A stretch of 64,000 bases of DNA, taken from Geodermatophilus pulveris (lineage in GTDB: Bacteria; Actinomycetota; Actinomycetes; Mycobacteriales; Geodermatophilaceae). Within the stretch, counting starts at the first letter, position 1. Each line of letters opens with the position of its first letter. Under the pieces are notes generated by a model. That model was given only the letters and a program-made list of their open reading frames with translations. It made no database searches and was not told where the DNA came from. The DNA is taken from positions 186,001 through 250,000 of the forward strand of contig NZ_FZOO01000004.1 in assembly GCF_900188375.1 (NCBI RefSeq), read 5' to 3'. Both the position numbers and the translations under genes were made by a program. This document shows positions 1-64,000 of this stretch, one piece after another.

Positions 1-1684
1 CCAGCACGCGGTAGCGCTTGATCGACTCCGCCTGCGACACCGCCCGGTTGGCCTCGGCGACCGCGGCGTCGAGCTCGGCGCGCACGTCGGGGTCGTCGGC
101 CAGCTGGGCGGCCGTCAGGCCGGCGTCCTTGCCCTTGCTCTTCAGCCAGAGCGGGAGGGCCTCCTCGTCCAGGGTGACCAGGGCGCCGATGAAGGGCCGC
201 TGGTCGCCGACGACGATGCACTGGCTGACCAGACGGTGGGCGCGCAGCCGGTCCTCGAGCACGGAGGGGGCGACGTTCTTGCCGCCCGCGGTCACCAGGA
301 TCTCCTTCTTGCGGCCGGTGATCCGGACGAAACCGTCGGCGTCGATCTCGCCGAGGTCGCCGCTGTGGAACCAGCCGTCGGCGTCGATCGCCTCCGCCGT
401 GGCCGCCTCGTTGTGCCAGTACCCGCGCATCACGATGCCGCCGCGGATGAGGAGCTCGCCGTCGTCGGCGACGGCGAAGGAGACGCCGGGCAGGGGCCGG
501 CCGACGGTGCCGACGCGCAGCGCGCCGTCGTGGTTGACCGAGGCGGCGGCGGTGGTCTCGGTCAGGCCGTAGCCCTCGAAGACGGTGACGCCGATGCCGC
601 GGAAGAAGTGGCCGAGCCGCTCGCCCAGCGCGGCACCGCCGGAGATGGCGCCCTGGCAGCGGCCGCCGAGCGCGGCGCGCAGTTTGCCGTAGACCAGCCG
701 GTCGAACAGCGCGTGCTGGACGCGCAGCGCCAGGCCCGGGCCGCCGGTGTCCTGCGCGCGGGACCAGTCGATGGCCACCTGCGCCGCGCGGTCGAAGACG
801 CGGCCCTTGCCGTCGGCGTCGGCCTTGGCCTTGGCGCCGTTGAAGACCTTCTCGAACACCCGCGGCACGGCCAGCACGAAGGTGGGCCGGAACTCGCCGA
901 GCTCCTCGACCAGGTTCTTCACGTCCGGGGTGTGGCCGATGACGGTGCGCGTCCTGACGGCGCCGACCTGCATGACCCGCGCCAGCACGTGCGCCAGCGG
1001 GATGAACAGCAGCAGCGACCCGTCGGGGTCCATGAACCGGCTGAGCAGGCTCATGCCGTTGCCGACCTCGAACAGGAAGTTGCGGTGCGTGAGCTCGCAG
1101 CCCTTCGGCCGGCCGGTCGTCCCGCTGGTGTAGATCAGCGTGGCCGCGCTGTCGGCCGTCAGCGTGGCCCGGCGGGCGTCGAGCTCGCTGTCCGGCACGG
1201 ACTGCCCCGCGACGGTGAGCGTGCCGACGGCGTCGTCCTCGATGACGAAGACGGCCGCGAGGTCGGGGGCGTGGTCGCGGACGGAGGCCACGGTCGCGGC
1301 GTGCTCGTCGCGCTCCACGACGGCCACGGTGGCGCCGGAGTCGGACAGGATCCAGGCGACCTGGTCGGCGCTGGAGGTCTCGTAGACGGGGACGACGACG
1401 CCGCCGGCGGTCCAGATGGCGAAGTCCAGGACGGTCCACTCGTACCGGGTGCGCGCCTGCAGCACGACGCGGTCGCCGGCCGCGACACCGGAGGCGATGA
1501 GCCCCTTGGCGACGCCGCGGACCTCCTCGCCGAACTCCCGCCAGGTCACGTCGACCCAGCGGCCGTCCACCCGGCGGCGCAGGCCGGTCTCCCCGCCGTG
1601 CCGGGTGACGTTCTCGACCAGCATGTCGGGGAGGGCCTCGTCGGAGCCCACCTCGGTGGTCGCGGGGACGCTGAACTCGCGCAC
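1..1684 (-). CDS. Long-chain fatty-acid-CoA ligase (FadD15-like), C-terminus outside window
   Basis: Member of the AMP-dependent acyl-CoA synthetase family: it activates a fatty acid with ATP and joins it to CoA. The AMP-binding P-loop YTSGTTGRPKG lies near residue 183, the GYGLTET-type motif is in the middle, and the C-terminal hinge GRKKEILVTAGGKNVAP lies near residue 455. About 561 codons are visible before the window edge, and family members are about 600 residues, so only a short C-terminal part is missing. The GTG start at 1684 was chosen because CAGGAGAGGA lies just upstream. It is divergent from the SRPBCC gene, as fadD15 (Rv2187) lies near Rv2185c in M. tuberculosis. Substrate chain length cannot be read from the sequence. 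Confidence 0.93.
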   Translation of the reverse strand, partial: MREFSVPATTEVGSDEALPDMLVENVTRHGGETGLRRRVDGRWVDVTWREFGEEVRGVAKGLIASGVAAGDRVVLQARTRYEWTVLDFAIWTAGGVVVPVYETSSADQVAWILSDSGATVAVVERDEHAATVASVRDHAPDLAAVFVIEDDAVGTLTVAGQSVPDSELDARRATLTADSAATLIYTSGTTGRPKGCELTHRNFLFEVGNGMSLLSRFMDPDGSLLLFIPLAHVLARVMQVGAVRTRTVIGHTPDVKNLVEELGEFRPTFVLAVPRVFEKVFNGAKAKADADGKGRVFDRAAQVAIDWSRAQDTGGPGLALRVQHALFDRLVYGKLRAALGGRCQGAISGGAALGERLGHFFRGIGVTVFEGYGLTETTAAASVNHDGALRVGTVGRPLPGVSFAVADDGELLIRGGIVMRGYWHNEAATAEAIDADGWFHSGDLGEIDADGFVRITGRKKEILVTAGGKNVAPSVLEDRLRAHRLVSQCIVVGDQRPFIGALVTLDEEALPLWLKSKGKDAGLTAAQLADDPDVRAELDAAVAEANRAVSQAESIKRYRVL

Positions 1685-1780
1685 GCCTGGTCCTCTCCTG
1701 CCCGCCTCGCACCGGGCACCGTTGCCCGGCGCCCGGTCCCGGGGCCGTCTCCCGGGGATCAAACCACTGCCCGGTACCCA

Positions 1781-1834
1781 AGAGTAGGGACGCTCGCCGT
1801 CGCCACCCGCCCGTGTGGGGGCAGCGGCTAGCCT
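1781..1834. promoter_or_regulatory. Divergent promoter region, fadD / SRPBCC gene
   Basis: On the plus strand TAGCCT (1829-1834) ends 7 bases before the ATG at 1842, the geometry of a leaderless transcript. On the minus strand TACTCT (1786-1781) is a candidate -10 for fadD, which would have a leader of about 90 bases. No convincing -35 is seen for either. Confidence 0.5.
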
Positions 1835-1841
1835 GCTCCGC

Positions 1842-2276
1842 ATGGCCGACCAGTCCACCCAGTCGATCACGGTCGCGGCCCCGCCGGCCGACGTCATGGC
1901 GGTCATCGCGGACTTCTCCTCCTACCCGGAGTGGGTCGCCGCGGCCAAGCGGGTGGACGTGCTGGACAGCGGGCCGGACGGCCGGGCCCGCCGCGTCCAC
2001 TTCGTCATCGACGCGGGCGGGGTGAAGGACGACTACGTCCTGGAGTACACGTGGGACGGCGACCGGCGGGTGTCCTGGCACCTGGTGCAGGGCCAGATGC
2101 AGAAACGCCAGGAGGGCTCCTACACCCTCGCCGGGACCGCCCAGGGCACCACCGAGGTCACCTACGCGATCGCCATCGACCTGAGCATCCCGATGCTCGG
2201 GATGGTCAAGCGGAAGGCGGAGAAGGTCATCCTCGACACGGCGCTCAAGGAGCTGAAGAAGCGCGTGGAGAGCTAG
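1842..2276 (+). CDS. SRPBCC (START-like) family protein
   Basis: A 144-residue single-domain protein of the SRPBCC/polyketide-cyclase fold, a helix-grip pocket that binds lipids or other hydrophobic ligands. The start QSITVAAPPADVMAVIADFS, the central YPEWV and the closing long helix are typical. ATG 1842 was chosen because the TAGCCT box ends 7 bases upstream. It heads an apparent operon with the ArsA-like ATPase (7-base gap), the small CxxC protein and glucokinase. The same SRPBCC-ATPase pairing occurs at Rv2185c-Rv2184c in mycobacteria. Its ligand is unknown; a role in membrane-lipid handling next to fadD is inference. Confidence 0.85.
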   Translation: MADQSTQSITVAAPPADVMAVIADFSSYPEWVAAAKRVDVLDSGPDGRARRVHFVIDAGGVKDDYVLEYTWDGDRRVSWHLVQGQMQKRQEGSYTLAGTAQGTTEVTYAIAIDLSIPMLGMVKRKAEKVILDTALKELKKRVES

Positions 2277-2283
2277 CCGGCCG

Positions 2284-3438
2284 GTGCGCACGCTGCTGCT
2301 GACCGGCCCCGGCGGGGCCGGTACCTCGACCCTCGCCGCGGCCACGGCCGTCCGCGCCGCGGCCCGCGGCGCCCGCACGCTGCTGCTGCAGCGCCCGGGT
2401 CGCGCGCCGGGCGGTCCGGACGGCGTCCCCGGGCTCGCCGTCGACGCCGTCCCGCCGCTGGCCGCGGCCGAGTCGCTGTGGGCGTCCGCCGGTGACGCGC
2501 TCGCCGCCGTCCCCGGCCTGACGCCGCCCCCGCCGTCGTCGGTCGTGCCGCTGCCCGGCGTCGCCCCGCTGGCCCTGCTCGCCCGGCTGGCCCGCGCCGC
2601 CGCCGGCGACGAGGCCGACACGGTGGTCGTCGACGCCGGCCCGCTGGAGGACGGCGTCGCGCTGGTCGGCCTGCCCGGCACGCTGCGCTGGTGGCTGGAC
2701 CAGGCGCTGCCCACCCGGCTGCGGGTGCTGGCCGCGGTCCGCACCGCCGCGGTGCGCTCCGGCACGGCGGTGCCCGGCCCGGTCGACACCGTCCTGGACG
2801 CCCTGCCCGCCCTGGAGGCCGCGCTGGGCCGGCTCGCCCTGGACGACCCCGCCGCCGTCGAGGTGCGGCTGGTGGCCGAGCCGCGCGCCTCCGCCGTCCC
2901 GGCGCTGCGGCGGGCGGTGACCGCGCTGGCGCTGCACGGCCAGCAGCCGGCCGCCGTCCTCGCGCGGGTGCTGCCCGGCGGCGCGGGGGAGTGGTGGGCG
3001 CGGCGCGCCGCCGAGCAGGACCGCGCGCTGGCCGCGCTCGCCGAGCTCGCCCCGCTGCAGCGGGTCGGGGAGGCCGCCACCGAGCCGGCCGGTGCCGCCG
3101 AGCTGGCCGCCCTCCTGCCGGACGGGGACGGCGCCGCGCCGGTGGCCGCCCTGGCGCCGTCGGTGCACCGCGGCGACGGGGTGCGCCGGCTGGTGCTGCC
3201 CCTGCCCTTCGCCGAGCGGGCCGGCCTGGACCTGACCCGCTGGCAGGACGACCTGGTCGTCACCGTGGCCGGCGCGCGCCGCTCGCTGCCGCTGGACTCC
3301 CTGCTGCGCCGCTGCGTGGTCACCCGCGGCACCCTGGCCGACGCCGGCACCCGCCGGGCGCGCCTGGAGGTCACCTTCACACCCGATCCGCAGCAGTGGC
3401 CGGCCGACCTGCTGGCCGCCGAGGGGAGCAGACCATGA
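2284..3438 (+). CDS. ArsA/GET3-like P-loop ATPase
   Basis: A 384-residue ATPase of the anion-transporting (ArsA/Get3/MinD) superfamily. The deviant Walker A motif GPGGAGTST is at residues 8-16, VVVDAGPLEDG near residue 118 is the Walker B/switch region, and the C-terminus has a beta-rich ArsA-HSP20-like segment (RLVLPLPFAERAGLDLTRWQ). The usual lysine of the deviant Walker A (GKGGxGKT) is not seen: the motif reads GPGGAGTST. It may therefore bind or hydrolyse nucleotide differently. Start is GTG 2284, and its stop overlaps the next gene's start by four bases. It matches the position of Rv2184c. Metal transport is not implied. The role is unknown. Confidence 0.78.
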   Translation: MRTLLLTGPGGAGTSTLAAATAVRAAARGARTLLLQRPGRAPGGPDGVPGLAVDAVPPLAAAESLWASAGDALAAVPGLTPPPPSSVVPLPGVAPLALLARLARAAAGDEADTVVVDAGPLEDGVALVGLPGTLRWWLDQALPTRLRVLAAVRTAAVRSGTAVPGPVDTVLDALPALEAALGRLALDDPAAVEVRLVAEPRASAVPALRRAVTALALHGQQPAAVLARVLPGGAGEWWARRAAEQDRALAALAELAPLQRVGEAATEPAGAAELAALLPDGDGAAPVAALAPSVHRGDGVRRLVLPLPFAERAGLDLTRWQDDLVVTVAGARRSLPLDSLLRRCVVTRGTLADAGTRRARLEVTFTPDPQQWPADLLAAEGSRP

Positions 3439-3737
3439 CCGACGCACCGGACTGGGTGGACCAGGCCCGCCTGTTGGTGACCGGGCTGGGCCGGACGCTC
3501 GGCCAGGCGCTGCGGGAGGAGGCCGCCGGTGCCCACGACGCGGACTGCCGCTGGTGCCCGGTGTGCCAGGTCGCGGCCGTGGTGCGCGGCGAGCGGCCCG
3601 AGGTGACCGATGCGCTGGCCGACGTCCTCACCGCCGCGGCGGCCGCGCTGCGCAGCGTGGCGGAACCCGCGCCCGCCCCGGACGACCGCCCGGCCGAGCA
3701 GCCGCGGCCGCCGGTCCAGCACATCGAGATCGCCTGA
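3435..3737 (+). CDS. Small conserved protein with CxxCxxC cluster (DUF5304-like)
   Basis: A 100-residue protein between the ArsA-like ATPase and glucokinase, overlapping the former by ATGA and directly abutting the latter. The N-terminal half is an amphipathic helix followed by CRWCPVCQ (two CxxC-type pairs sharing a cysteine, about residues 37-43), and the C-terminus is Pro/Ala/Glu-rich. Comparable small proteins sit between the same two genes in streptomycetes. A metal-binding role is suggested by the cysteines only. Function unknown. Confidence 0.7.
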   Translation: MTDAPDWVDQARLLVTGLGRTLGQALREEAAGAHDADCRWCPVCQVAAVVRGERPEVTDALADVLTAAAAALRSVAEPAPAPDDRPAEQPRPPVQHIEIA

Positions 3738-4742
3738 GTGGCCGGCTCCCGGGACCCCGCCCACCCCGCCGCCGGCCTGCCCGCCCTGGGCATCGACATC
3801 GGCGGCACCAAGGTGGCCGGCGGCGTCGTCGCCCCGGACGGCACGGTGCTGGCGACCGCGCGCCGGGCGACCCCCGGCTCCTCGGTGACCGAGACTGAGG
3901 ACGCCATCGCCGCGGTGGTCGACGTGCTCGCCCGCGGGCACGACGGCCCGCTGGTCGGCGTCGGGGTGGGCGCGGCCGGCTGGTTCGACCGCACCGGCGA
4001 CACGGTGCTGTTCAGCCCGCACCTGGCCTGGCGGCACTTCGCGCTGCGCAAGGACCTGGAGAGCCGGCTGCAGCGGCCGATGTGGGTGGGCAACGACGCC
4101 GACGCCGCCGCCTGGGCGGAGTACCGCTACGGCGCCGCCCGCGGGGCCGACCTCGCGCTGATGGTCACCCTGGGCACCGGCATCGGCGGCGGGATCGTCA
4201 TGGACGGCCGGCTGCAGCGCGGGTCGCACGGCGTCGCCGGGGAGTGGGGGCACATGCGCGTGGTCCCCGACGGGCGGCTGTGCGCCTGCGGCAACCGCGG
4301 CTGCTGGGAGCAGTACGCCAGCGGCACCGCCCTCGGCCAGACCGCGCGGGAGGTGGCCCGCAGCTCGCCGGCCGCTGCCGCGCTGCTGCTCGAGCGGGTG
4401 GACGGCGACCCCGACCGGCTCACCGGCGAGCACGTGGCCACCGCCGCCTCCGACGGCGACCCGCTGGCCCTGGAGCTGCTGGCGGAGGTCGGGTCCTGGC
4501 TGGGGCAGGGGATCGCCGACCTGGCCGCCGTCCTCGACCCGGAGGTCGTCGTCATCGGCGGCGGGGTCAGCGTGCTCGGCGAGATGGTGCTCGGCCCGGC
4601 GCGCGAGCGGCTGGAGCGGGCCCTGCCCGGCCGCGGCTTCCGGCCGGGGCCGCGGGTGGTGGCCGCCCGGCTGGGCGCGCAGGCCGGGCTGGTCGGCGCC
4701 GCCGACCTCGTCCGCCGCGCCGTCGTCGACGGCGTGCTCTAG
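3738..4742 (+). CDS. glkA: ROK-family glucokinase
   Basis: Phosphorylates glucose with ATP to glucose-6-phosphate. The 334-residue protein has the N-terminal phosphate motif DIGGTK (residues 20-25), the ROK zinc site GEWGHM followed by CACGNRGC (Cys182, 184, 189), the ROK signature LGTGIGGGIV, and the C-terminal VVIGGG. Start GTG 3738 immediately follows the previous stop. The stop overlaps the convergent gene's stop by four bases. The last gene of a four-gene operon with SRPBCC, ATPase and the small CxxC protein; it is comparable to S. coelicolor glkA, which also mediates carbon catabolite repression there (established for that species, not shown here). Confidence 0.93.
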   Translation: MAGSRDPAHPAAGLPALGIDIGGTKVAGGVVAPDGTVLATARRATPGSSVTETEDAIAAVVDVLARGHDGPLVGVGVGAAGWFDRTGDTVLFSPHLAWRHFALRKDLESRLQRPMWVGNDADAAAWAEYRYGAARGADLALMVTLGTGIGGGIVMDGRLQRGSHGVAGEWGHMRVVPDGRLCACGNRGCWEQYASGTALGQTAREVARSSPAAAALLLERVDGDPDRLTGEHVATAASDGDPLALELLAEVGSWLGQGIADLAAVLDPEVVVIGGGVSVLGEMVLGPARERLERALPGRGFRPGPRVVAARLGAQAGLVGAADLVRRAVVDGVL

Positions 4743-5419
4743 ACCACCGCGCCGTCGTCGCCGTCGTCGGTGGTGCGCTCGCGCATCCGGGACAGGAGCA
4801 CCCCGACCCCGCCGGCGACCCCCGCCACGCCGAGCACCAGGCCGAGGTCGGCGGACAGGCCGAGCACCTGCGGCGCGGCCACCAGGACCGCGCCCGCGGC
4901 GATCAGCAGCACCGCGTACAGCGACGCCGGCGCCGGTGCGGGCACCGGCGGGGCGGGCGGCGGCTCGTAGTGCTCCTCCGGGCGGTCGAGCACCGACGGC
5001 TCGGCCGGCGCCGGCGGCGGGAGGACGGCGGGGTCCCCGTCGACGGCGGTGCGCCCGTGCTCGGCCTCGAACGCGGCGACGATCCGCGCCCACTCGGCGT
5101 CCTCGTCGACGTCGCGGCGCACCGGCCGGCGGGTGCGGGCCCGCTCCTGCGCGTGGTCGTCGGCGTGCTGGTCGACCAGCGCCCGCGCCTCCCCGGTGCG
5201 GGCGCGGTCGACGAACAGCCGGTCCGACGGCGGGCTGGGCAGCGAGACGGTGCGGGTGTAGGGCTCCACGTCGGCGGAGGGCTCCAGGTAGGCGGCCACG
5301 CCGGCCTCCCGCAGGACGTCGAGCAGGTGCTCGCCGACCCGCGGGTCGACGTCGCGCAGCGGCGTCCACAGGGCGGCGTCCAGGCCGTTGTCCCGGCGGC
5401 CCCGGCCGCGGCCGCTCAC
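4739..5419 (-). CDS. Hypothetical protein with C-terminal membrane hairpin
   Basis: 226 residues, family not recognised. The N-terminal 60 residues (LDAALWTPLRDVDPRVGEHL, then PYLEPSADVEPYTRTVSL-like text) look like a small folded domain. They are followed by a charged Arg/Glu-rich stretch, a Pro/Ala-rich linker (about 130-162), and two hydrophobic helices near 165-183 and 191-208 with a short acidic tail. The likely topology is a cytoplasmic domain tethered to the membrane at the C-terminus. GTG 5419 start; the gene faces glucokinase with a 4-base stop overlap. No functional call is possible. Confidence 0.6.
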   Translation of the reverse strand: MSGRGRGRRDNGLDAALWTPLRDVDPRVGEHLLDVLREAGVAAYLEPSADVEPYTRTVSLPSPPSDRLFVDRARTGEARALVDQHADDHAQERARTRRPVRRDVDEDAEWARIVAAFEAEHGRTAVDGDPAVLPPPAPAEPSVLDRPEEHYEPPPAPPVPAPAPASLYAVLLIAAGAVLVAAPQVLGLSADLGLVLGVAGVAGGVGVLLSRMRERTTDDGDDGAVV

Positions 5420-5475
5420 GCGCGCCCCCGGCCGGGCGGGACGGCCGGCACGCCGCCGGGCGTCGGGTCGGGCAG

Positions 5476-5487
5476 GGACACGTGTCC
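5476..5487. promoter_or_regulatory. 12-bp palindrome in divergent intergenic region
   Basis: GGACACGTGTCC is a perfect palindrome between the starts of the membrane-hairpin gene (5419, minus) and plsC (5587, plus). It resembles a transcription factor half-site pair, but no cognate regulator is identifiable. Confidence 0.3.
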
Positions 5488-5561
5488 TCCTCGGGGCCCG
5501 TGGGAGCCGGCCGGATCCGGACCCTCGCGGGGTGGAATTGTCCTCCGGCCTCCGGGCTCCC

Positions 5562-5567
5562 TAGTCT
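5562..5567 (+). promoter_or_regulatory. Candidate -10 box upstream of plsC
   Basis: TAGTCT lies 19 bases before the GTG at 5587. A ribosome-binding site (GAGGAGG, about 5578-5585) lies between, so this would be a short-leader rather than leaderless transcript. Confidence 0.4.
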
Positions 5568-5586
5568 GGCAGCCTCCCGAGGAGGC

Positions 5587-6351
5587 GTGTTGTTCTACTG
5601 GTTCCTCAAGTTCGTGGCGCTCGGCCCGGTCCTGAAGCTGGTGTACCGGCCGCGGGCGGAGGGCGTGCACAACGTGCCGCGCACCGGGGCGGCGATCCTG
5701 GCGAGCAACCACCTGTCCGCGGCGGACTGGGTCTTCATGCCGCTGATCGTGCGCCGCCGGGTCACCTTCCTCGCCAAGGCCGAGTACTTCACCGGCACCG
5801 GGCTCAAGGGCACGCTGCAGCGGGCCTTCTTCACCGGCGCCGGCCAGGTGCCCATCGACCGGTCCAGTGCCTCGGCCGCGGAGGACGCGATCCTCACCGG
5901 GCTGCGCCTGCTGCGCGCCGGCCGGCTGCTGGGCATCTACCCCGAGGGCACCCGCTCCCCGGACGGGCGGCTCTACCGCGGCAAGACCGGCGTGGCCCGG
6001 ATGACGCTGGAGACCGGGGTGCCGGTGCTGCCGGTGGCGATGACCTACCGGCCGCGCCGGCTGCCCGTGCTGGGCTGGAACCTGCCGGCGGTGGGCATCC
6101 GGATCGGCGAGCCGCTGGACTTCTCCCGCTACGAGGGGCTGGCCGGCGACCGCTTCGTCGAGCGCTCGGTCACCGACGAGATCATGTACGAGATCATGAC
6201 GCTGTCCGGCCAGGAGTACGTCGACGTGTACGGCGCCCGGGTCAAGACGTCCATGGACGCCACCGGGGCCAGCGCCTCGGAGGTGGTCAGCCGGCTGCAG
6301 CCGCCCGCCGACGAGGCCGCCGACCGCGCCCCGGAGTCGCTCGCCGGCTGA
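5587..6351 (+). CDS. plsC: 1-acyl-sn-glycerol-3-phosphate acyltransferase (PlsC family)
   Basis: Transfers an acyl chain to lysophosphatidate or a related acceptor at the membrane. The 254-residue protein has an N-terminal hydrophobic segment (FYWFLKFVALGPVLKLVY), the catalytic NHLSAADW motif (HX4D) near residues 39-46, and the acceptor motif YPEGTRSPDG near residue 118. GTG 5587 was chosen over upstream starts because GAGGAGG precedes it and homology begins there. It matches Rv2182c in position and type. The C-terminal 40 residues are charged and probably flexible. The glycerolipid class made is not known. Confidence 0.9.
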   Translation: MLFYWFLKFVALGPVLKLVYRPRAEGVHNVPRTGAAILASNHLSAADWVFMPLIVRRRVTFLAKAEYFTGTGLKGTLQRAFFTGAGQVPIDRSSASAAEDAILTGLRLLRAGRLLGIYPEGTRSPDGRLYRGKTGVARMTLETGVPVLPVAMTYRPRRLPVLGWNLPAVGIRIGEPLDFSRYEGLAGDRFVERSVTDEIMYEIMTLSGQEYVDVYGARVKTSMDATGASASEVVSRLQPPADEAADRAPESLAG

Positions 6352-6353
6352 CG

Positions 6354-6408
6354 GGCCCCCTCGCCTCCCACCGCTCGCCGGCTCGCGGCGGGCCCCTGCG
6401 AGGGGGCC
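6354..6408 (+). repeat. Dispersed hairpin repeat, copy A
   Basis: Two nested stems directly after the plsC stop: outer GGCCCCCTCGC / GCGAGGGGGCC (11 perfect pairs, 6354-6364 and 6398-6408), inner CCCACCGC / GCGGCGGG with one mismatch (6367-6374, 6385-6392), and 10-base loop TCGCCGGCTC. Three more copies with the same architecture lie at 11878-11928, 28884-28930 and 52519-52568. It could act as a transcription terminator although there is no U tract. Confidence 0.75.
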
Positions 6409-6411
6409 ACT

Positions 6412-6417
6412 TACGGT
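6412..6417 (+). promoter_or_regulatory. Leaderless -10 box of exoribonuclease gene
   Basis: TACGGT ends 7 bases before the GTG at 6425, the usual leaderless spacing. It decides this start over the in-frame GTG at 6416, which would overlap the box. Confidence 0.55.
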
Positions 6418-6424
6418 GGGCGGC

Positions 6425-6907
6425 GTGCGGCGCTTCTTCTACGACACCGAGTTCATCGAGGACGGCACCACCATCGACCTCGTCTCCATCGGCGTCGTGG
6501 ACGAGGCCGGCCGGGAGTTCTACGCCGTCAGCACCGAGTTCGACGAGAGCCGCGCCATCCCCTGGGTGCGGCGCAACGTGCTCGACCAGCTGCCCCCGCC
6601 GGCGGACCGGGCGTGGCGCAGCCGCCAGCGCATCCGCGACGACCTGCTCGCCTTCCTCACCGGCCCGGGCGAGGAGGTCGAGCTGTGGGCCTGGTTCGCC
6701 GCCTACGACCACGTCGCGCTGTGCCAGCTGTGGGGGGCGATGCCGGCGCTGCCCCGGCCGATCCCGCGGTTCACCCGCGAGCTGCGCCAGCGCTGGGACG
6801 ACCTCGGCCGGCCGCCGCTGCCGCCGCGGCCCAGCGGCACCCACGACGCGCTGGTCGACGCCCGGTACAACCTGGCCCGCTGGCGGGCCATGGAGGGCAC
6901 CGGCTGA
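6425..6907 (+). CDS. 3'-5' exoribonuclease, Rv2179c family (DEDDh fold)
   Basis: A 160-residue RNase-H-fold nuclease. FFYDTEF at the N-terminus supplies the first two acidic residues (D-x-E), WAWFAAYDHVAL in the middle supplies the third, and GTHDALVDARYNL at the C-terminus supplies the H-x4-D pair. The family enzyme from M. tuberculosis (Rv2179c) removes nucleotides from RNA 3' overhangs in a metal-dependent way. It sits between plsC and the DAHP synthase region, as in mycobacteria. GTG 6425 is supported by the TACGGT box. The cellular RNA target is unknown. Confidence 0.87.
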   Translation: MRRFFYDTEFIEDGTTIDLVSIGVVDEAGREFYAVSTEFDESRAIPWVRRNVLDQLPPPADRAWRSRQRIRDDLLAFLTGPGEEVELWAWFAAYDHVALCQLWGAMPALPRPIPRFTRELRQRWDDLGRPPLPPRPSGTHDALVDARYNLARWRAMEGTG

Positions 6908-6976
6908 CCGTTGCGATCCGGTGACGGACGCCGGACCCCCTGGCTCCCGCAGCGGGGGCCCGGGACAGTCCTCCGG

Positions 6977-8188
6977 GTGGACCCGGCGTCGCGTCCCGCC
7001 CCCGCGGTCACCGCGGAGCTCGCCACGGTGGCCGCGCGCGAGCACGGCCTGCCTGCCGGGCTCCTCGACGGGTACCTCGACGCGCTGGTCGCGGTGGCAC
7101 GGACCGGCCGCCGGCTCCGGGACGCGGAGGAGGCCGCCTGCCGCCGGCTGGGCGGGGAGGCGGCGGCCGGCGGGGTGGCGCTGCCCCGGTTGGTCGACCT
7201 GTACATGACCGCCTCGAGGCTGCTGTGGCCGTGCCTGCCGGAGCTGATCACGACGGGTGGGGGAGGGCGGACGGCCGACCTGGTCGCCGTCGGCGAGGCC
7301 GTCTGGCGGGCCGCCGACACGGCCGTCGCGGCGCTGGCCGAGGGGCACGTCGACGCGCAGCGGCAGGTGGTCCGGCGCGAGGAGGCGTTCCGCCGGGAGT
7401 TCGTCGAGGACCTGCTCACCGGGCGGTCCGAGGTCGGGCCGCTGGTGGAGCGGGCCGAGCGGTTCGGGTTGTCCCTCGCCGCGGCCCACACGGTGGTCGT
7501 GGCGGTGACCGACCGGCCGGTCGACTCCGGCATGCCGACGACCGGGTGCATCGAGGACGACGTCCGCACGCGCCTGGGCCCGAGGGGGTTGCTGGTGGCC
7601 GTCCGGGACGGGCGGCTGGTCCTGGTGCTGTCGTCGGCTCCGGGCCGCCCCCCGGGTGCCGGGGCGGGCGCGGAGGGGGAGGTCCTGGCGGCCGTGGCCG
7701 GGCCGGCCGCGGCCCGGCTCACCCGGCGGACGGCGTGGCGCGCCGGGGTCGGCCGCCCGCACACCGGCCCCCGGGGGGTCCTGCGCTCCTACCGGGAGGC
7801 GGTGGACGCGCTGACGGTCGCCGCGCAGCTGGACCTGCCGCAGCGGGTCGTGCACGCGCCGGACATGCTCGTCTACCGGGTCCTGCTGCGCGACGAGGAG
7901 GCGATCGCCGACCTCGTGGGCACCGTGCTCGGCCCGCTCACCACAGCCCGTGGGGGCGCCGAGCCGCTGCTGCGGACGCTGGAGTGCTACTTCGCCTCCG
8001 GCCGGAACTCCGCCGAGACCGCGCGCCGGCTGCACCTCAGCGTCCGGGCGGTGACCTACCGGCTGGCCAGGCTGCACGAGCTCACCGGCCACCGGCCCGG
8101 GGACCCGGCCGCGGAACTGCCGTTGCTGGTCGCGGTGACCGGCGCGCGGTTGCTGGACTGGCCCGGGCGTCCGCTGCCGGTCATGTGA
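6977..8188 (+). CDS. PucR-family transcriptional regulator
   Basis: 403 residues with the layout of PucR/CdaR regulators. It has an N-terminal helical sensor region (1-120), a central GGDEF-like degenerate domain (about 125-300, RREEAFRREFVEDLLTG onward), and a C-terminal PucR helix-turn-helix: LLRTLECYFASGRNSAETAR then RLHLSVRAVTYRLARL near residues 330-365. Related proteins control purine, amino acid or secondary-metabolite genes. GTG 6977 is preferred to the longer start at 6911, whose extra 22 residues are low-complexity; the start is not certain. No catabolic operon is adjacent, so the target is unknown. Confidence 0.8.
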   Translation: MDPASRPAPAVTAELATVAAREHGLPAGLLDGYLDALVAVARTGRRLRDAEEAACRRLGGEAAAGGVALPRLVDLYMTASRLLWPCLPELITTGGGGRTADLVAVGEAVWRAADTAVAALAEGHVDAQRQVVRREEAFRREFVEDLLTGRSEVGPLVERAERFGLSLAAAHTVVVAVTDRPVDSGMPTTGCIEDDVRTRLGPRGLLVAVRDGRLVLVLSSAPGRPPGAGAGAEGEVLAAVAGPAAARLTRRTAWRAGVGRPHTGPRGVLRSYREAVDALTVAAQLDLPQRVVHAPDMLVYRVLLRDEEAIADLVGTVLGPLTTARGGAEPLLRTLECYFASGRNSAETARRLHLSVRAVTYRLARLHELTGHRPGDPAAELPLLVAVTGARLLDWPGRPLPVM

Positions 8189-8279
8189 CGCCCCTGCCGG
8201 GTCCCGGCAGACAGGGACGGCCCGAGACGTCCTCGTCCGCACCTGACCGGGGCGCCGTGGGGTGACGCACGATGGGACC

Positions 8280-8741
8280 ATGGCCGCTCACCCCGATCCG
8301 GCGTGCGGGCCGGCCCGGCGTCCGGCGCCGCGCACCGACCGCCGGCGGCGCAGCGGGCCCGCGGCTGCGACGGGTCCGGTGACGGCGCTGCGGGTGGAGG
8401 TCCGTCCCGGCCGGCCGCAGCCGGTCGTGGCGGTGACCGGCGACCTGGGCGCCCGCGGGGGACCGCTGCTGGCAGCCCTCGTCGAGTACGTGGCCGCGAC
8501 GGCCGGCTCGCCCGTGGCGGTGGACCTGGGTGGTGTGTTCTCCGTCGACGCGCACGGCGTCGCACCGGTCCGGCACTCCGGCGTGGTGGTCGTCGCGGCC
8601 TCCGCGCCGGTGCGCCACCTGCTCACCGCCCTGGGGGCACCCGTGGTCAGCGGGCCGGTGCCCGGCCCGCGGGCCGCTGCGCCCGGCCGCGGGGCAGCGG
8701 CCCGGCCGGTCGCCGGCGGTCGACCGGGACCGGCCGGCTGA
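8280..8741 (+). CDS. STAS-like domain protein
   Basis: 153 residues. After a basic, Pro/Arg-rich N-terminus (1-32), a domain resembling STAS (anti-sigma-factor antagonist fold) runs from about 35 to 120: PQPVVAVTGDLGARGGPLL, then SPVAVDLGGVFSVDAHGVAP and a final VRHLLTALG helix. The canonical D-S/T-S/T-G-L phosphorylation motif is replaced by SVDAHG, so classic serine phosphorylation is unlikely. The C-terminus is low-complexity Pro/Gly/Ala. No anti-sigma kinase is nearby. The gene is followed 11 bases later by a membrane protein. Family call by fold pattern only. Confidence 0.5.
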   Translation: MAAHPDPACGPARRPAPRTDRRRRSGPAAATGPVTALRVEVRPGRPQPVVAVTGDLGARGGPLLAALVEYVAATAGSPVAVDLGGVFSVDAHGVAPVRHSGVVVVAASAPVRHLLTALGAPVVSGPVPGPRAAAPGRGAAARPVAGGRPGPAG

Positions 8742-8752
8742 GGGGAGGAACC

Positions 8753-9412
8753 GTGCTGCTCGACGACCCCGGCCCGCGGACGCCGGACCCCACCGGACCG
8801 CCGCCGGCCCTGTCCGACCCGGTCCCGCGGTGGTGCCGGGTGCTGGGCGGGGCCGGAGCGGTGGTCATCCCCGCCTACGTCCTGCCCGTCGCGCTGCTCG
8901 GCGCGCTGGTGACGCCCGCGTGGGTGGTCCTGCTCACCGGCCCGGTGCTGGGCCTCTTCGTCGCCGCCGTGGTGCTCACCGTGGCCCACCCCGAGCCCGA
9001 TGTGCCCGGGACCCGTCGGGCGGCGGCCGGCGCCGGCGCGGGTGCGGTCCTGCTCGTCCCGTTCACCGCTGGGCTCGGTCTCCTGGGCGCGACCGGCCTG
9101 GGGCTCACGGTCGTCGTGCTCGCCCTGGCGCCGTTCGTCGTCGCCGACCGGGTCTGCCGGCCGGGCGACGACCTGGGACGGGTCCTCGAGCAGGCGTCGG
9201 CGCTGCCGACCGGCCGTCTCCTCGACGCCTGGCGGTCGACCGGCGAGGTGCTCCGCGGCCGGCCGACCGCGCGGGACCTGGCGCGGGTCGCCCGCCTGCG
9301 CGCCGTGCTGATCGACGAGCTCGCCGGCCGGGACCCGGCCGGGGTCGAGGCCTGGCTGCGCTCCGGGGACGACCGTCCCGACCGGCACGTCCGCGGGCAC
9401 GTGACCGGCTGA
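8753..9412 (+). CDS. Hypothetical membrane protein
   Basis: 219 residues, family not recognised. It has four hydrophobic segments at about 32-54, 56-78, 91-113 and 115-132. These are followed by a soluble helical C-terminal region of about 85 residues rich in Arg and Asp (DLARVARLRAVLIDELAGRD). GTG 8753 was chosen because AGGGGAGGAA precedes it. It probably forms a transcription unit with the STAS-like gene (11-base gap). No function can be assigned. Confidence 0.6.
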   Translation: MLLDDPGPRTPDPTGPPPALSDPVPRWCRVLGGAGAVVIPAYVLPVALLGALVTPAWVVLLTGPVLGLFVAAVVLTVAHPEPDVPGTRRAAAGAGAGAVLLVPFTAGLGLLGATGLGLTVVVLALAPFVVADRVCRPGDDLGRVLEQASALPTGRLLDAWRSTGEVLRGRPTARDLARVARLRAVLIDELAGRDPAGVEAWLRSGDDRPDRHVRGHVTG

Positions 9413-9455
9413 GCGGGTGGCGGCGGGCCCGGCTCCCCGGGACGTCGCGCACGGC

Positions 9456-10694
9456 TCACACGGTGGAGACCCCCAGCAGGCGGGTCAGCTCGGCGGACAG
9501 CCGGTCCAGCTCGCGGGCCGCGGTGCGGGCGCTGTCGACGTCCTGCGCGCTGCGCTCGGCGTCCTCGCTGACCGACGTCAGCGTGCCGGTGAACGACGTG
9601 GCGCCGTCGGCGGCGGCCCCGACGCTGCGGCTGAGCTCGGCGGTGACGGCCGTCTGCTCCTCGACCGCGCTGGCGATCGTGGTCCGGTGGTCGTTCATGT
9701 CGCGCACCACCTCGGCGATCCGGCCGATGGAGCCACGGCCGCCGTGGTGTCGCCCTGGATGCCGGTCACCCGCCGGGCGATCTCCTCGCTGGCGCGGGGA
9801 GGCCTGCTGGGCCAGCTCCTCGACCTCGTTGGCGACGGCGAAGCCCTTGCCGGCCTCGCCGGCCCGCGCGGCCTCGATGGTCGCGTTGATCGCCAGCAGG
9901 TCGGTCCGCTCGGCGACCGCGGCGATGACCTTGACGACGGCGCCGATCTCCGCCGAGCTGGCGCCCAGCGTGGCCACCGTGGCCTCGGTCTGGCGGGCGA
10001 GGTCGGCGGCGCTGCGGCCCACCCGGGCGGCCTCGTTGGCGCTGCGCGCGATCTCCGCGATCGACGCGCCCATCTGCTCGGCACCGGCCGCCGCGGACGT
10101 GACGCCCGCGCTGATCTCGCCGGCGGCCAGCTCCGCGGCGCGCGCCTGGTCGCGGCTGCGGGCGGCCCGGTCGCCCAGGCCGTCGGCCACCGTGGCCACG
10201 GCGCCGGCGGAGGCGGCCGGGGTGCGGGCGCACGTGCCGACGTCGCGGACGGTGCCGGACACCTCGTCCACGAAGCGGTTGAACGCCCGCGACAGGTCGG
10301 TGACCTCGTCGCGCCCGGACTCGTCCATCCGCTGGGTCAGGTCGCCCTCGCCGTCGGTGATCTCGGCCATGCGGGCGCGCAGCCGCTCCAGCGGGGCGGT
10401 CAGCCGGCGGCCGACCAGCCAGGCGATGCCGCCGCCGGCGAGGGCCACGAGCAGGACGGCGACGACGACGCCGGTGAGCATCGAGGAGCGGCCGGCGTCG
10501 AGCCGGGAGCCGCCGGCCCGGCCGAGCACGTGCTGGGCGACGGCGAGGTCGGAGTCGACCTCGGCCGCGGTGGAGGCGCCCTGGGTGGACACGACGTCGT
10601 GGACGCCGGCGGCGAAGCCGCCGCTCTGCCAGGCGCTGACGCCCCCGACGGCCACCCCGGTGGCTGCGACGCACGCCGTCGCGAGCGCCACCAC
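9456..10694 (-). CDS. Methyl-accepting chemotaxis protein with two compensating frameshifts
   Basis: 412 residues. It has TM1 at residues 1-20, a very short extracytoplasmic region of about 50 residues, and TM2 near 72-94 ([20 protein letters not shown]). A HAMP-like linker and the signalling domain follow, with the conserved tip [18 protein letters not shown]. Downstream of [10 protein letters not shown], residues about 298-320 are out of frame. Adding one base near 9731-9734 and removing one from the G run at 9796-9799 restores [19 protein letters not shown], the normal MCP text. The disturbed segment is the returning coiled-coil arm, so the receptor as written may be impaired. The sensor region is also far shorter than the roughly 150 residues usual. 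Start GTG 10694 is the first in frame. Confidence 0.75.
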
Positions 10695-10769
10695 GTTGGT
10701 CCTGATGTCCCACCCCCCACGGACGGAGGAGGCCGCCGCGGGGCGCTGTGGCAGGGGTCACCCGCGCCC

Positions 10770-10775
10770 TATGAT
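10770..10775 (+). promoter_or_regulatory. Candidate -10 box of pfkA
   Basis: TATGAT, a near-consensus -10 hexamer, lies 72 bases before the ATG at 10848. The leader carries a Shine-Dalgarno sequence (GGAGGA) just before the start. Confidence 0.5.
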
Positions 10776-10847
10776 CACGGCTCTGACCTGCGACGGCACG
10801 CTCCCGCCGATGACGGCGGCGCCCGGCCCTCCCGGAGGACGGCACCC

Positions 10848-14335
<3,488 letters not shown>

Positions 14336-14413
14336 CCCGCCGGTCGGCGGGTCGCCGGCTGTCCACAGGTCCCGCCTCCTCCGGTCCCGGCGGCTGCTCC
14401 CGGCCAGGCTGAG

Positions 14414-15337
14414 GTGGTGGCGCACGATCCGCGACGACTCGTCGGCGACCCCGGCTGGATCCCCGTGTCCGAGCTGCTCCGGGAGGTCAGCCGGAGCACC
14501 GTCCGCACCTGGGTGGCGACGGGCCGGCTGACCCGCCTCGGGCCCGGGGTCCTCGCGCTGCCCGCTGCGGCCGGGGACTGGCGGGTCCGGGTGGCGGCGA
14601 CCTCGCACGGGCGCGAGGCCGTCGCGAGCCACACGACGGCCCTGGCCCTGTGGGAGCTGGCCGAGCACCCGCCCGGGCCGGTGCACCTCACCACCGGGCC
14701 GAGCGGGAGCGGCCGGGGCTCGCCGGGGGTGGTGGTGCACCGGGCGACCAGCGCCTGGGAAGACCGGCGCCGGGTCGACGGGTTGGCGGTCAGCGCCGTC
14801 GAGCGAACGGTGGTCGACACCCGGGCCAGACCGGACCTGCTGCCGCGGCCGCAGGCCAGGGCGGCGGCCATCACTGCCGTCCGTCGCCAGCTGTGCTCGC
14901 CCCGCCAGCTGGGGTACGAGCTCGCGCGGGACACCCGGCTGCCCGGTCGGGCGGAGCCGGCCGAGCAGGGCGGCCTGCTCGCCGACGGCTGCCGCAGCGA
15001 GCTCGAGATCTGGGGGTGCCTGCACGTGCTGCGGGGCCCGGGCATGCCGACCTCCGTCCTGCAGCGCCCGGTGACGGTCGGTGGGGAGACCTTCCTCCTC
15101 GGCGCTGCGTGCGAGGAGTCGATGCTCGCCGTCGAGATGGACGGTGCAGCCTCCCACGGCTCCAGGGCCCAACGGGAGTCGGACATCCGGCGCGACGCCC
15201 TGGTGGCGACCGCCGGGTGGCAGACCCTGCGGTTCGGCTACCGCCGGTTGACCGGCTCACCCAACGCGTGCCGACGCGACGTCCTGGCCGTGCACGCCGC
15301 CCGGCTGCGCCTGCTGCGCGGCGACGACGTGCGCTGA
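14414..15337 (+). CDS. AbiEi-like/Vsr-like protein of unknown function
   Basis: 307 residues. The N-terminal 60 residues (WIPVSELLREVSRSTVRTWV then GRLTRLGPGVLALP) resemble the winged-helix N-domain of AbiEi-type antitoxins. A central region has the SHTTALALWEL motif common in that family. The C-terminus resembles the DUF559/very-short-patch-repair endonuclease fold: AVEMDGAASHG, QRESDIRRDALVATAGWQTL and RFGYRRL. Such proteins are abundant in actinobacteria, usually without a partner toxin, and none is adjacent. The usual D-G-x-xH of the nuclease is only partly kept (EMDGAASHG). Activity is unproven. Confidence 0.6.
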   Translation: MVAHDPRRLVGDPGWIPVSELLREVSRSTVRTWVATGRLTRLGPGVLALPAAAGDWRVRVAATSHGREAVASHTTALALWELAEHPPGPVHLTTGPSGSGRGSPGVVVHRATSAWEDRRRVDGLAVSAVERTVVDTRARPDLLPRPQARAAAITAVRRQLCSPRQLGYELARDTRLPGRAEPAEQGGLLADGCRSELEIWGCLHVLRGPGMPTSVLQRPVTVGGETFLLGAACEESMLAVEMDGAASHGSRAQRESDIRRDALVATAGWQTLRFGYRRLTGSPNACRRDVLAVHAARLRLLRGDDVR

Positions 15338-15463
15338 CGCGCAGCCCCTGACCGGAGAACTGCGCGTTCCCGCACACCGTCGCTGCAGTCACCGGCTCAG
15401 GCGGCGGGGGCCTGCGCGGTGCCGTCGCGCTCGCTGCAGGGCGATGTCCGCGGCGTGGCCGGC

Positions 15464-17452
15464 TCAGTCCTGTCCGAAGGTCACCAGGATCGTCACCCGG
15501 GTGCCGACCTCCACCGTCTGCCCGGCCGCCGGGCTCTGCCGGAGCACGCGGTCGCCGTAGAACTGGCTCACCTGCACCTCCAGGCCGGCCTGGCGCAGCA
15601 GCGCCGCCGCCTCCTGCTGGGTGCGGCCGACGACGTCGGGCACCTGCACCTGGGGCAGCCCGGCCGACACCTGGATGGTGACGGTGCTCCCGTACGGCGC
15701 CTGCTGGCCGGCCGCGGGGGCGACCGCCATGACCTCGCCGGGGGCGACGGCGGCGCTGCGGCCCTCGCTGCGCTGCACCACGAACTCCAGGTCCCCCAGG
15801 TTGGCCGTGGCCTCCTCCGGGGACAGCCCGACGACCGCGGGCACCGTCACCGGCGAGTGGCCGCGGCTGACGTAGACCACCAGCTGCTCGCCCCGCTTGA
15901 GCTCGGTGCCCGGGTCGGGGTCGAAGCCGGTGACGTGCCCGACCGGCACGTCGTCGTCGTAGTCCTGCACCTCCCGGGCCTCCACCGGGAGGTCCTTCAG
16001 CGCCGTGCGGACGGTCTCCACCGGCTGGCCGACCCAGGCCGGGTCGGCCTCGAACCGCTCCGGGCCGCGCGAGACCACCAGGCGGACGTCGGAGCCGCGG
16101 ACGAGCTCGCCGCCGGTGGGGTCGGCGGAGATGACCACGCCCTCGGCGACGTCCTCGCTGAACTGCTCCTCGCAGCAGTCGGGGCGCAGCCCGGCCTCCT
16201 GCAGCAGGTCGATGGCCGCGGCCTGCTCGCGGCCGGCCAGCTGCGGCACCGTCGTCCAGCGCCCGGAGCCCAGCCACCAGCCGACCGCCCCGATGGTGAC
16301 CGCGGTGAGCAGCACGAGGGCGACGGCCAGCCGGGCGCGGCGCCGGCGGACGTGCAGGGGCACGCCGGCCCGGGCGGCCGCGGGCCGCCGCCCGGCGGGG
16401 TCGGGCGCCGGTCCGGAGCCGGTGCCCGGGTGGGTCGAGGCGCGCGACCCGCGGCCGGGCCGGGTGCCGCCGGAGGCGAGCACCTCGGTGCGCGGCCGGG
16501 GCGGGTCGCCGGCGTGCCGCGGCTGGCCGGGCCGGTTGGTCGGGCGCAGGGTCGCCGGGTTGGCCGCGCCGCGGCCGGTGGGCACCGGGACCCGCTCGAT
16601 GTGCAGGTCCTCGCGGACCTCATCGAGGTCGGCGAGGAAGGCGCCGGCGTCCAGCGGGCGGACGGCGGGGTCGCGCCGGGTGGTGCGGGTCACCAGCTCG
16701 TCGACCTCCCAGGGGAGGCCGGGGACCTCGGTGGACGGCCGGGGCACGTCGTGGTGCACGTGCTGGTAGGCCACCGCCAGGGGCGTGTCACCGCCGTAGG
16801 GCGGGTGCCCGGTGAGCATCTCGAACAGCACGACGCCGGCGGCGTAGACGTCGCTGCGGGCGTCGGCCTTGCCGCGCTCGAGCTGCTCCGGGGACAGGTA
16901 GGCCACCGTGCCGATGAGCACGCCGCCGGTGTGGCTGGTCTGGCCGGTGCCGGTGAGCGCGCGGGCCAGGCCGAAGTCGGCGACCTTCACCACGCCGTCG
17001 GCGCCGATGAGCACGTTCTCCGGCTTGATGTCGCGGTGCACGATGCCGGCGCGGTGCGCGGCGGTCAGCCCGGACAGCACCGGCTCCAGCACCGCGAAGG
17101 CCTCACCGACGGTGAGCCGGCCGCGGGCCTGCAGCAGGTCGCGCAGCGTGCGGCCGCGGACCAGCTCCATGACGAGGAACACCAGGCCCTGGTCGCTGCC
17201 CTGGTCGCTGACCGAGACGACGTTGGGGTGGCTGAGCATCGCCGCGGCCCGCGCCTCGCGGGTGAACCGGTCGACGAACGTGGGGTCGTGCATCAGGTGC
17301 TCGGCCATCACCTTGACCGCGACCGTGCGGTGCAACCGCAGGTCGGTGGCGGCGTAGACCGTGGACATCCCGCCGCGGGCCAGCCGCTCCTCGAGGAGGT
17401 AGCGCCCCTCGAGGACGAGGCCGACCACGGGGTCGGTCACGGCGGTGTCCAC
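15464..17452 (-). CDS. PASTA-domain serine/threonine protein kinase
   Basis: 662 residues. An N-terminal Hanks kinase domain (about 17-280) has the loop RGGMSTVY, Lys47, HRDIKPEN (Asp141), DFG (159-161) and APE-type text (YLSPEQLERG). A Pro/Arg-rich linker, one TM helix (VALVLLTAVTIGAVGWWLG) and four to five PASTA repeats outside the cell follow, each starting V-P-x-V/L-x-G. PASTA domains sense muropeptides or lipid II, so this kinase probably couples wall synthesis to signalling. It occupies the position of mycobacterial pknL, which lacks PASTA repeats. GTG 17452 is set by a leaderless TACACT box. The Rv2175c-like gene nearby encodes a known type of PknL substrate. Confidence 0.93.
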   Translation of the reverse strand: MDTAVTDPVVGLVLEGRYLLEERLARGGMSTVYAATDLRLHRTVAVKVMAEHLMHDPTFVDRFTREARAAAMLSHPNVVSVSDQGSDQGLVFLVMELVRGRTLRDLLQARGRLTVGEAFAVLEPVLSGLTAAHRAGIVHRDIKPENVLIGADGVVKVADFGLARALTGTGQTSHTGGVLIGTVAYLSPEQLERGKADARSDVYAAGVVLFEMLTGHPPYGGDTPLAVAYQHVHHDVPRPSTEVPGLPWEVDELVTRTTRRDPAVRPLDAGAFLADLDEVREDLHIERVPVPTGRGAANPATLRPTNRPGQPRHAGDPPRPRTEVLASGGTRPGRGSRASTHPGTGSGPAPDPAGRRPAAARAGVPLHVRRRRARLAVALVLLTAVTIGAVGWWLGSGRWTTVPQLAGREQAAAIDLLQEAGLRPDCCEEQFSEDVAEGVVISADPTGGELVRGSDVRLVVSRGPERFEADPAWVGQPVETVRTALKDLPVEAREVQDYDDDVPVGHVTGFDPDPGTELKRGEQLVVYVSRGHSPVTVPAVVGLSPEEATANLGDLEFVVQRSEGRSAAVAPGEVMAVAPAAGQQAPYGSTVTIQVSAGLPQVQVPDVVGRTQQEAAALLRQAGLEVQVSQFYGDRVLRQSPAAGQTVEVGTRVTILVTFGQD

Positions 17453-17459
17453 GCGGCCG

Positions 17460-17465
17460 AGTGTA
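17460..17465 (-). promoter_or_regulatory. Leaderless -10 box of PASTA kinase gene
   Basis: Read on the minus strand, TACACT ends 7 bases before the GTG at 17452. It decides this start over the longer in-frame start at 17527. Confidence 0.6.
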
Positions 17466-17566
17466 GGAGCGCCACCGTCCCGAGCCGGCCGTACACGCGG
17501 GGTGGCGGCGGGGTGTGACGGGCGCACCCGTCACAACGACACCGGGCGGCCCGCCGCGGTGCCCTC

Positions 17567-19051
17567 CTACAGCTCCAGGCCGGGATAGAGCGGGTGACGG
17601 TCCAGCATCTCGGCGGCCGCGTCGCGGGTCCGGTCGGCCAGGCCGTCGGCGGTGGCGTAGCGGGCCTTGGACGGCGACCCGTCGCGGGTGGCGGTCGGGG
17701 ACGTGCCCGACAGGACGTCGACGATGAGCTCGGCGGTGCGGTCGAACTCCGCCGCCCCGAACCCGCGGGTGGTCAGCGCGGGCGTGCCCAGCCGGACGCC
17801 GGAGGTGTACCAGGCGCCGTTCGGGTCGGCCGGGACGGCGTTGCGGTTGGTGACGATCCCGGCGTCCAGCAGCGCGGACTCCGCCTGCCGGCCGGTGAGA
17901 CCGAAGCCGGAGACGTCGACCAGCACCAGGTGGTTGTCGGTGCCGCCGGTGACCAGCGTCGCGCCGCGGCGGGCCAGGCCCTCGGCGAGGGTGACCGCGT
18001 TGTCGACGACGCGCTGGGCGTACCCGGCGAAGGCGGGCTGGCGGGCCTCGGCGAACGCGACGGCCTTGGCGGCCATGACGTGCGGCAGCGGGCCGCCGAG
18101 CACCATCGGACAGCCGCGGTCGACCGCGTCGGCGTACTCCGGCTGGGCCAGCACCATGCCGCCGCGCGGGCCGCGCAGCGACTTGTGCGTGGTGGTGGTG
18201 ACGACGTGCGCGTGCGGCACCGGGTCGAAGTCGCCGGTGAGCACCTTCCCGGCGACCAGGCCGGCGAAGTGGGCCATGTCCACGACGAGCGTGGCGCCCA
18301 CCTCGTCGGCGATCTCCCGCATCCGGGCGAAGTCCACCCGGCGCGGGTAGGCGGAGTAGCCGGCCATGAGGATCAGCGGCCGGAACTCCCGCGCCCGCTC
18401 GCGGACGGCGTCGTAGTCGAGCAGCCCCGTCCGCGGGTCGGTGCCGTAGGAGGACTGCTCGAACATCTTGCCGCTGATGTTGGGCCGGAAGCCGTGGGTC
18501 AGGTGACCGCCGGCGTCCAGGGACATGCCGAGCATCCGCTGGTCGCCGAGCTGGCGGCGCAGCGCCGTCCAGTCGTCGTCGGTGAGCTCGTTGACGTGCC
18601 GGACGCCGGCCTCCTCCAGGGCCGGGGACTCCACCCGGGTGGCCAGCACCGCCCAGAAGGCGACCAGGTTGGCGTCGATGCCCGAGTGCGGCTGCACGTA
18701 GGCGTGGGAGGCACCGAACAGCTCGCGGGCGTGCTCGGCGGCCAGCGCCTCGACCGTGTCGACGTTCTGGCAGCCGGCGTAGAAGCGGTGCCCGACGGTG
18801 CCCTCGGCGTACTTGTCCGACAGCCAGTTGCCCATGGTGAGCAGCACCGCGGGGCTGGCGTAGTTCTCGCTGGCGATCAGCTTCAGCGAGGCGCGCTGGT
18901 CGGCGAGCTCGGCGCCGATCGCCTCGGCCACCCGGGGCTCGACGGCCCCGATGACCTGCAGCGCGCTGCGGTAGGCGGCCGATGCCGCGGGGGCGTCGAA
19001 GGTGGCGGTGGCATCGGTCGACGCGGGGTGGGTCGTGACGGTGTCGGTCAT
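17567..19051 (-). CDS. glyA: Serine hydroxymethyltransferase, long form
   Basis: Interconverts serine plus tetrahydrofolate with glycine plus 5,10-methylene-THF; PLP-dependent. 494 residues, against about 420 for E. coli GlyA. Core motifs are complete: [38 protein letters not shown], the PLP lysine in [22 protein letters not shown]-type text and [13 protein letters not shown]. The extra length is an N-terminal extension of about 30 residues and an insertion of about 35 residues after [16 protein letters not shown] ([20 protein letters not shown]), a feature of one SHMT subgroup. ATG 19051. Expression is probably controlled by the ZTP riboswitch immediately upstream. Confidence 0.95.
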
Positions 19052-19081
19052 GGCGGGCTCCAGCGCGAGGGGACGACGGGT

Positions 19082-19162
19082 GGGTGCCCAGGCGCCCGGC
19101 GGGGTGGTGCGGGCCGCTCCCCGGTGGTGGTCCACCTGTGCAGCGCCAGTCACGGCCCCGCG
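19082..19162 (-). ncRNA. ZTP (pfl) riboswitch upstream of glyA
   Basis: Read on the minus strand, the leader of glyA contains both conserved blocks of the pfl/ZTP aptamer: GGGGCCGTGACTGGCG (19159-19144) and, 50 bases later, GCCTGGGCA (19093-19085). Between them lie the hairpin TGGACCACCACCGGGGAG and a CCGGGC stem arm. ZTP riboswitches sense the purine intermediate ZTP/AICAR when 10-formyl-THF is short, and glyA is a classic target. Only about 30 bases separate the aptamer from the ATG, with GGAG close to the start, so translational or short-range control is likely. The mechanism is inferred. Confidence 0.92.
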
Positions 19163-19164
19163 TC

Positions 19165-19170
19165 ATCGTA
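19165..19170 (-). promoter_or_regulatory. -10 box of the glyA riboswitch transcript
   Basis: Minus-strand TACGAT lies about 6 bases before the first conserved block of the ZTP aptamer. Transcription would start at or just inside the 5' edge of the riboswitch. Confidence 0.55.
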
Positions 19171-19188
19171 TCCGGGCGGAGGGGGTCC

Positions 19189-19194
19189 TAGGCT
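19189..19194 (+). promoter_or_regulatory. Leaderless -10 box of Rv2175c-like gene
   Basis: TAGGCT ends 8 bases before the ATG at 19203. It is divergent from, and about 20 bases away from, the glyA promoter. Confidence 0.6.
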
Positions 19195-19202
19195 CGGGTG
19201 AC

Positions 19203-19526
19203 ATGGAGACGCTCACCCCTGCGGAGGTCGCCGCCGTCCTGGGGGTCTCCCCGAACCGGGTCCGCCAGCTGCTGCGCGAGCACCGGCTCATGGCCGTCCC
19301 CGGCAGCGGGAACAGCCGGATCCCGGCCGACTTCCTGCTCGACGGCGCCGTCCTCAAGCACCTGCCCGGGCTGATCACCGTCCTCAAGGACGGCGGGTTC
19401 AGCGACGAGGAGGTGTTCGCCTGGCTGTTCCGGGAGGACGACACGCTGCCCGGCACCCCGGTGGAGGCGCTCCGCCACGACCGGCACACCGAGGTCACCC
19501 GGCGGGCGCAGGCGCTCGCCTTCTGA
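19203..19526 (+). CDS. Rv2175c-family winged-helix DNA-binding protein
   Basis: 107 residues. The N-terminal helix-turn-helix LTPAEVAAVLGVSPNRVRQL is followed by a short wing (VPGSGNSRIPADFL) and a C-terminal helical region ending in EVTRRAQAL. In M. tuberculosis Rv2175c binds DNA and is phosphorylated by PknL on a threonine near the N-terminus, which abolishes binding. Here Thr3 or Thr5 could play that part, and the PASTA kinase gene is 1.7 kb away with glyA in between. ATG 19203 is fixed by the leaderless box. The 3' end overlaps crtB (opposite strand) by 32 bases. Confidence 0.88.
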   Translation: METLTPAEVAAVLGVSPNRVRQLLREHRLMAVPGSGNSRIPADFLLDGAVLKHLPGLITVLKDGGFSDEEVFAWLFREDDTLPGTPVEALRHDRHTEVTRRAQALAF

Positions 19527-20442
19527 CTCGCGTCCCGAGCCGTACCGCCTGTGCAGCGGCGAGCCGGCGGGCGAACACCGCCAGGCGGCGGGGCTTCGGC
19601 ACCCGCACCCGCCGGTCGAGCACCTGGTACCCGGCGCGCTCGATCTCGGTGAGGATGCCGCCGTAGAGGTCGGTGGCCGCGCGCACGCAGTCGCGGGACT
19701 CGGGGGCGAGCATCGCCGTCCCGGGGGCTGCGTCGTCGTAGCGCCGCCGGACGATGGCGACCATCTCCCGCATCAGCTCGCGGAACGCCGCGTCGTACCG
19801 CTTGGCCGCCAGCTGCTCGCGGGTCACCCCGTGCGCGGCCATGAGGTCCGCCGGCAGGTAGACCCGGCCGCGGTCGGCGTCCTCCCCGACGTCGCGCAGG
19901 AAGTTGGTCAGCTGGAACGCCTCGCCGAGCGCGATGGCGTGCGGCGCGGCCTCCTCGGGGGCCACCCCGGGGGCGGTGCCCAGCACCGGCAGCACCTGCA
20001 GCCCGATGACCGCCGCCGAGCCCCACGTGTAGCGCTCCAGGGCGGCCAGGTCGGCGTAGCCGGTGACGGTGAGGTCGCTGGTCATCGCGGCGAGGAAGTC
20101 GACGAGGTGCTCCACCGGGATGCGGTACCGGCGGTAGGTGTGCACCGTGGCCAGGCGCACCGGGTCGTCGGACCAGCCGGCCGAGAGCTCGGCCAGCAGC
20201 GCCCGCGACCAGTCGGCGAGGTCGCCGGCCGGGTCGGCGCCGGGGTGGTCGACCAGGTCGTCGGCGGTGCGCGCGGCGGCGTAGAGGGCGTGGATCGCCG
20301 GCCGGCGGTCGGGGGTGAGCAGCCGGGTGGCCAGGTGGTAGCTCTTGCCGTGCTCGGCGTTGACCGCCGCGCAGTACCGGTAGGCGGCGTCCAGCCGGGC
20401 CTGCTGCTCCGCCCGGGTGCGCGGCGGCTGCACGGCGGTCAC
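19495..20442 (-). CDS. crtB: Phytoene synthase (squalene/phytoene synthase family)
   Basis: Joins two geranylgeranyl diphosphates head to head into phytoene. 315 residues with both Asp-rich sites: AARTADDLVDHPG near residue 50 and LTNFLRDVGEDADRGRVYLP near residue 170. The N-terminal AYRYCAAVNAEHGKSYHLAT is typical. GTG 20442 overlaps the crtI stop (GTGA). It is the last gene of crtE-crtI-crtB. The basic C-terminal tail (RRLAAAQAVRLGTRVRRR) overlaps the convergent Rv2175c-like gene. Confidence 0.93.
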   Translation of the reverse strand: MTAVQPPRTRAEQQARLDAAYRYCAAVNAEHGKSYHLATRLLTPDRRPAIHALYAAARTADDLVDHPGADPAGDLADWSRALLAELSAGWSDDPVRLATVHTYRRYRIPVEHLVDFLAAMTSDLTVTGYADLAALERYTWGSAAVIGLQVLPVLGTAPGVAPEEAAPHAIALGEAFQLTNFLRDVGEDADRGRVYLPADLMAAHGVTREQLAAKRYDAAFRELMREMVAIVRRRYDDAAPGTAMLAPESRDCVRAATDLYGGILTEIERAGYQVLDRRVRVPKPRRLAVFARRLAAAQAVRLGTRVRRRAPAPAG

Positions 20443-21935
20443 CGGGCCGGCACCCCGGTGATCCGCTCCGCGGCCAGCCGGCCGCTGATGACGACCATCG
20501 GCACGCCCACCCCCGGCTGCACCGACGAGCCGGCCAGGACGACGTTCTCCGGGCCGCGGCGGGGCAGCGTCGGCGTCCGGAACGGGCCGGTCTGACCGAA
20601 GGTGTGCGCCAGCGCGAACGGCGTCCCGGCGGCCATGCCCTGCTGCGCCCAGGTGAGCGGCGTGTCCACGTGTTCGACCTCGATGGCGCCGGTCAGCCCG
20701 GTCCAGCCGCGGGCCTCCAGGGTGGCCAGCACCTCGTCGCGGTAGCGCGGGCCCAGCGCCGGCCAGTCCAGCCCGGGGTTGCCGCCGCTGCGCGGGTCGA
20801 GGTTCGGGGTCGGGGCCACGATGCTGAGCACCTGCCCGCCCGCGGGGGCGAGGCTGCGGTCGGTCAGCGAGGGCATGCTCACCAGCAGGCTGGGGTCGGT
20901 CATCGGCCGCCCGTCGCGGGTGAGCTCGTCGAAGACCTCGCGCCAGGCGGCGCCGAAGCTGATCGTGTGGTGCGCCTGGCCGGCCAGCTCGTCGCGCACG
21001 CCGACGTGCACGGCCACGCAGGACGGCGAGTACACCGGGCGGCGCAGCCGGCGGAAGCCGGGCACCAGCGTCTCCGGCCGGTCGACGGTGACGACGACGG
21101 CGTCGGCGGGCAGCCGTTCGCCGTCGTCCAGCAGCACGCCGGTGACCCGCCGCCCGGTGCACTCCAGCTCGCGCACCCCCGTGGCGTAGCGCAGGGTCAC
21201 GCCGGCGTCGGCCGCCGCGGCGGCCATGGCCCGGGGGACGGCGCCGATGCCGCCCACCGGGTGCCAGACGCCGGCGCCGATGTCCAGCTGGGCGATGACC
21301 GCGTAGGCCGCGATCGCCCGGTAGGGCGAGACGCCCGCGTAGAGCGCCTGGAAGCTGAACAGCCGGCGCAGCCGGTCGTCGGCGAAGTGCCGCTCCACGT
21401 GCCGGGACAGCCGGCCGAACCCGCCGCGGCGGGCCAGCTGGACCAGCTCGGGGCCGAGCAGGTCCAGCGGGGTGTCCAGGTTGCGGTCGATGAACGTGCC
21501 GAGCTGCAGCCGGTAGAGCTCGGCGAGGTCGGCCAGGTACCGGCGCAGGGCCGCGGCCTCGGCCGGTCCGCACAGCGCGGCCACCTCGGCGGCGAAGGCG
21601 TCGGGGTCGGCGTGCACGTCCAGGTGCGACCCGTCGGCGAACTGGGCCCGGTAGGTGGTCTCCAGCGGGACCATCGTCAGCCGGTCCTCGAGCTTCTCGC
21701 CGACCGCGGCCAGGGTGTCGGCGACCAGTTCGGGGGCGGTGAACACCGACGGGCCGGTGTCGAGGGCGTAACCGCGCTCCTCGATCCGCCCGGCGCGCCC
21801 GCCCGGCCCGGCGGCGCGCTCGACGACGGTGACCTCGCGGCCGGCGCCGCGCAGCCGCAGCGCGGCCGACAGCCCGGCCAGGCCCGCGCCGACGACGACG
21901 ACCCGGTCGGTGCGGCCGGGGACGGTGCGCACCAT
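20439..21935 (-). CDS. crtI: Phytoene desaturase
   Basis: Introduces double bonds into phytoene to give neurosporene or lycopene. About 498 residues. The N-terminal FAD Rossmann motif [21 protein letters not shown] is followed by [11 protein letters not shown] and the CrtI start pattern [14 protein letters not shown]. The C-terminal signature [17 protein letters not shown] closes the FAD site. ATG 21935 overlaps the crtE stop; an in-frame GTG at 21938 is also possible. The middle gene of the crtE-I-B operon. The number of desaturations cannot be read from the sequence. Confidence 0.93.
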
Positions 21936-23119
21936 CACGCGGTCCGGGTGGTCGCGGCGACGGCCAGCGCGTCCAGCGCGGCCCGGGCGTCCTCGGCGAG
22001 CGGGGCCTCGGCGATGGCGCTGCGGGCCAGCGCGGTGCGCTCGGCGATCCGCTGCTCGACCTGCGCCCGGGCGCCGGTGGACTCCATGAGCGCCCGCACC
22101 GCGTCGAGCTCGGCCGGCCCGGCGGCCGGGTCGCCCAGCGTGGCGGCCAGCAGCCGCCGGCCGTCGGCGTCGGCGGCCTCCTGCGCCAGGGCGACCAGCA
22201 GGGTCTGCTTGCCCTCGCGCAGGTCGTCGTCGGCGGACTTGCCGGTCACCGCCGGGTCGCCGAACACCCCGAGGACGTCGTCGCGCAGCTGGAACGCCTC
22301 GCCCAGCGGCAGCCCGATCGCGGTGTACACCTCCGCGGCGCCCTCGCCGGCGCCGGCGATGGCCGCGCCCAGCTGCAGCGGCCGCTGCACGGTGTAGCCG
22401 GCGCTCTTGTAGCGGGCCACGGTCAGCGCGCCCTGGACGCCGGGCAGCCCGCCGGCGGCGCGCAGCAGGTCCAGGTACTGCCCGGCGGTCACCTCGGTGC
22501 GCATGGTGTCCCAGACCACCCGGGCCCGGGACAGCGCGGCGGAGGAGATGCCCGAGCAGCGCAGCAGCTCGTCGGACCAGACCAGCGCCAGGTCGCCGAC
22601 GAGGATGGCCGCGCCGACGCCGAACGCCTCGCCGTCCCCGGCCAGGGCGCCGTCGCCGTGCCGGGCGGCGAAGCCGACGTGGGTGGACGGCCGGCCCCGC
22701 CGGGTCAGCGCGCCGTCCATGACGTCGTCGTGGACCAGGGCGCTGGCGTGCACGAACTCCAGCGCGGCGACCGCCCGCAGCACGGCCGCGTCGCGCTCGC
22801 CGGCGCTCTCCCGGCGCACGCCGCGCCAGCCCCAGTAGGCGAACAGCGGGCGCAGCCGCTTGCCGCCGTCGGCGATCGCGCAGACCTCGTCGATGATCGG
22901 GACCAGCGACTCGTCCATCGCCGCGAGGGTCTGCCGCTGGACGGCCAGGAAGTCCGAGAGCGCGGCGGAGACGGCGGCCCGGACGCGGTCGAGCTCGGCC
23001 GCGGCCGACGGGCCGGCCGGGGGGAGGGCGATGGACTCGCGCTGCTGCGCCCCGGCGATCACGGGACGAGTATCGCGCGCGATCGGACCGGGCGCGGCCG
23101 GTACCCGGGTCAGAGCCAT
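21935..23119 (-). CDS. crtE: Geranylgeranyl diphosphate synthase (polyprenyl synthetase)
   Basis: Chain-elongates farnesyl or dimethylallyl diphosphate with IPP to make the C20 precursor of carotenoids. 394 residues: [12 protein letters not shown], first Asp-rich motif [18 protein letters not shown], second Asp-rich motif [13 protein letters not shown] and [15 protein letters not shown] longer-than-usual N-terminus (about 60 residues before the catalytic fold) is Pro/Ala-rich. ATG 23119 has CCAGGAGG in front. Divergent from metF across 111 bases, an arrangement shared with idsA2/Rv2172c in M. tuberculosis. Product length is inferred from the operon. Confidence 0.9.
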
Positions 23120-23216
23120 GGGATCAGCCTCCTGGGGCGGGTGGGGAGCCGTGCCTCGCCCTTCGCCGGAACGCCGCCGTCCGGATGCGCCGCGGCGCCA
23201 CGGGGCGTGGAGTCCG

Positions 23217-23222
23217 TATCCT
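23217..23222 (+). promoter_or_regulatory. Leaderless -10 box of metF
   Basis: TATCCT ends 8 bases before the ATG at 23231. Confidence 0.6.
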
Positions 23223-23230
23223 CGCCGTCC

Positions 23231-24133
23231 ATGACCCCGACCGTGCGCGAGCTGCTCGCCGGGGGCCGGCCGACGTGGTCCTTCGAGTTCTTCCCACCCA
23301 AGAGCCCCGAGGGCGCCGGCCAGCTGTGGACGGCGCTGCGGGAGCTGGAGCGGCTGCACCCGTCGTTCGTCTCGGTCACCTACGGCGCCGGCGGGTCGAC
23401 CCGCGAGGGCACCGTCTCGGTCACCGAGCGGATCGCGACCGAGACCACGATGACCCCGCTGGCCCACCTGACCGCCGTCGACCACAGCGTCGCCGAGCTG
23501 CGGCACGTGGTCAGCCGGCTGGCCGCCGCCGGGGTGCGCAACCTGCTGGCCCTGCGCGGCGACCCGCCGGGTGCCGACCCGCAGGCGGAGTGGGTGGCCC
23601 ACCCCGAGGGGTTGCAGTACGCCGCCCAGCTGGTGGAGCTGATCCGCTCGATGGGCGACTTCTGCGTCGGCGTGGCCGCCTTCCCCGAGCGGCACCCGCG
23701 CTCGCCGGACTTCGACACCGACGTGGAGATGTTCGTGCGCAAGTGCCGGGCCGGCGCGGACTTCGCGATCACCCAGATGTTCTTCCGCCCCGAGGACTAC
23801 CTGCGGCTGCGCGACCGCGTCGCCGCCACCGGCTGCGGGGTGCCGATCATCGCCGGCGTCATGCCGGTCACCAGCGCCCGGCAGATCAGCCGGATCGTGC
23901 AGCTGTCCGGGCAGGCCTTCCCCGAGCAGCTGGCCGCCCGGTTCGCCGAGCTGGACGGCGACACCCCGGAGGCGCGGGCCGCGGTGCGCGCCCTGGGCGT
24001 CGAGGTGGCCACCGAGCTGTGCCGCACCCTGCTGGACGAGGGCGTGCCGGGCATCCACTTCATCACCATGAACCGCTCGACGGCGACGCGGGAGGTCCAC
24101 GCCAACCTGGCCGCGGTCGGTTCCCCGCACTGA
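23231..24133 (+). CDS. metF: 5,10-methylenetetrahydrofolate reductase
   Basis: Reduces 5,10-methylene-THF to 5-methyl-THF for methionine synthesis. 300 residues in a single beta-alpha barrel with [13 protein letters not shown] near the N-terminus, [38 protein letters not shown], and the C-terminal [12 protein letters not shown]. The length equals the bacterial MetF class. With glyA 4 kb away, both sides of the one-carbon branch are represented in the window. Leaderless start at 23231. A small hairpin (CTGAGC/GCTCAG, 24130-24144) spans its stop. Confidence 0.93.
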
Positions 24134-24144
24134 GCAGGGCTCAG
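24130..24144. terminator. Small hairpin between convergent metF and 24141-24767 gene
   Basis: CTGAGC AGG GCTCAG, 6 perfect pairs with a 3-base loop. It contains the stop codon of both flanking genes. No U tract follows on either strand. Confidence 0.4.
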
Positions 24145-24767
24145 CGGGCGGGGTCGCGGCCGGCCAGCAGGGCCGCCGTCGCGGCCGCGGCCCGGCGCAG
24201 CCCCTCCCGCTCGGCCGCGTAGCCGCCCACCACGCCCACCACCGGCAGGTTCGACAGCGCCCGGTGGTGCAGCCGGCCCTTGGGGCGGGCGTCGAGGGTG
24301 TCGTCGATCCGGCCGAGGAGCCGGGCCACCCGCCACAGCGTGCGCAGGGCGCCGCGGTCCTCGCGCTCGCCGAGCACCTCGTCGGCGTACGCGCCGCGGG
24401 CCCGCGCCAGCAGCGGCCGCACCCGCTCGGCGGGCAGGTCGCGGCCGAGCAGCACCCGCGCCAGCAGCGACACCCGCTCGGCCTCGTCGGTGACGCCGTG
24501 CTCGGCCGCCACCCCGCCGACGACCAGCGCCTGCACCGCGGAGCCGACGGTGTTCTGCAGCGGCAGCAGGTCGGCGACCTTGCCGGCCAGGCGGGGGACG
24601 GCGCTCGCCCCGGCGGCGACGCTGCCCACCCGGTGGGCCCACCAGCGGTCCCGCTCGGCCTGCGGCAGCGCCGGCGGGCGGCCGAGCCGGCGGACCAGCG
24701 GGGCGGTCAGCCGGTCGACCCGGCGCAGCACGTCGACGACGACCGCGTCGCTGATGGGAGGGGCCAT
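24141..24767 (-). CDS. Conserved hypothetical protein
   Basis: 208 residues, not recognised. It is mostly helical by composition. A Gly/Ala/Val-rich middle (LPLQNTVGSAVQALVVGGVA, about 68-87) could be a membrane-associated helix, and a second VVGVVGGYAAE lies near the C-terminus. The N-terminal DAVVVDVLRRVDRLTAPLVR looks amphipathic. ATG 24767. It converges on metF with a 7-base gap. Resemblance to EcsC-type proteins was considered but is not strong enough to call. Confidence 0.55.
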   Translation of the reverse strand: MAPPISDAVVVDVLRRVDRLTAPLVRRLGRPPALPQAERDRWWAHRVGSVAAGASAVPRLAGKVADLLPLQNTVGSAVQALVVGGVAAEHGVTDEAERVSLLARVLLGRDLPAERVRPLLARARGAYADEVLGEREDRGALRTLWRVARLLGRIDDTLDARPKGRLHHRALSNLPVVGVVGGYAAEREGLRRAAAATAALLAGRDPAR

Positions 24768-24821
24768 GCCGGCGGTCTACCCCCGCTCGCGGGCCGGCCA
24801 TGCGCGGGGCCCCGTCCGGGT

Positions 24822-24871
24822 GCTCTGCCGCCACCTCCCGGCCACTGCGGGCGCGATCCCGCCGGCAGAGC
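24822..24871. repeat. 9-bp inverted repeat in the 294-bp divergent intergenic region
   Basis: GCTCTGCCG (24822-24830) and CGGCAGAGC (24863-24871) are separated by 32 bases in the gap 24768-25061. The rest of the gap shows no ORF with a convincing start and no recognisable RNA. Confidence 0.3.
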
Positions 24872-25061
24872 GGGGAGGAGCCCGCAGACGGCCGCCACCC
24901 GGCCGGGGTCAGCGGCCCGCGCGTCCGGGATCATGGTGCGGGAGCCGGCCGGGGTGGGTACCGCCGTCCGGACGGGGAGGTGCCGGACGCGCGCGCTGCG
25001 GCGGGACCAGGGACCATCACCGGAGCCGCACACCCGTGCGGACCGATCGGGAGGACGTGCC

Positions 25062-26006
25062 GTGGCCGCTGGACTCGCAGCCCTGCTCGACGACGTGGCG
25101 GTGCTGGCCCGTGCCGCCGCCGCCTCGGTCGACGACATCGGCGCCGCCGCCGGGCGGGCGAGCATGAAGGCCACCGGCGTCGTCGTCGACGACGCCGCCG
25201 TCACGCCGCAGTACGTCCGTGGCCTGGCCGCCGAGCGGGAGATCCCGATCGTGCGGCGGATCGCCCTCGGGTCGCTGCGCAACAAGCTGCTGGTCATCCT
25301 CCCCGCGGTGCTGCTGCTCAGCCAGTTCCTGCCCTGGCTGCTCACCCCGATCCTCATGATCGGCGGGGCCTACCTCTGCTACGAGGGGGCGGAGAAGATC
25401 TGGGAGAAGGTCGGCGGCGGCCACCACGACGCCGCCGCGGAGGACCAGGCGCCGCCGGACGAGGACACCATCGTGACCGGCGCCGTGCGCACCGACTTCA
25501 TCCTGTCGGCCGAGATCATGGTCATCTCGCTCAACGAGGTGGTCGACGAGGGCTTCTGGTCGCGGGCGGCGATCCTCGCGGTCGTGGCGGTCGCCATCAC
25601 CGTGCTGGTCTACGGCTTCGTCGGCCTCATCGTGAAGATGGACGACGTCGGGCTGAAGCTGTCCCAGCGGCCCGGCAGGAGCGTGGCCCGGTTCGGCCGC
25701 GGGCTGGTCAAGGCGATGCCCAAGCTGCTCGCCACCCTCACCGTGCTGGGCATGGCCGCGATGCTGTGGGTCGGCGGCCACATCCTGCTGGTGGGCACCG
25801 ACGAGCTCGGCTTCCACCTGCTCTACGACGCCCTGCACCACCTGGAGGAGGTCGTCCACGACGCGACCGGGGCCCTCGGCGGGGTGCTCGCCTGGTTCGT
25901 CGACACGCTGGCCAGCGCGCTCGTCGGGCTCGCCGTCGGCGCCGTGATCGTCGCCGTCGTGACCCTCACCATCCACCGGCGCAGGTCCCGCGCCGGCTCC
26001 CACTAG
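25062..26006 (+). CDS. DUF808 family inner-membrane protein (YedI-like)
   Basis: 314 residues matching the YedI/DUF808 pattern throughout. Landmarks are LAALLDDVAVLARAAAASVD, GVVVDDAAVTPQYVRGLAAE-type text, the conserved GAYLCYEGAEK helix, and DFILSAEIMVISLN. The C-terminal half has three to four TM helices. Hydrophobic segments lie near 70-88, 93-108, 170-190, 228-247 and 285-305. GTG 25062 follows GGGAGGAC and is preferred to upstream in-frame starts, which add low-complexity text. Function of the family is unknown. The downstream gene has its own leaderless promoter, so this gene may be monocistronic. Confidence 0.88.
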   Translation: MAAGLAALLDDVAVLARAAAASVDDIGAAAGRASMKATGVVVDDAAVTPQYVRGLAAEREIPIVRRIALGSLRNKLLVILPAVLLLSQFLPWLLTPILMIGGAYLCYEGAEKIWEKVGGGHHDAAAEDQAPPDEDTIVTGAVRTDFILSAEIMVISLNEVVDEGFWSRAAILAVVAVAITVLVYGFVGLIVKMDDVGLKLSQRPGRSVARFGRGLVKAMPKLLATLTVLGMAAMLWVGGHILLVGTDELGFHLLYDALHHLEEVVHDATGALGGVLAWFVDTLASALVGLAVGAVIVAVVTLTIHRRRSRAGSH

Positions 26007-26034
26007 AGCCCGGTCGGGGCACGGGCCCCGCACG

Positions 26035-26040
26035 TACCGT
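26035..26040 (+). promoter_or_regulatory. Leaderless -10 box of LolA-like/ABC operon
   Basis: TACCGT ends 7 bases before the ATG at 26048. Confidence 0.55.
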
Positions 26041-26047
26041 GGACCGC

Positions 26048-27148
26048 ATGGCCGCACGGGGGAGGCTCGCGCGCTGGGCGGCGGTCGCCCTGCTCGTGGC
26101 GGTGCTGGTGGCGCTGCCCTCGGTCGTCGCCGCGCTGCCCGCCGACGACGCGGACGTGCCCGCGGCCGACCTGCGCGCCGCCGTCCTCGACGGCGCCGAC
26201 GTCGGCTTCTCCGGGTACGCGGTGTCGGCCGGCGGGCTGGCCCTGCCGGTGTCCGACCGGCTCACCGCCGCCGCCGACCTGTTCAGCGACCGCACGCTCA
26301 TGCGGGTGTGGTGGCGCGGCCCCGACGAGCACCGGGTCGACGTCGTCGCCGCCGCCGGGGAGACCGGCGTGCACCGCGACCCCGGCGGCACCTGGACCTG
26401 GGACTTCGAGGCGGGCACCGCCACCCGCGGGCTGCCGGCGTCCCTGGCGCTGCCCGCCCCGCCGGACCTGCTGCCCGCGGCCCTCGGCCGGCGGCTGCTG
26501 TCGGAGGCCACCGACGACGAGGTCACCCGCGCCGGCGCCCGCCGGGTCGCCGGTCGCGACGCGCTCGGCCTGCGGGTGGCGCCGGCCGAGCCCGCCTCCT
26601 CGGTGGCTCGGGTCGACGTGTGGGTCGACCCGGCGAGCGGGCTGCCGCTGCAGGTGGAGGTGTACGGCGAGGACGCCGCCCTGCCCGCCCTGGACACCCG
26701 CTTCCTGGACCTCGACCTCGCCGTCCCCCCGGCGGACGTGGTCGCCTTCACCCCGCCGCCGGACGCCACCGTGCTCACCGCCCCCGACACCGAGGGGCTC
26801 ATCGCCGAGGCCGGCGAGCGCGCACCGGACGTGTCACTGCCCGCCGAGCTGGCCGGCCTGCCCCGGCGGTCGTTCACCGGGGTGCCCGGCGCGGTCGGCG
26901 TGTACGGCCGGGGGGTGACCCTGCTGGCGGCCGTGCCGGTGCCGCAGCGGCTGGCCGGCGGGCTGCGCGAGGCGCTGACCGCCAGCCCCGAGGCCGTCAC
27001 CGACGCCCTCGGCACGCGGGTCGCCGCCGGGCCGCTCGGGCTGATGCTGGTGGAGCGCGCCGGCGGGCCGGCCTACGTGCTCACCGGTACGGTCACCCTG
27101 GACGCGCTCGCGGAGGCCGCCCGGCAGCTGCCCGGGGCCGCCTCGTGA
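26048..27148 (+). CDS. Secreted LolA-like/sigma-E-regulatory-type protein
   Basis: 366 residues with an N-terminal signal or anchor helix (LARWAAVALLVAVLVALPSVVAAL). The following domain resembles LolA/RseB-like lipoprotein-carrier folds: MRVWWRGPDEHRVDV, GTWTWDFEAGTATRG, and VDVWVDPASGLPLQVEVYG. In Gram-positives such proteins sit at the membrane surface beside ABC exporters. Here the ABC ATPase and permease follow with 4-base overlaps, so all three form one operon. No lipobox Cys is visible. The role may be lipid or protein hand-off for the exporter (inference). Confidence 0.65.
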   Translation: MAARGRLARWAAVALLVAVLVALPSVVAALPADDADVPAADLRAAVLDGADVGFSGYAVSAGGLALPVSDRLTAAADLFSDRTLMRVWWRGPDEHRVDVVAAAGETGVHRDPGGTWTWDFEAGTATRGLPASLALPAPPDLLPAALGRRLLSEATDDEVTRAGARRVAGRDALGLRVAPAEPASSVARVDVWVDPASGLPLQVEVYGEDAALPALDTRFLDLDLAVPPADVVAFTPPPDATVLTAPDTEGLIAEAGERAPDVSLPAELAGLPRRSFTGVPGAVGVYGRGVTLLAAVPVPQRLAGGLREALTASPEAVTDALGTRVAAGPLGLMLVERAGGPAYVLTGTVTLDALAEAARQLPGAAS

Positions 27149-28065
27149 CCCCGGTCATCCGGACCCGCGGGCTGGTCAAGCGCTACGGCCGGCTGCGCGC
27201 GGTCGACGGCATCGACCTCGACGTCCGCGCCGGCGACGTCTACGGCTTCCTCGGCGCCAACGGCTCGGGCAAGACCACCACGGTGCGGATGCTGCTCGGC
27301 CTGGTGCTGCCCACCGCCGGCGAGGTGGAGCTGCTCGGCGAGCGGATGCCCCGCGCCGGGCGCCGGGTGCTGCCCCGGGTGGGCGCGCTGGTCGAGGGGC
27401 CGGCGCACCACGGGCACCTGTCCGGCCGCACCAACCTGTCCCTCATCGACGCCGCCGGGCCCGGCGGCTCCCGGCGCACCCGCCGCGCGCGGATCGAGCA
27501 GGTGCTGGAGCAGGTGGGCCTGGGCGGCATCGACCGGCGCCCGGTGCGCGCCTACTCCCTGGGCATGCGCCAGCGGCTGGGCCTGGCCGCCGCGCTGCTG
27601 CGCCGCCCCGAGCTGCTGGTGCTCGACGAGCCCACCAACGGCCTGGACCCGCAGGGCATCACCGAGATCCGCGAGCTGCTGCTCGAGCTCAACCGCGGCG
27701 GGACGACGGTGTTCCTCTCCAGCCACCTGCTGGCCGAGGTCGAGCAGCTGTGCACCCGCGTCGGCGTGCTCGGCCGCGGCCGGCTGGTGCTGCAGGACGA
27801 GCTGGCCCGGCTGACCGCGCCCACCGGCGCGACCGTGGTGCACACCCCGGAGGTGACGCGGGTGCGCGCGGTGCTCGACGGTCGGGTGCTGGGCGCCGAC
27901 GGCGGGCGGGTCGTGGTGCGCGGGGCCGACCCGGCCGAGGTCAACGCCCGGCTGGTCTCCGCCGGGGTGCCGGTCACCGGGCTGGCGCTGCAGCGGCCGA
28001 CGCTGGAGGAGGTGGTGCTGGCCGCGGCCGGCACCAGCGCCGACCGGGTCGAGGGGCCGCGGTGA
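27145..28065 (+). CDS. ABC transporter ATP-binding protein
   Basis: 306 residues with a full ABC ATPase: Walker A GANGSGKTT near residue 39, Q-loop region, signature YSLGMRQRL near 138, Walker B ELLVLDEPTNGLDPQG near 155, and H-loop FLSSHLLAEVE. A 90-residue C-terminal extension (TGATVVHTPEVTRVRAVLDG onward) is typical of ABC-2 exporters. GTG 27145 overlaps the LolA-like stop. Partners are the upstream secreted protein and downstream permease. Substrate unknown. Confidence 0.92.
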   Translation: MTPVIRTRGLVKRYGRLRAVDGIDLDVRAGDVYGFLGANGSGKTTTVRMLLGLVLPTAGEVELLGERMPRAGRRVLPRVGALVEGPAHHGHLSGRTNLSLIDAAGPGGSRRTRRARIEQVLEQVGLGGIDRRPVRAYSLGMRQRLGLAAALLRRPELLVLDEPTNGLDPQGITEIRELLLELNRGGTTVFLSSHLLAEVEQLCTRVGVLGRGRLVLQDELARLTAPTGATVVHTPEVTRVRAVLDGRVLGADGGRVVVRGADPAEVNARLVSAGVPVTGLALQRPTLEEVVLAAAGTSADRVEGPR

Positions 28066-28874
28066 TCGGTGTCGAGCTGCGCAAGCTGTTCCGCCGGCCG
28101 CGCACCTGGGTGACCATCGCCGTCCTCAACGCGCTCCCGGTGCTGGTCGCCGTCCTGCTGCAGCTGACCGACCTGGCGCCCCGGCCGGGGGAGGGGCCGC
28201 CGTTCCTGTCCGCCGTGCTCACCAACGGCGCGCTGTTCCCGCTGGCCGCGCTGGCCATCGTGCTGCCGCTGTTCCTGCCGATCGCGGTCGCCGTCGTCGC
28301 CGGGGACGCGGTCGCCGGCGAGGCGCAGGCCGGCACGCTGCGCTACCTGCTGGCCCGCCCGGCCGGGCGCACCCGGCTGCTCCTGGCCAAGCTGGTGGCG
28401 CTCATGGCGTTCGTCCTGGTCACCGTGCTGGTGGTGGCGGCGGTGGGCTACGTCGTCGGGACGACGCTGTTCGAGGCCCAGCCGACCGGCGGGACGACGT
28501 CGGTGTCGGGCACCTCGCTGACCCAGACCGAGCTGGCCGGCCGCAGCGCCATGGCGATCGGCTACGTGACGGTGTCCATGCTCGGCGTCGCGGCGTTCGG
28601 GTTGTTCTTCTCCACCCTCACCGACTCCCCGCTGGCCGCCGCGCTCGGCGCGCTCGCGGTGCTGGTGACCTCCTCGCTGCTGTTCACCCTGGACGCCGCC
28701 TCGCCGATCGCCCCGTACCTGCCCACCCGCTACTGGCTGGCGTTCGTCGACCTGTTCCGCGACCCGGTGCTGTGGCGGGACGTCGTCCGCGGGCTGGCCC
28801 TGCAGGGCGTCTACGTCGGGGTGCTGCTCGCCGCGGCGTGGGCCAACTTCACCACCAAGGACGTCACGAGCTGA
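28062..28874 (+). CDS. ABC-2 type permease
   Basis: 270 residues. After ELRKLFRRPRTWVTIAVLNA there are about six TM helices, including AALAIVLPLFLPIAVAVVAG, LVALMAFVLVTVLVVAAVGY, AALGALAVLVTSSLLFTL and the final GVYVGVLLAAAWANF. GTLRYLLARPAGRTRLLLAK is the usual cytoplasmic loop of ABC-2 exporters. GTG 28062 overlaps the ATPase stop (GTGA). It ends the operon and is followed directly by hairpin repeat C. Confidence 0.9.
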   Translation: MIGVELRKLFRRPRTWVTIAVLNALPVLVAVLLQLTDLAPRPGEGPPFLSAVLTNGALFPLAALAIVLPLFLPIAVAVVAGDAVAGEAQAGTLRYLLARPAGRTRLLLAKLVALMAFVLVTVLVVAAVGYVVGTTLFEAQPTGGTTSVSGTSLTQTELAGRSAMAIGYVTVSMLGVAAFGLFFSTLTDSPLAAALGALAVLVTSSLLFTLDAASPIAPYLPTRYWLAFVDLFRDPVLWRDVVRGLALQGVYVGVLLAAAWANFTTKDVTS

Positions 28875-28883
28875 CAGAGGACC

Positions 28884-28930
28884 CTCCTGCCCCCCGCCGC
28901 TCGCAGGCTCGCGGCGGGCCCCTGCAGGAG
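28884..28930 (+). repeat. Dispersed hairpin repeat, copy C
   Basis: Between two convergent genes, 10 bases after the permease stop. Outer stem CTCCTGC / GCAGGAG (7 pairs, 28884-28890 and 28924-28930), inner stem CCCGCCGC / GCGGCGGG (8 perfect pairs, 28893-28900 and 28911-28918), loop TCGCAGGCTC. Confidence 0.8.
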
Positions 28931-28950
28931 AGCCGTTCCAGCACGTCGCT

Positions 28951-29760
28951 TCAGCCGCTGCTGAGGCGGGCGCAGTCGTCGGGGCCCAGGGCGGCCGGCG
29001 GCGCGGCGCCGAGCTGCTCGAGCACCATCGCCTGCACCAGCGGGTCGCGGGGGAGCTCGCCGTGGCCCACCCGGGCCTGCGCGCACACCGACTGCACCGG
29101 CAGCTCCAGCGCCCCGTCGAGCCGCGCGGACTCCGGCGGGGTCACCGTCTGGTCCTGCGCGGTCCAGATGGACACCCAGGCCGGGCCCTCCGGCGTCTCG
29201 TCGCCGGCGTTGAGCTCGGCGAGCAGCGGGCTGCCGGTGGCCAGCTGCCGGCAGGCGTCCGCGCACTGCTCGGGGGCCAGCCGGCCGGCCAGGTCGGCCA
29301 GCGCGGTGCCGTGGTGCGGCGAGCCCAGGGTGACGATCCGCCGGGCGACGTCCGCGCCGCCGTCCGCGGCCCACAGCCGGGCGACCACCCCGCCGGCGGA
29401 GTAGCCGACGACGTCCACGCTGCCGGCGCCGGTGCGCTCCAGCGCCGCCTCGGCCGCCTCGGCCAGCGCGTCGGCCGCGGCCGCCAGGTCGCCGGTGCCG
29501 TTGCCCGGGACCTCGACGACCGCGGTGTCCCGGCCCAGCGCGGCCAGCCGGTCGGCCAGCGGCCGCAGCGCCGCGGTCGACCCGCCGTAGCCGGGCACCA
29601 GCAGCACCGGCCCGGGCCGCTCCTGGGCCACCGGGGCGCCGGCGCCCACGGCCGGGCGCCCCAGCAGCCACGCCGCCCCGCCCGCCAGGACGGCGGCGGC
29701 GACGAGGGCGAGCAGGGCGGCGACCAGGCGGCGGCGGGCGGGGGACAGACCGGCGAGCAC
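28951..29760 (-). CDS. Alpha/beta-hydrolase, class-2 lipase/esterase type, membrane-anchored
   Basis: 269 residues. The N-terminal hydrophobic helix (LVAALLALVAAAVLAGGAAWLLG) is a signal anchor. The hydrolase fold then begins with VLLVPGYGGS (oxyanion region), the nucleophile elbow GYSAGG near residue 121 (Ser123) and LGSPHHGT. The acid and base are probably in IWTAQDQTVTP and in ARVGHGELP (His). Two Cys pairs in the exported domain (CADACRQL and the distal Cys residues) fit disulfides. GTG 29760. Probably an extracytoplasmic lipase or esterase; substrate unknown. Confidence 0.83.
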   Translation of the reverse strand: MLAGLSPARRRLVAALLALVAAAVLAGGAAWLLGRPAVGAGAPVAQERPGPVLLVPGYGGSTAALRPLADRLAALGRDTAVVEVPGNGTGDLAAAADALAEAAEAALERTGAGSVDVVGYSAGGVVARLWAADGGADVARRIVTLGSPHHGTALADLAGRLAPEQCADACRQLATGSPLLAELNAGDETPEGPAWVSIWTAQDQTVTPPESARLDGALELPVQSVCAQARVGHGELPRDPLVQAMVLEQLGAAPPAALGPDDCARLSSG

Positions 29761-29817
29761 CCCACCACTGTCCCCGCTGCGCGCCGCCTGGTGGACTGCG
29801 CTGGTGGAGCGGGCGCC

Positions 29818-30474
29818 GTGCTGAGCCGCGAGGAGTACCTCGCCGCCTGGTCGACCTGGCACGGCGGCGCCGACCCGACCGGCAGCCGGCTGGTGCGCGG
29901 CTGGCTGTCCATGGTGTACGCCCTCGCCCGCCCCACCCGGGGGCTGCCGCCGGTCGCGGTGACCGCCGCCGGCCTGCTCGTCGCCGCGGCCGCCGTCGTC
30001 CCGGCCGCCGCCGGTGGCCTGTGGCTGGTGCCCGCCGGGCTGCTCGTCGGGCTGTCCGCGGTCCTCGACGGCCTCGACGGCGCCCTCGCCATCGCCACCG
30101 GCCGGGCCTCGCGGCGGGGCTTCGTCCTCGACTCGGCCGTCGACCGGCTCAGCGAAGCCGCCTTCGCCGCCGCGCTGTGGGTGGCCGGCGCCCCCGGCTG
30201 GCTGGCCGCGGCCTTCGGCGGGCTGTGCTGGCTGCCGGACTACCTGCGCGCCCGCGCCGGGCAGGCCGGGGTGGCCGAGACCGGCCAGATCTCGGTGTGG
30301 GAGCGCCCCACCAGGGTGGCGATGACCGGGTTGACACTCGGCGGGGCGGGCGTGGTGTCCGGCTTGGACCTCGCGGGGGCGGTCGTCACCACCGGGACGG
30401 CGGTCGGCTGCCTGCTCGGGGTGGTCGGCGTCGCCCAGCTCGGCGCGTCGCTGCGCCGGGCGCTGGCCGACTGA
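29818..30474 (+). CDS. CDP-alcohol phosphatidyltransferase family protein
   Basis: 218 residues with about six TM helices. The catalytic motif is DGLDGALAIATGRASRRG followed by DSAVDR near residues 82-107. The Asp residues of D-x2-DG...D-x3-D are kept, but the Arg of the usual DGxxAR is Ile. Such A-V/I-x2-TGR variants occur in an actinobacterial subfamily, so activity is likely but the lipid made is unclear. GTG 29818 was chosen from homology (REEYLAAWSTWHGG). Divergent from the lipase gene with a 57-base gap. Confidence 0.8.
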   Translation: MLSREEYLAAWSTWHGGADPTGSRLVRGWLSMVYALARPTRGLPPVAVTAAGLLVAAAAVVPAAAGGLWLVPAGLLVGLSAVLDGLDGALAIATGRASRRGFVLDSAVDRLSEAAFAAALWVAGAPGWLAAAFGGLCWLPDYLRARAGQAGVAETGQISVWERPTRVAMTGLTLGGAGVVSGLDLAGAVVTTGTAVGCLLGVVGVAQLGASLRRALAD

Positions 30475-30563
30475 GGCGGGGCGTGCCGGCTGCTCCTAAG
30501 GTGGGACCCTCGTCGTCCGGCGTCCACCGGGCGTCCCCGCGCACGTCATCCAGGGAGCGCCCC

Positions 30564-31538
30564 GTGCCCGTCGCCGTCACCGGCTCCATCGCCACCGACC
30601 ACCTGATGACCTTCCCGGGCAAGTTCACCGAGCAGTTCGTCGAGGGACAGATGGAGAACGTGTCCCTGTCCTTCCTCGTCGACGACCTGGTGCAGCACCG
30701 CGGGGGGGCCGGCGCCAACATGGCCTACGGGCTGGGCCTGCTCGGCCTGGCCCCGGTGCTCATCGGCGCCGTGGGGTCGGACTTCGCCGACTACGACTCC
30801 TGGCTCACCCGCCACGGCGTGGACACCGCGAGCGTGCACTGGTCGCAGCTCAAGCACACCGCCCGGTTCGTCTGCACCACCGACGCGGTGAACAACCAGA
30901 TCGCCTCCTTCTACTCGGGGGCGATGAGCGAGGCGGCGTCCATCGAGCTGACCCCCGTCGCCGAGCGGGTCGGCGGCCTGGACCTGGTCGTCGTCGGCCC
31001 CAACGACCCGCGGGCGATGGTGCGGCACACCCAGGAGTGCCGGACCCGCGGCTACGCCTTCGTCGCCGACCCCAGCCAGCAGCTGGCCTGGGCCGACGGC
31101 GGGATGATCCGCGAGCTGGTCGACGGCGCCGAGCTGCTGTTCACCAACGAGTACGAGGCCGCCCTGCTGCTGCAGAAGACCGGCTGGAGCGAGGCCGAGG
31201 TGCTCGACCGGGTCGGCACCTGGGTGACCACGCGCGCGGCCGACGGCGTGCTGGTCCGCCAGGCCGGCGCCGCGCCGATCGAGGTGATCGCCGTCCCGGA
31301 GACCAAGCCGGTCGAGCCCACCGGCGGGGGCGACGCCCTGCGCGCCGGGTTCATCGCCGGGCGGATGTGGGGCCTGGGCCTGGAGCGGGCCACCCAGCTG
31401 GGGTCCGCGGTGGCCACCGAGGCCGTCGAGGTCATCGGCACCCAGGAGTACGAGCTGCACCGCGAGCCCTTCCTCGCCCGCTTCGCCGACGCCTTCGGCA
31501 CGGACGCCGCCGGCGAGGTCGCCGCCCACCTGCCGTGA
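30564..31538 (+). CDS. adoK: Adenosine kinase (PfkB-family carbohydrate kinase)
   Basis: 324 residues, the length of M. tuberculosis AdoK (Rv2202c), with near-identical landmarks: VAVTGSIATDHLM, SLSFLVDDLVQHRGGAGANM, QIASFYSGAMSEA, FVADPSQQLA, LFTNEYEAALL and the anion-hole motif PTGGGDALRAGF, whose Asp is the catalytic base. It phosphorylates adenosine to AMP. GTG 30564 follows CAGGGAGC. It lies 89 bases after the phosphatidyltransferase gene and is convergent with the flavin reductase gene. A short CCCCC/GGGGG hairpin lies just beyond its stop. Confidence 0.9.
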   Translation: MPVAVTGSIATDHLMTFPGKFTEQFVEGQMENVSLSFLVDDLVQHRGGAGANMAYGLGLLGLAPVLIGAVGSDFADYDSWLTRHGVDTASVHWSQLKHTARFVCTTDAVNNQIASFYSGAMSEAASIELTPVAERVGGLDLVVVGPNDPRAMVRHTQECRTRGYAFVADPSQQLAWADGGMIRELVDGAELLFTNEYEAALLLQKTGWSEAEVLDRVGTWVTTRAADGVLVRQAGAAPIEVIAVPETKPVEPTGGGDALRAGFIAGRMWGLGLERATQLGSAVATEAVEVIGTQEYELHREPFLARFADAFGTDAAGEVAAHLP

Positions 31539-31547
31539 CATCGCGGT

Positions 31548-31568
31548 CCCCCCACCGTGCCGGGGGTG
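31548..31568. terminator. Short G/C hairpin between convergent adoK and flavin reductase genes
   Basis: ACCCCC-type and GGGGGT-type arms flank ACCGTGCC in the 30-base gap. It is a plausible bidirectional terminator, without U tract. Confidence 0.35.
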
Positions 31569-32219
31569 CTACTGCTGGCGCAGCTGCTCGCCGATGGAGG
31601 GGTCCTCGGCCCACTTCCGGTAGGGGATGCGCCGGATCTCCCGGATCTCGCCGAGCGCCGTCCACTCGTTGCCGCCCAGGCGCGCCAGCGGCCGCAGCCG
31701 CTCGATGCGCGGCCGGCCGTCCTCGACGGCGGCCTCGGACACGCTGACCAGCTCGACCCGGCCGAACACCACGGTGCTGTCGCCCAGCCGCACCGTCGAG
31801 TGCAGCGTGCACTCGATCGACACCGGTGACTCCGCGACCCGGGGGACGCCGACCCGCTCGGCCGGCTCCAGGACGACGCCGCACTCCTCGGCCTCGCTGA
31901 CGCCGTGCGGGAAGTCGGTGCCGGTGGCGTTGACCTGCTCGAAGAGCGACTCGGGGGTGAGGCTCACGGTGAACTCGCCGGTGGCCTCCACGTTGTCCAG
32001 GGTGTCCTTGCGGCCGACCGAGGTGAACTGCACGACCGGCGGCGACACGCAGGCCACGGTGTAGAAGGAGTGCGGCGCCAGGTTCACCACGCCCTGCGCG
32101 GAGCGGGTGGCCACCCAGGCGATCGGGCGGGGCACCACGACGGAGTTGAGCACCCGGTAGAAGGCGCCGCCGTCCATGGCCGCCGGGTCGAAGTGCACGC
32201 GCGCGCTGGGGCTGCTCAC
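31569..32219 (-). CDS. Flavin reductase family protein (FMN-binding split barrel)
   Basis: 216 residues of the flavin reductase-like FMN-binding fold: FYRVLNSVVVPRPIAWVATR, NLAPHSFYTVACVSPPVVQF, EFTVSLTPESLFEQVNAT, and a C-terminal extension of about 40 residues (YRKWAEDPSIGEQL). Family members supply reduced flavin or act on small molecules. GTG 32219 overlaps the glycosyltransferase stop (GTGA), making it the last gene of the second carotenoid operon. A role supplying reduced flavin to the carotenoid oxidoreductase is inference from that position. Confidence 0.85.
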   Translation of the reverse strand: MSSPSARVHFDPAAMDGGAFYRVLNSVVVPRPIAWVATRSAQGVVNLAPHSFYTVACVSPPVVQFTSVGRKDTLDNVEATGEFTVSLTPESLFEQVNATGTDFPHGVSEAEECGVVLEPAERVGVPRVAESPVSIECTLHSTVRLGDSTVVFGRVELVSVSEAAVEDGRPRIERLRPLARLGGNEWTALGEIREIRRIPYRKWAEDPSIGEQLRQQ

Positions 32220-33355
32220 CGGGCCATCGTCTCCCGGAACGCCGGCACCCCGCCGACCGGGCGGCCGCGCCAGGACAGCGTGCCCCGCCGCCGCCCGGCC
32301 ACCGACCCGGCCAGCAGGACGTCGAACAGCAGCACCGACAGCGGGTGCGCCAGCGAGTCCGGCCACACCCGGCTGCCGGTCGCCGCGGCCGACACCGCCC
32401 GCCCGGCGACCCCGGCCGCGTAGCCGGCCAGCCCCGCCCGGGACCCGCGCAGCGCGGCCACGGCCGGCAGCACCCAGACGGCGGTCAGCCCGGCGGCCAC
32501 CGCGACGCTCGCGGCCGGCGACCCGCCGACCGAGGCCCACAGCGACTTGGCGTAGCCGGCCCGCAGCGCCGGCCAGCCGTCGTACATCCGGCAGGCGGCC
32601 AGCCGCGACCCGTCCACCGGCACCGCCCGGCCGCCGGCGCGCTTCACCGCCCGCGCCAGCGCGACGTCCTCGATCACCTCGCCGCGCACCGCGGCGTGCC
32701 CGCCGGCCCGCGCGTACGCCGAGCGCCGCAGCACGAGGAACTGGCCGTTGGCCGCGGTCAGCGACGGCCGCGCCGACCGCTCGGCCAGCCGCACCGGCAG
32801 CGTGGTCACCCACAGCCACGGGCCCAGCGGCTGCACCAGCCGCTCGGCCGCGGTGGCGGTCACCGGCCGCGGCCAGGGGGAGACCAGGTCCAGGCCGTGC
32901 GCGTCCAGCACGGCGACCGCGCCGACGACCGCGTCGGGGAACAGCCGGACGTCGGCGTCCAGGAACACCAGCACCCCGTCCTCGCCCGGGTCGCCCGCCT
33001 CGGCGCCGGTCGCGCAGGCGTGCGGCTTGCCCAGCCACCCGGCGGGCGGCTCGGCGGCACGGACCAGCCGCACCCGCGGGTCGGCGACCGCGCGCACCAC
33101 GTCGGCCGTGCCGTCGGTCGAGCCGTCGTCCACCACGACGACCCGCAGGTCGGGCACGCCCTGCTGGGCCAGCACCGCGGCCAGGCAGCCGCCGGCCTGC
33201 GCCTCCTCGTCGCGCACCGGCAGCACGACGGTGACCGCCCGGCGCACCGGCGCCGGGCCCGCCGGGGGACGGCGCAGCAGCGCCACGTTCACCGCCGCGT
33301 GCAGCGCACCGGCCACCGCCACGCCGGACAGCCCGCGCAGCAGCCGCCCCCTCAC
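32216..33355 (-). CDS. Family 2 glycosyltransferase, CrtQ-like
   Basis: 379 residues. The GT-A domain begins with VTVVLPVRDEEAQAGGCL, then VVVVDDGSTDGT (nucleotide-sugar site), LVFLDADVRL (DXD), GQFLVLRRSAYARAGGHAAV and EDVALARAVKRAGG. A C-terminal membrane region (about 280-350) follows. One N-terminal hydrophobic helix is present. It is similar in layout to glycosyltransferases that decorate carotenoid acids. GTG 33355 overlaps the CruF-like gene's stop. It probably adds sugar to the hydroxyl or acid group made by its operon partners (inference). Confidence 0.8.
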   Translation of the reverse strand: MRGRLLRGLSGVAVAGALHAAVNVALLRRPPAGPAPVRRAVTVVLPVRDEEAQAGGCLAAVLAQQGVPDLRVVVVDDGSTDGTADVVRAVADPRVRLVRAAEPPAGWLGKPHACATGAEAGDPGEDGVLVFLDADVRLFPDAVVGAVAVLDAHGLDLVSPWPRPVTATAAERLVQPLGPWLWVTTLPVRLAERSARPSLTAANGQFLVLRRSAYARAGGHAAVRGEVIEDVALARAVKRAGGRAVPVDGSRLAACRMYDGWPALRAGYAKSLWASVGGSPAASVAVAAGLTAVWVLPAVAALRGSRAGLAGYAAGVAGRAVSAAATGSRVWPDSLAHPLSVLLFDVLLAGSVAGRRRGTLSWRGRPVGGVPAFRETMAR

Positions 33356-34149
33356 GACCTGCGGGCCTGCACGGCCAGGGCGGCCAGCACCGGGACGGCG
33401 AGCAGCACGCCCCACGCCGCCGACCCGGGCAGCCCCAGCCACGCGGCGTGGGCGAGCGCGCCGCCGAGGGTCATCCAGCCGAGGACCAGCAGCGGGGCGC
33501 CGTCGCCGGTGCGCGGGACCGCCCCGGCGGCGAGCAGGTCCAGCAGCGTCATGAGCACGGCGCCGGCCAGCAGCCAGCCGGCCAGGTTGGTCAGCGGCAC
33601 CGTGTCGATGCCCGGCAGCGACGGCTGCGGGTGCGCCCACGTCCAGTAGCCGGCCTGCACCATCTGCGGGTCGAGGACGACGTCCCACCCGGCGAACACC
33701 GCGGCGGCCACCGCGACCCGGGCCGGCCGCTGCCGGGCGGGCCGGGCGCCGGCGGTGAGCCGGCGGGCCAGCAGCCAGCTGGGCCAGGCCATCATCAGCC
33801 AGGCCAGCGGCACGAGGAACGGGACGCCGAGCAGCGTGGGCCCGAGGTCGTCGCTGTAGGAGTACTGCCCGTAGGGGAAGCCGGTGGCCAGCCCGACGGA
33901 CTCGAAGACCACCGCGGTGGCCGCGGTGGCCAGCAGCACGCCGGCCCCGGCGCGGGCTCCCCGGCTGACCGCGGCGTGCGCCACCGACACCGCCGAGCCG
34001 AGCAGCACGATGGCCCAGCTGACCGCGTCGCGGGCCGGGCCGGGGTCCAGCAGCGGGTAGGCGATCGCGGTGAGCACGAGCAGCACCGCCGGCACCCACG
34101 GCGCGGCGGCCGGCCGGCGGACCGCCCGCGCCTCGAGCAGACCGCTCAC
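33352..34149 (-). CDS. CruF-like carotenoid biosynthesis membrane protein
   Basis: 265 residues, about seven TM helices, family of carotenoid 1',2'-hydratase/DUF422. Landmarks are VVFESVGLATGFPYGQYSYS, LGVPFLVPLAWLMMAWPSW, the conserved WDVVLDPQMVQAGYWTW, and IDTVPLTNLAGWLL. Members hydrate the psi end of acyclic or monocyclic carotenoids. GTG 34149 overlaps the upstream stop by four bases. Between the CrtO-like and glycosyltransferase genes, it fits hydroxylation before glycosylation. Confidence 0.85.
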   Translation of the reverse strand: MSGLLEARAVRRPAAAPWVPAVLLVLTAIAYPLLDPGPARDAVSWAIVLLGSAVSVAHAAVSRGARAGAGVLLATAATAVVFESVGLATGFPYGQYSYSDDLGPTLLGVPFLVPLAWLMMAWPSWLLARRLTAGARPARQRPARVAVAAAVFAGWDVVLDPQMVQAGYWTWAHPQPSLPGIDTVPLTNLAGWLLAGAVLMTLLDLLAAGAVPRTGDGAPLLVLGWMTLGGALAHAAWLGLPGSAAWGVLLAVPVLAALAVQARRS

Positions 34150-35783
34150 CGGCGCACCCGGGCCAGCCCGCGGGCCAGCGTCTCCCGGGCACGGGCGGGC
34201 AGCCCCCGGTCGGCGAGCACGGTGCGCGCCGCCGTCCGCCCGGAGTTGCCCGACACCCCGCCGCCGGGGTGGGTGGAGGCGCCGGCCAGGTACAGCCCGG
34301 CCAGGCCGGGCACCCGCATGCCGGACAGCGCCGGCGTCGGCCGGAAGCCGAACATGCTGGCCAGGCCCATCTCCACGTGCATGACGTTGCCCCGCAGCAG
34401 GGCCAGCTCCCGCTCCAGCAGCAGTGGGGTCTGCACGTACGTGCGCAGCACCGAGGCGGCGAACCCGGGCGCGAACCGGTCGACGGCGGCGACCAGCCGG
34501 TCGGCCTCGCGCTGGGCGAGCGCGTCCCAGTCCCCGCCGTCGGCCAGCGCGTACGGGTACCACTGACCCCAGACGGTCACCACGTGCTGCCCGGGCGGGG
34601 CGAGCGTGTCGTCGGTGGCGGAGAAGCACATCGCCAGCGGCACCGGCTCGCGCGGCAGCCGCCCGCCCAGCCAGTCGCCGTGCGCGGCGGCCAGCACCGC
34701 CCGGTCGGTGCACAGCAGCTGCAGGCCGCCGAGTGCCAGCGCGGGGTCCACGCCGGGGTAGGCCGGCGGGGCGTCGGTGAGGGCGCGGACGACGAGGCCG
34801 AAGCCGTTGCCCACCGGGGGCGCGGCGTCGGCCAGCGCCGGCGGCGCGTGCTCCCCGGCGAGGTCGCGGGTGGCCAGCACGTGGCAGGCGGCGACGACCA
34901 CGGGGGCCTCGACCCGCCGTCCGGACACCGCCTGCACGCCGGTCACCCGGCCGCCGTCGACCAGCAGCCGGGCCGCGCCGTCCCCCAGGGTGACCCGGCC
35001 GCCGTCGGCCTCCAGCCGGCGGCGCAGCGCCTCGGTGAGCCCGCCGGAGCCGCCCACCGGGTGGCCCGGGGGGGTCTCGTGCAGCAGGGTGACCCAGGCG
35101 ACCATCGCCGCGGTGCCGGGCTCGGACATCGGCGGGCCGGACTGCGCGCCGAACCAGGCCAGCGCCGCCTTGAGCCGCTCGCTGGTGAACCAGCGGTCCA
35201 GCAGCGCGTCGCCGGAGCCGAGGAAGTCGACGGCGATGTCGCCGCCGGGGGTGCGCGGCCGGCCGTCGACCGGCGCGCCGATCGGCCAGAAGGAGCGGGC
35301 CAGCCCGCCCACCGTGGGACGGCGGCCGAAGGAGTCGACGACCGCCCGGCTGCGCGGGCCCCACACCGCGACGAACTCCCGGTAGGCCGCGGCGTCGGCC
35401 TGCCCGCAGGCGGCCGCGATCGAGGCGCAGGTGGCGTCCAGGTCGACGGAGAAGACCAGCGGCCGCCCGTCCGGGCCGGCGTCGCCGGGGGAGGGGGCGG
35501 GCGCGAAGCCCCACGGGTCGCAGTCGACGTAGCGCAGGCCGTGGGCGGCGAGGTCGAGCTCCTCGACGATGCCGCTCGACCGGACGATGACGTGCGCGCT
35601 GGACCCCCGGTCGACGCGGACGCCGGGCCAGCGCTCCACGGTGGAGACCGCGCCGCCGAGCACCTCGTCGCGTTCCACGACCTCCACCCGCAGCCCGGCG
35701 CGGGCCAGGTAGCAGGCGGCGACCAGCCCGTTGTGCCCGGCGCCGACGACGACGGCGTCGGCGGTGGCGTCCGGCGCCGTCAC
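34146..35783 (-). CDS. CrtO/CrtI-like carotenoid oxidoreductase
   Basis: 545 residues. The N-terminal FAD motif AVVVGAGHNGLVAACYLARA is followed by ERDEVLGGAVSTVE. The middle is long, and the C-terminal FAD closure is LYLAGASTHPGGGVSGNSGR. The GHNGL loop and THPGGGVSG ending are typical of the CrtO-type ketolase and related flavoproteins rather than CrtI desaturases. A 4-ketolase or terminal oxidase acting on the crtE-I-B product is likely, but desaturation is not excluded. GTG 35783 overlaps the GNAT stop. It is the first carotenoid gene of the operon. Confidence 0.82.
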   Translation of the reverse strand: MTAPDATADAVVVGAGHNGLVAACYLARAGLRVEVVERDEVLGGAVSTVERWPGVRVDRGSSAHVIVRSSGIVEELDLAAHGLRYVDCDPWGFAPAPSPGDAGPDGRPLVFSVDLDATCASIAAACGQADAAAYREFVAVWGPRSRAVVDSFGRRPTVGGLARSFWPIGAPVDGRPRTPGGDIAVDFLGSGDALLDRWFTSERLKAALAWFGAQSGPPMSEPGTAAMVAWVTLLHETPPGHPVGGSGGLTEALRRRLEADGGRVTLGDGAARLLVDGGRVTGVQAVSGRRVEAPVVVAACHVLATRDLAGEHAPPALADAAPPVGNGFGLVVRALTDAPPAYPGVDPALALGGLQLLCTDRAVLAAAHGDWLGGRLPREPVPLAMCFSATDDTLAPPGQHVVTVWGQWYPYALADGGDWDALAQREADRLVAAVDRFAPGFAASVLRTYVQTPLLLERELALLRGNVMHVEMGLASMFGFRPTPALSGMRVPGLAGLYLAGASTHPGGGVSGNSGRTAARTVLADRGLPARARETLARGLARVRR

Positions 35784-36361
35784 CGGGGGGACGGCGCCGG
35801 CGTCGGCAGCGGCAGGCGGGCGCCGAGGATGGCGAACGGGCGCGAGTCGCCGGGGAAGCGGTGGTTGCGGGCGAGGTCGACGAAGCCGTCGGCGTGGTAG
35901 AGCCGGAAGGCCTTGGTGTCGTTGTCCGGGGTGGACAGCAGCGCCGTCGGGTGCGGCAGGTCGGCCACCAGGGCGTGCAGCAGCCGGCGGCCCAGCCCCC
36001 GGCTCTGGTGGTCGGGGTGCACGTGCAGCTCGCACACCTCGAAGGCGCCGGGCAGCCAGCGCTTGGCCGTCCGCCGGTCCAGGGCCGCGCGCACCTGGTC
36101 GTGCCACCACTGGCCGGGGGCGATCACGTAGCCGTAGCCGAACCCGACGAGGACCTCGCCGTCGCGGGTCTGCGTGAAGGCGCCGACCGCGCGGAAGCCG
36201 GGGCGCTCGGTGTGCTGGACGGCGTAGCCGTAGCGGCCGGCGACCACCGAGGGGCTGTAGCCCATCGCCTCGCCGTAGATGGCCAGCGCCTCGTGCATGT
36301 GGTCGCGCAGCCACCCGGCGGGCAGCTCGGCGATCCGCGCGGCCGGCGTCGTCCCCGTCAT
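35780..36361 (-). CDS. GNAT family N-acetyltransferase
   Basis: 193 residues with a GNAT acetyl-CoA motif VHPDHQSRGLGRRLLHALV near residue 118 and the preceding beta-strand FEVCELHV. The N-terminus (LRDHMHEALAIYGEAMGYSP) and aromatic FGYGYVIAPGQWWHD are characteristic of one actinobacterial subgroup. ATG 36361 overlaps the deacylase stop. Acceptor unknown. Its place in the carotenoid operon may be incidental co-transcription. Confidence 0.85.
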   Translation of the reverse strand: MTGTTPAARIAELPAGWLRDHMHEALAIYGEAMGYSPSVVAGRYGYAVQHTERPGFRAVGAFTQTRDGEVLVGFGYGYVIAPGQWWHDQVRAALDRRTAKRWLPGAFEVCELHVHPDHQSRGLGRRLLHALVADLPHPTALLSTPDNDTKAFRLYHADGFVDLARNHRFPGDSRPFAILGARLPLPTPAPSPR

Positions 36362-36888
36362 CGGGCCTCCAGCGTCTCGGACCGGACCACAGCCTGGTCC
36401 GACTCGGCGCCGTCCCCGACCTCGGCCGCGGTGCCGGCGGTCAGCCGCAGCAGCTCGTCGTACGTGGTGGGGAACACCGCGTGCGGGTGGCCGGCGGCGG
36501 CCCACACCCGGTCGTACCGGGCCAGCTCGACGTCGACCAGCGTGCCGATCGGCGCGGGGTGCCCCACGGGAGCCACCCCGCCGATCGGCTGGCCGGTGTG
36601 CCGGCGCACGAAGTCGGCGGACGCCCGGCGCACCTCGCGGACGCCGAGCAGCGCGGTGACCCGGCCGACGTCGACCCGGTGGGCGCCGCTGGTGAGGACC
36701 AGCAGCGGCGCGCCGTCGACGTCGAACACCAGGCTGTTGGCGATGGCCCCGCGCGGCACGCCGAGCCCCTGGGCCGCCTCGGCGGCGGTGCGGGCGCTGC
36801 CGGGGAGCTCGCGCACCCGCCCCGCGGCGCCGGCCTCGGCCAGGAGCGCGGAGATGGCGGCGACCCGGGGGTGCTGCGGGGCGTCCAC
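36358..36888 (-). CDS. YbaK/EbsC-family aminoacyl-tRNA deacylase
   Basis: 176 residues: ELPGSARTAAEAAQGLGV, ANSLVFDVDGAPLLVLTSGA, the catalytic-lysine position replaced in this subgroup, and GGVAPVGHPAPI. Family members hydrolyse mischarged tRNAs in trans (Cys-tRNAPro or Ala-tRNAPro). Start 36888 is GTG. It is the first gene of a six-gene unit with four-base overlaps throughout, so translation of the carotenoid genes downstream is coupled to it. Confidence 0.83.
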   Translation of the reverse strand: MDAPQHPRVAAISALLAEAGAAGRVRELPGSARTAAEAAQGLGVPRGAIANSLVFDVDGAPLLVLTSGAHRVDVGRVTALLGVREVRRASADFVRRHTGQPIGGVAPVGHPAPIGTLVDVELARYDRVWAAAGHPHAVFPTTYDELLRLTAGTAAEVGDGAESDQAVVRSETLEAR

Positions 36889-37011
36889 GACGGCATCCTC
36901 CCACTCCGTGCGGCACTCGGCCGCCCCCGCCCGGGCGGCACCCCCTGGTACCGCGGCGGCGGGGCGGGGACCCTACGGCGGGCGGGCGGTACACCGGCGG
37001 GCGGAGGTGCG

Positions 37012-37200
37012 GTGCAGCTGCGTGAGCCGGAGTACCTGGTCGCGCTCGCCGACGAGGGCTCTTCCACCCGGGCCGCGGCCCGCTGCTGGGTGTCCCAGCA
37101 GGCGCTGTCCCGGTCGGTCGCCGCGCTGGAGCGCCGGCTCGGCGCCCTGCTGGTCGTGCGGCGGGCCCGCGGCTGCTCGATGACCCCGGCCGGGAGCCGG
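37012..37200 (+). pseudogene. LysR-type regulator, N-terminal fragment
   Basis: The frame from GTG 37012 encodes about 63 residues of a LysR winged helix: LREPEYLVALADEGSSTRAA, QQALSRSVAALERRLGALLV and SMTPAG. Homology then stops and the frame runs on through unrelated text. The co-inducer domain (about 220 residues) is absent. Directly after it lies an epoxide hydrolase C-terminal fragment, so a deletion has removed the 3' part of this gene. No promoter target remains recognisable. Confidence 0.8.
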
Positions 37201-37564
37201 CATGGCCGCCTGGGTGCTGGAGAAGTCCCACCGCTGGACCGACGGCGACCTGGAGCAGGTCTACGCGCTCGACGACCTGCTGACCGACCTCACCGTCCAC
37301 TGGGTGACCGGCACGATCGGCTCGTCCATCCGGCTGTACGCCGAGACCGCGCGCAGCACGAGCGCCGCCCGGGCCGACATGTTCCCCACCCCGCGGGAGT
37401 GGGTCGAGCGCTCGTACGCGGTGACCTCCTGGACCGAGCTGCCCGGCGGCGGGCACTTCCTGGAGTGGGAGGTGCCCGAGCTGGTCGTGGCGGACGTGCG
37501 CACCTTCTTCCGCGGCCTGCGGGAGGCGGCGCGACCGGCGGGGGAGGCCCTCGCGAGCCGCTGA
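37196..37564 (+). pseudogene. Epoxide hydrolase, C-terminal fragment
   Basis: The frame through ATG 37202 reads MAAWVLEKSHRW, DDLLTDLTVHWVTGTIGSSI, PTPREWVERSYAVTSWTELP and GGHFLEWEVPELVVADVRTF. This is the last 120 or so residues of the epoxide-hydrolase branch of alpha/beta hydrolases, with the catalytic His (GGHF) present. The nucleophile half is missing. A start at 37202 has no good ribosome-binding site. Best read as a remnant joined to the LysR fragment by deletion. Confidence 0.8.
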
Positions 37565-37603
37565 CCCGCGGGAACTGTCAGTGTCCGTCGCTGCGGTGCG
37601 GGC

Positions 37604-39130
37604 ATGTGGGACGGAGGGGTGCCGCGGCCGCCGGAGGAGGGCGTGCCGGTCCCCGTCCTGCCGTCGGAGGTGGTCTTGCCCGAGTGCGGTGAGCTGGAGC
37701 TGGTCTGCGACATCTGGTCGGCCGACGCGCACGTGGCCCGCGAGCACGCCCGCCAGGCGGCGGTGGTCGCGGAGCTGGCACGCCGCCGCTCGGTCGAGCG
37801 CGACACCGCCTTCGGAGCCCGGGGCGGGCCGGGGCCGGACGCGCGGGCGGTGCGCCCGGCGGCGCTGGCCGACGTGTCCGACGACTTCGTCTCCGAGCTC
37901 GCGCTCATCCGGCACTGCTCGGAGGCGGAGGCATCGCGGCTGGCGGCCGAGTCGCTGCTCACCACCAAGCTCGCCGCCACCTGGTCGGAGCTGTACGCGG
38001 GCCGGCTGACCGTGCGTGAGGCCCGGGTCCTGCTCGACCTGCTCGGCGACGCCGACGACGCCGTCGCGGCCGCGGTGCAGGCGCGGGTGCTGCCTGGTGC
38101 CGGGCAGTGCCCGCCGGGCCGGCTCGGCGACCGGGTCCGCTACCACCTGTACCGGCTGGACGCCGAGGCCAGGGACCGTCGCCGCAGGGAGGCCGAGCGC
38201 CGGGCCGACGTGCACGTGGAGCGCACCGCCGACGACCTCGGCCGGCTGGTCGTCGAGGGCCCGTTGCCCACCGTGCACGCCGCCCGCGACGCGATCGACC
38301 AGTACGCGCGGTGGATGCGCGCCGACGGCGACGAGCGCCCCCTGGGGGTGCTGCGCTCCGCGGCGGCCCTGGATCTCGTCCTGCGGCCCTGGGACACCCG
38401 CCGCCCACTGGTGACCGCGCAGCTGCACGTCCACGCCGCACTGCCCGCACTGCGCCGCGACGCGCCCGCGGGCGCGCCCCCGGCGCAGCTGGCCGGGCAG
38501 TGGATCTCCGCTGCCCAGTGCCGCGAGCTGCTGGCCTCGCTGGACGTGCTCGACCTCGGGTCGGTTCCGGCAGGTGGGTCGGTCCGCGTCGCCATCGACG
38601 ACCCGGCCGGCGGGGCGACCGTCGCCGTGGCCACCCGGGCCGAACTCCGCCGCGCCGCCGGCCGTGGCCGCCGCATCCGCCGCCGGGGTCGGCCGGGTGC
38701 CGGCGTCCGCTCCGCCCCCGGGTCGGAGGCCGACCGGTCCGACGAGGGACCAGGCCTGCGGCCCCCGCCGCCGACCCGCGGCTACCGGCCCACGGCAGCG
38801 CAGCGCCGCCTGGTGGAGGTCCGGGACCGGCACTGCCGCATGCCCGGCTGCCGGCGGCGCCCCGGCCGTTGCGACGTCGACCACGGTCGGCCGTTCGCCG
38901 CCGGCGGGCCCACCGCCTGCTGGAACCTCTGCTGCCTCTGCCGGCGCCACCACCGGATCAAGACCTTCGCCCGGGGCTGGTCGTTCACCCTGCTGCCCGA
39001 CGGCCGGTTGGTCGTCCGCACGCCGTCGGGGGTCTCCCGGTCCACCAGCCCGCCCGGCTGGTGCCACGACCCGGAACCCGACCCGTCCTGGCTCGACGAC
39101 CTCGCCCCACCCGACCCGCTGCGCACGTGA
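37604..39130 (+). CDS. DUF222/HNH endonuclease domain protein (13E12 family)
   Basis: 508 residues. A helical DUF222 domain (about 50-330) is followed by an Arg/Gly/Pro linker and a C-terminal HNH nuclease: RDRHCRMPGC, CDVDHGRPFAAGG (catalytic His), NLCCLCRRHHRIKT. Two CxxC-type pairs bind zinc. The family is the mycobacterial 13E12 repeat family, abundant and multi-copy in actinobacteria, thought to be mobile-element-associated; the natural role is unknown. ATG 37604 begins 39 bases after the epoxide hydrolase remnant, next to a deletion junction. Confidence 0.88.
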   Translation: MWDGGVPRPPEEGVPVPVLPSEVVLPECGELELVCDIWSADAHVAREHARQAAVVAELARRRSVERDTAFGARGGPGPDARAVRPAALADVSDDFVSELALIRHCSEAEASRLAAESLLTTKLAATWSELYAGRLTVREARVLLDLLGDADDAVAAAVQARVLPGAGQCPPGRLGDRVRYHLYRLDAEARDRRRREAERRADVHVERTADDLGRLVVEGPLPTVHAARDAIDQYARWMRADGDERPLGVLRSAAALDLVLRPWDTRRPLVTAQLHVHAALPALRRDAPAGAPPAQLAGQWISAAQCRELLASLDVLDLGSVPAGGSVRVAIDDPAGGATVAVATRAELRRAAGRGRRIRRRGRPGAGVRSAPGSEADRSDEGPGLRPPPPTRGYRPTAAQRRLVEVRDRHCRMPGCRRRPGRCDVDHGRPFAAGGPTACWNLCCLCRRHHRIKTFARGWSFTLLPDGRLVVRTPSGVSRSTSPPGWCHDPEPDPSWLDDLAPPDPLRT

Positions 39131-39275
39131 CGCCACCGCCGCAGGGGGAGCGGTGGCGGTCCGCGTCCGAGGTGACCCGGGCGGCGTCCGTCGGCCGATC
39201 GGGCCCGGCGTCCGTGCAGGTGGGCAGCGGCGACCCGGGGCCCGGCGTCGGCGTCCCGTTCTGTCGTGGGTCCGC

Positions 39276-39304
39276 TTGACGATGTCGGCGGCGTCGGGTG
39301 TACT
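39276..39304 (+). promoter_or_regulatory. Sigma-70-type promoter of the DUF6504-HEPN-dnaE2 operon
   Basis: TTGACG (39276-39281), a 17-base spacer and TGTACT (39299-39304). The LexA box begins 9 bases downstream, so LexA would sit on the transcription start. Confidence 0.5.
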
Positions 39305-39313
39305 CGACGTCGT

Positions 39314-39329
39314 TCGAACACGTGTTCGA
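39314..39329 (+). promoter_or_regulatory. LexA (SOS) box of the dnaE2 operon
   Basis: TCGAACACGTGTTCGA is a perfect 16-base palindrome matching the actinobacterial LexA consensus (TCGAAC-N4-GTTCGA). The identical 16-mer occurs at 50151-50166 in front of dinB. Confidence 0.92.
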
Positions 39330-39422
39330 GAGACGTCGGCCTCCTGCCGCACCCGGGTCCTTCCCCACCCGGTACGGCGGGCCGGGGCCGGTGGGGCGGC
39401 GCGGAGCGGTGGGGAGTCTGTG

Positions 39423-39746
39423 ATGAGCCGGGTGCTGAGCGGGGTCGGCGAACGGGTCGGCGAGGAGGTGCAGGTCGAGCGCGGCCCGCTGGGGCCGGCG
39501 CAGTTCTGGCGCGGGCAGTCGCGCTACGTCGTCGGGGAGCTGCTCGACTCCTGGGTGGAGACCGCCCCCTGGTGGCGGCACGGTGCCACGGGGGCCGGCG
39601 CGTCCGCCGAGCTGGTCGCCACCCGCGAGGTGTGGCGGGTCGAGGCGGTCCGGGCCGGCCGGTCGCGGATGAGCTTCGCCGGCGTCTACGACCTCAGCTG
39701 GGAGTCCGCCGACAACCGCTGGTCGCTCGTGCGGGTGCACGACTGA
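39423..39746 (+). CDS. DUF6504 family protein
   Basis: 107 residues: an N-terminal beta strand region (VGEEVQVERGPLGPAQFWRG), SRYVVGELLDSWVETAPWW, then VWRVEAVRAGRSRMSFAGVY and the closing DLSWESADNRWSLVRVHD. In many actinobacteria this domain lies beside, or at the end of, ImuB-type Y-family polymerases in translesion cassettes. ATG 39423, 93 bases after the LexA box. Its stop overlaps the HEPN start (ATGA type). It probably helps DnaE2-dependent synthesis, but its biochemical role is not established. Confidence 0.85.
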   Translation: MSRVLSGVGERVGEEVQVERGPLGPAQFWRGQSRYVVGELLDSWVETAPWWRHGATGAGASAELVATREVWRVEAVRAGRSRMSFAGVYDLSWESADNRWSLVRVHD

Positions 39747-40231
39747 TGGGAGCCGTCCGCGTCATGGCCGACCAGCTGCCCCTGCCCCCGCCGCTGCCCC
39801 AGTCCGCCCGCCAGCTGCTCGACCAGGCCTCCCGGGCGCTGGCCGAGGCGGCGGCCAGCGCCGACGCCCGGCAGCGCTACGCCACTGCCCACCTCGGCGC
39901 GCTGCGGGCCGCCGCCGCGGTGCTGGCCGCCCGCACCCGGCCGGAGTCCGGCCGGCGCCGCCCGCGCAGCGCGTGGGTGCTGCTCGGCCAGGTCGCTCCC
40001 GAGCTGGGGGAGTGGGCCACCTTCTTCGCCGCCGGTGCGGCCAAGCGGGCCGCCGCCGAGGCAGGGCTGTCCCGGGCGGTCACCGACCGCGAGGCCGACG
40101 ACCTGGTCCGCGACGTGCGGGCGTTCCTCGCCGTCGTGGAGGCCACCCTGGGCAGCACCCCGCCGCCGGAGTCGCCCCGGCACGCCCGTCCCCGGGTGGT
40201 CGGCGGCTCCGGTCACCGGAACGGGCGGTGA
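39746..40231 (+). CDS. SAV_6107-family HEPN domain protein
   Basis: 161 residues, all-helical: QSARQLLDQASRALAEAAAS, RYATAHLGALRAAAAVLAAR, LGQVAPELGEWATFFAAGAA and DREADDLVRDVRAFLAVVEA. The HEPN RX4-6H ribonuclease motif is not evident, which suggests a scaffold role. The same family lies next to dnaE2 in streptomycetes. ATG 39746 overlaps the DUF6504 stop, and its own stop overlaps dnaE2 (GTGA). A second in-frame ATG at 39764 is possible. Confidence 0.82.
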   Translation: MGAVRVMADQLPLPPPLPQSARQLLDQASRALAEAAASADARQRYATAHLGALRAAAAVLAARTRPESGRRRPRSAWVLLGQVAPELGEWATFFAAGAAKRAAAEAGLSRAVTDREADDLVRDVRAFLAVVEATLGSTPPPESPRHARPRVVGGSGHRNGR

Positions 40232-43200
40232 CCGACCCCTTCGTCCACCTCCACGTCGCCTCGGGCTACTCCATGCAGTACGGGGCCAACCACCCGGCCG
40301 ACCTGGTCCAGCGGGCGGCCGAGCACGGCATGCGGGCGCTCGCGCTCACCGACCGCGACGGGCTCTACGGCGCGGTCAAGTTCGCCCTCGCCTGCCGGGC
40401 GGCCGACGTGCGGCCGCTGTTCGGGGTGGACCTCGCGGTGACGTCCTCGGTGGACACGACCGTCCCGCCGCCGCTGGCCCCGGCCGTCGGCGGCGCGCAC
40501 TCGGCACAGCGGGCGCAGGCCCGCCGGCCGGGCCCGCCGGACGACGACGGGCCCGGTCCGGCCGGCACCGGGCGCCGGTCGCCGGCCCGCGGCGGGGCCG
40601 CCGTGGAACCGCGGCGGCCGCGGGTCACCTTCCTCGCCCGGGACGGCGCCGGCTGGCGGTCGCTGTGCCGGCTGACCAGCGCCACGCACCTGCGCGGCAC
40701 CCGCGGGGAGCCGGTGGGCTCGCTGGCGTTGGCCGCCGAGCACGCCACCGGGCTGGTGGCCCTGCTTGGCCCGGACTCCCCGGTCGGCCGGGCGCTGGCC
40801 GCCGGCCGGGCCGACCTGGCCTCCGCCCGGCTGTCGGCCTGGCGGGCGGTGTTCGGGCCCGGCGCGCTGGTGCTCGAGGTCGTGCACCACCGCGGCCGGG
40901 GCGACCGCTCCCGGGCGCAGGCGCTGCTGCGCTTCGCCGCGGCCGAGGGCGTGCCGGTGGTGCTCACCAACGCCGTCCGCTACGTCGACGCCCTGGACGC
41001 GCCCACCGCCGACGTCCTGGACGCCGCCCGCCGGCTGGTGCCGCTGGACACCCGGCACGTCGACCGGCGCACCGCCGAGGGCCACCTGAAGTCGGGTAAG
41101 GAGATGGCCGAGGTCGCCGCGGACCTCGCCGGCCCCGACCGCGACGCCGCGCTGCGGCTGCTGGAGCGCACCGCCCGGCTGGCCGAGCAGTGCGCCGTCG
41201 ACGTCCGGGGCGACCTGGGCATCGGCACCGTCCGCTACCCGGAGCTGGACGTGGTGACCACCCCGGCCGAGCGGGGCCTGGGCCCCTCGGCGGTGCTGCT
41301 CGCCCGCTGCGAGGCCGGCCTGGGCCGGCGCGGCATGGCCGGCACGGCGGAGGTGACCCGCCGGCTGGACGAGGAGCTGGCCGTGATCGACGCCCTCGGC
41401 TACCCCTCCTACTTCCTCACCGTCGCCGACGTCGTCGACCTCATCAAGGGCCTCGGGGTCCGGGCCGCGGCGCGGGGGTCCGGCGCCGGCAGCCTGGTCA
41501 CCTACCTGCTGGGCATCTCCGACGTCGACCCGATCCGCTACGGCCTGCTGATGGAGCGCTTCCTCTCCCCGCTGCGCCACCAGTTGCCCGACGTCGACAT
41601 CGACGTGGAGTCCGCCCGCCGGATGGAGGTCTACGACGCGGTGATCGGCCGCTTCGGCGCCCACCGGGTCAGCTGCATCTCGATGATGGACACCTACCGG
41701 GTGCGGCACGCCATCCGCGACGTCGGCGCCGCGCTCGGCCTGCCGCCGGCCGAGGTGGACGCGGTCGCCAAGGCCTTCCCGCACATCCGGGCCAACCAGG
41801 TGCACGCCGCGCTCCGGGACCTCCCCGAGCTGCGGGCCGGCCGGCTGGGCTCGCGGCGCGTCGGCGGCACCGGCGAGCTGGACCTGCTGTTCGACCTCGT
41901 CGCCCGGCTCGACGGGCTGCCCCGGCACATCGCCCTGCACCCGTGCGGCGTGCTGCTGTCGGACGCCACGCTGCTCGACCGCACCCCGGTGGAGAACAGC
42001 TACCTGGGCTACCCGATGAGCCAGTTCGACAAGGACGACGTCGAGGAGCTCGGGCTGCTCAAGCTGGACCTGCTGGGCATCCGGATGCAGTCGGCGATCG
42101 CGCACGCCCTCGACGAGGTGGCCCGGGTCGACGGCGAGGTCGTCGACGTGGACGCCGTCCCGCGCGACGACCCGACGACCTTCGAGCTGATCCGCAGCAC
42201 CCGGACCCTCGGCATGTTCCAGATCGAGTCGCCGGGGCAGCGCGAGCTGGTCGGCAAGTTCGGCCCGGAGACGTTCGAGGACGTCATCATCGACATCTCG
42301 CTGTTCCGGCCCGGGCCGGTGAAGAGCGACATGGTCACCCCGTTCCTGCTGGCCCGGAACGGCTGGCGGGACCCGGTCTACCCGCACCCCGACCTCGCCC
42401 CGTTCCTCGAGCAGACCGCCGGCGTCGTCGTCTTCCACGAGCAGGTGCTGCAGATCGTCGCGCAGATGACCGGTTGCGACCTGGCCCAGGCCGACGAGGC
42501 GCGCCGCGCGCTGGGCGACCGGGAGCTGCACGCCGAGGTGCGCGCCTGGTTCATGCCCCTGGCGGTGGCGCGCTACCCGGCCGAGGTCGTGGAGCAGGTG
42601 TGGCAGGTGCTGGTCGCCTTCGGCTCCTTCGGCTTCTGCAAGGCCCACGCCGCCGCGTTCGCCCTGCCCACCTACCAGTCCGCCTGGCTCAAGGCCCACC
42701 ACCCGGCGGCCTTCCTCGCCGGGGTGCTCACCCACGACCCGGGCATGTACCCCAAGCGGCTCATCCTCGACGACGCCCGCAACTTCGGCGTCCGCGTGCT
42801 CGGCCTGGACGTCAACGCCTCGACCGGCACCTACCGGGTGGAACGGGTCGACCCCGGGGACGACGGCAGGACGTGGACCCGGCCGGCGTGGATGCCGCCG
42901 GCGGTGCCCGACCCGTCCCGCTACGGCATCCGGCTGTCCCTGACCGACGTGAAGGGCATCTCGGCCGACGAGGTCGAGCGGGTCGTGGCCGGGCAGCCCT
43001 ACCGCTCGCTCGCCGACTTCTGGCAGCGCGCCTCGGTGTCCCGCCCGGTGGTCGAGCGGCTGGTGCTGGCCGGCGGGTTCGACTCCCTCTACGGCTTCGG
43101 GGTCCGCGACCGCGAGGCCGGCCGGCCCACCCGCGGCCGCCGGCAGGTCACCCGCCGCGACCTGCTGCTGCAGATCGGCGAGCTGGACCGGTGGAGCCGC

Positions 43201-43977
43201 AGCGGCGCACGGGTCGCCACGACCGGGCAGCTCAGCCTGGACCTGCTGGGGCTGGAGCTGCCGGAGGAGGACACCGGCCCGGCGTGGGCGGCCGGCAGCG
43301 GGCTGCCGGAGTTCACCGACGCCGAGCTGGTCCGCGCCGAGCTGGAGGTGCTCGGCCTGGACGCCAGCCGGCACGTCGTCGACTTCTACCGGCCGTTCCT
43401 CGCCGCGCTCGGCGCGGTGCCGGCGGGGGAGCTGCTCGGCAGCCGCAGCGGCGCGGAGGTGCTGCTCGCCGGGGTCAAGGTGGCCACCCAGACCCCGCCG
43501 ATCCGCTCCGGCCGCCGGGTGGTGTTCGTGACCCTCGACGACGGGACCGGCTGCACCGACTCGACCTTCTTCGAGGACGCGCAGGGCCCCTACGCCGCCA
43601 CCGTCTTCCACTCGTGGCTGCTGGTCATCCGCGGGGTGCTGCGGCGCACCGGCCCGCGCGGGGTGTCCATCCGCGCCACCGGGGCCTGGGAGCTGCCGGC
43701 GCTGCACGAGGCCTGGGAGACCGGCGGGCCGGACGCGGTGGCCGCCCACATGGCCGCCGCGGGGGAGTGCACCGAGGAGTCGATCGCCGGGGCGGCGGCC
43801 TCCCGCGGGCCGCGGCCGGTCGTCGTCCGGCCGGTGCTGGTGCACCCCACCGGGTTCCGGATGTCGCCCTACGCCGACATCAAGCCCGCGGGGGAGGACG
43901 CCGCGACCGCCGCCCGCCGGGCCGCCGCGGCGCCGCGCAAGCTGTGGCACTCCAGCCCGGGCAGCTCCGGCCACTGA
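40228..43977 (+). CDS. dnaE2: Error-prone DNA polymerase III alpha subunit DnaE2
   Basis: 1249 residues. It has an N-terminal PHP domain (HLHVASGYS, ALTDRDGLYGAVKF), the C-family palm with the catalytic pair in LPDVDIDVE (Asp457, Asp459), GSGAGSLVTYLLGISDVDP, the finger region FQIESPGQRELVGKFGP, and the C-terminal OB domain VVFVTLDDGTGCTDSTFF. A disordered Pro/Arg insertion (about residues 80-130) lies in the PHP domain. DnaE2 performs SOS mutagenesis and lesion bypass in actinobacteria, usually with ImuA' and ImuB. Neither is in this operon. GTG 40228; co-regulated through the LexA box at 39314. Confidence 0.95.
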   Translation: MTDPFVHLHVASGYSMQYGANHPADLVQRAAEHGMRALALTDRDGLYGAVKFALACRAADVRPLFGVDLAVTSSVDTTVPPPLAPAVGGAHSAQRAQARRPGPPDDDGPGPAGTGRRSPARGGAAVEPRRPRVTFLARDGAGWRSLCRLTSATHLRGTRGEPVGSLALAAEHATGLVALLGPDSPVGRALAAGRADLASARLSAWRAVFGPGALVLEVVHHRGRGDRSRAQALLRFAAAEGVPVVLTNAVRYVDALDAPTADVLDAARRLVPLDTRHVDRRTAEGHLKSGKEMAEVAADLAGPDRDAALRLLERTARLAEQCAVDVRGDLGIGTVRYPELDVVTTPAERGLGPSAVLLARCEAGLGRRGMAGTAEVTRRLDEELAVIDALGYPSYFLTVADVVDLIKGLGVRAAARGSGAGSLVTYLLGISDVDPIRYGLLMERFLSPLRHQLPDVDIDVESARRMEVYDAVIGRFGAHRVSCISMMDTYRVRHAIRDVGAALGLPPAEVDAVAKAFPHIRANQVHAALRDLPELRAGRLGSRRVGGTGELDLLFDLVARLDGLPRHIALHPCGVLLSDATLLDRTPVENSYLGYPMSQFDKDDVEELGLLKLDLLGIRMQSAIAHALDEVARVDGEVVDVDAVPRDDPTTFELIRSTRTLGMFQIESPGQRELVGKFGPETFEDVIIDISLFRPGPVKSDMVTPFLLARNGWRDPVYPHPDLAPFLEQTAGVVVFHEQVLQIVAQMTGCDLAQADEARRALGDRELHAEVRAWFMPLAVARYPAEVVEQVWQVLVAFGSFGFCKAHAAAFALPTYQSAWLKAHHPAAFLAGVLTHDPGMYPKRLILDDARNFGVRVLGLDVNASTGTYRVERVDPGDDGRTWTRPAWMPPAVPDPSRYGIRLSLTDVKGISADEVERVVAGQPYRSLADFWQRASVSRPVVERLVLAGGFDSLYGFGVRDREAGRPTRGRRQVTRRDLLLQIGELDRWSRSGARVATTGQLSLDLLGLELPEEDTGPAWAAGSGLPEFTDAELVRAELEVLGLDASRHVVDFYRPFLAALGAVPAGELLGSRSGAEVLLAGVKVATQTPPIRSGRRVVFVTLDDGTGCTDSTFFEDAQGPYAATVFHSWLLVIRGVLRRTGPRGVSIRATGAWELPALHEAWETGGPDAVAAHMAAAGECTEESIAGAAASRGPRPVVVRPVLVHPTGFRMSPYADIKPAGEDAATAARRAAAAPRKLWHSSPGSSGH

Positions 43978-44075
43978 GACGAGGCCCCTGAGCCGGCCAG
44001 GACCGGCCGGTGACCGATGAGTTCCCGGTGCCGCCGGCGTCTACCCCGGCACACCACCGAGGAAGGGAGCACCCC

Positions 44076-44555
44076 GTGCCCACGCAGATCCCGTGCCTGT
44101 GGTTCGACGGCCGGGCCGAGGAGGCCGCCGCGCACTACACCTCCATCTTCCCGAACTCGCGGATCGGCGAGGTCACCCGCTACGGGCCGGGCATGCCCGC
44201 GCCCGAGGGCAGCGTCATGACCGTCGCCTTCACCCTGGACGGCCAGGAGTACGTCGCGCTCAACGGTGGCCCGCAGTTCCGGTTCACCGAGGCCATCTCC
44301 TTCCAGATCGCCTGCCGCGACCAGGAGGAGGCCGACCACTACTGGGACCGGCTGACCGACGGCGGCGAGGAGAGCGTGTGCGGCTGGCTCAAGGACCGCT
44401 TCGGCGTCTCCTGGCAGGTCGTCCCCACCGAGCTGCCCGCCCTGCTCGCCGACCCCGACCCCGGCCGCGCCCGCCGGGCCACCGAGGCGATGATGCAGAT
44501 GCGCCGCATCGACCTCGCTGAGATCCGGCGGGCCGCCGACGGGGTCACCGCGTGA
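44076..44555 (+). CDS. VOC-family protein (PhnB/3-demethylubiquinone-methyltransferase-like)
   Basis: 159 residues: CLWFDGRAEEAAAHYTSIFP at the N-terminus, TVAFTLDGQEYVALNGGPQF in the middle and WDRLTDGGEESVCGWLKDRF then VSWQVVPTELP at the end. This is the glyoxalase/VOC fold of the PhnB-like group, often mislabelled as a methyltransferase. GTG 44076 follows GGAAGGGAG. Apparently monocistronic. Ligand unknown. Confidence 0.87.
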   Translation: MPTQIPCLWFDGRAEEAAAHYTSIFPNSRIGEVTRYGPGMPAPEGSVMTVAFTLDGQEYVALNGGPQFRFTEAISFQIACRDQEEADHYWDRLTDGGEESVCGWLKDRFGVSWQVVPTELPALLADPDPGRARRATEAMMQMRRIDLAEIRRAADGVTA

Positions 44556-44602
44556 GCGGCGGTCCCGACGGACGGACGGGGGCCGTCCCCGCCGGGCGGC
44601 AC

Positions 44603-44608
44603 TAGGCT
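44603..44608 (+). promoter_or_regulatory. Leaderless -10 box of methyltransferase gene
   Basis: TAGGCT ends 7 bases before the GTG at 44616. Confidence 0.6.
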
Positions 44609-44615
44609 CCGACGG

Positions 44616-45377
44616 GTGCCGCCTGCCCCCGCCTCGTCCGCCGCGGACCAGCTGCCCGTCCGCGCGGCCGCCGTCTGGGCCGCCCTCGACCCGCTCGTCG
44701 GGGGCGACCCGCTGCGGGTCCTCGACGTCGGCGGCGGCACCGGCAACTCCGCCGTCCGCCTGGCCCGGCTGGGGCACGACGTCACCGTCGTCGACCCCAG
44801 CGCCGACGCCCTCGCCACGCTGACGCGGCGGGCCGACACCGCCGGCGTCGGGGCGCGGGTGCACGGCGTGCAGGGCGACGGCGACCTGCTGCACGAGGTC
44901 CTCCCCGGCGCCGGGGGCGGCGGCTACGACCTGGCCCTGTGCCACGCGGTGCTCGAGGTGGTCGACGACCCCGCCGCCACCCTGGGCGAGCTGGGCCGCG
45001 CCCTGCGCCCCGGCGGCACCGCCAGCGTGGCCACCGCCAATCGGGCCGGCGCGGTGCTGTCCCGGGCCGTCTCCGGGCACCCGGTGGAGGCGCTGTCCCT
45101 GCTGGAGGACCGCGACCCGGCCCCGCGGCGCGCCAGCCGCCCGGCCCGGCGCCGGTTCACCCCCGCGGACCTGCTCGCCCTCGTCGAGGCCGCCGGGCTG
45201 CGGCCCGGGTCGTGGCGGGGCGTCGCCGTCGTCGCCGACCTGCTCGACATGGCCCCCGGCGACCCCGCCTCCGGCGCCGACCCGGAGGCGGTCCGCCGGC
45301 TGGAGCTCGCGCTGGCCGCCACCTCGCCCTACCGCGACGTCGCCGCCGGCGTGCACCTGCTCGCGACCCGCCCGTGA
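44616..45377 (+). CDS. Class I SAM-dependent methyltransferase
   Basis: 253 residues. The SAM site is LRVLDVGGGTGNSAVRLARL (motif I), VTVVDPSADALATL (motif II), YDLALCHAVLEVVDDPAATL (motif IV) and RPGGTASVATAN (post-motif). A substrate-binding cap lies in the C-terminal 90 residues (RRASRPARRRFTPADLLALV). GTG 44616 from the leaderless box. Its stop overlaps the start of the phosphodiesterase-type gene (GTGA), so the two are translated together. Substrate unknown. Confidence 0.88.
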   Translation: MPPAPASSAADQLPVRAAAVWAALDPLVGGDPLRVLDVGGGTGNSAVRLARLGHDVTVVDPSADALATLTRRADTAGVGARVHGVQGDGDLLHEVLPGAGGGGYDLALCHAVLEVVDDPAATLGELGRALRPGGTASVATANRAGAVLSRAVSGHPVEALSLLEDRDPAPRRASRPARRRFTPADLLALVEAAGLRPGSWRGVAVVADLLDMAPGDPASGADPEAVRRLELALAATSPYRDVAAGVHLLATRP

Positions 45378-46543
45378 GGCTCCCCGCCGACCTCGCCCGC
45401 CCCGCCTACGGCACGGCCAGCCTCGCCGACGTCCTGCCCGGCGCCGCCGCCGCGCTCGGCGTCCCGGTGCCGCGCGGCGACCTGCCGGCCGACCCGCTCG
45501 GCCTCACCACCGCGCTGGGCGGCGCACGCCGGGTCGCCGTCCTGCTGGTCGACGGGCTCGGCGCGGACCTGGTCCGCGCGCACGCCGCCCTCGCCCCGAC
45601 CCTCGCCGCGCTGGCCTCGCCCGCCGGCGACCTGTCCGCCCCCTGCCCCAGCACCACCCCGGTCAGCCTCACCACCCTGGGCACCGGCCTGCCGCCGGGC
45701 AGCCACGGCGTCCTCGGCTTCGTGACCGCCGTCCCGGGGGAGGACCGCACGCTGGACCACGTCCGGTGGCGCGACGACCCCGACCCCGACGTCTGGCAGC
45801 CGCGGCGCAGCGTCTTCGCGCAGGCCGCCGACGCCGGCGTCGAGGTCACCGTCGTCGCCCCGTACGCCTTCGCCGGCTCCGGGCTGTCCCGCGCCGCCTA
45901 CCGCGGCGCCCGCTACGCCGGCACGGTCGGCGCCGGCGACCTGGCCGCCGTGGTGCTGCAGTCGCTGGCCGCCGCACCGCGCACCCTGGTCTACGGCTAC
46001 ACCGCCGAGCTGGACCTCACCGGCCACGTGCGCGGCGTGGACTCCGCCAGCTGGCGCGCCCAGCTGGCGCTGGTCGACGCGCTGGTGGCCCAGGTGGTCG
46101 ACGGCCTGCCGGACGACGCCGCGCTGCTGGTCACCGCCGACCACGGGATGCTCGACGTCCCGGCCGGGACCCGGCTGGACCTGGACGCGACCCCCGAGCT
46201 CACCGACGGCGTGCGCCTGCTGGCCGGCGAGCCGCGGGCTCGCTACCTGCACGCGGTGCCCGGCGCGGAGGCCGACCTGCTGGCCCGGTGGCAGGAGGTG
46301 CTCGGCGAGCGGGCCTGGGTGGCCGGCCGCGACGAGGCGATCGCCAGCGGCGTCTTCGGCCCGGTGGACGACGGGGTGGCCGGGCGGATCGGGGACGTCG
46401 TCGCGCTGGCCCGCGGCACCTGGGCGATGACCGCGACCGAGCGGGAGCCCGGCCCGAGCCGGCTGGTCGGCTACCACGGCTCGCTGACCCCGGTCGAGCT
46501 GGCCGTCCCGCTGCTGGCCGCCCGCGGGCGCGCCCTCGGCTAG
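45374..46543 (+). CDS. Alkaline-phosphatase-superfamily (nucleotide pyrophosphatase/phosphodiesterase-like) protein
   Basis: 389 residues. VAVLLVDGLGADLV supplies the first metal Asp. PSTTPVSLTTLGTGLPPGSHG contains the Thr nucleophile region. VYGYTAELDLTGHVRGVDS and LLVTADHGMLDVP supply the Asp/His metal ligands. This is the type I phosphodiesterase/NPP layout. There is no signal peptide, so it acts in the cytoplasm or at the inner membrane face. GTG 45374 overlaps the methyltransferase stop. The stop overlaps that of the convergent ferredoxin-like gene. Confidence 0.87.
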   Translation: MRLPADLARPAYGTASLADVLPGAAAALGVPVPRGDLPADPLGLTTALGGARRVAVLLVDGLGADLVRAHAALAPTLAALASPAGDLSAPCPSTTPVSLTTLGTGLPPGSHGVLGFVTAVPGEDRTLDHVRWRDDPDPDVWQPRRSVFAQAADAGVEVTVVAPYAFAGSGLSRAAYRGARYAGTVGAGDLAAVVLQSLAAAPRTLVYGYTAELDLTGHVRGVDSASWRAQLALVDALVAQVVDGLPDDAALLVTADHGMLDVPAGTRLDLDATPELTDGVRLLAGEPRARYLHAVPGAEADLLARWQEVLGERAWVAGRDEAIASGVFGPVDDGVAGRIGDVVALARGTWAMTATEREPGPSRLVGYHGSLTPVELAVPLLAARGRALG

Positions 46544-47538
46544 AGCCCCGGCAGCAGCCGCACCCGCCAGGTGCGGCTGTGCGCGGGGTGGGTCGCCCGG
46601 CAGGTCAGCGGCGCGGCCCCCGCCGAGGGCCGGCTCTCCACCTCGGTGACCACGTCGCCGTCCGGGCCGGCGAGGGTCACCACCCACCGCTCGACATCCA
46701 CCCCCGCAGGGGTCAGCCGGCGCACGTCACGCGGGTGCAGGTCGTCGACGCCGAGCAGCGCGAGCTCCGTCCGGGCGGTGTGCTGGGCGGCCTGCACCGG
46801 GGCGGGCAGCCCCGAGCGGCCGCGCAGCCACGGCAGCGCGACCCGCCCGGCGGTGTGCGCGGCGACCAGCTCGGCGCCGTCGCCGGGCAGCTGGCCGTAG
46901 GCGAAGCCGTGCGGCAGCACCAGCACGTTGCCGGCGAAGCGGCAGCCGCCCAGGTGGCTGCACTCCCAGACGTCGTCGGCCGGCAGCGTCCGGGCCAGCG
47001 GCCGCCCGCGCAGGGCGCAGCAGGCGTCGTGCGCGCCGTGCGCACAGACCAGGTAGACCGGCCCGCCGGCGGGGTCGCCGACCGACCCGTCCCAGGGCGC
47101 GTCGACCAGGTCACCGTCGCGGTCGCGCACCGACCACCACACGCCCTCGGCGCCCGGGCGGCCGTCGACGTAGGCCCACCGCCGCTGCGAGTCGGCCAGC
47201 CGGTCGCCCGGACGGCGGATCATCAGCACCCGCACCCCCTCGGCCCGCGCCCGGTGCGCCAGCCGGGGCGCCACCGCGGGGTCGAAGCGGGACTGGGTGA
47301 GCGCGTCGGTGCCCCACGGGCCGGGCTGCTCGACCAGCAGCCAGCGCTGGGCCGGCGAGGCCGTCGCGACGCCGGGGTCCCCGCGGACGAGGGCCTGCAC
47401 CGAGCAGCGGTCCTCGGTGAGCCGGCCCTCGGGCAGCCCGGGGGCCGCGGGGACGCGGCAGAAGTCGGCCGGTGCCGTCACGCCCGGGGGTCCGGCCGGC
47501 TCACGATCCGGTTCCGGGCGCGCGTCCACGCCCCCCAT
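46540..47538 (-). CDS. Sucrase/ferredoxin-like (thioredoxin-like Fe-S) protein
   Basis: 332 residues of the sucrase/ferredoxin-like family. An N-terminal domain has RWLLVEQPGPWGTDAL and VRVLMIRRPGDRL. The cysteine-rich core reads VCAHGAHDACCALRG then WECSHLGGCRFAGNVLVLP, resembling a thioredoxin-fold [2Fe-2S] ferredoxin. The last 90 residues (QAAQHTARTELALLGVDDL) form a C-terminal domain. Its start lies 38 bases inside the end of the JmjC oxygenase gene, so it is the third gene of the repeat-peptide operon. Electron delivery to the oxygenase or another partner is inference; family function is not well established. Confidence 0.83.
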   Translation of the reverse strand: MGGVDARPEPDREPAGPPGVTAPADFCRVPAAPGLPEGRLTEDRCSVQALVRGDPGVATASPAQRWLLVEQPGPWGTDALTQSRFDPAVAPRLAHRARAEGVRVLMIRRPGDRLADSQRRWAYVDGRPGAEGVWWSVRDRDGDLVDAPWDGSVGDPAGGPVYLVCAHGAHDACCALRGRPLARTLPADDVWECSHLGGCRFAGNVLVLPHGFAYGQLPGDGAELVAAHTAGRVALPWLRGRSGLPAPVQAAQHTARTELALLGVDDLHPRDVRRLTPAGVDVERWVVTLAGPDGDVVTEVESRPSAGAAPLTCRATHPAHSRTWRVRLLPGL

Positions 47539-48814
47539 CGTCCTCCGCGGTCGCCCCGGGCACCGTGACGATCGACTCGGTCACCAGCCGCCGGGCCAGG
47601 GTGAGCTGGTCGGCGGCGTCCAGGCCCGGCAGGTCGGCGACCTTCAGCTCACCGGCGGCCAGCAGCGCGGCCACCGCCGCCCCGGTCTCGGCCGGCAGCT
47701 CCAGCGAGCGCCGCCCGGCGAGCAGCGTCACCCGGCCGTCGGCTGCCGGCTGCAGCCGGCAGCGCAGCCGGCGACGCAGCTGCAGCACCGTGTCCGGCGA
47801 CAGGGTCGCCGCCGCGGTCGCCTGGGCCAGCGGCGCGACCGGCTCGGGGCGGACCTGTGCCCAGGTGCGGGCGCGCAGCCGGTCGGCGACCTCGGCGGGG
47901 TCGACCCGGTCCAGCCAGCCCCGGAGCGCGGTCACGACGGCGGTGACGTCGCCGGCCACCGCGGCCGGGTCGGCGAGGTCCACGCCCAGCGGCAGGGACC
48001 GGCGCAGCTCCGGGTCGTCGGCGGCGAGCACGCGGACCAGGTCCAGCGCGGACTCCGCGGCCGCCCAGCGGGTCACCGAGTGGATGCCGACGGTCAGGTG
48101 GGCGCTGATGGCCCCCAGGGCGGTCGCCGAGTGCAGGTGGCCCCGCGGCAGGTAGAGGGCGTCGCCGGGGCGCAGCACCGCGTCGACCACCGGCTCGCGC
48201 TCGGCGGCGGCGGCCACGGCGGCGGCCCGGTCGGTCCACGGCTGGGTGCGCAGCGGGTCGGTGAGCACCGGCTCGTGGATGCGCCAGTGCTTCTCGCCGG
48301 CCACCTGCAGCACGAACACGTCGTGCACGTCGTAGTGCGGGGCGAAGCCCCGCGAGGACGGCGGGGTGACGTAGGCGTTGACCTGCGTCGGGTGGCCGAG
48401 GTCGGCGGCCAGCTGGTCGGCGAACTCGACCAGCGGCGGCCACAGCCGGTGCAGACCCTGCAGGACGACGGTGCTGCCGTCGGCGAAGAGCCGGGCCACC
48501 GAGTCCGAGGAGACCTGGTCGGCGACCTCCGCGCCGGCGCCGCCGGAGGTGGTGAAGCGCTTCGCGTCGACGACCACGCCGTCCTTGGCGATCCGCAGGA
48601 ACGGGGTGCGCAGCCCGCGGCGGGACAGCAGCTCGTCGACCGCGGCGAGGTCGAGCAGGTCGGCGAAGGAGTTACCGGTCTCCTCCGCGCGGGTCAGCAG
48701 CGGCCGGCGGGCCCAGTACTCCTCGGCGAAGACCCGCGGCTCCAGGGCGGTGCACCGCCGCAGGGCCGGCCGGGCGTCCCCCGGCCGGCCCTGGGTGGTG
48801 TGGTCCTCGGTCAG
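47501..48814 (-). CDS. JmjC/cupin 2-oxoglutarate oxygenase, CTG start
   Basis: Homology extends well upstream of the first in-frame GTG (48577): FAEEYWARRPLL and FLRIAKDGV belong to the family. No ATG, GTG or TTG lies in frame before it. The best start is CTG 48814, which overlaps the previous gene's TGA as CTGA, like the GTGA/ATGA couplings elsewhere here. The 437-residue protein resembles ribosomal oxygenases of the NO66/YcfD type. The Fe(II) triad is His160, Asp162 (PHYDVHD) and His228 (PRGHLHSA); Lys175 in GEKHWRIHE probably binds 2-oxoglutarate. A winged-helix-like C-terminal region follows. It should hydroxylate a protein or peptide side chain. The target could be a ribosomal protein or the adjacent repeat peptide. 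Confidence 0.85.
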   Translation of the reverse strand: MTEDHTTQGRPGDARPALRRCTALEPRVFAEEYWARRPLLTRAEETGNSFADLLDLAAVDELLSRRGLRTPFLRIAKDGVVVDAKRFTTSGGAGAEVADQVSSDSVARLFADGSTVVLQGLHRLWPPLVEFADQLAADLGHPTQVNAYVTPPSSRGFAPHYDVHDVFVLQVAGEKHWRIHEPVLTDPLRTQPWTDRAAAVAAAAEREPVVDAVLRPGDALYLPRGHLHSATALGAISAHLTVGIHSVTRWAAAESALDLVRVLAADDPELRRSLPLGVDLADPAAVAGDVTAVVTALRGWLDRVDPAEVADRLRARTWAQVRPEPVAPLAQATAAATLSPDTVLQLRRRLRCRLQPAADGRVTLLAGRRSLELPAETGAAVAALLAAGELKVADLPGLDAADQLTLARRLVTESIVTVPGATAEDDGGRGRAPGTGS

Positions 48815-49128
48815 GCGGAACCGTCCGCGCCGCCGTCGGCACCGCCGTCGGCACCGCCGTCGGCACCACCGTCCGACCCGCCACCGGCCGCGCCGCCGTC
48901 GGCCGGGCCGTGGCCCGCGCCGCCGTCGGCACCACCGTCGGCCCCGCCGTCAGCCCCGCCGTCGGACCCCCCGCCGACCGCGCCGCCGTCGGCCGGGCCG
49001 TGGCCCGCGCCGCCGTCGGCACCACCGTCAGCCCCGCCGTCAGCCCCGCCGTCAGCCCCGCCGTCGGCCCCGCCGTCAGCCGGGCCGTGGCCCTCGGTGC
49101 TGGTCATGTCGTCGTCGTCGAGCGCCAT
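48811..49128 (-). CDS. Asp-Gly-Gly-Ala repeat peptide
   Basis: 105 residues, unrecognised. A 12-residue leader (MALDDDDMTSTE) is followed by three repeats of 29-34 residues, each beginning GHGPADGGA and continuing as runs of DGGA. Repeats start at residues 13, 42 and 72; the second and third carry GGGS after the opening. The end is DGSA. ATG 49128 follows AAGAGGAGA, a good ribosome-binding site. The stop overlaps the oxygenase CTG. There is no signal peptide, TM helix or Cys, and the chain is highly acidic. The repeats, small size and adjacent oxygenase suggest a modified peptide precursor or a flexible substrate. That is inference; a low-complexity artefact is the alternative. Confidence 0.6.
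   Translation of the reverse strand: MALDDDDMTSTEGHGPADGGADGGADGGADGGADGGADGGAGHGPADGGAVGGGSDGGADGGADGGADGGAGHGPADGGAAGGGSDGGADGGADGGADGGADGSA
48830..49085 (-). repeat. In-gene tandem repeats encoding DGGA
   Basis: 12-base units (GAC GGC GGT GCC and variants on the minus strand) sit inside three larger repeats of 87-102 bases, each marked by the GHGPADGGA codons. Synonymous changes between units suggest they are old rather than a recent expansion. Confidence 0.8.
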
Positions 49129-49150
49129 GGGTCTCCTCTTCGGTCGGGTC

Positions 49151-49172
49151 CGGGCCGCCGGCCGGCGGCCCG
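49151..49172. promoter_or_regulatory. 22-bp perfect palindrome in leader of repeat-peptide operon
   Basis: CGGGCCGCCGG joined to its reverse complement, centred 33 bases before the ATG of the repeat peptide. In RNA it would form a strong hairpin upstream of the ribosome-binding site; in DNA it could be an operator. The 270-base divergent gap 49129-49398 holds no other recognised feature. Confidence 0.45.
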
Positions 49173-49398
49173 CCGGGCGTTGCTGTACCTCATCCATCTT
49201 CCACTCACACTCCCAGCTCGACCAGCGGGGACGGCCGGTGGGCGACGGCTCGGTCACGGCGCCGCGGAGGGGCGCCGGAGTGGTCGTTGACGATCCGGTG
49301 ACGGCTGCCGCGCGGAGGTGGCCGGCCCTCCGGCCCGGGGAACCCACAGGGGCACGGAACGTCATCGGACGTGGACGACAGACGAGGAGGAACAGGTC

Positions 49399-50095
49399 AT
49401 GACCGAGAGTCGGGTACGGAACGAGGCGACCTTCGAGGACAACGTGGCCCGGGAGGTCCCGGCCGGCACCGAGGGCGCGACCCGGGCGGCCCACGTGGTG
49501 CACGGGGAGGCCGACCGCGCCGGTGGGCCGATGCAGGTGGTGGTCGGCCCGCCGCGGCGGGACCGGGTCCGCTGGGGGCCGGTGTGGGCGGGCCTGATCG
49601 TGGCCGTCCCCACGTTCCTGCTGCTCCAGCTGGCCACCCTCGCCCTCGGGTGGTGGGACGTCGGCCCGGGCGCCGGGGGGAGCAACGCCGACTGGTTCAG
49701 CGGCGTCAACGGGCTGGTCGCCCTGTTCCTCGGTGGTCTGACCGCCGGTGCCTGCGCGCTGTGGCGCGGCGTCGCCGACGGCCTGCTGCACGGGATCCTC
49801 GTGTGGGCGCTGGGCGTGGTGACGATCGTGCTCCTGACCCTGCTCGGCGGCGGTGCCCTGCTCGGCTCGCTGGCCGGGGTCCTCACCGACCTGGCCGGCA
49901 TCGAGCAGGCCAGCCTGCCCGACGTCGCCGCCGGCCAGGCCACCGAGGTCGCCACCACCGGCGCCGGCTGGGCGGTCCTGGGGCTGGGCCTGTCGATCGG
50001 CTCGGCGGCGCTCGGCGGGGTGCTCGGCGCCAGGATGTGGCCGGGGAAGGGACGAGCGCGAGGGCGACCGGACCGCCGTCGTCCCCGAGCGGTGA
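49399..50095 (+). CDS. Four-TM membrane protein, probable frameshift near its 3' end
   Basis: About 230 residues. A soluble, charged N-terminus (1-55) is followed by four TM helices: WAGLIVAVPTFLLLQLATLA, GLVALFLGGLTAGACALW, ILVWALGVVTIVLLTLLGG and WAVLGLGLSIGSAALGGVLG. As written, its frame has no stop and runs on through the LexA box and G tract into dinB. Losing one G in GGGG near 50041-50046 instead gives the tail GRDEREGDRTAVVPER with a stop at 50095, a far more likely C-terminus. ATG 49399 follows GAGGAGGAA. Function unknown. Confidence 0.7.
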
Positions 50096-50135
50096 CCTCC
50101 CGCGGCCGAGGCGGCCGGTTCCGGGAGCGACCGGC

Positions 50136-50141
50136 TATCGT
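50136..50141 (+). promoter_or_regulatory. Candidate -10 box of dinB
   Basis: TATCGT ends 9 bases before the LexA box (50151-50166). This mirrors the dnaE2 promoter, where the box also begins 9 bases after the -10 hexamer. Confidence 0.5.
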
Positions 50142-50150
50142 CCCCGCAGG

Positions 50151-50166
50151 TCGAACACGTGTTCGA
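50151..50166 (+). promoter_or_regulatory. LexA (SOS) box of dinB
   Basis: TCGAACACGTGTTCGA, identical over 16 bases to the box at 39314-39329. It lies 3 bases before the first possible dinB GTG (50170) and 11 bases before the G tract. Confidence 0.92.
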
Positions 50167-50176
50167 GCCGTGGGGG

Positions 50177-51450
<1,274 letters not shown>

Positions 51451-51617
51451 CCACCCGTGTCCCCGGCAGCACGCCGCGCCATGCCGGTGGTCCGCGACCC
51501 GGTGGCGGGAACTCCGGCGGTCCCCGGTTCGTCTCCCCGCCGAGGCCCGAGGCCACCCACGGGGGTGATCACGGCGGGACGCGCGCGGCTCGCCTTTCGC
51601 ACCCCGCGGCGGGCTCG

Positions 51618-51653
51618 TATCCTCGGTGTCACCGACGGCGGGTACGCCGTCGG
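51618..51653 (+). promoter_or_regulatory. -10 box and leader hairpin upstream of DUF3040 gene
   Basis: TATCCT (51618-51623) is followed by the perfect hairpin CCGACGGCG-GGTA-CGCCGTCGG (51632-51653), so the transcript would begin just before or within the hairpin. The start codon is 30 bases further on, with GTGGAGG as ribosome-binding site. Confidence 0.5.
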
Positions 51654-51683
51654 GTACTGCCTTTGGCCCACGTGGAGGTCGAC

Positions 51684-52094
51684 GTGCCGCTCTCCGAGCA
51701 CGAGCAGCGACTGCTGGAGCAGATCGAGCGCGCCCTCGTCGACGACGATCCCAAGTTCGCCTCGTCTGTCCGCACCGGTGACCGCCGCAGCAAGGCGCGC
51801 CGCAAGCTGCAGCTCGGCTTCCTGTTGTTCGTCGTCGGGATGGCCGCGCTCATCGGTGGAGCGGTCATCCCGTCCGTGCCGCTCGGCGTCCTGGGCTTCC
51901 TGGTCGCCTTCGGCGGGCTGGCGCTCGCCGTCCTGAACTACCGCTCCGGCACCGGCGTGGTCGAGGTGGGCCCCGGCGCGCCGGCCGGCGGCTCGGCACC
52001 CGGCCGGGGCGGGCGCGGGGGCAGCAGCAGGGCCCGCCGCCAGCCGCTCAAGAGCCGGCTCGAGGAGCGCTTCCGCCGCCGCTACGACCAGTAG
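51684..52094 (+). CDS. DUF3040 membrane protein
   Basis: 136 residues: PLSEHEQRLLEQIERALVDD at the N-terminus (DUF3040 signature), two TM helices at about 37-53 and 58-78, and a Gly/Arg-rich basic tail. The same small protein lies close to mraZ in mycobacteria (Rv2169c) and streptomycetes, suggesting a role around division or wall synthesis, but none is proven. GTG 51684 follows GTGGAGG. A strong hairpin follows its stop. Confidence 0.88.
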   Translation: MPLSEHEQRLLEQIERALVDDDPKFASSVRTGDRRSKARRKLQLGFLLFVVGMAALIGGAVIPSVPLGVLGFLVAFGGLALAVLNYRSGTGVVEVGPGAPAGGSAPGRGGRGGSSRARRQPLKSRLEERFRRRYDQ

Positions 52095-52107
52095 CCCGGT
52101 ACACCCG

Positions 52108-52140
52108 CGACGGCCGCCGTCCCATGGACGGCGGCCGTCG
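52108..52140 (+). terminator. 15-bp perfect hairpin after DUF3040 gene
   Basis: CGACGGCCGCCGTCC, loop CAT, GGACGGCGGCCGTCG, 14 bases after the stop codon. There is no U tract, as is usual for hairpin terminators in high-GC actinobacteria. Confidence 0.7.
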
Positions 52141-52174
52141 GCGTGTCCGGGCACCGACCGACCCGGGAGGCACC

Positions 52175-52513
52175 GTGATCGACGTGTGGGAGGCCCTCGC
52201 CGCCGCCGGCGGCCTGTGGGTCTGGGGCGACGAGGACGGCGTGGCCCCGTGGACCGACGGCCACGGGCACGACGTCGTCCCGCTGTGGACCGACCCCGGG
52301 CAGGCCGAGGCGGAGTCGCGCGACGGTGCCGACCCCGGTGAGCGGCCGGTGTTCCTCGACGTGGACGCGCTGCTCGAGGCGATCCCGGAGTGGGTGGCCG
52401 CCGGGGTCGGGGAGGCGGGCCTGGACCCGCAGGGCGGCCGGATCCCGGCCACCGTGCCGCTGGCCGAGCTGACCGAGCGGCTGCTGCGCCTGCAACTCGA
52501 CCGGCCTGTCTGA
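52175..52513 (+). CDS. Small conserved protein, DUF2750-like
   Basis: 112 residues: LAAAGGLWVWGDEDGVAPWT, VVPLWTDPGQAEAE, VFLDVDALLEAIPEWVAAGV and LDPQGGRIPATVPLAELTER. The pattern of W-x-W-x-D-E-D-G followed by V-P-L-W and an acidic helix resembles DUF2750 proteins. GTG 52175 follows CGGGAGG. No catalytic residues are evident. Ends 5 bases before hairpin repeat D. Confidence 0.65.
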   Translation: MIDVWEALAAAGGLWVWGDEDGVAPWTDGHGHDVVPLWTDPGQAEAESRDGADPGERPVFLDVDALLEAIPEWVAAGVGEAGLDPQGGRIPATVPLAELTERLLRLQLDRPV

Positions 52514-52518
52514 CCTGG

Positions 52519-52568
52519 CCCCCGTGCAGGGCCCCGCCGCGAGCTCGCGAGCGGTGGGGGGCAAGGGG
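52519..52568 (-). repeat. Dispersed hairpin repeat, copy D (inverted orientation)
   Basis: Between convergent genes. Read on the minus strand the outer stem is CCCCTTGC / GCACGGGG (one mismatch). The inner stem is CCCCACCGC / GCGGCGGGG, fully Watson-Crick as DNA; the plus-strand RNA pairs it with a G-U wobble. The loop is TCGCGAGCTC. The loop frame TCGC-NN-GCTC is shared with the other three copies. Confidence 0.75.
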
Positions 52569-52575
52569 TCCTCTC

Positions 52576-54975
52576 TCAGCCGCGCAGCAGTGTCCGGTGG
52601 GGCGGGCGGGGGCGGCGGGGTGGCCGCGGCAGGCCGGCGCGCAGCCCGGCGAGCAGGGACGGCGGCAGCAGCAGGGCGCGCAGCCGGGCCCCCCGCGGGG
52701 CCGCGGCCAGCAGCCCGCGGCGGGCGGTGGCGAGGTCGGCCCGCAGCTCCGGGCCGACGGCGGGCACGCTGCCGGGCCGGGCGTAGCTGGCCGCCTCCTC
52801 GGCGCGGGCCAGCCGGGCCACCGCGCCGGCCACCCCCGCCTCCGCGGCCGGCCGGCGGTGGGGCCGGTGCGCCCCGCCGCCGGGCGCGGCCGCCTCGGCC
52901 AGCTGCTCGGCCACCTGCCGCGGCGTCCGCGCCGGGTCGGCGGTCCGGCCGAGGTCGAGCGCGGTGGCGGCCAGCTCGTCCCACAGCCCGGCGGGGCTGC
53001 CGGTGGCCAGCCGGCGACGCCGCTGCAGCACCCGCAGGCCCGCGGGGACCGCGGCCACGGCCAGCACGGCCAGCACGGCCAGCACCGTGCCCGCGGTGCG
53101 CAGCGCCGGTACCCAGGTGCCGCCCTGCTGCGGTGCGGCCTGCGGGGCGGGCAGCTCCTGCGGGGCGGGCAGCTCCTGCGGGGCCTGGGGCACCGGCGCG
53201 GGCAGCGGCGCGGGCAGCGGGTCGGTGCGCGGGTCGAGCTCCTGGTCCGGCGCCCGGGGGGCCCAGGGCAGCTCCACCGCGCGGTCGGTGTCGATCGGGG
53301 TGGGGTCGTAGGGGACCCAGCCGAGGTCGTCGAAGTAGACCTCCACCCAGGCGTGCGCGTCGTTGCTGGTGACCAGCCGGCTGCCGTCGGGCTGCGCCGT
53401 GCCGGGGGTGTAGCCGAGCACCACCCGGGCCGGGACGCCGGCGGCCCGGACCAGGGCCGCCATCGCGCCGGCGTACTGCTCGCAGTAGCCCTGCCGCAGC
53501 CGCAGGAAGTCGGCCAGGTCGTCGCCGCCGGTGCCGGGCGCGGTGGACAGGGAGTACCGGTAGTCGTTCGCCGGGTCGGTGAAGTGCCCGTACACCGCCT
53601 GCACCCGCTCGTACGGCGTCCGGGCGTCCGCGGTCAGCGTGCCCACCAGCTCCTCGACGGCCGGGTCCAGCGGCGGCAGGGCGGTGTAGCGCTGCACCAG
53701 CGGCAGCTCCGGCGGCAGCTCACCGGAGGCGGCCAGCTGCTCGGGCGTCGGGCGCGGCTCCACCGCCGCGACCGACCAGGTCTGCCCCGCCGTCGACACG
53801 TCCCGGCCGAAGACGGTGCCGGTGGCCGGGTCGAACCGCCACTGCTCCGGGTCGGCCACGTCCACCGACTGCGGCGCGTACAGCAGCGGCAGGAAGCGGT
53901 CCTCGTGGCCGAGCGCGGTCACCAGGGCGTCCACCGGCCGGCCGCCCTGCCGGCCGGGCAGGGTGGCCAGCTCGGCCTCGTCGGCGACCGCGGCCTGCCC
54001 GTCGAGGTTGCCGACCGTCCAGCCCGCGTCCGCGTCGTAGACCTCCAGCGCCACGACCCGCAGGTGGCCGGGGTCGGGCACCGAGGCGTCGAGCTGCAGC
54101 AGCTCCACCGGTTCGTCGAGGGTCAGCTGCCCCTGCAGGGCCGCCGCCGGGTCCAGCGCGGTGCCCGTGGAGCCGCCACCCCCGCCGCGGCCGAACGCGA
54201 AGGGCCGCGCGCCCTCGGTCAGCGTGGGGACGAGGGCACCGACGACCAGCCCGAGCAGCACGGCGGCCGCCCCGGTCCGGACGGCGGTGAGCGTCCCGGG
54301 CCCCAGCAGCGGACGCCGCCCCTCCTGCAGCCGCCGGCTCAGCTGCCGGTGCTGGTCGGCGAACAGCAGCAGCGCCAGCCCGACCGACGGCGCGGCGACC
54401 GGCAGCACGCCGATCGAGCCGATCACCGTGCTCACCGGGACGCAGAAGAGGACCAGCAGGCCCAGCCCGGCCAGCGCCGGCTGCCGCGACCCGACGGCCA
54501 CCAGGTCCACCGCGACCGCGACCAGGCCGGCCATGAGCGTGGTGAGGGCGAGCAGGCCGGTCAGCGGCAGGGCCGGCGTGCTCTGCTCGCGCAGCTCCAC
54601 GGTCCCGTCGGCCAGCACCGCGCCCAGGTCGCCGAGGCTGCCGTCCACCGGCAGCCAGCCGCCCCACGCCCGGTCCGGCGCGAACAGCGCCGTCAGCACG
54701 CAGGCCAGCACGACGAGCTGGCCGAAGGGCACCGCGACGCGGACCAGCGCGGCCCACCAGTCCGGCGCCGGGCGGTCCCCGGCCAGCGCGGCAGCGGCCA
54801 CCCGCAGCAGCAGGCCGGCGGCGGCCACCGCGGTGACGGCGGCCAGCACCGGGGGCACCCAGGCGCCGGTGGTGAACACCGGCACCAGTGCGAGCGTGCC
54901 CAGGGCGGTGGCGACGGCGGCGGCGGCGGTCGTCCCCGCGTCGCGCAGCAGCGTGCGGGCGGTGTCCCCGCTCAC
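52576..54975 (-). CDS. TgpA-like transglutaminase membrane protein (DUF3488)
   Basis: 799 residues. An N-terminal membrane domain has about six TM helices (DUF3488). An extracytoplasmic transglutaminase-like domain follows: YCEQYAGAMAALVRAAGVPA with the catalytic Cys, DAHAWVEVYFDDLGWVPYDP with the His and Asp. A Pro/Ala/Gln-rich linker containing a repeated QELPAP, a late TM helix and a cytoplasmic DUF4129-like tail complete it. GTG 54975 overlaps the DUF58 stop. The third gene of the MoxR-DUF58-transglutaminase operon, a conserved trio of unknown substrate probably acting on envelope proteins. Confidence 0.9.
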   Translation of the reverse strand: MSGDTARTLLRDAGTTAAAAVATALGTLALVPVFTTGAWVPPVLAAVTAVAAAGLLLRVAAAALAGDRPAPDWWAALVRVAVPFGQLVVLACVLTALFAPDRAWGGWLPVDGSLGDLGAVLADGTVELREQSTPALPLTGLLALTTLMAGLVAVAVDLVAVGSRQPALAGLGLLVLFCVPVSTVIGSIGVLPVAAPSVGLALLLFADQHRQLSRRLQEGRRPLLGPGTLTAVRTGAAAVLLGLVVGALVPTLTEGARPFAFGRGGGGGSTGTALDPAAALQGQLTLDEPVELLQLDASVPDPGHLRVVALEVYDADAGWTVGNLDGQAAVADEAELATLPGRQGGRPVDALVTALGHEDRFLPLLYAPQSVDVADPEQWRFDPATGTVFGRDVSTAGQTWSVAAVEPRPTPEQLAASGELPPELPLVQRYTALPPLDPAVEELVGTLTADARTPYERVQAVYGHFTDPANDYRYSLSTAPGTGGDDLADFLRLRQGYCEQYAGAMAALVRAAGVPARVVLGYTPGTAQPDGSRLVTSNDAHAWVEVYFDDLGWVPYDPTPIDTDRAVELPWAPRAPDQELDPRTDPLPAPLPAPVPQAPQELPAPQELPAPQAAPQQGGTWVPALRTAGTVLAVLAVLAVAAVPAGLRVLQRRRRLATGSPAGLWDELAATALDLGRTADPARTPRQVAEQLAEAAAPGGGAHRPHRRPAAEAGVAGAVARLARAEEAASYARPGSVPAVGPELRADLATARRGLLAAAPRGARLRALLLPPSLLAGLRAGLPRPPRRPRPPHRTLLRG

Positions 54976-56327
54976 CGCAGGCCGCCCGCGACGGCGGCGG
55001 GCCGGGCCACCCGGGCCCAGACGTCGGCCACGGAGTCGGTGGCGCCGGCGACGGCGACCTGCCAGCCGGCCGCGCGCAGCAGGTCGGCCGCCGCGTCCTG
55101 CTGGCGGGTCAGCTCCGCGCGCGCGGCGGCCCCGACCGGCCGCCGCCGGCGGGCCCCGTCCGCGTCGGCCCAGCTGCCCACGTCGACGAGGACGGCGAGG
55201 TCGGCGGCCGGGCCGGAGCGCACCCGCGCCAGCTCGGCGGCGTCCTCCGGGCCGACCGCGCCGAGCAGCGCCACCACCGGCCCCTCACCGGCCGCGCGGG
55301 ACAGCACCCCCAGACCCGGGGCGAGGCCGGCCAGCCGGGACGGCGTCACCGTGGCCAGCACGTCCAGCAGCTCCACCGGCCCGAGCCCCGCGCCGGCCTG
55401 GGCGGCGGTCAGCTCACCGGCCTCGGTCACCACCCGCAGCGTGGCCCCGCGGGCGACCAGCTCGGTGCCGATGCTGGCGGCCGCCTCGACCAGCCACTCC
55501 AGGCTGTCCGGCGGGGGCGCGTCGGGGCCGGCGGGGGCCCGGCGGTCGGCGGGGGCGGGCCGGGCGAGCAGGTGGGCGCGGGTGCGGGTGTCCAGCAGCA
55601 GGGTCGCCTGGGCCCGCCACGGCCGTTCCTCCAGCCGCACCATCAGCTCCCCGGAGCGGGCCGTCGCCCGCCAGTGCACCTTGCGCAGGTCGTCGCCCTC
55701 CCGGTACGGCCGGGTGCTGACGTCGTCCTCGCCGTGGACGGCGATCGACCGGCGGGCGCCCGACCCGCCACCGCCGTGCCCGCCGCCGGGCCCGCCGGGG
55801 CCCAGCGGCACCACCCGGGGTACCACGACCAGGCTCGCGGTGTCGGCGCCGACGACGCTGCGCAGCACCAGGCCGAAGGGGTCCACCAGCCGCAGCCGCA
55901 GCGGACCCAGGCGGTGGCGGCCGCGGCGCCCGCCGTGCACGCGGTAGCGCAGCGCCGCCGCCCGGCCGCCGGGCAGCCGGTCGACGACGAACTGCGGGCC
56001 CGGGCCGAGCTCCGGCGGCACCGTCTCGGCCAGCAGCCACAGCCCGCCGGTGCCGCGGCCGGCGTTGCTCAGCTCCAGCAGCACCTCCGCGTCGCGCCCC
56101 CGCGGCACCCGGGCCGGGGTGACGGTGCGCCGGGCGGCGACCCGGAAGCGGTGCCGGGCCACCGCCACGGCCGACAGCAGCGGCAGGGCCAGCACGAACA
56201 CCGCCACCTGCACCAGCGGGGTCTCGCCCAGCAGCACCCCCAGCAGCAGCAGGGTGAGCCCCGCGGCGACCAGGCAGCGGCCGCGCAGCGTCAGGCTGGC
56301 CAGCGCGGTGGCGACCGGGCCGGCCAC
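54972..56327 (-). CDS. DUF58 domain protein
   Basis: 451 residues. Two N-terminal TM helices (about 8-50) are followed by a beta-rich region and the DUF58 core: DVSTRPYREGDDLRKVHWRATARSGELM-type text and RPWRAQATLLLDTRTRAH (vWA-like MIDAS region). A C-terminal vWA-like half continues (VVALLGAVGPEDAAELARV). ATG/GTG start at 56327, one base after the moxR stop codon. It is the usual partner of MoxR ATPases, which are thought to remodel vWA-type client proteins. Confidence 0.88.
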   Translation of the reverse strand: MAGPVATALASLTLRGRCLVAAGLTLLLLGVLLGETPLVQVAVFVLALPLLSAVAVARHRFRVAARRTVTPARVPRGRDAEVLLELSNAGRGTGGLWLLAETVPPELGPGPQFVVDRLPGGRAAALRYRVHGGRRGRHRLGPLRLRLVDPFGLVLRSVVGADTASLVVVPRVVPLGPGGPGGGHGGGGSGARRSIAVHGEDDVSTRPYREGDDLRKVHWRATARSGELMVRLEERPWRAQATLLLDTRTRAHLLARPAPADRRAPAGPDAPPPDSLEWLVEAAASIGTELVARGATLRVVTEAGELTAAQAGAGLGPVELLDVLATVTPSRLAGLAPGLGVLSRAAGEGPVVALLGAVGPEDAAELARVRSGPAADLAVLVDVGSWADADGARRRRPVGAAARAELTRQQDAAADLLRAAGWQVAVAGATDSVADVWARVARPAAVAGGLR

Positions 56328-56328
56328 C

Positions 56329-57315
<987 letters not shown>

Positions 57316-57321
<6 letters not shown>

Positions 57322-57436
57322 GCAGCCTCCTCGGTCACGCAGCCTCCCCCGGTCACCCGGCCACCCCCGCTCACGGAGCCTCCCCGGTCACAGAGCCTCC
57401 CCGGTCACGGAGCCTCATCGGTCACGCAGCTTCCTC
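57316..57436 (-). repeat. Tandem array of RBS-start units in front of moxR
   Basis: Seven imperfect units of 17-18 bases, beginning at 57316, 57333, 57351, 57369, 57386, 57403 and 57420. On the minus strand a typical unit reads GGGGAGGCTCCGTGACC, that is a Shine-Dalgarno sequence, 4-5 bases and GTG-ACC. The innermost unit contains the moxR start (GTG 57321, followed by ACC). Units 2 and 3 are 18 bases long, the rest 17, so most upstream GTGs are out of frame with moxR. Confidence 0.82.
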
Positions 57437-57439
57437 GCC

Positions 57440-57720
57440 GCCCGCGAGCGGGCGGGTGCGGGTCCCTCGACCGTGCGACCCGGCGGCCCCCAACCGTACG
57501 TGGCCGGGCGCCGTCCGGGCGTGTCGTCGCACCCCGCCACCGCCGCCTCCACCCACCGCCCCGGTGCGGCCCCCACCGGCACCCCACCGGGACCCCTCGG
57601 CGGTGCCCGCCGGGGGCGCCCGCAGGGGGGCTCCGGGAGGGTGGCGCCCCACCGCGCCCCACCCCCGCGAGAGCCCCCGCAGGTGGCTCGCTGACCTGCG
57701 CGAGGGGGGGTGGCGAGGGC
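57440..57720. other. Non-coding part of the 528-bp moxR-mraZ divergent gap
   Basis: C-rich on the plus strand, with no ORF that has both a ribosome-binding site and coding character. No tRNA or recognised RNA motif was seen. It probably contains the moxR promoter, but no clear -10 hexamer stands out. Confidence 0.5.
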
Positions 57721-57731
57721 CCGTCACGACA

Positions 57732-57786
57732 TGGTGTCGAGTGGTGTTCGGTGGGGCGTAGTGGGTTACTGTGTGGCCCGGTGGGG
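57732..57786 (+). promoter_or_regulatory. MraZ operator: six TGGNG-type direct repeats with 10-bp period, plus -10 box
   Basis: TGGTG, TGGTG, TGGGG, TGGGT, TGTGG and TGGGG begin at 57732, 57742, 57752, 57762, 57772 and 57782, exactly 10 bases apart. MraZ binds TGGGN-type direct repeats separated by 5 bases in front of its own operon (established in E. coli and relatives). TACTGT (57767-57772) is a likely -10 inside the array, so MraZ binding would block the dcw promoter. Confidence 0.88.
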
Positions 57787-57849
57787 AGGTAGGGCGCGTC
57801 CCGGGGACGCCCCGGGAGCGCGAGGAGGACCGATGGGGGAGGTGTTCCG

Positions 57850-58284
57850 GTGTTCGTCGGCAGCTACCCGTTGCGCCTCGACGAGAAGGGCCGGCTCGCA
57901 CTCCCCGTCCGCTTCCGCGAGCAGGTGGCCGACGGCATGGTGATCAAGAAGGGCCAGGAGCGCTGCGTGTACGGCCTCACCATGGCCCGGGTCGCCGAGC
58001 AGAGCACCGCGGCCGCCGCGATGGCCCCGTCGGACACGGCGGCGGCCCGCATGCGCGCGCGCATGAGCTTCGGCTCGATGGTCGAGGTCGAGCCGGACAA
58101 GACCGGCCGCATCACCATCCCCGCCAACCTCCGCGAGTACGCCGGCCTGGACCGCGACGTGGTCGTCGTCGGCGTCGACACCCGCTTCGAGATCTGGGAC
58201 GCCGGCACCTGGGACGCCTACGTGGCGGAGCAGGAGGCCGCCTACGCCGACATGGAGAGCGAGGGGATGCCCACCCTCTCCTGA
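57850..58284 (+). CDS. mraZ: Transcriptional regulator MraZ
   Basis: 144 residues with two SpoVT/AbrB-like halves: [20 protein letters not shown] (1-20) and [20 protein letters not shown] (about 78-97), each followed by VxxVGxDxxFEIWD-type text. It forms a ring that binds repeated TGGGN boxes and represses its own dcw operon, known in other bacteria. The middle carries an Ala/Met-rich insertion ([20 protein letters not shown]). GTG 57850. The first gene of the division/cell-wall cluster. Confidence 0.95.
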
Positions 58285-58780
58285 ACCCCACGTCCCGTCC
58301 CCCCGACCCCTCCGGGCCCCCTCCCGAGCGAGCCGACTTCCCCGCGGCTCGACCGGACCGGCCCGAGTCGTCTTCCCCGCGGCTCGGACCCCGGCGCACC
58401 GGAGGCAGCGACGCACCGTCCCCCGGGCACGCACCGGCCCCCACCGGCGCGGGCCCGCCCGCCCTCCCCGCGGGGCTCCACCTGACGTACTTCCCCGACG
58501 CCAGGCGGACCCCGCGGGGCCGGGCCGGGCAGCGTCGCCCGGGCCGGGACCCCACCCCGCCCCACCGGCCCCACCCCGCCCCACCGGCTGCCCCACGACC
58601 CCGGCCTCCCGCCGCCGTCCCGCCCGTCCCTGCCCGCCCTCCCGCACCGGGCGCCCCCGCCGCGTCCCCCGGCTACCGGCGAAACGCCGTCGTCCCTCCG
58701 CCCGCCGACCGTCGCCCAGCCCCACCATGGACGGGCCCCCGCGCCCCCGGGCGCCCCGAGCCCTCCAGGAGCCGCCGACG
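58285..58780 (+). other. 496-bp spacer between mraZ and rsmH
   Basis: Unusually long gap inside the dcw cluster, strongly C-rich on the coding strand. It holds a perfect 19-bp tandem duplication (CCCCACCCCGCCCCACCGG at 58550-58568 and 58569-58587). No ORF with a convincing start, no hairpin terminator and no clear -10 hexamer was found. It could be a long untranslated spacer or contain a second promoter. Confidence 0.5.
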
Positions 58781-59752
58781 ATGAGCACCGAGCCGGCGCC
58801 GCCCGCGGTGCACGTGCCGGTCCTGCTCGACCGCGTCACCGGGCTGCTCGGCCCCGCCTGCTCGGCGGCCGGCGCCGTCCTCGTCGACGCCACGCTCGGC
58901 CTGGCCGGGCACGCGCTGGCCCTGCTGCGGGCCCACCCGGGGCTGCGCCTGGTCGGCCTGGACCGCGACCCCGACGCCCGCGCCGAGGCGACCCGCCGGC
59001 TGGCGGGCGCCGGGGTGGCCGACCGGGCCACCGTCGTCCCGGCCGTCTTCGACGAGCTGCCCGAGGTGCTCGACCGGCTCGGCCTGGCCGAGGTGCAGGC
59101 CGTGCTGTTCGACCTGGGCGTGTCCTCGCTGCAGCTGGACCGCCCGGACCGCGGCTTCAGCTACGCGACCGACGCCCCGCTGGACATGCGCATGGACCCG
59201 TCGGCGCCGCGCACCGCTGCCGACGTGGTCAACACCTACGCCGCCGCCGACCTGGCCCGCGTGCTTCGGGTCTACGGCGAGGAGCGCTTCGCGCCCCGGA
59301 TCGCCGCGGCCGTCGTCCGCGAGCGCGAGCGGGCGCCGTTCACGCACACCGGGCGGCTGGCGCACCTGGTGCGCGACGCGATCCCCGCGGCCACCCGCCG
59401 CACCGGCGGGCACCCGGCCAAGCGCACCTTCCAGGCGCTGCGCATCGAGGTGAACGACGAGCTCGGCGCGCTCGAGCGCGCCCTGCCGGCGGCCCTGGAC
59501 GCGCTCGCGGTCGGCGGGCGGCTGGCCGTCATCACCTTCCACTCGCTGGAGGACCGCATCGTCAAGCAGACCCTCGCGGCCGGTGCGGTGGACCGCACGC
59601 CGCCGGAGCTGCCGGTGCCCCTGCCCGACCTCGGCCCGACGCTGCGGCTGCTCGCCCGCGGCGAGGCGGCGTCCGGGGCGGAGGTCGCGGCCAACCCGCG
59701 CGCTGCGTCGGCCCGCGTGCGGGCCGCCGAGCGGATCCGGCGGGCCGCGTGA
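58781..59752 (+). CDS. rsmH: 16S rRNA (cytosine1402-N4)-methyltransferase
   Basis: 323 residues: [13 protein letters not shown] near the N-terminus, the SAM site [15 protein letters not shown] and [29 protein letters not shown] (MraW signature), [12 protein letters not shown] and [13 protein letters not shown]. Methylates N4 of C1402 in 16S rRNA. ATG 58781 follows CCAGGAG. Its stop overlaps the FtsL-like gene (GTGA). Confidence 0.95.
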
Positions 59753-60426
59753 GCGCCGCCGCCCGCGCCGCGGGCCCCCCGCCCGGGGACCGTCCCGGCC
59801 GCGGCACCGGGCCCGCCCCGGCCCCCGCCCGGCCCGCACCCACCGGTGAGCGGCCGCTGCCCGCCCCGCGGGCGGCCGCCCCCGCGACCGGCCGGCGGGT
59901 GCGCTCGCACACCGCCCCGGTGCGCACCGGGGCGGTGCGGCCCCGCCCCGCGGCGTCCCCGGTCCCGCCGGCCGGCCCGGTGCCCCGGCCGGCGGCCGGC
60001 TCGCCCACCGGCCGCGTCCGCAGCGCCGTCGGCGACTCCCGCGCCCGGCTCGTGCTGCTGGTCGTGACCTTGCTGCTCGCCACCACGCTGGGGCTGCTGT
60101 TCCTCAACACCGCCATCGCGGTCAACTCCCTCAAGGCCACCCAGCTGGCCGCCGCCAACGAGGACCGCGCCCAGGAGGTGCAGCGGCTGGAGCAGCAGGT
60201 GATCGCCGGCGGCACCCCCGCCGAGCTGGCCGCCGCCGCCCGCGAGGCCGGGATGGTGCCCGCCGGGCCGGCCGCCTACCTGGTCGTCGGGGAGGACGGC
60301 ACGGTGACCCTGCGCGGCGAGGCGGTGCCCGCGGAGGCGCCCGAGCCCGAGGAGGCGCCCCGGCTGCCCGGGGACGCCGCGGTCCCCGTCGTGCCCGAGG
60401 TGCCGGTGGCCGGGGGTGCCGGGTGA
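59749..60426 (+). CDS. ftsL: FtsL-like cell division protein
   Basis: 225 residues. A long Pro/Ala/Arg-rich cytoplasmic N-terminus (about 1-98) is followed by one TM helix ([20 protein letters not shown]) and a coiled-coil of about 35 residues ([20 protein letters not shown]) with hydrophobic heptads. A short extracytoplasmic tail ends the protein. Position between rsmH and ftsI, size and topology match FtsL/septum initiators (Rv2164c in M. tuberculosis). Sequence similarity across FtsL proteins is low, so the call rests on context and topology. Confidence 0.85.
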
Positions 60427-62243
60427 CCGGGCCGGGCTCCCCCCGCCGTCCCCTGGGCGGCACCCCGCCGCGCCGCGGCGGGACGGGCGCGTTCACCTCC
60501 CGCCGCGCGCCGGGCAGCCGCCGGCTGCGCGGGGCGCTGCCGGTGAGCCGGCGGCGGTTCAGCATCGGCCTGGCGCTCGTCGTCGTCCCGCTGCTGGTGA
60601 TCATCGGCCGGCTGTGGCTGCTCCAGGGCGTCGACAGCGGCGAGTACGCGCTGGCCGCCACGCAGGACCGCATCCGCGTCCAGGACATCGCCCCGCTGCG
60701 CGGCCCGGTGGTCGACCGCGACGGCGACCCGCTGGCCTACACCGTCGCGGCCTCCCGCGTCACTGCCGACCCCACCCTCGTCGCCGACCCCGCGCGCACC
60801 GCGCTGGCGCTGACCACGCTGCTCGACGTCCCGGTCTCCGAGCTCACCGAGCTGCTGTCGGCCGACGGCCGCTACGTCGTGCTGGCCTCCCAGGTGCGGC
60901 CGGAGACCGTCGACGCCATCGACGAGCTCGGGCTGGACGGCATCTTCTCCGAGGACGACCCCGTGCGGCTCTACCCGGCGGGGTCGGTGGCCGGGCAGGT
61001 CGTCGGCTTCGTCGGCCGGGAGGGTGCCGGGCTGGCCGGCGTCGAGCAGACGATGGACGAGCAGCTGGCCGGCATGCCGGGGGAGCGGCGGGTGGAGGTC
61101 GGCAGCGGCGGGCATCCGATCCCGTCGGGCATCGACGAGTCCACCCCCGCCGTCGACGGGCGGACCGTCGAGCTGACGCTGGACTCCGACCTGCAGTTCG
61201 TCACCGAGCAGCGGCTGCAGGAGGCCTGCCAGGACGGCGCCACCACCCGCGCCTCGGCCGTCGTCCTCGAGGTGCGCACCGGCCAGGTCGCCGCCATGGG
61301 CTCCTGCCCCGGCTACGACCCCGGCAACTACTCGCGGACCGACCCGGACCTGCTGGGCAACCCCCTCGTGTCCAGCGTCTTCGAGCCCGGCTCGGTGCTC
61401 AAGGCGGTCACCCTGGCCGCGGCGCTGGAGGAGGGGCGGGCCACGCCGGACACCGTGCTGAGCGTGGCCGGGTCCATCCGGGCCGGGGACGTCGTCGTCC
61501 GCGACGCGCACGACCACGCGCCGATCGACTGGACCGTCACCGGGGTGCTGGCCAAGTCCAGCAACGTCGGGACGATCATGCTGGCCCGCGAGGTCGGCGA
61601 CGAGCGGCTCGAGGAGTACCTGCGCGCCTTCGGCCTGGGCAGCCGGACCGGCATCGAGCTGCCCGGCGAGAGCGCCGGCATCCTGCAGGACTCCGCCGAC
61701 TGGACGGAGAGCCGGGCGGCCAACGTGCCGATCGGGCAGGGCGTGTCGGTGACCACGCTGCAGATGGCGTCGGTCTACCAGGCGATCGCCAACGGCGGGG
61801 TGCGCGTCGAGCCGCGGGTCGTGTCCTCCGTCGGCGGCCAGGCCCCGCCGCCCCCGCGGAGCACCCGGGTGATCGGCGAGGCCATCGCTGACGACGTCGC
61901 CTACATGCTCGAGGCCGTCGTCGGCCCCGGTGGCACGGCCCCGCTGGCCCAGGTCGAGGGCTTTCGGGTGGCCGGGAAGACCGGCACCGCGCAGCGGGCC
62001 AACCCGGAGTGCAACTGCTACGCCGGCGGCGGCTACGTGACGACGTTCGTCGGGTTCGCCCCGGCCGACGACCCGCAGTACGTGGTGGCCGTGGACCTCG
62101 AGCGGCCGTCCAGCGACGCCGAGGGCGGCCAGGTCGCCGCCCCGGTGTTCGCCGACGTGATGCGCCAGGCCCTCACCGCCGACGGCATCGTGCCCTCGGG
62201 GACGCCCCGGCCGGACTTCCGGCTCACCGGCAAGGAGCGCTGA
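60423..62243 (+). CDS. ftsI: Septal peptidoglycan transpeptidase (class B PBP, FtsI/PbpB)
   Basis: 606 residues. Cytoplasmic basic N-terminus, TM helix (FSIGLALVVVPLLVIIGRLW), dimerisation domain (IRVQDIAPLRGPVVDRDGD) and transpeptidase domain with the nucleophile motif S324-V-L-K327, S379-S-N381 and K519-T-G521. Crosslinks septal peptidoglycan. GTG 60423 overlaps the ftsL stop. A CNCYAGGGY segment after the KTG motif has two cysteines two residues apart. It corresponds to Rv2163c (pbpB). Confidence 0.95.
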   Translation: MTGPGSPRRPLGGTPPRRGGTGAFTSRRAPGSRRLRGALPVSRRRFSIGLALVVVPLLVIIGRLWLLQGVDSGEYALAATQDRIRVQDIAPLRGPVVDRDGDPLAYTVAASRVTADPTLVADPARTALALTTLLDVPVSELTELLSADGRYVVLASQVRPETVDAIDELGLDGIFSEDDPVRLYPAGSVAGQVVGFVGREGAGLAGVEQTMDEQLAGMPGERRVEVGSGGHPIPSGIDESTPAVDGRTVELTLDSDLQFVTEQRLQEACQDGATTRASAVVLEVRTGQVAAMGSCPGYDPGNYSRTDPDLLGNPLVSSVFEPGSVLKAVTLAAALEEGRATPDTVLSVAGSIRAGDVVVRDAHDHAPIDWTVTGVLAKSSNVGTIMLAREVGDERLEEYLRAFGLGSRTGIELPGESAGILQDSADWTESRAANVPIGQGVSVTTLQMASVYQAIANGGVRVEPRVVSSVGGQAPPPPRSTRVIGEAIADDVAYMLEAVVGPGGTAPLAQVEGFRVAGKTGTAQRANPECNCYAGGGYVTTFVGFAPADDPQYVVAVDLERPSSDAEGGQVAAPVFADVMRQALTADGIVPSGTPRPDFRLTGKER

Positions 62244-62335
62244 GCGCGCCGGTCCCCGCCGACCGGCTCGGCAGGTCGTCGGACGGCGTCGGTGCGCTCC
62301 CGCGTGGGGTGGGCGGGTGGGACCGGGCCCGCCGG

Positions 62336-62341
62336 TAGATT
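62336..62341 (+). promoter_or_regulatory. Leaderless -10 box of murE
   Basis: TAGATT ends 8 bases before the GTG at 62350, so murE and later genes may have their own promoter inside the dcw cluster. It decides this start over the in-frame GTG at 62317. Confidence 0.55.
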
Positions 62342-62349
62342 GGAGTCCC

Positions 62350-63918
62350 GTGAGCGAGAGCGGGAGGGAGGCGGTCCGGCCCCCGGAGCGCACCTCCCTG
62401 ACCCTCGCCGACCTCGCCGACCTGCTCGGCACGCCCGTCCAGGGCGACCCCGGCACCGCCGTCACCGGCGTGACCCTGGCCTCGGCCGAGGTCCGCCCCG
62501 GCGACCTGTACGCCGCCCTGCCCGGCGCGCGCACCCACGGCGCCCGCCACGCCGGCGACGCCGCCGCGCGCGGGGCCGTCGCCGTCCTCACCGACCCGGG
62601 CGGCCGGGTGGACGCCGCCGCCACCGGCCTGCCGGTGTGCCTCGCCGACGACCCCCGCGCGCTGCTCGGCCCGGTCGCCGCCCGCGTGTACGGCGAGCCC
62701 GCCCGGCGGGTGCAGGTCGTCGGGATCACCGGCACCAACGGCAAGACGACGACCAGCTACCTGGTCGAGGCCGGCCTGGCCGCCGCCGGCCGGGCCTCCG
62801 GCCTGGTGGGCACCGTGGAGACCCGCACCCGCGGCGTGGCCCCCGACGGGACGCCGACGGTCACCGCCCTGCCCAGCGTCCGCACGACGCCGGAGGCGCC
62901 CGCCCTGCACGCGCTGCTGGCCCGGATGGCCGACGCGGGGGTGCAGACCGTCGTCATGGAGGTGTCCAGCCACGCGCTGGTGCTGGGCCGCGTCGGCGGC
63001 ATCCGGTTCGCCGCCGCCGGCTTCACCAACCTCGGCCGCGACCACCTGGACTTCCACCGCGACCTGGAGGACTACTTCCGCGCCAAGGCCCGGCTGTTCG
63101 ACGGCCGGGCCGCCGTCGAGGTCGTCGACGTCGACGACCCGTACGGGCGGCGGCTGACCGGGATGCTCGCCGGCCGCCGGGCGGTCACCGTCTCCAGCCG
63201 GGGCGCGGACGCCGACTGGCGGGCCACCGGCCTCGCCCCCGCCCCCGGCGGCGGGACGGCGTTCACCCTGCACGGCCCCGGCGGGCGGACCTGGCCGGCC
63301 ACGGTGCGGCTGCCCGGCGGGTTCAACGTGGCCAACGCCGTCCTCGCGGTCGCGCTGCTCGACGCCGTCGGCGTGCCGGTGCCCACCGCGCTGGCCGGCA
63401 TCGCGCAGACCGTGGTGCCCGGCCGCATGGAGCCGGTGGACGCCGGGCAGCCCTTCGTCGCCGTCGTCGACTACGCGCACACCCCCGACGCGGTCGCCAC
63501 CGCGCTGGCCGCGCTGCGCGCCGACACCGCCGGCCGGGTGCTCACCGTGCTCGGCTGCGGCGGCGACCGCGACCCCGGCAAGCGGGCGACGATGGGCGAG
63601 GCCGCCGCGCGGGGCAGCGACCTGCTGGTCGTCACCGACGACAACCCCCGCTCGGAGGACCCCGCCGCCATCCGCGCTGCGGTGGTCGCCGGCGTCCCGG
63701 CCGACCGGCGCGGTGACGTGCGCGAGATCGGCGACCGCCGCGCGGCGATCGCCGCCGCCGTCGCCGCCGCCCGGCCCGGCGACGCCGTCCTCGTGGCCGG
63801 CAAGGGCCACGAGACCGGCCAGGAGGTGGCCGGCACCCTGCACCCGTTCGACGACCGCGCCGTGCTGCGCGAGGCCCTGGCGCGGCTCGCGCCGGCCGGA
63901 GTGGAGCCCCCGCCGTGA
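62350..63918 (+). CDS. murE: UDP-MurNAc-tripeptide synthetase
   Basis: 522 residues. Adds meso-diaminopimelate to UDP-MurNAc-L-Ala-D-Glu. Mur ligase ATP loop GTNGKTT (128-134), carbamylated-lysine region and EVSSHALVLGRV, FTNLGRDHLDFH, and the C-terminal DNPR motif at 431-434, which is specific for meso-DAP in this family (Lys-adding enzymes differ). This implies a DAP-type wall. GTG 62350 from the leaderless box. Confidence 0.95.
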   Translation: MSESGREAVRPPERTSLTLADLADLLGTPVQGDPGTAVTGVTLASAEVRPGDLYAALPGARTHGARHAGDAAARGAVAVLTDPGGRVDAAATGLPVCLADDPRALLGPVAARVYGEPARRVQVVGITGTNGKTTTSYLVEAGLAAAGRASGLVGTVETRTRGVAPDGTPTVTALPSVRTTPEAPALHALLARMADAGVQTVVMEVSSHALVLGRVGGIRFAAAGFTNLGRDHLDFHRDLEDYFRAKARLFDGRAAVEVVDVDDPYGRRLTGMLAGRRAVTVSSRGADADWRATGLAPAPGGGTAFTLHGPGGRTWPATVRLPGGFNVANAVLAVALLDAVGVPVPTALAGIAQTVVPGRMEPVDAGQPFVAVVDYAHTPDAVATALAALRADTAGRVLTVLGCGGDRDPGKRATMGEAAARGSDLLVVTDDNPRSEDPAAIRAAVVAGVPADRRGDVREIGDRRAAIAAAVAAARPGDAVLVAGKGHETGQEVAGTLHPFDDRAVLREALARLAPAGVEPPP

Positions 63919-63925
63919 TGCTGCC

Positions 63926-64000
63926 GTGATCCCGATGAGCCTCGCCGAGGTGGCCGAGGCGGTGGGCGGCGAGCCGGCCGCCGCCGACGGCACCGTCACC
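63926..64000 (+). CDS. murF: UDP-MurNAc-tripeptide-D-Ala-D-Ala ligase, 5' end only
   Basis: 25 codons visible, reading IPMSLAEVAEAVGGEP after the GTG, the usual MurF N-terminus. It starts 7 bases after the murE stop, as expected in the dcw order. The rest lies outside the window. Confidence 0.8.
   Translation, partial: MIPMSLAEVAEAVGGEPAAADGTVT

Follow-up and report, generated by a model that had tools for sequence, protein, structure and literature searches.

The nearest described relatives of the enzyme considered here are the ribosomal oxygenases NO66 and MINA53 of family PF08007. The window, meaning the whole stretch of 64,000 nucleotides of Geodermatophilus pulveris DNA that was analysed, encodes a JmjC oxygenase that is like them in its full-length fold, its C-terminal winged domain, and its aligned iron-site residues. 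It differs in being bacterial, in its identity of about 22-26%, and in having its gene beside that of a repeat peptide. YcfD has the PF08007 fold with a winged C-terminal domain in common with it, and FIH is also a JmjC oxygenase, one that hydroxylates Asp, Asn, and His in ankyrin repeats. The other relevant group is the RiPP systems that bear RiPP recognition elements (RREs), domains that bind leader peptides, as in PqqD, TbiB1, PbtF, McbB, and others. What the window has in common with these is a precursor of leader plus core beside the enzyme and, in predicted structure, the RRE fold; here instead the enzyme is a JmjC oxygenase, the repeat core is very rich in Asp, and a coarse ORF calling sees no linked protease or exporter. 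Alpha-ketoglutarate-dependent macrocyclization in RiPPs has reportedly been described by Xia et al. in 2025.

JmjC-related enzymes have been placed in RiPP pathways before. In the sections of the source drawn on here, biphenomycin-type clusters contain the JmjC/cupin hydroxylases BpmG and PbsQ, of which PbsQ acts on Orn, and the hydroxylase is a tailoring step beside an MNIO, an arginase, and a B12 radical SAM enzyme (PMC12257519). Compared with BpmG and PbsQ as presented there, the window pair has no other modifying enzyme seen adjoining it. Bregman et al. 2025 report that fish and algae have RRE-like folds joined to PF08007 domains, and one sentence states that the closest bacterial homologues, at ~30% identity, are in RiPP-like contexts; the passages of that paper drawn on here describe neither a peptide family with its repeats and leader motif nor its distribution or chemistry (PMC12710340). 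No account of the repeat peptides, and no occurrence of the string DGGADGG, was found in the open literature searched, a coverage that leaves most subscription papers outside. The present analysis would develop that one-sentence remark into a defined system with a precursor, a leader motif, repeat cores, an enzyme with a domain of the leader-binding type, and a distribution. From sequence comparison, we regard it as a candidate for a type of modified bacterial peptide that is widespread in actinobacteria and has hardly been described. The gene order, conservation, leader and core architecture, catalytic residues, and predicted folds given below were all computed here.

The cassette and its upstream elements

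Three overlapping ORFs run on the minus strand from 49128 to 46540, encoding a repeat peptide, a JmjC oxygenase, and a Suc_Fer-like protein. The initial annotation had named three overlapping genes for a peptide, a JmjC protein, and an Fe-S-like protein, and the ORFs and Pfam matches agree with it. The features, in the direction of transcription, are these:

49206..49210, minus strand: GTGTG, upstream half of a conserved promoter-like element, with GTGT the near-invariant part (52 aligned Geodermatophilaceae upstream regions; putative function)
49186..49191, minus strand: GAGGTA, downstream half of the same promoter-like element, with GGTA the near-invariant part (same 52 regions; putative function)
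49152..49171, minus strand: 5' UTR hairpin with an 8-bp stem GGGCCGCC/GGCGGCCC and loop GGCC (RNAalifold, covariation, shuffle and slide controls)
49133..49138, minus strand: GAGGAG, likely ribosome-binding site of the peptide gene (sequence reading)
49093..49128, minus strand: leader MALDDDDMTSTE of the repeat peptide (ORF translation, leader comparison)
48811..49092, minus strand: repeat core (DGGA / GHGPADGGA) and stop codon (translation, tandem-array detection)
47501..48814, minus strand: JmjC oxygenase of NO66 type; the start is probably the CTG at 48814, which overlaps the stop of the peptide gene as CTGA (family match, alignments, structure comparison)
47555..47842, minus strand: C-terminal RRE-like (PqqD-like) domain of the oxygenase, folded alone (predicted structure)
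46540..47538, minus strand: Suc_Fer-like ferredoxin-type protein (PF06999 match)

In the CTGA overlap the peptide stop shares letters with the enzyme frame, and the last 38 nt of the enzyme ORF also belong to the Suc_Fer ORF. The promoter-like element reads GTGT(G)-N-G(A)GGTA across the 52 aligned upstream regions. RNAalifold finds the hairpin unaided, and 7 of its 8 pairs have changes on both sides in the 52 sequences. None of 500 shuffles reaches its values for pairing, double changes, or covariation; the number of pair types, one of five measures, is reached by 35 of the 500. Shifting the partner by 1-3 columns takes the pairing from 93% to 26-56%. A search for consensus promoters and terminators found none, and Rfam gives one weak match, far below the gathering score.

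The repeat peptide and its pairing with the oxygenase

The peptide ORF (49128-48811) encodes 105 aa, beginning with MALDDDDMTSTE and continuing with 93 residues of DGGA, GHGPADGGA, and GGGSDGGA blocks, so that the earlier reading of a 105-residue Asp-Gly-Gly-Ala repeat peptide with an acidic leader holds. The tandem array at 48825-49093 has a period of 90 nt in 3.0 copies with 89% matches. Its underlying unit is a simple 12 nt and the region is GC-rich, which are the points that would favor a low-complexity DNA repeat with no protein function; we give that explanation a negligible probability. Broken repeat ORFs in close relatives were looked for, but the ORF is intact in 25/25 same-genus loci (L004-L028), at 84 to 129 aa with 12 to 19 DGGA-like units, and the peptide is visible too in a 26th same-genus genome (L030), where the locus is split over contigs. 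Adjacent repeat units in 142 arrays differ at 356, 361, and 2146 first, second, and third codon positions, respectively, in a count whose design holds one codon in four to Asp. The roughly sixfold excess at the third position indicates that the peptide itself is kept, beyond a mere DNA repeat.

A leader common to several families also stands against a DNA repeat. It recurs as [L/I/V/F/M]-x-D-[D/E]-D-[I/M/V]-x-[T/S], a loose pattern that matches 123 of the 129 loci with an enzyme profile score of at least 450; in one comparison, 19 loci did not match the leader pattern in their first 70 residues, partly owing to wrong starts. Exceptions are L154, L185, and L186, which open almost immediately with repeats, and L187, an acidic ORF of a different kind; together with L184 they make up one subclade of the enzyme tree. 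In the distant branches, the leader L-x-D-D/E-D-I-x-T is mostly retained and the core is altered in step with the enzyme tree. Three core types can be described: the DGGA types, the DADQGDS/DPAGSDPAGTDP types, and, in deep branches, DGDASDA/DADAADA, some with LSDEDINTVTGG-like leaders that resemble the leader style of other RiPPs. The unit of L197 is ADGTDQGVxGGTYGPRDA. A quick tree built from 76 enzymes requires one change each for the core labels DPAG and DxD (support 100 and 97) and two for DGGA, versus shuffled-label means of 5.9, 14.7, and 25.0, respectively, with the labels of L158, L160, L167, L168, and L170 set by hand and L197 placed under DxD through a loose pattern. Apart from the subclade of L154, L185, L186, and L187, what we find is the arrangement of a RiPP precursor, a conserved leader and a variable core beside a modifying enzyme. 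Sequence models have little to say about these peptides: the window peptide has no Pfam or NCBIfam match at E = 0.1, three of its relatives have none at E = 10, and the deep-branch peptides stay below threshold in Pfam (PF14406, E = 0.34-0.36; PF08017, E = 0.024) and match nothing in NCBIfam.

To ask how regularly peptide and enzyme occur together, we took the most Asp-rich ORF ending just before each gene and measured its Asp fraction over the last 70 aa, with 215 other long ORFs from the same loci as the control. An ORF with at least 0.15 Asp precedes 65/75 JmjC genes in named loci with upstream sequence versus 1/215 control genes, and at 0.128 the figures are 75/75 versus 9/215. A threshold of 0.10 was dropped as too loose, the control climbing to 41/215, and pairing is quoted at 0.128 or more. 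By that measure, among distinct loci with at least 150 nt of readable upstream DNA, the ORF is directly before the enzyme in 129/129 with a profile score of 450 or more, in 18/22 scoring 280-450, and in 1/10 below 280, the one being L030, a contig-cut fragment of a same-genus enzyme; the loci are related and come mostly from top hits, so these fractions are not independent. The counts exclude L001-L003, which are copies of the window; L029, L086, and L203, cut by contig ends, carry no information on the pairing, and L160 was missed by the automatic count though its peptide is visible.

The same association is seen on the scale of genomes. JmjC homologues at E ≤ 0.001 occur in 26/26 genus genomes, 92/150 order genomes, and 60/396 phylum genomes. 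Among the 150 order genomes, at least 2 DGGADGxA sites on one strand are found in 70/82 whose JmjC is strong, scoring from about 200 bits upward, versus 4/68 without such a JmjC, and at least 3 sites in 63/82 versus 1/68. Families f6 and f10 account for 11 of the 12 genomes that have a strong JmjC and lack the sites, and six loci read there have a different core. The 4 genomes with sites and without a strong JmjC consist of G107, G113, and G120, which have a distant JmjC (91-120 bits), and G116, which has a weak fragment (22.9 bits). Oxygenase homologues that never have a repeat peptide upstream were sought and did not turn up within the close family. That the peptide is a dedicated substrate paired with the enzyme, as had been proposed from the window alone, is supported by this pairing across families, by the intact same-genus ORFs, and by the predicted RRE-like domain; we judge an enzyme-substrate pairing highly probable on these comparisons.

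A different account is that the acidic repeat peptide is itself the mature protein, for example a metal- or surface-binding polyanion, and that the oxygenase acts elsewhere with the genes merely co-regulated. Ribosomal oxygenases do modify ribosomal proteins, according to PDB titles, one subclade is without the usual leader, and no leader protease or exporter conserved across families was seen in 17 loci; the ORF caller was coarse, recovering the JmjC gene in 15/17 and Suc_Fer in 8/17, and it showed no further conserved neighbour gene either. Against this account are a leader motif common to clades with differing cores, the RRE-like domain predicted on the enzyme, and a near-obligatory pairing with translational overlap, and we consider it quite unlikely.

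The oxygenase, its start codon, and its C-terminal domain

The enzyme frame has no ATG, GTG, or TTG near the N-terminus, the first being at 48577 (residue 80), and for this reason we think the start is probably the CTG at 48814. In 24/25 of the loci L004-L028 there is likewise no in-frame ATG, GTG, or TTG from 150 nt before to 130 nt after the peptide stop. An NTGA overlap in the enzyme frame is present in 96 of 127 distinct loci with the peptide, and it is CTGA in 83 of those 96. Several loci in other families have ATG, GTG, or TTG at or beside the CTG place, which suggests that translation probably does start at the CTG, if weakly. Gene callers may therefore truncate these enzymes. A -1 frameshift producing a peptide-JmjC fusion was also considered; no in-frame natural fusion was found among the loci examined, no classical slippery site was seen by eye at the junction, and a CTG start explains the junction more simply.

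The final peptide codons GCG GAC GGT TCG GCC TGA are unusually constant, with GCG at 73/76 and GGT at 60/76 junctions, as compared with 30% of Ala codons and 31% of Gly codons elsewhere in the arrays. This synonymous conservation, the stop/start overlap, and the conserved 5' hairpin could also be expected if the short ORF were a regulatory leader, translated in order to adjust how much oxygenase is made, with no separate function for the peptide. The constraint on its amino acids, its range of lengths among the 25 same-genus genomes, and an Asp-rich repeat architecture whose unit differs by clade speak against a regulatory leader, which we hold to be very unlikely.

The JmjC ORF, which ends at 47501, matches PF08007 (JmjC_2) with E = 1.1 × 10−27 and PF13621 with E = 7.2 × 10−8, and is up to 92% identical to the JmjC of named Geodermatophilus. 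The HxD...H triad that had been noted as intact is H160, D162, and H228, invariant in 62 aligned homologues. Human NO66 is matched across the full length of the enzyme and better than YcfD or FIH, with E = 4 × 10−42 for NO66 versus about 6 × 10−4 for FIH. The initial annotation had grouped the enzyme with the NO66, YcfD, and FIH types; by sequence and structure comparison, the NO66/MINA histidyl hydroxylases are the nearest, and FIH and YcfD are not. Classification as an FIH-type asparaginyl/aspartyl hydroxylase was rejected on the same E values. The enzyme has the JmjC fold with the HxD...H iron site of the PF08007 ribosomal oxygenases and, in the predicted model, a C-terminal winged domain like that of NO66 and MINA.

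No PqqD model appears among the Pfam matches of 19 family members, and sequence models do not identify the C-terminal domain. Its predicted fold, taken alone, matches PqqD and RiPP recognition elements, a type of domain that is frequent and not universal in RiPPs, so at the level of the modeled fold it is RRE-like. We infer from the model that it may bind the leader.

Proposed modification and its targets

The reading we lean toward is a RiPP-type post-translational modification cassette, in which a leader plus Asp-rich core precursor is acted on by a NO66-type JmjC-RRE enzyme that hydroxylates the repeat aspartates. The peptide would be the precursor, the RRE-like domain would hold its acidic leader, and the Fe(II)/2-oxoglutarate site would move along the Asp-rich repeat core, presumably hydroxylating many residues in an iterative way, most likely the beta carbon of aspartates. 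Through a weak start codon, which is CTG in this family, enzyme translation would be linked to termination on the peptide gene, and more substrate than enzyme may be made as a result. Because one subclade lacks the usual leader, a RiPP cassette loses slightly in weight, and a mature acidic protein or a target other than Asp gains slightly.

Within 134 distinct cores, Asp, Ala, and Thr are present in 134 each, Gly in 133, and His in 103, in a count that includes a few non-core residues, with some automatic starts too far upstream (e.g., L004, L016, L109, L186, L193). We consider Asp a likely choice for the modified residue because no functional side chain other than that of Asp is dense in all of the cores. 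The same cassette might instead modify His, or some other residue, with the Asp-rich repeats as a scaffold or functional acidic part. NO66 and MINA, the closest solved relatives, are histidyl hydroxylases by their PDB entry titles, and many repeats hold one His, such as GHGPADGGA and NPGGHDGGADGSA; yet 31/134 cores, most DGDASDA/DADAADA peptides among them, have no His, and in Phytohabitans the His place is taken by Arg. Modification of His rather than Asp seems to us fairly unlikely.

With aspartate hydroxylation as the favored reading, the product would probably be a hydroxylated, acidic peptide of repeats that works inside the cell or once host functions encoded elsewhere have released it. 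In siderophores, hydroxyaspartate is known to bind iron. The product may perhaps bind metal, and a metal-related function is offered as a tentative suggestion, one that we would not yet expect to hold.

The Suc_Fer-like protein belongs to PF06999 (E = 1.4 × 10−14, 55 bits versus a cut-off of 34.9). In 35 of 36 aligned rows it has C45, C165, H167, C173, C174, H195, and C313, the remaining row being gapped, and we take C165, C173, C174, and H195 to be candidate [2Fe-2S] ligands. Site 199 is D in 28 rows, C in 5, and E in 2. The gene follows the enzyme in 117/131 loci scoring at least 450, in 18/23 at 280-450, and in 0/9 below 280, and tblastn does not find it there in Phytohabitans or in those genus-g21 loci that were read. 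Since it is common and not obligatory, electron supply is a role that we only suggest: Suc_Fer would probably keep the iron centre reduced, or serve a later redox step. For protein P0003, a sequence search gave no credible solved relative, with one match at E = 0.47, and a plasmid search returned 112 records, all under 60% identity and none covering 80% of the query.

If the RiPP reading is true, there would be a dedicated bacterial peptide substrate for JmjC oxygenases and many natural repeat substrates for studies of iterative hydroxylation, and it would bear on the origin of the eukaryotic ribosomal oxygenases. A wider proposal, which is speculative and in our estimate doubtful, is that a phylum-wide and so far undescribed RiPP class makes poly-beta-hydroxyaspartyl repeat peptides by a single JmjC-RRE enzyme, and that eukaryotic NO66/MINA53 descend from such enzymes with the winged domain as an inherited RRE. 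A related design is found in one of the order genomes (L162) and in Streptomyces clavuligerus, with the core VIADNDPSDP beside a JmjC of ~35% identity.

Upstream region and gene junction

Two minus-strand features frame the gene for the Asp-rich repeat peptide in the window:

49152-49210, minus strand: promoter-like pair GTGT(G)/G(A)GGTA followed by a 5' UTR hairpin, conserved in the window and 52 related upstream regions (alignment A3)
48811-48828, minus strand: end of the peptide gene and start of the enzyme gene, with CTG within CTGA

The hairpin, positioned downstream of the promoter-like pair, is 8 bp long and exhibits covariation, and a search of this conserved region against Rfam returned no credible match. 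At the other end of the gene, the final codons are under synonymous constraint across the family, and the CTG inside CTGA appears to be the start of the oxygenase gene.

Variation among precursors

In one subclade of the DGGA branch (L154, L184, L185, L186, and L187), the usual acidic LxDDDI leader is absent or altered, with the repeats kept in all members except L187. A second precursor design, with leader SLEPDEIEV and core VIADNDPSDP, is found at L213 (2838-4233) and L162, one of these being on a Streptomyces clavuligerus plasmid; the adjoining JmjC genes have about 35% identity. Divergent JmjC genes with Suc_Fer adjoining occur at L167, L168, and L170, where a short upstream ORF carries ADNDGND in place of repeats.

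Neighbors of other JmjC genes and window repeats

Two loci, L215 and L216, are plasmid-borne, one from Pseudanabaena, with a LanM lanthipeptide synthetase gene nearby, and one from Streptomyces, where paired JmjC genes adjoin an MFS transporter and an M13 peptidase. At L163, the long ORF upstream of JmjC presumably resembles a SagB-type oxidoreductase.

Elsewhere in the window, a G run of about 44 nt (95% matches) at 50172-50215 may reflect faulty assembly or be phase-variable, and a 17-nt unit is tandemly repeated in 6.9 copies at 57315-57434.
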